From the NCBI GenBank assembly GCA_020029535.1, contig JAIBJM010000018.1:1-37649 (forward strand): a stretch of 37,649 bases of DNA, read 5' to 3'. The position numbers and the translations under genes are program-made. Below are positions 1 through 37,649 of the stretch, piece by piece. Source of the DNA: Gammaproteobacteria bacterium. Its GTDB lineage: Bacteria > Pseudomonadota > Gammaproteobacteria > Steroidobacterales > Steroidobacteraceae. The first letter of the stretch is position 1; each line of letters starts with the position of its first letter. The notes beneath the pieces were generated by a model. It worked only from the letters and a program-made list of their open reading frames with translations. It had not been told where the DNA came from and did not search any database.

Positions 1-2955
<2,955 letters not shown>

Positions 2956-3033
2956 TTATAGCCTGAGGATTTCCGCCGTGTGGACTGCAACGCTGACGAC
3001 GGGAGCGCAGACTAGCAAATCGGCTCAGGCGCC

Positions 3034-4401
3034 TCAATCGGTAAACGGCTGCCACAGCAGGCGAGCGCGCCGCTTGCATTCCCTGCCTGCGATGTGCTGT
3101 GGATCCAGCCACAGATCGGCCACCGCGATCAATTGCTGACCGTCATACAGCAGCGGCAGGCGCGCGCGCTGCCAGGGCGGCACGCCAGCCCGCTGCAACA
3201 CATCCTTCAGGGATTGGCGGCCCGCCGCAGTGCGCAGCAATTCACCGCCATCGCGAAAGCGCACCTGCAAGCGCGCCGGCCAGCGCGTCAGGCACACATT
3301 GCCATGCGGATCGGGCGTCAGACTCAACCTGCCGAGCTGTGGCAGCACCATGGGACGGCGTGTCAGCCATTCCGCCGCCGGCGGCAACGGCGGCAGGGGC
3401 GCCATGGCATGCAGCAATGAACCGTGACGTCGCAGTTCCGCACCCGGCCATTTCACCAGTGGCATGGCGTCAGTGCGCGCCGCCAGCATGGCCGTGGCAA
3501 TTTCCCGCAACCGCGATTGATCGGCGGCCGGCAGCCCGCGCAGGCGCAACCAGCGGCGCAGCACCTGACGGCGCATGGGGAGTGAGCATCGGCGCAGCAC
3601 CGGCACGCGCAGCGCATCGCCATCAGCGGCCAGTGCCAGCTGCGCGTCGGCCTGCTGGTCCAGCAGCGCCCGCGCTTCGGCCAGATGCGCCGCAGAGCGG
3701 CGCACCGTCTGCGCCGCAGCCGGCCAGCGCGCCAGCAGCGCCGGCGTGATCCGCCGCCGCAGATAATTGCGATCGAAGCGCTCGTCGGCGTTGCTGGGAT
3801 CTTCGCTCCAGTCCAGGCCGCGCCGCCGCAGCCATGCCACCAGTTGCGCATGCGATACCGGCAGCAGCGGCCGCAGCAGCGTTCCAGCGCCCAGTGGCAG
3901 ACGCTCGGCCATGGCCGCCAGCCCGGCCAGACCGGCGCCGCGCATCAGCTGCAGCAGCACGGTCTCCAGCTGATCGTCCAGATGATGTGCCGTCAGCAGC
4001 CACTCGCCAGATCGCAGCTGTGCGGCCAGCGCTGCATAACGCGCCGTCCGTGCCGCGGCTTCCAGCGAGCCGCCGCGGCGCACCGTGACGCGCAGCACGC
4101 GCACCGTCACGCCCAGCTGCCGGCCGGTGCGCCGGGCCTGTCGGGCCCAATCGGCGGACTGCGGCTGCAGACCATGATCGACATGCAGCGCACGCAGGGT
4201 GAACGATTCACGGCGCCGCAGCTGCGCCAGCGCGGCCAGCAGCGCCGTGGAATCGGCGCCACCGGAAAAGGCTACGCACAGGCGTGTTCCGTGCAGCGGG
4301 CCGATCAGCGCGTGCAGACGCGCTGCCAGCCAGCGCGCGGCGAAGCGTCGCGGAACAAAATCGGATTCAGGCCGCGCCGCTGCCACGCGGCGCGCGGTCA
4401 C
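3034..4401 (-). CDS. tilS: tRNA(Ile)-lysidine synthase
   Basis: TilS attaches lysine to C34 of the CAU anticodon of a minor tRNA-Ile, converting its reading from AUG to AUA. It belongs to the N-type ATP pyrophosphatases. The PP-loop signature SGGADS is at residues 46-51, followed by ALHVDHGLQ and by the [10 protein letters not shown] segment typical of TilS. The protein has 455 residues, close to the E. coli length, and includes the C-terminal substrate-binding domains, which end FRDGGEL...[20 protein letters not shown]. The start is GTG (4399-4401), overlapping the accA TGA by two bases. The N-terminal 35 residues before the PP-loop domain are poorly conserved, so a start slightly downstream is possible. 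Confidence 0.93.
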
Positions 4402-5363
4402 TTCCTGTTCTCGGAGAAAACGCCGAAACCGGCGATGCGCTGCAGACGTTGCGCCAGCAAGGTTTCCAGCGGCAGGCTCTCCAGCTGCTGCAGGTAGCGC
4501 AGCAACGCTTCACGCAGCGTCTCGGCCATGGCCTGCGGACCGCGATGCGCGCCGCCCAGCGGTTCGCGCAGCACTTCATCCACCAGGCCCAGCGAGCTGA
4601 GCCGCTCAGCGGTCAGATTGAGCGCATCGGCGGCGACTTCCTTCTTGTCGGCGCTCTTCCACAGGATGGATGCACAGCCCTCGGGGGAGATCACCGAATA
4701 GGTGGCGTACTGCAGCATCAGCAGCCGGTCGCCGACGCCGATGGCCAGCGCACCGCCGGAACCGCCCTCGCCGATCACTATGCTGACGATGGGCACGCGG
4801 AGCCGGGCCATCACGAACAGGTTGCGTGCAATGGCCTCGCTCTGGTTGCGCTCTTCCGAGCCGATGCCCGGATGCGCGCCCACGGTGTCGATCAGCGTGA
4901 TCAGCGGCAGCGAAAATTTTTCCGCCATCTGCATCAGCCGCAGCGCCTTGCGATAGCCCTCGGGTTTGGGCATGCCGTTGTTGCGCCGGACACGTTCCTT
5001 GGTATCGCGGCCCTTCTGATGACCGATCACCATCACCGCCCGGCCATCCAGCCGCGCCGGACCACCGATGATGGCCAGGTCGTCGGCGTACATGCGATCG
5101 CCATGCAGTTCCTGGAAATCGGTGCACAACGCACCGATGTAATCGAGCGCATAGGGTCGCTGCGGATGGCGCGCCAGCTGCGTGATCTGCCACGGCGTCA
5201 GATTGGCGAAGATCGAGCGCGTCAGCTGCTGGCTCTTGGCGCGCAGCCGGCCCATCTCTTCTTCGATGTTGACCTGGCCATCGCTGGTCAGGTGGCCGAG
5301 TTCCTCGAGTTTGGCCTCAAGCTCGGCGATCGGTTGTTCGAATTCCAGGAAATTGACTGCCAT
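4398..5363 (-). CDS. accA: Acetyl-CoA carboxylase carboxyltransferase subunit alpha
   Basis: AccA is the alpha subunit of the carboxyltransferase that moves CO2 from carboxybiotin to acetyl-CoA, giving malonyl-CoA, the first step of fatty acid synthesis. It works with AccD, which is not in this window. The 321 residues match the family length. The N-terminus [19 protein letters not shown] is the characteristic helical start, followed by [16 protein letters not shown] and the oxyanion-forming [11 protein letters not shown] region. It is positioned between dnaE and tilS, as in many gammaproteobacteria where dnaE-accA are neighbours. Fourteen bases separate it from the dnaE stop. Confidence 0.98.
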
Positions 5364-5377
5364 GGCGGGGCGTCACT

Positions 5378-8300
5378 TTACACAACTGTCGCCGATGATG
5401 CTGAACCCGGCTCGGGCGGCGGTGAATAGCTGAGTCGTACGTGGCCGACGCCACACAGCATCTCCAGCCCTTCCAGCAGCTGCGGCGTCGGTCGCACATG
5501 CCACTCGGGCCCGAGCACCAGTATGCCTTCGGCGTCGCCGGTCGCGCAGCGCAAGGCGACCACACACTGGCCACCGCGCCACGGGTTCAGCAAGGCGGCC
5601 AGCCGCGCCTGACGCACCTCGTCGTGGACATCCGGCCACTCCAGCACCAGCGTGCGCGCCTGACGCTCGCGCAGCGCATCCAGCGACTGCATCTGTTTGG
5701 CGGCGATGCGCCACGCATCACTGAACTCGTCGAAACGCAGCGTGCCTTCGACCAGCACGATGGCGTCCTTGATCACCAGTTCGCGCATTCGCTGGAAGGC
5801 TTCGTCGCTGAGCGTCACTTCGATACGGCCACTGCGATCGTCGAGAATGAAACTGACGCGCATGCCGCGCTTGCGGATCTCGTCGATGAGCCCGGCTACG
5901 GTGACAGTGCGCCTTTCCGACCAGCGCACCGGTTCGCCACTGGCTGGCCGCGGTTCGGCGGCGTAATCGCCGATGCGACCGGTGGTCAGGTATTTCAGGT
6001 CGCGCAGATAGCGCGCGATCGGATGGCCGGTCAGATACAGGCCCAGCGTCTCGCGCTCGCCGGTCAACCGCTGCGCCTCGCTCCATTCGGGCGTCGGACC
6101 GGCGCGCGGCGCTGCGGTGGCAGCGGCGGCGCCCAGTCCGAACAGGTCGTCCTGTCCCGCCGCACTGGTGCGTGCGCGCTGCTCGCCCGACTGCATGGCG
6201 ATGCCCAGCGAATCCATCATCAGCGCACGGCTGTTGCCCAATGCATCCAGGCTGCCGGACCGGATCAGCGCCTCCAGCACGCGCTTGTTGACGCGCTGCA
6301 GGTCGATGCGATGGCAGAGATCGGCCAGATCGCGGAACGCACCGTGCTCGCTGCGTTCGGCGACAATGGATTCCACCGCCGCCTGGCCCACGCCTTTGAC
6401 GGCGCCCAGCCCGTAGCGGATGGTGCCCGGGTCCGCCACCGTAAAGGCATGCACCGAGGCATTGACGTCGGGCGGCAGCACGGTGAGCTTCATGCTGGCG
6501 CATTCGTCGATCAGCGTGACCACCTTGTCGGTGCGGTCCATGTCGGCCGACAGTACCGCGGCCATGAAGGCCGCCGGGTAGTGCGCCTTCAGCCACGCGG
6601 TCTGATAGGACAGCATGGCATAGGCCGCCGAGTGCGACTTGTTGAAACCGTAGCCGGCGAATTTCTCCATCAGGTCGAAGATGTGCGCGGCCTGCCGCTC
6701 CGGCACGCCGCGCGCTTTTGCGCCATCGACGAAGATGCTGCGCTGCTGGGCCATCTCCTCGGCTTTCTTCTTGCCCATGGCCCGCCGCAGCAGATCGGCG
6801 CCGCCCAGCGTGTAGCCGGCCAGCACCTGCGCGATCTGCATCACCTGTTCCTGATACAGGATCACGCCGTAGGTGGGCGCCAGCACCGGCTGCAGATCGG
6901 GATGCAGATAGTCGATGTTGGCCGAACTGCCGCTGTGCTTGCGCGCGATGAAGTCATCCACCATGCCCGACTGCAGCGGCCCCGGCCGGAACAGCGCCAC
7001 CAGCGCGATGATGTCCTCGAAGCAGTCAGGCTGCAGGCGACGGATCAGATCCTTCATGCCGCGCGATTCCAGCTGGAACACTGCGGTAGTCCTGCAAGCC
7101 TTCAGCAGCGTGTAGGTGGTGGCGTCGCCCGTGGGCAGCGCATTCAGCTCCAGTGGCGCCTCGCCCTGCTGCGCGCGCTGCGCGTTGATGGTGCGCACCG
7201 CCCAGTCGATGATGGTCAGCGTGCGCAGCCCGAGGAAGTCGAACTTCACCAGGCCCGCGGCTTCGACATCATCCTTGTCGAACTGCGTCACCACATTGGC
7301 GCCGCCCTCTTCCGAGTACAGCGGCGCAAAGTCGGTCAGCACCGAGGGCGCGATCACCACACCACCGGCGTGCTTGCCGGCATTGCGCGTCAGGCCTTCC
7401 AGCGAGCGCGCCATGTCGATCAGCGCCTTGACGTCCTCCTCGTTCCTGTAGAGGCGCTGCAGTTCGGGTTCCTTCTCAAGCGCCTTGTCCAGCGTCATCT
7501 CGAGTTCGAACGGAATCAGCTTGGCAATGCGGTCCACCATGCCGTAGGCATGACCCTGCACGCGGCCTACATCGCGCACCACGGCCTTGGCCGCCATGGT
7601 GCCGTAGGTGATGATCTGCGAGACGCGGTCGTGGCCGTACTTGTCGGCCACATAGTCGATGACGCGGTCGCGCCCTTCCATGCAGAAGTCCACGTCGAAG
7701 TCCGGCATGGACACGCGCTCGGGATTCAGGAAGCGCTCGAACAGCAGGTCATAGCGCAGCGGATCGATGTCGGTGATGCCCAGCACATAGGCCACCAACG
7801 AACCGGCGCCGGAGCCGCGGCCCGGTCCCACCGGCACCTGGTTGCTGCGCGCCCAACGGATGAAATCGGCCACGATCAGGAAGTAGCCGGCGAAACCCAT
7901 CTGGCAAATCACATCCAGCTCGGAGGCCAGCCGTGCCTGGTAGCGTCCGCTCTGCGCGGCCACCGCGGCGTCCGCCGCCAGCCGGTCCGCCAGACCACGC
8001 GCCGACTCCAGACGCAGGAAGTCGGTGGGCGTGGTGCCGGCCGGCACCGGATAGTCCGGCAGACGCGCCTGACCCAGCGACAGCAGCAACGCACAGCGGC
8101 GTGCGATCTCGACGCTGTTCTCCAGCGCCTCGGGCAGGTCGGCGAACAGCTCGCGCATCTCATCGGGCGTGCGCAGATACTGCTGTGGCGTATAGCGGCG
8201 CGGGCGCGCTGCATCGGCCAGCAGCTGGCCATCGTGGATGCACACCCGCGTTTCGTGCGCCTCGAAATCCTCGGGCCGCAGGAAACGCACATCGTTGGTG

Positions 8301-8893
8301 GCCACCAGCGGCAGATGATGCCGCTCGGCCAACGCCACCGCGGCGGCGATGTAGGCCTGCTCGCCGGCATGTCCGAGCCGCTGCAGCTCGATGTAAAAGC
8401 GATCACCGAACAGTTCCAGCCAGCGCTCCAGCGCACGCCCGGCCTGTGCCTCGCGTCCGTTGGCCAGCGCCCGGCCGATGTCGCCATCCAGCGCGCAGGA
8501 CAGCGCGATCAAGCCGCCAGTGGATTCTGCGCTCAGCCAGCTGCGTTCAATCAGCGGCGTGCCGCGGGTCTGCCCTTCCAGCCAGCCGCGGCTGATCAGG
8601 CGGGTCAAGTTGCGATAGCCGTGCAGGTTCTGGCACAGCAGCGCGATGCGCGAAGGGCCCTGCTGATCGTCGCCCTCGCGCAGCAGCAGGTCCGCGCCGA
8701 TGACGGGCTGCACACCGCGCTCCAGCGCGGCGCGATAGAACTTCAGCATGGCGAACAGATTGCTCTGATCGGTCAGCGCCACGGCCGGCATGCCGGCCTC
8801 GCGCACTGCATCCATCAATTCGGGCACGCGCACCACGCTGTCGCGCAGCGAATACTCGGTGTGCAGACGCAGATGGACGAAACCGGAGCTCAT
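5378..8893 (-). CDS. dnaE: DNA polymerase III subunit alpha (DnaE1 type)
   Basis: DnaE is the replicative DNA polymerase catalytic subunit. I place the start at ATG 8891-8893, giving 1171 residues that begin [15 protein letters not shown], the start of the PHP domain. The open frame continues upstream to 9040, but that part lies inside rnhB and is not conserved. Domains in order are the PHP domain (about 1-280), the palm/fingers with [18 protein letters not shown], and the catalytic aspartates in MPDFDVDF (around residue 400). Next come [19 protein letters not shown] (a C-family polymerase motif), the tandem helix-hairpin-helix, an OB fold ([13 protein letters not shown]) and a tau-binding tail. 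It overlaps rnhB by an ATGA junction. The stop is TAA, unlike the TGA or TAG of its neighbours. Confidence 0.98.
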
Positions 8894-9471
8894 AGGGGCA
8901 GCAGCAATTTTACCGGAGCGAAGCTGCGCCGATGGATCGGCGATGGACCCAGGCGTTGCAGTGCGGCCAGATGACCCGGGGTCGGATAGCCGAAGTGCTG
9001 CTGCAATCCGTAGCCGGGGTAGCAACCGTCGAAATCGCACATCAGCCGGTCGCGATGGGTCTTGGCCAGTATCGACGCGGCGCTGATGGCGGGCTCCAGG
9101 TCATCGCCCCCCACCAGTGTCTCGACCATACATTCTGCAAATACATCAGCAAGCTGCGGCGCTTTGTTGCCATCGATCATGATGCGCCGCGGACGCAGTT
9201 GCAGCATCAGCAGCGCCCGGCGCATGGCCAGCAGCGTGGCCTGCAGGATATTGAGGCGGTCGATCTCCTCGACGTCGGCTTCGGCCACCGCCCAGGCCAG
9301 CGCGTCGCGACGGATCAGCACTTCAAGCTCGAAGCGGACCTCGGGCCGCAACCGCTTGCTGTCGCGCAGTCCCGCGATCGGACGCGCCGGATCGAGGATG
9401 ACCGCGGCGGCGACCACCGGCCCGGCCAGTGGACCACGCCCCGCTTCATCAACGCCCGCCATGGGATGCAT
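8890..9471 (-). CDS. rnhB: Ribonuclease HII
   Basis: RNase HII cuts the RNA strand of RNA-DNA hybrids and starts the removal of single ribonucleotides misincorporated in DNA. The 193-residue protein, with start ATG at 9469-9471, reads [19 protein letters not shown], which holds the DEAGRG motif with the first two acidic catalytic residues. Further support comes from LRDSKRL, the DGNKAP motif and the [10 protein letters not shown] motif. The start shares one base with the lpxB TGA (TGATG), so it is likely coupled. An alternative ATG lies three codons downstream. The open frame extends upstream to 9540 inside lpxB, but that is not credible as coding here. Confidence 0.96.
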
Positions 9472-10625
9472 CAGTCCAACCTCGCCTCGACATCCACCAG
9501 CCGGAGAATGGCATCGGCGGCCCGCGCGGCGCCATCGCAACGCAGCTGCTGATGGATGGCAGCGAACCGCTGCCGCAACGCGCTGGTGCGTGCCTCGTCA
9601 TCGAGCAACCCGCCAAGCGCCCCGGCCAGCGCGGCACCCGTCACCTGCTGCTGGAAGAATTCGGGCACCAGCGGCTCATCCGCCAGCAGATTGGGCAGCG
9701 AAAAATATTTGAGATCGGCCGACCGCAGCTGTCGCAGCAGAACTGACGTCAACGTGCCGAAGCGATAGGCGGCCACCAGCGGGCAACCGCACAGCAATGC
9801 CTCCAGCGTCGCAGTGCCCGAGGCCACCAGCGCCACATCGGCGGCCTGCAGCGCCAGCCGCGCCTGCCCGTCCAGCAGGCGCAGACCCGCAGTGCGCGCG
9901 CCCTGTCGCTCGAATTCGGCGCGCACACCGGGCGAAGCCATGGGCGCCAGCACCTGCAGCCCGGGATGGCTTGCGGCCAGCGCGCGCGCGGCGGCGATGA
10001 AAGCCGGACCCAGGCGCTGTACCTCGCCGCGCCGGCTGCCCGGCAACACGGCCAGCACGCGCGCGTCGGCGGCCAGACCCAGCGTCGCGCGCGCCATCGC
10101 CCGCTGCGGCTGCAACGGAATCTGGTCGGCCAGCGGATGCCCGACGAACTCGGCCGGCAACGCATGCTCGGCGTAGAACGCCGGCTCGAAGGGCAGCAGG
10201 CACAGCACCCGATCGCAGCTGTCGGCCATGTGCCGCACCCGCTGCTGCCGCCAGGCCCAGACCTGCGGGCTGACGTATTGCACCGTGCGGATGCCGCGCT
10301 GCTTCAGCCGCTGCGCCAGACCGAGATTGAACGAGGGTGCATCGATGCCAACGAATACATCGGGTTGCCAGGCCGCCAGCTCGCGCACCAGGCGCCGCCG
10401 CAACCACCACAGCCGCGGCAGGTGCTCCAGCACCTCGACCAGCCCCATGACGGCCAGCTCTTCCGCGGTGGCCAGTGGCTGGCAACCCGCGCTGCGCATT
10501 TTCGGCCCGGCCACGCCACGGAATTCGATGTCGGGACGCCGGACGCGCAGTGCCTCGATCAGCGCCACGCCCAACTGATCGCCGGAGGCCTCGCCGGCAA
10601 CCACCGCCACCCGTAAGCTGGCCAA
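9471..10625 (-). CDS. lpxB: Lipid-A-disaccharide synthase
   Basis: LpxB is the peripheral-membrane glycosyltransferase (family GT19) that joins UDP-2,3-diacylglucosamine and lipid X into the lipid A disaccharide. The 384 residues fit. Family marks are [12 protein letters not shown] at the N-terminus, [41 protein letters not shown] and [13 protein letters not shown]. The start is a TTG (10623-10625) preceded by a GAGGG-like sequence inside the end of lpxA. An in-frame GTG four codons on is an alternative. It lies 8 bases after lpxA, in the conserved lpxD-fabZ-lpxA-lpxB order. Confidence 0.96.
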
Positions 10626-10633
10626 CGCTGCCC

Positions 10634-11404
10634 TCAGCGGATCAGGCTGCGCGTGGAAGTCACGATGAAATCGACGAAGGCCCTGAGCTCGGGCTGTGCT
10701 TCAGCACGTTTCTGCAGCTCGCGCGTGGCGTCGGCCAGCAACAGATCGCTGCGATACAGCACCCGATAGGCTTCGCGGATATTGCGGATCTGCGCAGCGT
10801 CGAAGCCGCGCCGTTCGAGCCCCTTGCTGTTGATCGAGTGCGGCACCGCCGGCTGGCCCACCGCCATCACATAGGGCGGCACGTCGCGCGTCACGGCGCA
10901 GTTGTTGGCGATGAAGGCATGCGCGCCGACCTGGGTGAACTGATGCACCGCTGACAGGCCGCCCATGATGACCCAGTCGCCGAGCTTCACATGGCCGCCC
11001 AGCGTGGCGGCATTGGCCATGACGATGCGGTTGCCGAGCTGGCAGTCATGCGCCACATGCGTATAGGCCATGAACAGGTTGTCGCTGCCGATGCGCGTCA
11101 CGCCCTCATCATGCGTGGTGCCGCGATTGACGGTGCAGCACTCGCGGAACACATTGCGGTCGCCCACCTCGAGCCGTGTCGGTTCGCCCCGGTACTTGAG
11201 ATCCTGCGGCGCATCGCCCAGCGAAGCGAACTGGAACACCACATTGTCGGCGCCCAGGCGGGTATGCCCCTGGATCACCGCATGCGGACCAATGCGGGTG
11301 CGCGGCCCGATCTCGACCTCGTCGCCAATCACCGTGAACGGACCGACGCTGACATCCTCGGCCAGTCTGGCGCGCGGCGACACGACAGCGCGCGGATCGA
11401 TCAC
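10634..11404 (-). CDS. lpxA: UDP-N-acetylglucosamine acyltransferase
   Basis: LpxA adds the first 3-hydroxyacyl chain to UDP-GlcNAc from acyl-ACP, starting lipid A synthesis in the cytoplasm. The protein has 256 residues and consists mostly of left-handed beta-helix hexapeptide repeats. The catalytic His region is [11 protein letters not shown], and the [18 protein letters not shown] segment is diagnostic for LpxA. The C-terminus is the usual helical domain ([24 protein letters not shown]). It starts with GTG (11402-11404), overlapping the fabZ TGA by two bases (GTGA), which indicates translational coupling. Confidence 0.97.
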
Positions 11405-11880
11405 GGTGTCTTGCCTGCGGGCGTGGCGCCTTCGAGGTCGGGCGCCAGCATCATGTCGGCGGAGGCAGCTTCGGTGCCGTCCACGCTGGCGACGGTCGAC
11501 AGTTTCCAGATGCCTTTCAGATTACGCTCCAGCGTGGCCTGCAGGATCAGCTGGTCACCGGGTTCCACCGGGCGGCGGAAGCGCGCGCGATCCATGCCCA
11601 CCAGATAGAAGCGCGAGTTCTCGCCCGGCACCACATCGGCGGTGATGAAGGCCAGCAGGCCCGCGGTCTGCGCCAGCGCTTCCATGATCATCACGCCCGG
11701 CATCAGCGGGCGGCCGGGGAAATGCCCCGGAAAGAACGGCTCGTTGTAGGTGACGTTCTTCATGGCCCGGATGCTCTTGCCGGGCACGCACTCGAGCACA
11801 CGGTCCACCAGCAGGAAGGGATAGCGGTGCGGCAGGCGTTTCAGAATGGCATCGATAGTGATGGGCATCGTTTCAGTCAT
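11401..11880 (-). CDS. fabZ: 3-hydroxyacyl-ACP dehydratase FabZ
   Basis: FabZ dehydrates 3-hydroxyacyl-ACP in fatty acid elongation and competes with LpxA/LpxD for the same 3-hydroxyacyl-ACP pool, which explains its place in the lpx cluster. The 159-residue hotdog-fold protein has [13 protein letters not shown], the catalytic His in [10 protein letters not shown] and the catalytic Glu in MIMEALAQ. It is slightly longer than E. coli FabZ because of a C-terminal tail ([14 protein letters not shown]) that looks disordered. The ATG lies three bases after the lpxD stop. Confidence 0.97.
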
Positions 11881-11883
11881 CGT

Positions 11884-12867
11884 CTAGTCCTTCTTGCTGT
11901 CCAAGCGCTTGAAGCGCGCGACCAACCGCCGCCACTTGCGCACGGGCTCGGCGGGTATGCTGCCCGAGTACATGCCGGGTTCCCTGATCGAATGCGACAC
12001 CAGCGTCAAACCGGCGACCGCCACATCGTCGCAGATGTCGAGGTGCCCGGCGACGCCCGCCATTCCGCCAATCATGCAGCGCCGGCCGATGCGCGTGCTT
12101 CCGGCAACACCGGAGCAGGCAGCGATTACGGTATGCGCACCCACATGCACGTTATGGGCAATCTGCACCTGGTTGTCGATCTTGACGCCGTCCTCGATCA
12201 CCGTGTCGTCGATGGCGCCACGATCGATGGTGGTGTTGGCACCCACCTCGACATCGGACCCCACCACCACCGCACCCAGCTGCGGCACCTTGATCCACTC
12301 GGCGCCCTCGCGTGCAAAGCCGAAGCCATCCGCGCCGATCACTGCGCCGGCATGCACGATGACGCGCTCGCCCAGCCGGACGCCATCGGCCAGCACCACG
12401 CGCGGGTACAGCAGGCAATCGGCGCCCAGCTGCGCGCCCGCGCCGATCACGCTGCCGGCGCCGATGTGGCAGCGCGCGCCAATGCGCGCACCGGCGCCGA
12501 TGACAGCCATGGCATCGACCTGTGCCGTCGGGTCAATGCGGGCCGCCGGATCGACGCTGGCGCCGGCGTGCACACCGGGCCGCAGCGGCGATGCCGGATG
12601 CAGGGCGGCTGCCATGCGCGCATAGGTGGCATAGGGATTGGCGCTGACCAGCGCCGCCACCGGACAATCCGCCGCGCTGGCCGCATCGAGCACCACTGCC
12701 GTGGCGCGGGTGCCGGAAAGCTGCCGCCGGTACTGGGGATTGGCCAGAAAGCTCAGCGCGCCTTCATCAGCTGCAGCCAGCGTTGCCACACGGGTGACGC
12801 GCAGCTGCGGATCGCCGTGCAGTTCGCAACCGAACTGCACCGCCAGTTCTCCCAGCGTCAGACCCAT
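11884..12867 (-). CDS. lpxD: UDP-3-O-(3-hydroxyacyl)glucosamine N-acyltransferase
   Basis: LpxD adds the second, N-linked 3-hydroxyacyl chain in lipid A synthesis. The 327-residue protein has the N-terminal uridine-binding domain ([16 protein letters not shown]... [14 protein letters not shown]) followed by a hexapeptide-repeat beta-helix. The catalytic His is in [12 protein letters not shown] (around residue 235), next to the [12 protein letters not shown] motif, and a C-terminal helix is present. The ATG at 12867 is followed at once by conserved sequence. It lies 28 bases downstream of the skp stop. Confidence 0.96.
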
Positions 12868-12895
12868 GGCAGCCGGTCGCGCCGCCGCTGCCGGG

Positions 12896-13426
12896 TTACT
12901 TGGGTGCCGCAGGCGTGGCGGGCTTGGCGCTCTGCAGATTGCTCAGCACGCTGCTGGTGATGTCCAGCGTACCGGCCGCGTAAATAACACCGTCAGCCAG
13001 CACCAGATCGTATTTCTGCGCGGAAGCGTAGCTCTGTACCACTTCGATCAGCTGGCTCTGCAGCCTGGACAGCTCTTCGTTCTGCCGAGCGGTGAAATCT
13101 TCCTGGTACGCCGTCACCTTGGCCTGGTATTCACGGCTGCCATCGCGCAGGTCTTTCTCGGCCTTGGTGCGCTGGTCGGCGGTCATCGTCGCGCCGTCCT
13201 TCTGCAGCTTTTCTTCCTTGCTCTTCAGCGCGGTCTGCTGCGCGGCCAGCTCGCGCTGCTTGCCGGCGAATTCATTGCGCAGTGTGTCCTGGGCCACCTT
13301 GGCCTGCGGTGACTCCTGCAGCAGCCGGCTGTAGTTCACCACGCCGACCTTGATCTCTGCCGCGCCGGCCATGCCAGCCACCAGTCCCGCAGTCACTGCC
13401 AATACCTTGATGAACGAACGCTTCAC
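12896..13426 (-). CDS. skp: Periplasmic OmpH/Skp-family chaperone
   Basis: Skp-type chaperones hold unfolded outer-membrane proteins in the periplasm on their way to the BAM complex. I choose the GTG at 13424-13426 as start because an AGGAGA Shine-Dalgarno lies about 9 bases before it and the product then opens with a proper Sec signal peptide ([21 protein letters not shown], cut before AE). An ATG at 13468 would put 14 extra residues in front of the signal. The mature part is largely a charged coiled coil (roughly residues 50-125; [24 protein letters not shown]) with the conserved ends [13 protein letters not shown] and [12 protein letters not shown]. It sits between bamA and lpxD as in E. 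coli. Confidence 0.92.
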
Positions 13427-13485
13427 TGCCTTTTCTCCTGCTGCGGGCATCCCCCGGCGTTGTGCCAAGTTTAGCCTACCAGTCG

Positions 13486-15936
13486 TCAGAATGACTGCCC
13501 CACCGTGAACTGGAAGCCCTCTGTGCTGTCGCCGAAGCGCGGGTCGCCCGAACGAGCTTCATAGTCGTTCAGCGGCACGGCAAAGCTGAAGCGGAAAATA
13601 CCCAGCCCGGGCGCCAGCCATTGCACCGCAAAACCAGTCGAGCGCTTCAGGTCGCTGGTCCTGAATTTGTAGTCGATCGGCGTCAGCAGATCGCGACCGA
13701 GATACTGGGTGGAGTCGGTCGAGAACACATTGCCCATGTCGTAGAACAGACTGAGACGGGCGCTGCTCCGCCACTTGACGGGCAGCGGCAACAGCAGTTC
13801 GGTGCGCGCCACCGTCAGCAGGTTGCCGCCATAGGGATTGCCGAAATTGTCGCGCGGTCCCAGCGATGACTCGGTGTAGCCACGCACGGTGTCCGGGCCA
13901 CCGGCATACATGCGCTTGTAGGGCGACAACGCCTTGGTATCGCCGAGGCCGGCGCCATAGGCCACCTGCGCACCGAACTGCATGGTCCAGCGACCCCACA
14001 GCGGCAGATAGCTGGTGTACTCGTAATTGGCAGACCAGCTGCGCGCCTTGCTGCCTGGCAGGCCATAGCTCAGGCCCAGGTTGTGCCGCTGGCCGCGATC
14101 GGCGAACAGCCCACGGTTACGCGAATCAAATATCCAGCTGGTATTCACGTCGACGCCGGTGTACTTGGTGCCGAACGCGTAGGTGGACGAACTCACCGTG
14201 GTGCCATCCGACAGCGTGCCGGTCTGGACGGCCTCGCGCACGTAGGGATGGCCGTTGCTGCGCACCCAGTCGATGGCCTGCTGCGCGCTGCTGCCGGCAT
14301 AGGTGAGGAAATCCACGCGCTGCACGACCGCGCCGGCGGTGATGCGCTGGAATTCGGTCACCGGGTAGCCGTACGTGAGGCCCAGCGCAATGTTGCTCGA
14401 CTTGAAATCCGACGACTCGGACACGAACTGCTTGGAATCGCGGTAGCTCAGCGAAATGGTGCGGGCCAGATTGTCGACGGTGCGATATGGATTGGTATGC
14501 GAGAAACTGTAAATCTTGTTGTAGATGCCCGAATCCAGCTGCAACGCGACATTGTTGCCGGAGCCCATGAAGTTGCTGTCGTTGAAGTTGCCGTTCAGCA
14601 GGAAGCCCTGTGAAGCCGAGTAGCCGATGCCACCACCGACGGTGGCGCTGGGACGTTCCTTGACCGTGAAGGTCACGTCCACCAGATCGGGAGTGCCCGG
14701 CACCGGGGTGGTTTCGAAGCTGGCCTCCTCGATGAAGGGCTGCTGTTGCAGGCGCTGCTTGGAGCGTTCCAGCGCCACATTCGACATCAGGCCGCCTTCC
14801 AGCTGGCGCAGTTCGCGGCGCAGTGTCTCGTCGTTGCTGCGTTCGGAGCCCTTGAACTTGATTTCGCGCACATAGACCCGATTGCCCGGCTCGATGAACA
14901 AGGTCAGCGCAACGGTCTTCTTCTCTTCGTCGACCGTCGGCACCGGCTCGACGCGTGCGAAGTAAAAACCTTCCGCACCCAGCCGGTTCTTGATCAGTTC
15001 CTGGGTGGCCGTGATGGCCTGCTGCGAATATGTGTCGCCGGGTTTCATCAGCAGCAGCGGGCGCAGCTGCGCTTCCGGCACCACCGTCAGGTTGCCGGCC
15101 AGCTTCAGCTCGCCCAGCTTGTACACCGCGCCCTCGCTGATGTTGGCGGTGATGAAGATGTCGGTCTTGTCCGGCGCAATCGCCACCTGGACCGAATCCG
15201 TACGGAAATTGGCGTAACCGCGATCGTGGTAGTACTGCTCGATCTTCTCCAGATCGCCCTGCAGCGATTCGCGCGAGTAGCGGTCGTCCTGCCGGTACCA
15301 GGAGCGCCAGTTCGGCGTCTTCAGCGTCAGCGTGTCGAGAATGTCTTCTTCCTTGAAGGCATTGTTGCCGACGATGTTGATCCGCCTGATGCGGGCGCGC
15401 GCGCCTTCCTTGATGTCGACGGCCACGCGCACGCGGTTGTTCGGCAGGTCCTCGACCTTGGTATTCACCTGCACCGCGTACTTGCCGCGGCTGTAATACT
15501 GGTCGGTGAGCGCATGGGTCAGACCCTCGAGCGTCGAGGGATTGAAGGTCTTGCCAGCCGACAGCCCCATCTGGCGCAGCGACTTCTGCAGATCTTCGGT
15601 CTTGATGTCCTTGTTGCCCTTGATCTCGACGCTCTCCAGCGACGGCCGCTCCAGCACCGCCACCACCAGCGTGTTGCCGTCCCGGCGCAGTTCGACATCG
15701 CGGAAGAAGCCGGTGGCGTACAGCGAGCGGACCGACTCGCGCAGGCGCTGCGCGTTCAGCCGGTCACCGATGTTCACCGGCAGATAGTTGAAGACCGTGC
15801 CCGGCGAAATGCGCTGCAGTCCCTCGACCTTGATGTCGCCCACCGTCAATTCCGGATCCGCCAGCTGAGCATGCGCCAGCCACGGCCAGGCCGTCACGGC
15901 CAACATTGTCCATCTCGCGCGGAAATTGATGCGCAT
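13486..15936 (-). CDS. bamA: Outer membrane protein assembly factor BamA
   Basis: BamA is the central Omp85 channel of the BAM complex, which inserts beta-barrel proteins into the outer membrane. The 816-residue precursor has a signal peptide ending AHAQ. Five POTRA domains follow (about residues 25-425), the first containing VGDIKVEGLQRISPGTVFNYLPV. The 16-strand C-terminal barrel has the loop 6 motif VRGYTESSLGPRDNFGNPYGG. The final residue is Phe (FTVGQSF), the usual outer-membrane barrel end. The gene lies between rseP and skp, 23 bases after rseP. The ATG start is followed directly by the signal peptide. Confidence 0.98.
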   Translation of the reverse strand: MRINFRARWTMLAVTAWPWLAHAQLADPELTVGDIKVEGLQRISPGTVFNYLPVNIGDRLNAQRLRESVRSLYATGFFRDVELRRDGNTLVVAVLERPSLESVEIKGNKDIKTEDLQKSLRQMGLSAGKTFNPSTLEGLTHALTDQYYSRGKYAVQVNTKVEDLPNNRVRVAVDIKEGARARIRRINIVGNNAFKEEDILDTLTLKTPNWRSWYRQDDRYSRESLQGDLEKIEQYYHDRGYANFRTDSVQVAIAPDKTDIFITANISEGAVYKLGELKLAGNLTVVPEAQLRPLLLMKPGDTYSQQAITATQELIKNRLGAEGFYFARVEPVPTVDEEKKTVALTLFIEPGNRVYVREIKFKGSERSNDETLRRELRQLEGGLMSNVALERSKQRLQQQPFIEEASFETTPVPGTPDLVDVTFTVKERPSATVGGGIGYSASQGFLLNGNFNDSNFMGSGNNVALQLDSGIYNKIYSFSHTNPYRTVDNLARTISLSYRDSKQFVSESSDFKSSNIALGLTYGYPVTEFQRITAGAVVQRVDFLTYAGSSAQQAIDWVRSNGHPYVREAVQTGTLSDGTTVSSSTYAFGTKYTGVDVNTSWIFDSRNRGLFADRGQRHNLGLSYGLPGSKARSWSANYEYTSYLPLWGRWTMQFGAQVAYGAGLGDTKALSPYKRMYAGGPDTVRGYTESSLGPRDNFGNPYGGNLLTVARTELLLPLPVKWRSSARLSLFYDMGNVFSTDSTQYLGRDLLTPIDYKFRTSDLKRSTGFAVQWLAPGLGIFRFSFAVPLNDYEARSGDPRFGDSTEGFQFTVGQSF

Positions 15937-15959
15937 CCGTTACCAGACCCTTGGGAAAA

Positions 15960-17336
15960 TCAACCGAATTGCCGCACAACGTCGTTGAACAGCGCTATGC
16001 CGAGCAGTAATACCACCAGCATGATACCGACCTGCTGGCCGGCCAGCTGCGCCCGTTCTGACAGCGGGCTGCCCTTCAACCATTCGATGACCTGCATCAC
16101 GATCTGTCCGCCATCGAGGATGGGTATGGGCAGCAGGTTCATGAAGCCCAGCGCCAGGCTGACCAGCACCAGGAACCACAGGAAGGAGCTGACACCGGCC
16201 AGCGCCGACTCACCGGCCATCTGCGCGATGGTCAGTGGCCCGCTGATGTTCTTGAGTGACACCTGGCCGAACAGCATGCGCCACAGCATGCGGGCCTGCA
16301 GCGCGGTCAGCTCCCAGGCGCGATCGCAGGCGCGCACCAGCGCGGCGGCCGGACTCAGCTCGATGTGCCTGAGCATGCCGGGCGGGAAGCGTGCCGATTG
16401 CGGCATGCTGACACGGATCCTGCCGACCAACTGGCCGTCGACCGTCTCGCCCAGGGCCTTGACCTGCACGGTCTGTTCACTGCCAGCACGGCTGATACGC
16501 AGGGCGATGGTTTCATCGGGATGCGTGCGGATCAGCGCGACAATCTGCGTGAAGTCGCTGACCGGTTCGCCATTGACGGCCAGCACCCGATCGCCGGCCA
16601 GCAGGCCGGCACGGGCCGCAGGACCATCGGGTTCGACGTTGCCCAGCACCGGCGGTATCGGCGGCTGCATGAATGGCAGGCCCAGACCCGACAACAGCTG
16701 ATCGGGATCGGACAGGCGACGCCGCTCGGCATCGCTGTCGATGTGCAGCGTCGCCTGCCGTTGGGCGCCACCGCTGCTGCGCAGCTGCAGACTGATCGGC
16801 TCGCCCGAACTGACGCCATCCATCAGCGCCAGCACGACGCCGTCAGCGCCGGAGATGGCCTTGCCATTGATGGCCAGCACCTCATCGCCGCTGCGGACGC
16901 CGGCGCGCTGCGCCAGCGACCCTTCGGGCACCTTGCCGATCAGCGGCCGCACCTCGGTGACGCCCGACACCATCAGCATGCCGGCCAGCACCAGGATGGC
17001 GAACAGGAAATTGAAAGCCGGACCCGCCAGCAGCACCGCGATGCGCTGCCAGTGCGGCTTGCGGGTGAAGGCGCGCGACAGCTGGTCCGGCGGCACCGGA
17101 CCTTCGCGCTCGTCCAGCAGCTTGACGTAGCCACCCAGCGGAATGGCCGCCAGCACGTACTCGGTGCGGTCCGCGCCGGCCACGCGTGTCCACAACGGGC
17201 GACCGAACCCGACCGAGAAGCGCAGCACCTTGAAGCCCAGCCGGCGGGCCACCCAGTAGTGCCCGAATTCGTGCACCGTCACCAGCAGGCAGACGGCGAC
17301 CAGAAAAGCCAGCAGATGCGGCCACGACAGGCTCAA
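15960..17336 (-). CDS. rseP: Site-2 protease RseP
   Basis: RseP is the inner-membrane zinc metalloprotease that cuts anti-sigma-E factor RseA in the envelope stress response and removes leftover signal peptides. The 458-residue protein has the HEFGH zinc motif near residue 22 inside the first membrane segment. Two PDZ domains follow (LIGKVPEGSLAQRAGVRSGDEVLAING and VEPDGPAARAGLLAGDRVLAVNG), then the LLPIPILDGGQ motif carrying the third zinc ligand in a C-terminal membrane segment. The start is a TTG (17334-17336) overlapping the dxr TGA in a TTGA arrangement. No better start is present because the first membrane helix follows at once. Confidence 0.96.
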   Translation of the reverse strand: MSLSWPHLLAFLVAVCLLVTVHEFGHYWVARRLGFKVLRFSVGFGRPLWTRVAGADRTEYVLAAIPLGGYVKLLDEREGPVPPDQLSRAFTRKPHWQRIAVLLAGPAFNFLFAILVLAGMLMVSGVTEVRPLIGKVPEGSLAQRAGVRSGDEVLAINGKAISGADGVVLALMDGVSSGEPISLQLRSSGGAQRQATLHIDSDAERRRLSDPDQLLSGLGLPFMQPPIPPVLGNVEPDGPAARAGLLAGDRVLAVNGEPVSDFTQIVALIRTHPDETIALRISRAGSEQTVQVKALGETVDGQLVGRIRVSMPQSARFPPGMLRHIELSPAAALVRACDRAWELTALQARMLWRMLFGQVSLKNISGPLTIAQMAGESALAGVSSFLWFLVLVSLALGFMNLLPIPILDGGQIVMQVIEWLKGSPLSERAQLAGQQVGIMLVVLLLGIALFNDVVRQFG

Positions 17337-18535
17337 GCCGAAGTCCTCAGGCGCCCGGACACGTAGCGCTGCAGCGCGATGCGGGCGTGGTGACGGGCCT
17401 GCCCGTCGGCGGCCATGACTGACTGCAAATCCTCCACCATCCCGCCCGCGAAGTTATCCATGACCGCTTCAATGACTGCCGGAATATCCCCGAAGTTCAA
17501 CTGCTTGTCGAGAAACGCCCGCACTGCGACTTCATCGGCGGCATTCAGCCAGCAGGGCGCCAGGCCGCCGCTGCGCGCCGCCGCTTCGGCCAGGCGCAGG
17601 GCCGGGAATCGCACCGGATCGGGTTTGCGGAAATCAAGGCGGGCTGCCTGGATCAGATCGAGAAATTCCACGCCAGCGGCGATGCGCGCCGGCCAGGCCA
17701 GCGCCTGGGCAATGGGCGTGCGCATGTCCGGCGAGCCCAGCTGCGCCAGCGTCGAGCCATCGACATACTCGACCAGCGAATGGACAATGCTTTGCGGATG
17801 CACCACCACCTGGATGGCATCCACCGGCATGGCGAACAGCACGGCGGCCTCGATCAGCTCCAGGCCCTTGTTCATCAGCGAAGCCGAGTCCACCGAAATC
17901 TTCGGACCCATGTTCCAGCGCGGATGCGCGCAGGCCTGCTCGCGTGTCGCGCCGGCCAGCGCCGCCGCTGGCCAGTCGAGGAAGGGACCACCCGAGGCGG
18001 TCAGCAGCAACCGGCGCACCCCGGCGGGCCGCTCACCGGCGCGCCAGTCCGGCGGCAGGCACTGGAAGATGGCGTTGTGTTCGCTATCGATGGGAATCAG
18101 CACGCCGCCACCGCTGCGCACCGCGGCCAGCAGCAGCGGCCCCGCCATCACCACCGATTCCTTGTTGGCCAGCAGCAGCCGCTTGCCCGCCTGCGCGGCG
18201 GCCAGCGTGGAGCGCAGACCGGCGGCGCCGCTGATCGCGGCCATCACCACCGGCGCCTCGCTGTCGGCGGCCAGCGCTTCCAGCGCCGACTCGCCTTCCA
18301 GCACTTCGGTATCGCAATGTGCAGCCGCCAGCGTCTGGCGCAGCGTCGCAGCGGCCTGGGGGTCGGTCAGCGCCACGCGCAAAGGCTGCCAGCGCAGACA
18401 CTGTTCCGCCAGCAGCACATGGTTGCGGTGCGCAGCCAGCGATATCACCCGATAGCGGTCCGGATGCCGTGACAGCACGTCCAGCGTGTTGCAGCCCACG
18501 CTGCCGGTGGCGCCCAGCACGCTGACGCCGATCAC
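17333..18535 (-). CDS. dxr: 1-deoxy-D-xylulose-5-phosphate reductoisomerase
   Basis: Dxr (IspC) converts 1-deoxyxylulose 5-phosphate to methylerythritol 4-phosphate with NADPH, the committed step of the MEP isoprenoid pathway. That pathway also feeds undecaprenyl phosphate made by the neighbouring uppS. The start is GTG 18533-18535, where the protein begins IGVSVLGATGSVGCNTLDVL with the NADPH-binding GATGSVG. The product has 400 residues, close to E. coli Dxr. Other marks are LLANKESVVMAG, PIDSEHNAIFQCL, TASGGPF and the metal-site region NMGPKISVDSASLMNKGLE. The open frame runs much further upstream inside cdsA, but that is not real. The start overlaps the cdsA TGA (GTGA). Confidence 0.96.
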   Translation of the reverse strand: MIGVSVLGATGSVGCNTLDVLSRHPDRYRVISLAAHRNHVLLAEQCLRWQPLRVALTDPQAAATLRQTLAAAHCDTEVLEGESALEALAADSEAPVVMAAISGAAGLRSTLAAAQAGKRLLLANKESVVMAGPLLLAAVRSGGGVLIPIDSEHNAIFQCLPPDWRAGERPAGVRRLLLTASGGPFLDWPAAALAGATREQACAHPRWNMGPKISVDSASLMNKGLELIEAAVLFAMPVDAIQVVVHPQSIVHSLVEYVDGSTLAQLGSPDMRTPIAQALAWPARIAAGVEFLDLIQAARLDFRKPDPVRFPALRLAEAAARSGGLAPCWLNAADEVAVRAFLDKQLNFGDIPAVIEAVMDNFAGGMVEDLQSVMAADGQARHHARIALQRYVSGRLRTSA

Positions 18536-19332
18536 GCGCCCACTCCCAGCCAGCCCAGGCCCAGCGCCAGCAACGGAACAGCGGCAGTCACGCTGTCGAT
18601 GCGATCCAGCACTCCACCGTGACCCGGAAACAGGCGGCCACTGTCCTTCAGGCCCTGCGTGCGTTTCAGCAGGCTCTCGGTCAGATCGCCCACCACCGAC
18701 AGCAATCCTGCTGCCAGACAAAGCGGAATGAAATAGCGCGGATTCATCGCGAACCACCAGGCACCCAGTCCGGCGAATGCCATCGCCAGCACCATACCAC
18801 CCAGCAGTCCCTCCCAGGTCTTGCCCGGGGAAATGCGCGGTGCCAGTTTGATGCGGCCGAACAGACGGCCGCAGAAGAACCCCCCGGTGTCCACCATCAC
18901 CGGCAGCGCCAGCACGAATACGGTCCACTCGAAGCCGCGGAACCAGGTGGTGCCCATGCGCACCAGCGCCAGCCAGGTGGGCACCAGCGCCATCACCCCG
19001 GCCGTTGCTGCCAACCAGGCCGGCACGCGCTGCGGCGCCAGCAGCAGATACAGGAAGGCCGCGCACCACCACAGCGTTGCCAGCCACATCAGCTGCGTGA
19101 AATCGGTGGTCGACCACTGCCACTGGCGGCACGCCAGCGCCAGCGCTGTCACCGCGACTACGTACGCCAGCCTGGCGGCACCGTCAAAGCGGCAGAAGAC
19201 CGCCCACTCCCAGGCTCCGGCCAGCACGAACAGCCCGAGCACCACGCTGATCAGCAGGTCGCTGCCCATAGCCAGCGCCGCCCCCAGCAGCACGCTGATG
19301 ACCAGTGCGGTGATGAGGCGGGCGCGCATCAT
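18532..19332 (-). CDS. cdsA: Phosphatidate cytidylyltransferase
   Basis: CdsA makes CDP-diacylglycerol from phosphatidic acid and CTP in the inner membrane, the branch point of phospholipid synthesis. The 266-residue protein is mostly hydrophobic helices, with the first from about residue 5. The family signature is near the C-terminus: LKRTQGLKDSGRLFPGHGGV followed by LDRID, with the essential KD, PGHGG and DR residues. The upstream LFGRIKLAPRISPGKTWEG segment is also typical. Two ATG codons stand in tandem at the start. I take the first (19330-19332), which overlaps the uppS stop. Confidence 0.95.
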   Translation of the reverse strand: MMRARLITALVISVLLGAALAMGSDLLISVVLGLFVLAGAWEWAVFCRFDGAARLAYVVAVTALALACRQWQWSTTDFTQLMWLATLWWCAAFLYLLLAPQRVPAWLAATAGVMALVPTWLALVRMGTTWFRGFEWTVFVLALPVMVDTGGFFCGRLFGRIKLAPRISPGKTWEGLLGGMVLAMAFAGLGAWWFAMNPRYFIPLCLAAGLLSVVGDLTESLLKRTQGLKDSGRLFPGHGGVLDRIDSVTAAVPLLALGLGWLGVGA

Positions 19333-20066
19333 TTAGGAGCCTGTTGCTCAGCGGTCAGACCGAAGCGGCGCTGCCGTGAAGCGTAGTGCTGCAGGGCGCG
19401 CTCGAAGGCCGGCGCATCGAAATCGGGCCACAGCACGTCGGTGAAATACAGTTCGGTATAGGCCAGGTTCCACAGCAGGAAGTTGCTGAGGCGCTGTTCG
19501 CCTCCGGTGCGGATGAACAGATCGGGCTCGGGCAGTCCGGCCAGCGACACGGCTGCGGCAAAGCGCGCCTCATCGATGGCCGCAGGCTCCAGCTCACCGC
19601 GCTGGCAGGCCGCAGCAAGCGCGCGCGCCGCCAGCACGATGTCGCTGCGCCCACCGTAGCTGACCGCAATCTGCAGCTGCAGTCCATCGTTGGCGGCCGT
19701 GCTGCTCTCGGCCTCGGCCATGCGCTGACACAGCGCCGCCCCCAGGGATTGCCGGTCGCCGATGAAATGCATGCGTACCCGATTCTGCTGCAGGTTGGGC
19801 AGTTCCACCGCCAGCGCGTCGAGGAACAAGTCCATCAGATGGCCCACTTCTTCGGGCGGCCGCCGCCAGTTTTCGCTGCTGAAGGCGAATAGCGTCAGGG
19901 CCGCGACGCCCTGCCGGCGGCACTGGCCGATGATGGTGCGTACCGGTTCAATGCCGGCCTGGTGACCGGCCGAGCGCGGCAATCCGCGGGCTGCGGCCCA
20001 GCGGCCGTTGCCATCCATGATCACGGCGATATGGCGCGGCAACAAGGCTTGAGTGCCAGTCTGCAC
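19329..20066 (-). CDS. uppS: Undecaprenyl diphosphate synthase (cis-prenyltransferase)
   Basis: UppS adds eight isopentenyl units in cis to farnesyl diphosphate, giving the C55 carrier used for peptidoglycan and O-antigen. I place the start at GTG 20064-20066, five bases after the frr stop. The product is 245 residues and begins QTGTQALLPRHIAVIMDGNGRWA, with the catalytic Asp in MDGNGRWA. Further conserved segments are LTLFAFSSENWRRP, AVSYGGRSDI, and the diphosphate-binding EPDLFIRTGGEQRLSNFLLWNLAYTEL region. The open frame extends 170 codons upstream through frr, which is an artefact of high G+C. Confidence 0.95.
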   Translation of the reverse strand: MQTGTQALLPRHIAVIMDGNGRWAAARGLPRSAGHQAGIEPVRTIIGQCRRQGVAALTLFAFSSENWRRPPEEVGHLMDLFLDALAVELPNLQQNRVRMHFIGDRQSLGAALCQRMAEAESSTAANDGLQLQIAVSYGGRSDIVLAARALAAACQRGELEPAAIDEARFAAAVSLAGLPEPDLFIRTGGEQRLSNFLLWNLAYTELYFTDVLWPDFDAPAFERALQHYASRQRRFGLTAEQQAPK

Positions 20067-20071
20067 AGTGC

Positions 20072-20629
20072 CTAGACCTGCAGGATCTCTTTCTCCTTGG
20101 CCGCCAGCAGTTGATCGATCTCGGCGACATGCCTGTCGGTCAGCTTCTGGATCTCTTCCTGCGCCTTGCGCTCGTCGTCCTGCGAAATCATCTTTTCCTT
20201 GAGCATTTCCTTGATGTCGCTCAGCACATCGCGACGCACATTGCGCACGCTGACGCGGGCGCTCTCGGCGTCCTGCTTTACCACCTTGGTGATGTCGCGG
20301 CGGCGCTCTTCGGTCAGCGGCGGCAGCGGAATGCGGATCACCATGCCGGCGGTCATTGGCGTCAGCCCGAGATCCGACTTGAAGATGGCCTTTTCGATGG
20401 CCTGCACCATGGATTTTTCCCAGGGCGAGACCACCAGCGTGCGCGCATCCTCCACGCTGATGTTGGCCACCTGTTGCAGCGGCATGTCGGAGCCGTAGTA
20501 ATCCACCTTGAGGTGCTCGACCAGGCTGGGATGGGCGCGCCCGGTGCGCAGCTTCTTCAGATCGGTCTGGAAGTTCTGCACGCATTTCTGCATGCGCGCG
20601 GTGGCGTCTTTGCGGATGTCATCAAGCAT
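20072..20629 (-). CDS. frr: Ribosome recycling factor
   Basis: RRF splits post-termination ribosomes together with EF-G. The protein has 185 residues, the normal length. It has the family opening MLDDIRKDATARMQKCVQNFQTDL, the KLRTGRAHPSL motif at the hinge, and a conserved PPLTEERRRDITKVVKQDAESARVSVRNVRRD block in the long three-helix bundle. It lies 27 bases downstream of pyrH and is followed closely by uppS. The order pyrH-frr-uppS-cdsA-dxr differs from E. coli, where dxr precedes uppS, and resembles Pseudomonas. Confidence 0.98.
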   Translation of the reverse strand: MLDDIRKDATARMQKCVQNFQTDLKKLRTGRAHPSLVEHLKVDYYGSDMPLQQVANISVEDARTLVVSPWEKSMVQAIEKAIFKSDLGLTPMTAGMVIRIPLPPLTEERRRDITKVVKQDAESARVSVRNVRRDVLSDIKEMLKEKMISQDDERKAQEEIQKLTDRHVAEIDQLLAAKEKEILQV

Positions 20630-20656
20630 GATTTGGTTCCTGCGCGGCTCGCGTCC

Positions 20657-21385
20657 TCAGTTGGTGACCAGCGTGCCAACATTCTCGCCGCGCATGATGC
20701 GCAGCAGATCACCGTCGCTGTTCAGATTGAATACCCGCAATGGCAGGCGGTGATCGCGGCACATCACGATGGCGGTGGCGTCCATGACATTGAGCCGTTC
20801 GGCCAGCACCTGATCGAAAGTCAGCCGCGGATAATGCCTGGCCTGCGGATTGCGCAGCGGATCGTCACTGTAGATGCCATTGACCTTGGTGGCCTTCAGC
20901 AGCAGGTTGGCCTCGATCTCGATGGCGCGCAGGCTGGCCGCCGTGTCGGTGGTAAAAAACGGATTACCGGTGCCGGCGGCGCAGATCACCATGCGCCCCT
21001 TCTCGAGATGCCGCACCGCACGCCGGCGGATGTAATCCTCACACACCTCATTGATGCGGATCGCCGACATGACACGCGCATGCACATTCAGTGACTCCAG
21101 CGCATCCTGCATCGCCAGCGCGTTCATGACGGTGGCCAGCATGCCCATCTGGTCGGCGCTGACGCGGTCCATGCCGGCACGGGCCAATCCGGCGCCGCGG
21201 AACAGATTGCCGCCGCCGACCACCACCGCCACCTGATGACCCAGCGCCTGCACATCGCGCAATTCGCCAGCGACCCGCTTGAGCATCAGCGGATCGATGC
21301 CGTAATCGGCACTGCCCATCAGCGCCTCACCGGACAGCTTGACGAGAATCCTGCTCTGCTTCGGCGCTTCCGTACTGCTGTTCAT
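20657..21385 (-). CDS. pyrH: Uridylate (UMP) kinase
   Basis: PyrH phosphorylates UMP to UDP and is an allosteric hexamer of the amino acid kinase family, unrelated to eukaryotic UMP kinases. It has 242 residues. Marks are [13 protein letters not shown] at the N-terminus, [33 protein letters not shown] and [17 protein letters not shown]. It is the first gene after the tsf terminator, so it probably heads the long minus-strand cluster, although I could not identify a convincing sigma-70 promoter in the 77-base gap before it. Read-through of the terminator may also supply it. Confidence 0.98.
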
Positions 21386-21413
21386 GCCTGTACCCCGTCC
21401 TGTCAGTCTGCCA

Positions 21414-21441
21414 TAAAAAAAACCCCGCCAGCGGCGGGGTT
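21414..21441 (-). terminator. Intrinsic terminator after tsf
   Basis: Read on the minus strand, a 9-base-pair stem AACCCCGCC/GGCGGGGTT (21421-21441) with a 3-base loop is followed by a run of T residues (complement of the A run at 21414-21420). The hairpin starts 21 bases past the tsf stop. This is a textbook rho-independent terminator, and it separates the rpsB-tsf operon from pyrH. Confidence 0.93.
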
Positions 21442-21462
21442 CTATCTGTCAATGCACCGGAA

Positions 21463-22365
21463 TCAGCTCCGGGCACGAGCCGCGTTGACCTGGGCCTGGA
21501 CCTCGGCGATGTAGTCCTCCTGCTTCTTCTCGATGCCGGCGCCCACTTCGTAGCGCTGGAAGGCCGTCACTTTCGCGCCGGCAGCCTTCAGCAGCTGTTC
21601 GACGCTCTGCTTGTCGTCGCGGATGAACGGCTGCCTGTACAGCGTCTGTTCATCGAACACCTTGCGCACCTTGCCATCGACGATCTTCACCAGCACCTGT
21701 TCGGGCTTGTTCTGGTTCTTCGGATCGAGCCTGGCCTGCTCCACCGCGATGGCGCGTTCGCGCTCAAGCTCGGCGGCCGGCACGTCGCTGCCATCGAGGA
21801 AGCGAGGATTGGCCGCCGCAATCTGCATGGCAAGATCGCGGGCCAGCGCGGCGTCACCGCCTTCGATGGCCACCAGCACACCGATGCGGGTGCCATGGGT
21901 GTAGCTGCCCAGCAGACCGCTGCCAGACAGGAAGACATTGCGTCGTACCGAGATGTTCTCGCCGATCTTGGCGATCAGCGTGCGACGGCGCTCATCGACG
22001 GTAGTGCCACCCGCCAGCGCGCTGGACTGCAGCGGCTCGAGTTCGCTGAGCCGGCCAGCCAGCGCGGCCTGCGCCACATCGGCGGCAAACCGCTGGAACT
22101 CCTGCTCGCGGGCCACGAAATCGGTTTCGCAGTTGACCTCGACCATGGCCGCCGAACGCCCGTCCGGCGCGGCGGCAACGACGATCACGCCTTCGGCGGC
22201 GACCCGTGCCGCCTTCTTGTCGGCCTTGGCCAGGCCCTGCTTGCGCATCAATTCAGCGGCCGCATCCAGGTCGCCAGCGGTTTCCACCAGCGCCCTCTTG
22301 CATTCCATCATTCCGGCGCCGGTGCGTTCCCGCAGTTGACGCACAACATCAGCAGTAACTGTCAC
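21463..22365 (-). CDS. tsf: Elongation factor Ts
   Basis: EF-Ts recycles EF-Tu by releasing GDP. The 300-residue protein has the N-terminal UBA-like domain (VVRQLRERTGAGMMECKRALVET) and the core motif VEVNCETDFVAR. A dimerisation/coiled-coil part and the C-terminal RYEVGAGIEKKQEDYIAEV end follow. The start is GTG (22363-22365) with a GAGGAG Shine-Dalgarno about 8 bases upstream. It lies 24 bases after rpsB, in the near-universal rpsB-tsf operon, and is followed by a strong terminator. Confidence 0.98.
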   Translation of the reverse strand: MTVTADVVRQLRERTGAGMMECKRALVETAGDLDAAAELMRKQGLAKADKKAARVAAEGVIVVAAAPDGRSAAMVEVNCETDFVAREQEFQRFAADVAQAALAGRLSELEPLQSSALAGGTTVDERRRTLIAKIGENISVRRNVFLSGSGLLGSYTHGTRIGVLVAIEGGDAALARDLAMQIAAANPRFLDGSDVPAAELERERAIAVEQARLDPKNQNKPEQVLVKIVDGKVRKVFDEQTLYRQPFIRDDKQSVEQLLKAAGAKVTAFQRYEVGAGIEKKQEDYIAEVQAQVNAARARS

Positions 22366-22389
22366 TGATCCGCTCCTCGGAAATATTGC

Positions 22390-23364
22390 TCAGCGCGGGC
22401 GACGGGCGGCTGGGCCCGTTGTGGGCCGGCGACGGCCGGCGCTGGCGCTGGCGCTGGGTGGCGCCGCAACGGCCTCAACTTCATCGCCATCGGTATCCAG
22501 GGCCGTTTCGGCAGCCGCAACGACCGGCGACGGAGTCGTCGGACGGCTGCGCGGCGCGGCAGCCGGCTTGCGCGCACGCATCGGCGCAGCCGCACGCGGC
22601 TTGCCACGCGCACCCTTGCGACGCGGATTGCCTGCTTCATCCAGTTCGACGAACTCGTCTTCGCCCACCGCCACCTGCGGTCCCGACGCCTTGCCTTCCA
22701 GCACAGCCTCGGCAATCGCGGAGGTGTACAGCAGGATGGAACGCATGGCGTCATCGTTGCCGGGAATGATGTGATCGATGCCCTCGGGCGAGCAGTTGGT
22801 GTCAACCACGGCGACCACCGGAATGCCCAGCTTGCGGGCTTCATTCACCGCCAGCTGTTCGTGACCCACGTCGATGACGAACAGCACATCGGGGAGCGAT
22901 TCCATTTCCTTGATGCCGCCCAGGCTCCTTTCGAGCTTGATCATCTCGCGACGCAGCTGGGTGGCTTCCTTCTTGCCGCGCTTTTCGATGGCACCGGAGG
23001 CAGTCAGCTCCTGCAGATCGGCCAGCCGCTTGATCGAACCGCGGATGGTCTTGAAATTGGTCAGCATGCCGCCGAGCCAGCGCTGGTTCACGTACGGCAT
23101 GCCGCAGCGCACCGCTTCGGTGGCAATGGCATCGCGCGCCGAACGCTTGGTGCCGACGAACAGCGCCCGGCCGCCATCGGCGACCACGCTCTTGATGAAG
23201 CCCGTAGCCTCGATAAACAGCGGCTGGGTCTTCTCGAGATTGATGATGTGGATCTTGTTGCGCTCACCGAAGATGAATGGCGCCATCTTGGGGTTCCAGA
23301 AGCGGGTCTGGTGTCCGAAATGGACGCCCGCTTCCAGCATCTGTCGCATCGACACGCTGGACAT
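22390..23364 (-). CDS. rpsB: 30S ribosomal protein S2 with long C-terminal tail
   Basis: S2 is a late-assembling small-subunit protein that also recruits S1 and represses its own operon in E. coli. The start is ATG 23362-23364 with a strong AGGAGAG Shine-Dalgarno; the open frame upstream to 23439 is the leader. The product has 324 residues. Residues 1 to about 228 are ordinary S2 ([67 protein letters not shown]). The remaining roughly 95 residues are a low-complexity tail rich in Ala, Pro and Arg with a short acidic patch (TDGDEVEA), ending RRPR. E. coli S2 has 241 residues, so the tail is unusual though some relatives carry shorter extensions. The frame is open to a TGA without sign of frameshift. 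Confidence 0.95.
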
Positions 23365-23477
23365 GCTCTCTCTCCTGTCGGGTTGTGGCCTCCGCGCATC
23401 CTTGACGGCGATTCCTCTTCGAGGAACACCCGGCCGCAAGTGTTTGATGCGCGTGTGGATTGCGTTGCCAAAAAAGG
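23365..23477 (-). promoter_or_regulatory. rpsB leader with short hairpins, possible S2 autoregulatory site
   Basis: The inferred 5-prime untranslated region of rpsB is about 113 bases. On the minus strand it contains a 6-base-pair hairpin TTCCTC-GAA-GAGGAA (23412-23426). A second, partly overlapping pairing AACAC/GTGTT lies at 23425-23429 with 23440-23444. In E. coli, S2 represses rpsB-tsf through a structured leader. That this leader does the same is inference; only the pairings are seen. Confidence 0.45.
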
Positions 23478-23483
23478 CCGCGC

Positions 23484-23512
23484 TTTATACCATGAAGTTC
23501 CAGGCGCGACAA
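23484..23512 (-). promoter_or_regulatory. Sigma-70 promoter of rpsB-tsf with G+C-rich discriminator
   Basis: On the minus strand, TTGTCG (23507-23512) and TATAAA (23484-23489) are separated by exactly 17 bases. The -10 element is followed by GCGCGGCC, a G+C-rich discriminator typical of ribosomal promoters under stringent (ppGpp/DksA) control. Transcription would start near 23477, leaving a leader of about 113 bases before rpsB. On the plus strand a weak TTGCCA (23465-23470) with TATACC (23486-23491) overlaps it and might serve map, but its 15-base spacer is short. Confidence 0.7.
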
Positions 23513-23538
23513 CGCGCCAGCCGCCCCACCCCCAAGCC

Positions 23539-24318
23539 ATGCTGCGAACGTCACAGGTCAAGCTCAAGTCCCCGGAAGAGCAGGAAAAGCTGCGCATTGC
23601 CGGCCGTCTGGCCGCCGAGATACTCGACATGATCGGCCCGCATGTGCAGCCCGGCGTCTCCACCGACGAGCTGGACCAGCTCTGCAACGACTACATCGTC
23701 AATGTGCAGCACACCATTCCGGCCAACGTGGGGTACCGGGGCTTTCCGAAGACCGTATGCACCTCGGTCAACCATGTGGTCTGCCACGGCATTCCGAATG
23801 ACCGCCGGCTGAAAAGCGGCGATATCGTCAATATCGACGTGGCCATCATCCAGGATGGCTTCCACGGCGACACCAGCCGCATGTACTACGTCGGCAAGCC
23901 TCCGGTGCTGGCGCAGCGCCTCAGCGAGACCTGCCGCGAAGCCATGCTGCGCGGCATCGAGGTGGTGCGGCCCGGCGCGCGTCTGGGCGACATCGGTCAC
24001 GCCATCCAGTCATTCACCGAGGCGGCCGGCTTTTCAGTGGTGCGCGAGTACTGCGGCCATGGCATCGGGCGCGTTTATCACGAGGACCCGCAGGTACTGC
24101 ACTACGGCGAAGCCGGCACCGGCATGGAGTTGAAGGCCGGCATGGTGTTCACTGTCGAGCCGATGATCAACGCCGGCAAGCGCCACACGCGGTTGCTGCC
24201 GGATGGCTGGACCGTCGTCACCCGCGATCATTCGCTGTCGGCACAGTGGGAACACATGGTGCTGGTGACCGCCGACGGGCATGACATCCTGACGCACGGC
24301 GCCAACGAAAGGAATTGA
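23539..24318 (+). CDS. map: Type I methionine aminopeptidase
   Basis: Map removes the initiator methionine from new proteins. I place the start at ATG 23539, giving 259 residues, close to E. coli Map (264). The protein begins LRTSQVKLKSPEEQEKLRIAGRLAAEIL. The metal-binding residues are recognisable in NIDVAIIQDGFHGDTSRMYYVG (two Asp), EYCGHGIGRVYHEDPQVLHYG (His), FTVEPMIN (Glu) and the C-terminal SAQWEHMVLVT (Glu). The frame is open upstream to 22771 only as a shadow of rpsB. It is divergent from rpsB with a shared 174-base intergenic region, the usual gammaproteobacterial arrangement. Its stop is immediately followed by the glnD ATG. Confidence 0.96.
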   Translation: MLRTSQVKLKSPEEQEKLRIAGRLAAEILDMIGPHVQPGVSTDELDQLCNDYIVNVQHTIPANVGYRGFPKTVCTSVNHVVCHGIPNDRRLKSGDIVNIDVAIIQDGFHGDTSRMYYVGKPPVLAQRLSETCREAMLRGIEVVRPGARLGDIGHAIQSFTEAAGFSVVREYCGHGIGRVYHEDPQVLHYGEAGTGMELKAGMVFTVEPMINAGKRHTRLLPDGWTVVTRDHSLSAQWEHMVLVTADGHDILTHGANERN

Positions 24319-27018
24319 ATGGCATTCAATGATGGCGCAGCGCCTGATGACTATGGCGGCGATGTGCAGTCCAGCCTGGATTGGCCGTTGCTTGACCGGC
24401 TGCCGGCGCTGCTCGCCGCCGATGCCGGCACCGAAGCCTGTCGCCAGCTGCGCCGCCAGGCCCGGGAAGAACTGCAGCAGCGCTTCGCTGCCGAGGAACC
24501 GGTCGAGGCGCTGGTACGCGCCGGCGCGCGCTTCGTCGACGGATTGCTGATTGCGCTCTGGCAGCAGCGCCTGGCAGCCGAATTCGGCCAGCAGCTGGCG
24601 CTGATCGCCGTCGGCGGCTATGGCCGCGGCGAGCTGCATCCATGCTCGGACATTGACATCCTGATACTGATTCCGGCCCCGCTGGAAGAAGCCCAGCGCG
24701 TGCAGGTCGAGCAGCTGATTGCCTTCCTGTGGGACATCGGCCTCGAAGTGGGGCACAGCGTACGCACCGTGGCCGAGTGCGCCGAAGAAAGCGCCGCCGA
24801 TGTCAGCACCATGACCACGCTGATGGAGGCGCGGCAGCTGGCCGGCAACCCCGAGCTGATGCAGGCCATGCGCATGGCACTGGCGCCGGACCGGGTCTGG
24901 CCGGTGCGCGAATTCTTCGAGGCCAAGGTGCGCGAACAGCATCAACGGCACCTGAAAGCCAATGACACCGGCTTCAATCTCGAGCCCAACGTCAAGACCG
25001 GCCCCGGTGGCCTGCGCGACATCCAGACCATCGGCTGGGTGGCCAAGCGCCACTTCGGCGCCGAGTCGCTCGATGAGCTGGTGACGCACGGCTTCCTGAC
25101 GCCCGGCGAACTGCGCCGCCTCAAGCAGGCGCAAACCATGCTGTGGAAGGTGCGCTTCGGCCTGCACGTGCTGACCGGACGGCATGAAGACCGCCTGCTG
25201 TTCGATTACCAGATCCGCCTGGCGCAGAGCTTCGGCTATGAGGACGCCACCTACACACTGGCCGTCGAGCAGCTGATGCAGCGCTACTACCGCACCGTCA
25301 TCGACGTGAAGCTGCTGAACGAACTGCTGCTGCAGCTGTTCCGCGAGGCCATCCTCAGCGACAACGCGCCGCCACAGCCGCTGAATGCGCGCTTCCAGAT
25401 CCGCAACGAATATCTGGAAGCCATCAGCGAAGACGTGTTTGCGCGCCAGCCGTCGACGCTGCTCGAGCTGTTCGTGCTGCTGCAGCAGAACCCGCAACTG
25501 CGCGGCGTGCGCGCCGGCACCATCCGCGCGGTGGCGCGCAACCTGTGGCTGATCGACGAAGAGTTCCGCCAGAATCCGCGCAACCACCGGTTATTCCTCG
25601 ACATTCTGCGCGCACCGCGCGGCGTCACGCACGAACTGCGCCGCATGAACGACTACGGCGTGCTGGGCCGCTACATCCCCAGCTTCGGCCGCGTGGTCGG
25701 CCGCATGCAGTACGACCTGTTCCACGCCTACACCGTCGATGCGCACACGCTGTTCGTGGTCAGCAATGCGCGGCGGCTGGCCATGCCGCAGTACGATCAC
25801 GAACTGCCGCATGTGTCGCAGATCATGCAGCTGCTGCCCAAGCAGGAAGTGGTCTACCTCGGCGCGCTGTTCCATGACATCGCCAAGGGTCGCGGCGGCG
25901 ACCACTCGGAGCTCGGTGCCGTCGATGCCGAGGCTTTCTGTCTGGAGCAGGGGCTGTCGCGCTACGACGCGCGCATGGTGGCCTGGCTGGTGAAGAATCA
26001 TCTGGTGCTGTCCAGCACCGCGCAGAAGCAGGACATCGGCGACCCGCTGGTGATCGCCAACTTCGCGCGGCTGGTCGGCGACGAAATCCATCTCGATCAC
26101 CTGTACGTGCTGACCTGTGCCGACGTGCGCGGCACCAATCCCAAATTGTGGAACTCCTGGAAGGCTTCGCTGTTCCATGACTTCTACGAGAAAGTGAAGC
26201 GCGCACTGCGCCGCGGGCTCGAGAGCCCCATCGACCAGGATGAATTGATGCGCGAGCATCAATTCGGCGCGCGCAAGCTGCTGCTGGAGGGCGGCGTGGC
26301 CGGCCCCGAGATCGACCGCACCTGGGAGCGGCTGCCCGCAGCCTATTTCCTGCGCTACACGCCGGTGGAAATCGCGCGGCATACGCGCGTGCTGGCCGGA
26401 CGCGCGGGGGCCCATGACGAGGCGGCCGTGTCGGTGGCCGGCCAATCCGAGCGCGGTACCACCGAAGTCCTGATCTACGCCCCGCACCGCCGGCACGGCT
26501 TTGCGCGCGCCACCGCGGTACTCGACCAGCTGGGCCTGAACATCGTCGATGCGCAGATCACGCCCATCGACAACGGCTTCTCGCTGGACTCCTACCATGT
26601 ACTCGAGGAAGACGGCACCGTCATCACCGACAGCGACAGGCTGGGCGAGATCGAGCGCGCGCTGTGGAACTCGATCCAGCGGCCCGAGGAATCGCCGCTG
26701 TCGGTGTCGCGACGCGCTTCGCGCCAGGCGCGGGGATTCCGCACCGCGCTGCAGATCACCATCAGCGTCGATGAACGCAACCATCGTTCGGTACTCGAAC
26801 TGGTGGCCGGCGACCGCCCCGGTCTGCTGTGCGACATCGGCAAGGTGCTGTGGGAGGAACGCATCGATCTGCTGGCAGCCAAGGTCGGCACCTTCGGCGA
26901 GCGCGCCGAGGACGTGTTCTACCTGACCGACCGCAACCAGCAGCCGCTGGATGCGGTCACCGCCGAGCGCCTGCGAGGCCAGCTGCTCGAAGCGCTGGGG
27001 CCGCGCCAGGCGGCATGA
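24319..27018 (+). CDS. glnD: Bifunctional PII uridylyltransferase / uridylyl-removing enzyme
   Basis: GlnD senses glutamine and adds or removes UMP on PII signalling proteins (GlnB/GlnK), controlling glutamine synthetase and nitrogen-regulated genes. The protein has 899 residues against 890 in E. coli. In order it has a nucleotidyltransferase domain with GGYGRGELHPCSDIDIL at residues 99-115, and a GlnD-type helical linker (NVKTGPGGLRDIQTIGWVAKRHF). An HD hydrolase domain follows (ALFHDIAKGRGGDHSELG, around 515-530). Two C-terminal ACT domains (about 715-790 and 820-890; GDRPGLLCDIGKVLWEERIDL in the second) bind glutamine. Its ATG directly abuts the map stop, with an AAAGGA Shine-Dalgarno inside the end of map. 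It also overlaps dapC, so map-glnD-dapC-dapD look co-transcribed. Confidence 0.98.
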   Translation: MAFNDGAAPDDYGGDVQSSLDWPLLDRLPALLAADAGTEACRQLRRQAREELQQRFAAEEPVEALVRAGARFVDGLLIALWQQRLAAEFGQQLALIAVGGYGRGELHPCSDIDILILIPAPLEEAQRVQVEQLIAFLWDIGLEVGHSVRTVAECAEESAADVSTMTTLMEARQLAGNPELMQAMRMALAPDRVWPVREFFEAKVREQHQRHLKANDTGFNLEPNVKTGPGGLRDIQTIGWVAKRHFGAESLDELVTHGFLTPGELRRLKQAQTMLWKVRFGLHVLTGRHEDRLLFDYQIRLAQSFGYEDATYTLAVEQLMQRYYRTVIDVKLLNELLLQLFREAILSDNAPPQPLNARFQIRNEYLEAISEDVFARQPSTLLELFVLLQQNPQLRGVRAGTIRAVARNLWLIDEEFRQNPRNHRLFLDILRAPRGVTHELRRMNDYGVLGRYIPSFGRVVGRMQYDLFHAYTVDAHTLFVVSNARRLAMPQYDHELPHVSQIMQLLPKQEVVYLGALFHDIAKGRGGDHSELGAVDAEAFCLEQGLSRYDARMVAWLVKNHLVLSSTAQKQDIGDPLVIANFARLVGDEIHLDHLYVLTCADVRGTNPKLWNSWKASLFHDFYEKVKRALRRGLESPIDQDELMREHQFGARKLLLEGGVAGPEIDRTWERLPAAYFLRYTPVEIARHTRVLAGRAGAHDEAAVSVAGQSERGTTEVLIYAPHRRHGFARATAVLDQLGLNIVDAQITPIDNGFSLDSYHVLEEDGTVITDSDRLGEIERALWNSIQRPEESPLSVSRRASRQARGFRTALQITISVDERNHRSVLELVAGDRPGLLCDIGKVLWEERIDLLAAKVGTFGERAEDVFYLTDRNQQPLDAVTAERLRGQLLEALGPRQAA

Positions 27019-28211
27019 ATCCCGCGCTGGCACGACTGCAGGCCTATCCCTTCGAGAGACTGGCCGCGTTGCTGGCCGGCACTGCGCCGCCGGCGTTGCT
27101 GCCGCATATCGGCATGTCGATCGGCGAGCCGCGGCACGCGCCGCCGCAGAGGGTGCTGGACGTGCTGGCTGCCAACCTGCATCGCTACGACAGCTATCCG
27201 GCCACCAGGGGACTGCCCGAGCTGCGTCAGGCCATGGCCGCCGCGCTGCAACGCCGGCTGCTGCCGCCCGCGGCAGGCATCGATGCCGAGACCATGGTGC
27301 TGCCGGTCAACGGCACGCGCGAAGCGCTGTTCGCCTTCGTGCAGAGCGTCATCGACCCGAAGCCCGGCGCGCTGGTGGCCATGCCCAATCCCTGTTACCA
27401 GATCTATGAAGGCGCGGCGATCCTGGCCGGCGCACAGCCGTACTATCTCGACACCACGGCCGCCAATGGCTTCGCGCCGGATCTGGACGCCGTGCCAGCG
27501 CAGATCTGGGATCGCTGTCAGCTGCTGTTCCTGTGTTCGCCAGGCAATCCGGCCGGTGCGGTGCTGTCGCTGGACTATCTGCGTCATGCGCTGGAGCTGG
27601 CCGAGAAACACGACTTCGTCATAGCCTCCGACGAGTGCTATGCCGATCTGTATCTGGATGAAAGCGCGCCGCCGCCCAGCCTGCTGCGCGCCGCCTGGGA
27701 AGCGGGCCGTCACGGCTTCGAACGCTGCCTGGTGTTCCACAGCCTTTCCAAGCGCTCCAGCCTGCCTGGCCTGCGCTCCGGACTGGCGGCCGGCGATGCC
27801 GCGCTGATGAAACGCTTCCTGCTCTACCGCACCTATCACGGCAGCGCCATGCCGGTGCCCACACAGCTGGCCAGCATCGCGGCCTGGCAGGACGATGCGC
27901 ATGTGGCGGTCAACCGCGCGCTGTATCGCGAGAAATTTGCGCGCGTGATCCCCATTTTGCGGCCGGTGCTGGACGTGACGCAGCCCGCTGGCGGTTTCTA
28001 TCTGTGGCCCGGGATCGATGGCGATGACGCCGCCTTCGCGCGCGCGCTGCACGCAGCGAAGAATGTCACCCTGCTGCCGGGCAGCTTTCTGGGGCGCGAC
28101 AACGACGGCCACAATCCCGGCCGCGGACGTCTGCGCATCTCGCTGGTGGCCGAAGTCGACGCCTGCGTCGAAGCCGCCGGACGCATCCGCGATTTCATTT
28201 CAGGCCGTTGA
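27015..28211 (+). CDS. dapC: Succinyldiaminopimelate transaminase
   Basis: DapC is a PLP-dependent class I/II aminotransferase that converts N-succinyl-2-amino-6-ketopimelate to N-succinyl-LL-2,6-diaminopimelate in lysine and cell-wall synthesis. The start is ATG 27015 (ATGA overlap with the glnD stop), giving 398 residues. The open N-terminus MNPALARLQAYPFERL is typical of DapC. Further marks are GEPRHAPP, YPATRGLPELRQAMA, FLCSPGNPAGAVLS, ASDECYADLYLDE, the PLP lysine in HSLSKRSSLPGLRSG (about residue 245) and PAGGFYLWP. Lying between glnD and dapD strengthens the DapC reading over a generic aminotransferase. Confidence 0.93.
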   Translation: MNPALARLQAYPFERLAALLAGTAPPALLPHIGMSIGEPRHAPPQRVLDVLAANLHRYDSYPATRGLPELRQAMAAALQRRLLPPAAGIDAETMVLPVNGTREALFAFVQSVIDPKPGALVAMPNPCYQIYEGAAILAGAQPYYLDTTAANGFAPDLDAVPAQIWDRCQLLFLCSPGNPAGAVLSLDYLRHALELAEKHDFVIASDECYADLYLDESAPPPSLLRAAWEAGRHGFERCLVFHSLSKRSSLPGLRSGLAAGDAALMKRFLLYRTYHGSAMPVPTQLASIAAWQDDAHVAVNRALYREKFARVIPILRPVLDVTQPAGGFYLWPGIDGDDAAFARALHAAKNVTLLPGSFLGRDNDGHNPGRGRLRISLVAEVDACVEAAGRIRDFISGR

Positions 28212-28226
28212 ATCAGGATATCGAAC

Positions 28227-29057
28227 ATGCCGAACACTCAATTGCAACAGACCATCGAAGCCGCCTGGGAACAGCGCCAGACGCTCACGCCTTCGCGTGT
28301 CGCGCCCGACCTCGCCGACGCCATCGAACACTGCATCAGCGCGCTGGACCGCGGCGAGCTGCGCATCGCCGAGAAGCGTGATGGCGGCTGGGTGGTCAAC
28401 GAATGGCTGAAGAAAGCCGTGCTGCTGTACTTCCGCACGCACGACAACGTCGTGATGGATGCCGGTTACAGCCGCTTCTACGACAAGGTGCCGCTGAAAT
28501 ACGCGCAGACCGATGCCGCGCAGTTCGCGGCCGGCGGCGTGCGCGTGGTGCCCAACGCCGTGGTGCGCCGGGGCGCCTACGTGGCGCCCAATGCCATCCT
28601 GATGCCCAGCTACGTCAACATCGGCGCCTACGTGGGCGCCGGCACCATGGTCGATACCTGGGCCACCGTGGGTTCCTGCGCGCAGATCGGCAGCAATGTG
28701 CATCTGTCCGGCGGCGTCGGCATCGGCGGCGTGCTGGAACCGCTGCAGGCCAGCCCCACTATTATCGAAGACAACTGCTTCATCGGCGCGCGCTCGGAGA
28801 TTGTCGAAGGCGTGATCGTCGGCGAGGGCTCGGTGATTTCAATGGGCGTATTCATCGGCCAGAGCACACGCATTTACGACCGCACCACCGGCGAGATCCT
28901 GCAGGGCCGCGTACCGCCGGGCTCGGTGGTGGTGTCCGGCACGTTGCCGGCGAAGGATGGCAGCCACAGCCTGTACGCCGCCATCATCGTCAAGCGCGTC
29001 GATGCACAGACCCGCGCCAAGACCTCGCTGAACGAGCTGCTGCGCACCGGCGACTGA
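28227..29057 (+). CDS. dapD: 2,3,4,5-tetrahydropyridine-2,6-dicarboxylate N-succinyltransferase
   Basis: DapD transfers succinyl from succinyl-CoA to tetrahydrodipicolinate, the step before DapC in the succinylase branch of lysine synthesis. The 276 residues match E. coli DapD (274). It has the N-terminal helical domain, the loop KVPLKYA and a left-handed beta-helix of hexapeptide repeats ([43 protein letters not shown]). The active-site segment [15 protein letters not shown] and the C-terminal [20 protein letters not shown] follow. It starts 15 bases after dapC and ends 6 bases before the convergent stop at 29064. No clear terminator is visible between them. Confidence 0.97.
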
Positions 29058-29063
29058 AGCCGA

Positions 29064-29540
29064 TCAACGCAGATCCGGTGGCGGCCCTCCGCGGCGACCC
29101 GGACCACTGCCCAGTTGACCGGGCACCGGCCGCAGCTCCTGCGGGAACAGCTCATACAACGGCCTCAGCGCCGCGTCGACGGCGGTTACCGCCGCGCTGA
29201 TGCGCTGCGCGTCACCGCTCTTGCTGATCTCGGCCACCTGGTTCGCTGCCGCCTGTGCCTTCTTCAACTGGGTCTCGACCCTGGCGCGGAACTCGGCCGG
29301 TTCGCCGGCCACCGATTTCAGCATGGGCACCGCCGCCTCCTGGAACTCCTGGTTCTCGTGCGGCAGCATTTCGTAGCGTTTGTTTGGCAGCTTGCTCGCC
29401 ATATCGTTCTGCACATAGGCCAGTATGCGCAGGCTGTTCTTCACCTGGTCCGGTGCGTTGAGCCCTGCAGCCCAGGCAGCTGCGGCCAGCAGCAGCGGGG
29501 CGAGCCAGCCAACGCGCGATATCTGCATCATCCGATTCAT
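29064..29540 (-). CDS. Small secreted helical protein of unknown function
   Basis: I do not recognise this family. The start ATG 29538-29540 has a GAGGAG Shine-Dalgarno about 8 bases upstream and gives a 158-residue precursor. Its first 25 or so residues form a Sec signal peptide (MNRMMQ, then a run WLAPLLLAAAAWAAG). The mature part is predicted mostly alpha-helical (DQVKNSLRILAYVQNDMASKLP; FRARVETQLKKAQAAANQVAEI; ISAAVTAVDAALRPLYELFP), resembling a small helical bundle. It ends with a Pro/Gly/Arg-rich tail (GSGPGRRGGPPPDLR) and has no Cys. It lies 34 bases downstream of the azurin-like gene and is probably co-transcribed with it, so a periplasmic redox or stress role is possible but not shown. 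Confidence 0.75.
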   Translation of the reverse strand: MNRMMQISRVGWLAPLLLAAAAWAAGLNAPDQVKNSLRILAYVQNDMASKLPNKRYEMLPHENQEFQEAAVPMLKSVAGEPAEFRARVETQLKKAQAAANQVAEISKSGDAQRISAAVTAVDAALRPLYELFPQELRPVPGQLGSGPGRRGGPPPDLR

Positions 29541-29574
29541 GTTGCACTCTCCTCGATGTCTGGTACTTCGACTC

Positions 29575-30039
29575 TCAACCCAACACATGCAGCACCCCCC
29601 ACATGCTTTCGGCATGCCCGGGATAGCTGCAGATGAACAGATAGTCCCCGGCGGCCGGTGCGATGAATTCCACCGTTGCCATCTGACCACGCGCGCACAT
29701 GCGCGTATGGGCAAGCACGCGCGGATCATTGACCTGCACCCAGCCGTTTCCCGCGCCGGCCGCCAGTGCGCCTGCCACCACCGCATCAAAGCTGTGCGGG
29801 GCGATCAGCACCCAGTTGTGCTCGAAACTCACGTACCGGGCGGCATTGTGGAAGGTCAGGCGCACATGCGCGCCGCTGCGACAGGACAGTTCCATCGGAC
29901 TGAAGGTCAGCTGATCGCCGTCACTGGCGATGGACAGTTCGGTCCATTGAACAGGCGTCGTGCGCGGCTGACAGGACGACAGCATCAACGGCGCCACCGC
30001 CGCGAGACGCAGCAACTGGCGGCGCTGCATCTCAGCCAT
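29575..30039 (-). CDS. Azurin-like blue copper lipoprotein
   Basis: Azurins are type 1 copper proteins that carry single electrons in the periplasm. The four copper-site residues align with azurin: His in FEHNWVL, then Cys, His and Met in CSYPGHAESM with the exact spacing C-x4-H-x3-M. The DPRVLAHTRM segment also matches azurin (SRVIAHTK). The N-terminus has RRQLLRLAAVAPLMLSSC, a lipobox (LSSC) that implies a membrane-anchored lipoprotein, preceded by a twin-arginine pair. The start is ATG 30037-30039, overlapping the upstream gene by 8 bases; ATG 30028-30030 is equally possible. Azurin's Cys26 has a counterpart (MELSC), but its Cys3 partner is absent. The gene is not full classical azurin, so I give no symbol. 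Confidence 0.85.
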   Translation of the reverse strand: MAEMQRRQLLRLAAVAPLMLSSCQPRTTPVQWTELSIASDGDQLTFSPMELSCRSGAHVRLTFHNAARYVSFEHNWVLIAPHSFDAVVAGALAAGAGNGWVQVNDPRVLAHTRMCARGQMATVEFIAPAAGDYLFICSYPGHAESMWGVLHVLG

Positions 30040-30637
30040 GCTCCCGCGCGGAATCACCGGCAGGCAGGACATCGTTGAATTCCGGAAAAGCTTTCCAGGC
30101 CGGCACCGGCGGCGCAAGCCCTTCGGCCGGCACATAGGGCGAGAGTTCCAGCAGCTGCAGGCGATGGATGTAGCGCGGACAGTTCGGAAAGATCTGGTGC
30201 GTGCTCACCCGCACGATGGCCTGCGCGCCCACCGTCAGCGGCAACAACGGATCAGCAGTATCGACCTGCGCGAAGCCATTGACGCGCAGCCGCTTCGGTT
30301 TCTCGAAGTCGATGAACAGCAGGCCGACGCGCGGATTGGCGCGCAGGTTGCCGAGACTCCGGAACATGCCGTTGCCGTCGAAACTCGGAAACGCCAGCGT
30401 TTGCTCGTCAAGCACACGCACGAAACCGGGCGCGCCACCCTTGTATGAACAGTCCGGAAAGCCATCGGCATCGGCGCTGGCCAGGAAGAAGCAGCGCTGC
30501 GCCTCGATGAAGGCGCGATCCTCGGCGGTGAAACGGCTGTGCAGCAGTTTTTCGGCCAGCCGATCGGCCAGGCGGCGGCTGTCGAATTCGTCCTGCAGCG
30601 CGCGCATCCCGGCGTGATACATCGGCGGGGTCTGCAT
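30032..30637 (-). CDS. Pyridoxamine 5'-phosphate oxidase-family (PPOX-type) flavin-binding protein
   Basis: The protein is about 201 residues of the split-barrel PPOX superfamily that binds FMN or a related flavin. Features typical of this subgroup are YHAGMRALQDEFDSRRLADRL at the start and FIEAQRCFFLASADADGFPDCSYKGG. Next come GFVRVLDEQTLAFPSFDGNGMFRSLGN, NPRVGLLFIDF and IFPNCPRYIHRLQ. The last of these is shared with proteins annotated as general pyridoxamine oxidase family, not PdxH. Substrate and partner are unknown. The start is uncertain: ATG at 30635-30637 is used here, but GTG at 30656-30658 and ATG at 30620-30622 are in frame, and the conserved part starts at the last. The stop overlaps the azurin-like start. 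Confidence 0.8.
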   Translation of the reverse strand: MQTPPMYHAGMRALQDEFDSRRLADRLAEKLLHSRFTAEDRAFIEAQRCFFLASADADGFPDCSYKGGAPGFVRVLDEQTLAFPSFDGNGMFRSLGNLRANPRVGLLFIDFEKPKRLRVNGFAQVDTADPLLPLTVGAQAIVRVSTHQIFPNCPRYIHRLQLLELSPYVPAEGLAPPVPAWKAFPEFNDVLPAGDSAREHG

Positions 30638-30683
30638 ACGAGCGGATTTGTAGCCCACTTCGGCGAAATGCGCCAGTCAGACC

Positions 30684-30817
30684 CTATTTCGCCGGCCGCA
30701 GCAGGCGATGCAGCGACACGCCTACCAGCGCCCCTGCTGGGCCATGACGCCCGATCCGATCACCGCCGCACTGAGCAACGCAGCGCCCAGTCCCTCGGCG
30801 GCTGCAAGCCGCCACAT
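30684..30817 (-). pseudogene. Collapsed remnant of a MIP channel gene (aquaporin/GlpF family)
   Basis: An ATG at 30815-30817 shares its A with the arsC TGA and opens a 31-codon frame, stopped by TAG at 30722-30724. It contains LAAAEGLGAALLSAAVIGSG followed by VMAQ, which matches the first membrane helix of MIP channels that accompany arsC (pattern AE-LGTALLLAAVVGSGIMAE). A second frame, out of register with the first, ends at TAG 30684-30686 and reads AGALVGVSLHRLLRPAK, like the last membrane helix and tail of the same family. About 180 residues in between are missing. I infer an internal deletion that left both gene ends. The match is from memory of the family, so treat it as likely, not proven. 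Confidence 0.6.
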
Positions 30818-31332
30818 CAAGCAGCCGTGGATTCGTTCGATGAGCGGCCGATGGAATCCAGCTCCTGCTTGAGCCGGATGCGGTCCAGTGAGGCAATGGG
30901 CAGGCTGGTGAAGATGCGGAGACGGCGCTCAAGTTCGTTGAACGCCGTGCGGAAGGTCAGCATGCGCTGTACATCACTACCAACCGCAGCGGCAGGATCC
31001 GGCATGCCCCAGTGCGCCGTCATCGGCTGACCCGGCCATACCGGGCAGACTTCACCAGCAGCCTGGTCACAGACCGTGAACACGAAATCGAGCGTCGGCG
31101 CGCCCGGCGCGGCGAATTCGTCCCAGCTCTTGCTGCGCAGTCCTGCGGTCGGCATGCGCAGACGGCCCAGCAGTTCCAGCGCCAGCGGATGCACCGCGCC
31201 CCTGGGGAAACTGCCTGCGCTGTGTGCAACGAAGCGGCCGGCGCCCCAATGCTTCAGCAGGCTCTCGGCCATGATGCTGCGCGCCGAGTTGCCGGTGCAG
31301 AGGAACAGCACACGGAACGGGCGATCGAGCAT
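30817..31332 (-). CDS. arsC: Arsenate reductase, ArsC of the low-molecular-weight phosphatase fold
   Basis: This type of ArsC reduces arsenate to arsenite using a relay of three cysteines and thioredoxin or a similar donor. The 171-residue protein begins RVLFLCTGNSARSIMAE, with the phosphatase-like C-x5-R loop (Cys12 to Arg18). Two further cysteines stand in VFTVCDQAAGEVCPVWPG (Cys88 and Cys96), followed by TAHWGMPDPA with the general-acid Asp. This pattern separates it from plain tyrosine phosphatases. It starts only three bases after the pstB stop and is thus tied to the phosphate-import operon, which also lets arsenate in. Its stop shares a base with the start of the MIP channel remnant. 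No arsR regulator is visible nearby. Confidence 0.88.
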   Translation of the reverse strand: MLDRPFRVLFLCTGNSARSIMAESLLKHWGAGRFVAHSAGSFPRGAVHPLALELLGRLRMPTAGLRSKSWDEFAAPGAPTLDFVFTVCDQAAGEVCPVWPGQPMTAHWGMPDPAAAVGSDVQRMLTFRTAFNELERRLRIFTSLPIASLDRIRLKQELDSIGRSSNESTAA

Positions 31333-31335
31333 GGC

Positions 31336-32232
31336 TCAGCCGTAACGACCCGTGATGTAGTCTTCGGTGGCCTTCTTGCTCGGGTTGGTGAAGATCGTGC
31401 TGGTCTGGTCGAACTCGATCAGCTCGCCCAGATACATGAAGGCGGTGTAGTCGGAAACGCGCGCCGCCTGCTGCATGTTGTGCGTGACGATGATGACCGT
31501 CACCTGCTCGCGCAGCGTGGCAATCAGCTCCTCGATGCGCGCGGTGGCGATCGGATCCAGCGCCGAGGTGGGTTCATCGAACAGCAGGATCTCGGGATTG
31601 GTGGCCAGTGCGCGCGCGATGCACAGACGCTGCTGCTGGCCACCGGACAACGACAGTCCGGAACTGTCCAGCCGGTCCTTGACCTCATCCCACAGCGCAG
31701 AGTTGCGCAGCGCCTTCTCCACTTCTTCCTCGATACGCACCCGCGAACGCATGCCGCTGACGCGCAGGCCATAGGCCACGTTCTCGAAGATCGACTTGGG
31801 AAAGGGATTCGGCTTCTGGAACACCATGCCGATGCGCATGCGCACTTCGATCGGATCGACGTTGCGCGCCACCAGATCGATGTTGTCCGGAAACAGCGTG
31901 ATCGAGCCTTCATAGCGCGTGCCCGGTGTCAGGTCGTGCATGCGGTTGAAGCAGCGCAGAAAGGTGCTCTTGCCGCAGCCTGACGGGCCGATCAGCGCGG
32001 TGACCTGCTTCTCCCGCATCTCGATGTTCAGCGACTTCAGGGCCTTGAAATCGCCGTAGTAGAAGTTCAGATCCGTGGCGCGCGCCTTGATCGGCGCGTT
32101 CTGCGCCGCACTGCGCCGCGTCTCGTCGATCGAAATCTGCAGCGCGCCGCGGCCGCTTTCGCGAATCGGCAGGATGCCGGTATCGACGTCGGTGGCCGGC
32201 ATGAAGGGTGCGGATTCGGCTTCAGATTGCAT
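31336..32232 (-). CDS. pstB: Phosphate ABC transporter ATP-binding protein
   Basis: PstB powers high-affinity phosphate import through PstCA. The 298-residue protein has Walker [10 protein letters not shown] (82-90), the Q-loop in [14 protein letters not shown] and the ABC signature LSGGQQQR (195-202). Walker [14 protein letters not shown] (215-227) and the switch His in IIVTHNM complete the set. About 48 residues precede the usual PstB start ([17 protein letters not shown]), including [19 protein letters not shown], which makes it some 40 residues longer than E. coli PstB (257). An ATG at the start and 3 bases of separation from pstA support the long form, but the tail may not be functionally important. 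Confidence 0.97.
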
Positions 32233-32235
32233 GGA

Positions 32236-33168
32236 TCACCAGTTGATTTTCTTGCGGTAACGGTACCGCACATAGATGGCAATGCCGTTCATCAGCAGCG
32301 TCATCCCGAGCAGGATGGCGCCAGCGGCAGCAGCGTTGACCTGGAATTCAGGATCGGGACGCGATACCCAGTTGAACATCTGGATCGGCATCACCGTGAA
32401 CGGATCGGACAGCCAGGTGAAGTTCACGTAGGGAAACTCAGCGCTCAACGGCGGTGTCGGCAAAAAGGCAATGAAGGCCAGCGCCCCGATGGTGATGATG
32501 GGCGCGGTTTCGCCGATGGCACGCGACAGGCCGATGATCATGCCAGTCAGGATGCCGCCGGTGGAATACGGCAGCACGTGATGCGCGGTCACTTCCCAGT
32601 GCGTGGCGCCCAGCGCATAGGCAGCCTCACGGATCGAGCGCGGCACCGCACGCAACGCCTCGCGCGTGGCCACGATGACGATGGGCAGGATCAGCAGCGA
32701 CAGAGTCAGACCCGCCGCGGCAATGCTGTGGCCAAGATTGAACTGGTAGACGAACAGCCCCAACGCCAGCAGGCCGTAGATGATGGAGGGGACGCCGGCC
32801 AGATTGGTGACATTGATCTCGATGACGGCGGTGAACCAGTTTTTCGGCGCGTATTCCTCCAGATAGATGGCCGCCGCCACACCGATCGGCATGGCCACCG
32901 CCACCGTCACCAGCATCACCAGCGAAGTGCCCACCCAGGCCGACAGGATGCCGGCACGCTGCGCATTGCGCGACGGGAACGAGGTGAAGAAATCCCAGCC
33001 GAAGCGCGCTGCGCCATCGCGCACCAGATCGAGGAACAGGATGGCCAGCGTGGCCAGCGCGGCAAACATCACCGTCATGCCCAGCAGCACGAACAGCTGG
33101 TCGAACAGCTTGCGGCGCTGCACGTCGCGGCGCAGCTGTTCGCTGACCACACCGGTCGCGGCGGCCAT
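32236..33168 (-). CDS. pstA: Phosphate ABC transporter permease PstA
   Basis: PstA is one of the two inner-membrane subunits of the phosphate importer. The protein has 310 residues with about six hydrophobic segments. The first follows a charged cytoplasmic N-terminus (LRRDVQRRKLFDQ). The permease coupling loop is SIREAAYALGATHWEVTAHHVLP, with the EAA and G of the ABC permease motif. AIYLEEYAPKNWF and the C-terminal NGIAIYVRYRYRKKINW are also PstA-like. The ATG at 33166-33168 shares a base with the pstC TGA. Confidence 0.97.
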   Translation of the reverse strand: MAAATGVVSEQLRRDVQRRKLFDQLFVLLGMTVMFAALATLAILFLDLVRDGAARFGWDFFTSFPSRNAQRAGILSAWVGTSLVMLVTVAVAMPIGVAAAIYLEEYAPKNWFTAVIEINVTNLAGVPSIIYGLLALGLFVYQFNLGHSIAAAGLTLSLLILPIVIVATREALRAVPRSIREAAYALGATHWEVTAHHVLPYSTGGILTGMIIGLSRAIGETAPIITIGALAFIAFLPTPPLSAEFPYVNFTWLSDPFTVMPIQMFNWVSRPDPEFQVNAAAAGAILLGMTLLMNGIAIYVRYRYRKKINW

Positions 33169-34097
33169 CAGTACTCCTCCCGGAAACGCCGCGTCAGCGC
33201 GAAGCCCGCGATGTTGAAGATCAACGTGGTCACCATCAGCACCAGACCGGCCGCGAAGATCGACTGATAGCCGATGCTGTCATGCGGCAGATCGCCGAGG
33301 CTGACCTGCACGATGAAGGCGGTGATGGTCGCCGCGGATTCCAGCGGATTGAAAGTCAGATTGGGCTGCAGGCCGGCGGCGACGGCCACCACCATGGTCT
33401 CGCCCACCGCGCGCGAGATGCCGAGGATGTAGGCGGCAGCGATACCCGACAGCGCGCCCGGCACCACCACACGCGTGGCGGTCTGGAAGCGGGTGGCGCC
33501 CATGGCGTAACTGCCCTCGCGCATGTAGTTGGGCACCGCACGCATGGCGTCCTCGCTGACCGAGGCCACGTAGGGAATGATCATCAGGCCGATCACCAGG
33601 CCCGGGCTCAGCATGTTGAAGCCCGGCAGGCCCGGAATGAATTTCTGCAACAGCGGTGTCACCACCATCAATGCGAAGTAGCCGTACACCACCGTCGGTA
33701 CCGCACCCAGCAATTCCAGAACCGGTTTGATGATCTCGCGCAGTTTGTGCGGCGCGAATTCGCTGAGATAGATGGCAATGATGGTGCCGCAGGGAATGGC
33801 CACGCACAGCGCCACCATGGTCGTCACCAGCGTGCCGGCCAGCAGCGGCAGGATGCCGAAGCGCGGTTCGGCGAACATCGGCGTCCACATGGTGTCGGTG
33901 AAGAAGTCGGCCAGCGACACGGTCTTGAAGAAAGGTACCGATTCGGACACCAGGATGTAGACGATGGATATCGTGGTGACCACCGCCACCAGCGCCGATG
34001 CCAGCAACACCGCTTCAATGACACGGTCGCGGGCCCTGCGTACCCGCAGTCGCTGTCTGATTGCCGCTGCGCCCGGCCCTGAAGTGATATCCGACAT
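33168..34097 (-). CDS. pstC: Phosphate ABC transporter permease PstC
   Basis: PstC is the partner of PstA in the membrane part of the phosphate importer. It has 309 residues, with a basic cytoplasmic start (IRQRLRVRRARDRVIEAV), then about six membrane helices. The coupling loop MREGSYAMGATRFQTATRVVVPGALSGI and the substrate-path segment LLGAVPTVVYGYFAL are present, the latter typical of PstC. It follows pstS after a 112-base gap holding a strong hairpin, and overlaps pstA by one base. There is no obvious Shine-Dalgarno before its ATG. Confidence 0.97.
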   Translation of the reverse strand: MSDITSGPGAAAIRQRLRVRRARDRVIEAVLLASALVAVVTTISIVYILVSESVPFFKTVSLADFFTDTMWTPMFAEPRFGILPLLAGTLVTTMVALCVAIPCGTIIAIYLSEFAPHKLREIIKPVLELLGAVPTVVYGYFALMVVTPLLQKFIPGLPGFNMLSPGLVIGLMIIPYVASVSEDAMRAVPNYMREGSYAMGATRFQTATRVVVPGALSGIAAAYILGISRAVGETMVVAVAAGLQPNLTFNPLESAATITAFIVQVSLGDLPHDSIGYQSIFAAGLVLMVTTLIFNIAGFALTRRFREEY

Positions 34098-34123
34098 AGC
34101 TGTGTATCCGTGGCCGGCGATAC

Positions 34124-34154
34124 GGGCGACGGAGCCGGAAGCGCTCCGCCGCCC
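34124..34154 (-). promoter_or_regulatory. Strong hairpin between pstS and pstC
   Basis: An inverted repeat GGGCG-A-CGGAGC (34124-34135) pairs with GCTCCG-C-CGCCC (34143-34154), giving 11 paired bases and one mismatch around a 7-base loop. On the minus strand it lies 55 bases past the pstS stop and is not followed by a T run, so it does not look like a standard terminator. A role in protecting the 3-prime end of pstS mRNA, so that binding protein is made in excess over permease, is inferred from other binding-protein operons. Confidence 0.55.
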
Positions 34155-34209
34155 GCAGTTTAACCCAGCACTGCGCGGCCGTAAGCCGGGCGCTGGCGCA
34201 TCGCGAGGA

Positions 34210-35211
34210 TCAGTGCTTGCCTTCGCGCTTCAGCAGTTCCTCGACCTTGAGACCCACTTCCGGCACGCCACCGAAGCCGGTGCCGGTCTTGCCGGCCTTG
34301 AAGTTGGCGGAGGCGATCTTGTAGGCCTCCGCGGACAGCGGCACATACTTGACTTCGGTAACCAGCGCCGGGCCCTTGGTCAGATAGAACTCGACGAACT
34401 CGCGCACTTCCGGCTTGGCCACCGACGCCGCGTTGACGTAGATGAACAGCGGGCGCGACAGCGGCTCATAGCTGCCATCCAGCACACCGGCTGCCGACGG
34501 CAGCACCGCCTGGCCCTTGGCGTTGACCACCTTCAGCGCCTTCATGCGTGCGGCATTCGGCGCGTAGTAGGCATAACCGAAGTAGGCCAGTGCGTTGGCA
34601 TCGGCCTCCACGCCCTGCACCAGCACGTTGTCGTCCTCGCTGGCGGTGAAATCACCGCGGCTGGACTTGGACTTGCCGTTGATGGCTTCGGTGAAGTAGT
34701 CGAAGGTGCCCGAATCGGCGCCCGGCCCGAACAGCTTCAGCGGCGCATTCGGCCACTTCGGATTGACCTGGTTCCAGCGCGTGATCTTGCCCTGCGCCGC
34801 CGGCTCCCACATCTTCTTCAGCTCGGCCACCGTGATCTGGTCCACCCAGGTGGCCTTCGGGTTCACCACCACGGTCAACGCGTCATAGGCGACCGGCAGC
34901 TCGATGTACTTGATGCCCGCGGCGGCGCAGGCCTGCATTTCGGCGGCCAGGATCGGACGCGAGGCGTCCGAAATGTCGATCTCGCCGCGGCAGAAGCGCT
35001 TGAAACCGCCGCCGGTGCCGGCGATGCCCACCGTGACGCGCACCTTGCCGCGCTTCTGGATCTGGAATTCTTCGGCCACCGCTTCGGTGATCGGGAACAC
35101 CGTGCTGGAACCGTCCACCTTGACGGTGGACTGCGCGGCGGCGATGTGCGGCGCCGCGGACAGCGCCAGCGCGGCCAGCGTCAGCATCGTGTTGAAGGGT
35201 CGGAATTTCAT
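34210..35211 (-). CDS. pstS: Periplasmic phosphate-binding protein
   Basis: PstS captures phosphate in the periplasm and hands it to PstCA. The 333-residue precursor has a Sec signal peptide ([20 protein letters not shown] then PHIAAAQ). The mature start [20 protein letters not shown] contains the phosphate-binding GSSTVFP segment. [27 protein letters not shown], the [17 protein letters not shown] phosphate-site region and [13 protein letters not shown] are family features. A GAGGA Shine-Dalgarno stands about 8 bases before the ATG. Gene order phoU-pstS-pstC-pstA-pstB, with phoU first, differs from E. coli where phoU is last. Confidence 0.97.
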
Positions 35212-35240
35212 GGCTTGTCCTCTTTAGGCTTCAGGGATAT

Positions 35241-35987
35241 TCAGGGTACCGGCACCGCGACCGGGCTCGGCAGTGTTCCGCGCAGTTCCTTTTCGACATC
35301 TTCGAGCCGCGTATGGCGCACATCCTTGCCGTGCACCATGTAGATCACGTATTCGCAGAGGTTCTTGGCGTGATCGCCAACGCGCTCCAGCGAGCGCACC
35401 ACCCACATCACATCCAGCGAGCGGCGGATCATGCGCGGGTCTTCCATCATGAAGGTGATGCACTGGCGCTGGATGGCCTCGTACTCGTCGTCGACGGCGC
35501 GGTCGCGCCGCGCCACCTGCAGCGCCAGCTCGGCATCGAGCCGGGCGAAGGCATCCAGCGCATCGTGCACCATCGAAGAGACCAGCTGCCCGAAGTGGCG
35601 CAGCTCGCGATAGCGGCTGGATGGCCGCTCGCGCCCCGCCAGGCGCGCGGCGATGGTGGCAATCTTCTCGCCCTCATCGCCGATGCGCTCCAGGTCGGTG
35701 ATGGTCTTCAGCACCGCAATCAGCAGGCGCAGATCCGAGGCAGCCGGGCTGCGCGTGGCGAGGATGCGGCTGCAGTCCTCGTCGATGGTGCGTTCGAGCT
35801 GGTTCACCAGCAGTTCTTCCCGCGCCACCGTCAGCAGTACCTGCGAGTCCGCATCCACAATCGCGCCGAGCGCCTGTGACAGCTGGCGCTCGACCAGTCC
35901 GCCCATCTCCAGCACGCGGCTGCGTACCCGTTCCAGGTCTTCGTTGAAACGGCTGGAAATGTGATGACTGAGTGCTTCGGTATCCAT
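35241..35987 (-). CDS. phoU: Phosphate signalling and transport regulator PhoU
   Basis: PhoU links the Pst transporter to the PhoR/PhoB system and keeps it in check when phosphate is plentiful. The 248-residue all-helical protein has two similar three-helix halves. The first includes ISSRFNEDLERVRSRVLEMGGLVERQL and ITDLERIGDEGEKIA. The second includes VVRSLERVGDHAKNLCEYVIYMV, with the metal-cluster ERxGDxxxNxxE-type motif in both. It lies 12 bases after the porin gene and 29 bases before pstS, so it should be induced with them. Confidence 0.97.
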   Translation of the reverse strand: MDTEALSHHISSRFNEDLERVRSRVLEMGGLVERQLSQALGAIVDADSQVLLTVAREELLVNQLERTIDEDCSRILATRSPAASDLRLLIAVLKTITDLERIGDEGEKIATIAARLAGRERPSSRYRELRHFGQLVSSMVHDALDAFARLDAELALQVARRDRAVDDEYEAIQRQCITFMMEDPRMIRRSLDVMWVVRSLERVGDHAKNLCEYVIYMVHGKDVRHTRLEDVEKELRGTLPSPVAVPVP

Positions 35988-35999
35988 CGCTGCTTCCTG

Positions 36000-37367
36000 T
36001 CAGAACTTGTAGTTCAGATCCAGCTGCAGGCGCTTGTAGTCGCGGTCGCGGCCGGTACTACCCGACGCCACGCCATCGATGAAGCGCGTGTTCATGAAGT
36101 AGGTGCCGTTCAGCGTCCAGTTGGTGGCCGGAACATAGGCGGCCTTGATGACACTGCCGTTACCGTCGGTCAAGCCACCGTTGAAGTCCGAGTCATGGAA
36201 CCCGCCCCAGATGGCATCCTTTTCAGACACCTGGTAGACATAGCCGATCTCCCAGGTCCCGGCGGCGGCAGCGCGGTTGAAGGTAATGCCGAACGAGGTG
36301 GCGGTGTCCAGCTTTTCGTTGGCCACCGGATTGACCTCGGCCTTGGTGTTCTTCATGTAGTCGGCGAACACTGTGACCGGGAAACGGCCCAACTTGAAGT
36401 CGGCCTGCACCAGCGCCTGGACCATGTTGAAGTCGCTGGCCAGCGCACTGCAACCGCTGTCGGCGGCGCCATTGTTGTCATAGGTGGTATTGCCGTTGGT
36501 GCTGCCCGAGAACGCGGCGTTGATGTTGCAGGTGCTGGCCGCTGTACCCGCCAGCGCGGTGGCCGAGGCCACCTCGTCCTTCACATGCGTGATATCGAAA
36601 TAGCCCAGCGCGCCCAGCAGATTCACGCTGCCCACCGGCTGACGGAAGGCCAGCTGCGCGCCCACCATCTTGGCGTCGGTGCGGCCGGCAGCCCGGCTGG
36701 CCGTGGCGGTGTCGTTGGCATGGCGCTCGCCGAGCCAGGTGTAGTACAGGCCCGCCGACCAGGGACCCGTGGCCAGTTTCACCGCCGCGCCTTCCGGAGT
36801 CAGATCGCCGTCCCAGAAATAACTGGCGGTGCGGATCCAGGGCTGCGGCTGCTTGCCCAGCACCACGTTGGCGAAGCTGGCGGCTTTCCAGTCCACATAG
36901 GCCAGGTCGATGCCCAGCGACTTGCGCGACCAGGCTTCGCCCAGTGTCTGGTTGGTCGAACGCGGGTTGTCGTCACCGGTATTGACCGTCGACAGCTGGA
37001 TGCGGCCGTTGATCTTGTCGTTGACCTTTGCAGCAACGCCGAAGCGCAGGCGGATGCGATCGCGCTGGCGCGAGCTGGCGTCGATATTGGTGGCCGGCTC
37101 GTCCTGGATCAGCTCGTAGCGGTAACGCAGATCGCCGCTCCAGGTGTACTTGGAAACGGCAGTCTTCAGGTTGCTCACATCCACGGCCTCCTGGGCGGCT
37201 TCCTTGCGGGCACCCTGGGCATTGGACTTCAGGTACTCGACCTCGGACTGCAGGCGTTCGATCTGTTCCTGGATCTGTTGCAGGCGGTCGGTGGTCTCGG
37301 GGGCATTCTGGGCCAGGGCCGGCGTGGCCAGCAGCGCGGCGGCACCAGCAATCAGGGTCTTCTTCAC
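36000..37367 (-). CDS. Putative outer-membrane porin heading the pst cluster
   Basis: The 455-residue protein has a signal peptide (KKTLIAGAAALLATPALAQ) and a periplasmic coiled coil (TTDRLQQIQEQIERLQSEVEYLKSNA, about residues 25-52). The rest is a beta-barrel with alternating aromatic strands, such as WSGDLRYRYELIQD, RIRLRFGVAAKVNDKINGRI and RLQLDLNYKF. It ends in Phe as outer-membrane barrels do. It looks like the broad putative-porin family, not an OprO/OprP orthologue I can name. The start is GTG 37365-37367 with GGGAG 7 bases before it. Two Pho-box-like sites upstream and phoU 12 bases downstream argue for a phosphate- or phosphoester-uptake porin; that role is inference. Confidence 0.88.
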   Translation of the reverse strand: MKKTLIAGAAALLATPALAQNAPETTDRLQQIQEQIERLQSEVEYLKSNAQGARKEAAQEAVDVSNLKTAVSKYTWSGDLRYRYELIQDEPATNIDASSRQRDRIRLRFGVAAKVNDKINGRIQLSTVNTGDDNPRSTNQTLGEAWSRKSLGIDLAYVDWKAASFANVVLGKQPQPWIRTASYFWDGDLTPEGAAVKLATGPWSAGLYYTWLGERHANDTATASRAAGRTDAKMVGAQLAFRQPVGSVNLLGALGYFDITHVKDEVASATALAGTAASTCNINAAFSGSTNGNTTYDNNGAADSGCSALASDFNMVQALVQADFKLGRFPVTVFADYMKNTKAEVNPVANEKLDTATSFGITFNRAAAAGTWEIGYVYQVSEKDAIWGGFHDSDFNGGLTDGNGSVIKAAYVPATNWTLNGTYFMNTRFIDGVASGSTGRDRDYKRLQLDLNYKF

Positions 37368-37400
37368 AGTGTTCTCCCATGCGGAATGAAGCTGGCAGGC

Positions 37401-37434
37401 TTTATACGTATGGCTGGTGACAGTTTTGTGTCAC
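37401..37434 (-). promoter_or_regulatory. Probable PhoB-activated promoter of the porin-phoU-pst operon (proximal box plus -10)
   Basis: On the minus strand GTGACACAAAACTGTCAC (37417-37434) has the Pho-box layout of two 7-mers around AAAA. The near half CTGTCAC matches the consensus CTGTCA(T/C) fully and the far half GTGACAC matches four of seven. Exactly 10 bases later stands TATAAA (37401-37406), the spacing expected when a Pho box replaces the -35 element. The same bases also form a perfect 7-base inverted repeat (37416-37435), so a different dimeric regulator cannot be excluded. Confidence 0.65.
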
Positions 37435-37465
37435 CGCAGTGCATGTCATCTGTCTTACGCGCGAC

Positions 37466-37483
37466 TTGACAGTTTTGTTGCAG
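37466..37483 (-). promoter_or_regulatory. Second Pho-box-like site upstream of the porin
   Basis: On the minus strand CTGCAACAAAACTGTCAA has the same half-AAAA-half layout, with the downstream half CTGTCAA matching six of seven consensus positions. It shares an exact 12-base direct repeat (TGACAGTTTTGT on the plus strand) with the proximal box, 49 bases away. Between them lie two more 7-mers resembling half-sites, ATGTCAT and CTGTCTT on the plus strand (37443-37456). Confidence 0.5.
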
Positions 37484-37515
37484 CCCGATAACACCTGCGG
37501 GCCGCTCGGTGGCGC

Positions 37516-37544
37516 TTGCTCCCCGCCCGGCCGCGCCGTATAAG
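37516..37544 (+). promoter_or_regulatory. Likely sigma-70 promoter of dapE
   Basis: TTGCTC (37516-37521) and TATAAG (37539-37544) are separated by 17 bases, predicting a start near 37551 and a leader of about 30 bases. It diverges from the porin promoter within the same 212-base intergenic region (37368-37579). Confidence 0.55.
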
Positions 37545-37579
37545 GCGCGTGCCCTTTACGATCCGCGCCACAGGAAGCC

Positions 37580-37649
37580 ATGTCCGCGACGCTTGAGCTG
37601 ACCCAGGATCTGATTGCCCGCAATTCGATCACCCCCGCCGACGAGGGCT
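37580..37649 (+). CDS. dapE: Succinyl-diaminopimelate desuccinylase, N-terminal fragment (cut by window edge)
   Basis: DapE removes succinate from N-succinyl-LL-diaminopimelate, the step after DapC. Only 23 codons are visible: MSATLELTQDLIARNSITPA then DEG. The pattern ELTQxLIxRxSxTPxDxG is that of DapE N-termini (E. coli IELTQQLIRRPSLSPDDAG). A clear AGGAAG Shine-Dalgarno lies before the ATG (37580-37582). The call rests on this short piece plus the presence of dapC and dapD elsewhere in the window. Other M20-family peptidases are less likely. Confidence 0.8.
   Translation, partial: MSATLELTQDLIARNSITPADEG

Follow-up and report, generated by a model that had tools for sequence, protein, structure and literature searches.

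A predicted PhoB-activated promoter ahead of a porin-phoU-pst gene cluster in a Steroidobacteraceae genome

The stretch of DNA analysed here (hereafter, the window) comprises the entire contig C45, of 37,649 bases, from a draft genome of 2.87 Mb. Its minus strand carries, in order of transcription, a gene for a Porin_5 porin, phoU, pstS, pstC, pstA, pstB and a gene with the LMW-phosphatase fold, separated by intergenic gaps of 12, 29, 112, -1, 3 and 3 bp. The porin gene (36000..37367) starts with GTG, encodes 455 aa and matches the Porin_5 model (PF16930) with 96.5 bits in Pfam against a cut-off of 22; it has no match among the NCBIfam models, and a search for PDB relatives returned a single weak match (E 0.0086, with no stretch passing alone) that was set aside. 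The named relatives retrieved in the porin homologue search are all metagenome-assembled genomes (MAGs), gammaproteobacterial or proteobacterial, three of them assigned to the Steroidobacteraceae. The genes that follow the porin constitute a pst operon in which each product exceeds at least one NCBIfam cut-off: phoU (35241..35987; TIGR02135, 234 bits against 130.25), pstS (34210..35211; TIGR02136 type, 308.1 bits against 206.6), pstC (33168..34097; TIGR02138, 276 bits against 196.45), pstA (32236..33168; TIGR00974, 277.8 bits against 193.45) and pstB (31336..32232; TIGR00972, 386.5 bits against 343.2).

The last gene of the cluster (30817..31332, minus strand) had been labelled arsC in the initial annotation, a name that the curated models do not sustain. 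Its product matches the Pfam LMWPc model (53.8 bits against a cut-off of 23.2) and falls below every curated arsenate-reductase cut-off, scoring 64.8, 53.5 and 38.1 bits on three ArsC models with cut-offs of 174.3, 215 and 157.6. No homologue was found at E 1e-10 in the available DNA of 44 named loci (pstB is present in 21), and the gene therefore looks like a local addition to the cluster.

Upstream of the porin lies a gap of 212 bp, common to the porin and to a divergent gene truncated at the contig end (37580-37649), the first 23 codons of which resemble, by eye, the start of dapE. A dapE-like ORF occupies the equivalent place in the relative L042, where the gene order is phoB, phoU, the dapE-like gene (on the opposite strand) and the porin. 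In the genome of the window, phoR is truncated at the start of another contig, C94 (L033, 1-1111); because L042 joins phoB, phoU, the dapE-like gene and the porin in that order, the dapE end of C45 and the phoR end of C94 are probably adjacent in the genome. L041, L042 and L045 have a phoU after phoB and a second one after the porin; a single phoU was found in the genome of the window, and another may sit in an assembly gap. On the dapE side of the gap, the sequence CCGTATAAGG (37536-37545, plus strand), to which a similar ttatacgg corresponds on the opposite strand of several relatives, perhaps holds the -10 element of the dapE-like gene.

The minus strand of the gap carries a proximal Pho box, GTGACAC-AAAA-CTGTCAC (37434-37417), with two half-sites in 11-bp register. 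Ten bases (37416-37407) separate it from the -10 hexamer TATAAA (37406-37401), the box standing in the place of a -35 element. Transcription starts 6-8 bases beyond a -10 hexamer, so the start is predicted at 37393..37395, where the A at 37393 is the purine. The box also forms a dyad, GTGACA-N6-TGTCAC, and its first half-site differs from CTGTCAY at two positions. Its arrangement is that of the Pho box as defined in the available text of PMC4415409, with two 7-bp direct repeats and a 4-bp spacer. The initial annotation had described two sites sharing the layout of a 7-mer, AAAA and CTGTCA(A/C), the nearer of them exactly 10 bases from TATAAA, and both the layout and the spacing are borne out by the coordinates.

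The window was scanned with a PhoB position weight matrix (PWM) compiled from nine E. coli K-12 sites, located upstream of phoA, phoB (two sites), pstS (two sites), phoE, ugpB (two sites) and phoH; phnC was excluded, as no clear box was found there. These boxes were retrieved from the K-12 record by gene coordinates and located with a consensus. Among the 75,264 positions scored on both strands of the window, the proximal box ranks first, with 16.7 bits, followed by a plus-strand site at 37443-37460 (14.5 bits) and by the distal box (12.4 bits), so that the two boxes of the initial annotation occupy ranks 1 and 3. With a half-site-only matrix, in which the spacer is silenced, the proximal box drops to rank 8 and the distal box to rank 24, which indicates that part of the PWM signal is A/T-richness in G+C-rich sequence. 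A site scoring at least 10 with TATAA located 10 bases downstream appeared in none of 5000 dinucleotide shuffles of the 212-bp gap, and the proximal box is very probably a site of PhoB activation, as predicted from its sequence and position.

The second annotated box, CTGCAAC-AAAA-CTGTCAA (37483-37466, minus strand), lies inside a longer distal array, GTGTTAT-CGGG-CTGCAAC-AAAA-CTGTCAA (37494-37466, minus strand), that comprises three half-sites in 11-bp register, with matches at -88, -77 and -66 relative to TATAAA; the additional half-site, GTGTTAT (37494-37488, minus strand), had not been reported in the initial annotation. The exact 12-base direct repeat claimed for the two boxes is present, with copies of ACAAAACTGTCA at 37478-37467 and 37429-37418 on the minus strand, 49 bases apart, and the plus strand of the window lacks it. 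Repeats of at least 12 bases arose in 10 of 5000 dinucleotide shuffles of the intergenic region. Between the two boxes stands a reverse-oriented Pho-box-like site absent from the earlier description, ATGTCAT-CTGT-CTTACGC (37443..37460, plus strand), for which no -10 element was seen by eye at a suitable distance.

It is possible, if not the reading we favour, that only the proximal box is functional, the distal repeat and the reverse site having arisen by chance or representing decayed copies with no function. The 49-bp offset between the distal and proximal elements is not a multiple of 11, which places the distal array out of 11-bp register with the proximal box. The congeners L042, L045 and L012 carry a different distal element, located 37 bp upstream, and L041 has no second site scoring at least 6. 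Against this reading, at least one coding-strand site of at least 12.4 bits was obtained in just 23 of 5000 shuffles, and two non-overlapping ones in 0 of 5000; a third half-site accompanies the distal site in register, and stacked boxes are also found at E. coli pstS. The distal box exceeds local chance, yet its position is not conserved, and the array would be auxiliary at most, or recently arisen.

Conservation was assessed in 43 upstream regions, corresponding to the window and to 42 of the 44 loci with porin homologues (L081 and L083, without upstream DNA, were left out). Loci taken to be the same (L041/L005, L042/L004, L045/L006 and L054/L007) contributed one entry each per survey. The best PWM site scores at least 10 in 22 of the 43 regions, a level reached by 5.4% of 1173 control segments drawn from those loci. 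A TATAA-type hexamer starts exactly 10 bases past a listed site in ten of the 43 (the window, L041-L045, L049 and L054-L056), and likewise in four more (L067, L069, L070 and L072), in at least three of which the hexamer overlaps a third half-site. Eighteen hand-picked loci were then considered for alignment on TATAA, 16 of which have this element; L079 and L065 lack it within 330 bp. Among the 16 aligned promoters, CTGTCAY ends 10 bases before TATAA in the window and in seven relatives. The mean half-site scores over these promoters peak at -17, -28 and -50, with a much lower value at -39, in an averaging that took the first, not the last, TATAA for L055 and L056 and hence leans towards the register. 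In six of the relatives (L046, L048-L051 and L053), half-site-like words occupy four positions in 11-bp register, with G+C-rich spacers, and end 10 bases before TATAA; scores are highest at the farthest position (mean of 9.3 at -50) and low at the one next to the -10 element (1.3 at -17). The layout is kept when the porin has another upstream neighbour, namely phoU in L041 or pstB in L043, L044 and L054. The latter three loci show the order pstB-porin-pstS-pstC-pstA, with no phoU found at the locus and the Pho box still located before the porin.

The spacing also defines a genome-wide signature within the genus. Eight of the 15 genus genomes each contain the pattern CTGTCAY-N10-TATAA exactly once, with no match in the reversed control, and the sole exact match in the genome under study is that of the window. 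Of these eight matches, five are located before this porin and three before pstS. Three of the five porin-side matches are the contigs of L041, L042 and L045, so the signature and the upstream survey overlap. The three pstS-side matches occur in genomes without a match to this porin, and the pstS products concerned are over the cut-off for PRK10918 and TIGR00975. The exact signature is absent from the other seven genomes, five of them 72-86% complete and two 93% and 97% complete; allowing one mismatch, these seven yield 26 matches versus 28 in the control, and one of the 26 (in G014) is positioned before pstS. A relaxed pattern, TGTCAY-N10-TATRA with up to one mismatch, was discarded for the genome of the window, where it gives 23 matches versus 21 in the reversed control, leaving the single exact match of the window as the only informative one. 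The signature is thus strong, and not universal in the genus.

Two PstS types are found in the genus: that of the window belongs to TIGR02136, and TIGR00975 is over its cut-off in all ten congeners searched, none of which has a close homologue of this porin. The box-N10-TATAA arrangement is present in four of 12 upstream regions of this other pstS type (from ten genomes), in one case with a mismatch; one of the four, L150, has a PWM score of only 2.1. In a further region a box is present but TATAA is absent, and nothing convincing was seen in the remainder.

The genome encodes the cognate regulator. PhoB is found on contig C94 and scores 341.5 bits on TIGR02154, above the equivalog cut-off of 296.2. 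The residues corresponding to Q178-L180, N187-E191, H198-R203 and Q216-G220 of E. coli PhoB, C-terminal stretches that we take to be the DNA-contacting recognition helix and wing, are identical in this PhoB and in those of three relatives. Upstream of phoB, a box scoring at least 10 is present in 12 of 22 regions, a count that leaves out L061, where the start lies off the contig. The region upstream of the phoB gene of this genome reaches a best score of only 8.6; inspection by eye makes out TTGTCAC-GGGA-TGGCAAC-ATAA-ATGTCAC there, a series of three half-sites in 11-bp register. The available text of PMC10294691 describes sites before pstS and phoB as broadly conserved in gammaproteobacteria and presents models with strict box-to-promoter spacing.

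We put forward, with a probability of about 0.9, that the minus-strand segment 37401-37434 is a PhoB-activated sigma-70 promoter that serves the porin gene, phoU and the pstSCAB genes, with the LMW-phosphatase-fold gene probably included. The sites, their spacing, their conservation and the presence of PhoB are read from the sequence, and on this basis we infer the binding, the start site, the phosphate response, the extent of the transcript and the role of the distal sites. Under low phosphate, PhoR would phosphorylate PhoB, a dimer of which would bind head-to-tail on GTGACAC-AAAA-CTGTCAC and replace the -35 element. RNA polymerase would then initiate from TATAAA near 37394, generating a transcript that would span the porin, phoU, pstSCAB and probably the phosphatase-fold gene. 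The distal array and the site in reverse orientation would be auxiliary at most, perhaps increasing the occupancy by PhoB. The proposal of PhoB control made in the initial annotation is essentially right: the PWM score, the conserved spacing, the signature and the presence of PhoB speak for the proximal box. A contribution of both boxes is less well supported, since the distal one keeps neither its position nor the register. The element so described would be a PhoB promoter of ordinary design, retained in much of the genus but not throughout it.

A single promoter for the whole cluster, through the gene first called arsC, is less well supported than PhoB control itself; the packing of the genes agrees with it, as does the absence of any other strong box. 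We regard as unlikely, and still worth weighing, the alternative in which further promoters operate within the cluster, for example after pstS, and the porin promoter mainly drives porin-phoU-pstS. In its favour, the 112-bp gap between pstS and pstC (34098..34209, minus strand) contains a strong hairpin (fold of -56.2 kcal/mol, computed with no shuffled control), and strong hairpins of differing sequence are present in this gap in 12 of the 12 relatives folded (gap ends from tblastn, again with no shuffled control). As a consequence of this hairpin, the downstream transcript may be reduced. The pstS-pstC hairpin is possibly a processing or partial termination point, and it may overlap the pstC start in some relatives. 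Against additional promoters, no terminator-like match was detected in the pstS-pstC gap, and no strong minus-strand Pho box was found within 30817-35999, where the best score is 7.98. No sigma-70 -35/-10 match was found in 30600-37649 either, though this says little with only 1.2 expected by chance.

Other alternatives concern the identity of the regulator and of its target. Because the dyad is mostly kept, a reverse box is present and the distal array is out of register, one might suppose that PhoB binds in mixed orientations, or that a second regulator shares the site, giving a switch that would differ from the head-to-tail arrangement of E. coli; we consider this improbable. We give equally little credence to the proposal that the proximal box is a dyad, TGACA-N6-TGTCA, read by another symmetric regulator instead of PhoB. 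The dyad is perfect in six of the nine genus promoters found (the window, L012, L041, L042, L045 and L151) and has one mismatch in L152, but it is missing from the congeners L149 and L150 and, beyond the 15-genome set, from L043, L044 and L054, all of which keep the position of the box and its 10-bp spacing. Just two copies of the exact dyad exist in the genome of the window, against one in the control, so that no regulon is seen; half-sites of the form CTGACAC and CTGACGC exist in E. coli ugpB and phoB. Finally, although the sites sit in a gap common to both genes, service to the divergent dapE-like gene can be dismissed on the changes of upstream neighbour among the relatives noted above, and a separate TATAAG (37539-37544, plus strand) lies nearer the dapE-like start.

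Activation by PhoB from the proximal box hence remains our preferred account, which places a Porin_5-family porin, at the head of a pst cluster, under likely phosphate control in a lineage represented here, among the named relatives, by MAGs alone. No title among the literature matches listed deals with a porin-pst promoter in this lineage. The pattern CTGTCAY-N10-TATAA provides a mark, matched once per genome in eight of the 15 genus genomes, of the main Pho promoter. No principle is changed by this promoter.

The promoter can be compared with three known ones of E. coli. As in phoA, a single 18-bp Pho box is followed, after 10 bases, by a TATA-type -10 element (TATAGT in phoA); unlike phoA, in which the first half-site is CTGTCAT, the window has GTGACAC at this position, and a distal array 49 bp upstream. 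The pstS promoter of pstSCAB-phoU likewise has stacked Pho boxes before a Pst operon, but the operon of the window begins with the porin and phoU, and its two arrays are out of 11-bp register. The PhoB-controlled porin gene phoE is also preceded by a Pho box; in the K-12 record, however, phoE does not stand beside pst genes, whereas the window has a Porin_5-family porin at the head of its pst cluster. Parallels are also found among the named relatives L041-L056, where 14 of the 16 loci (all except L047 and L055) have the porin adjoining pst genes. Many of them share the box-N10-TATAA arrangement, with a gene order that varies, and one group among them differs from the window in its four register positions with G+C-rich spacers.
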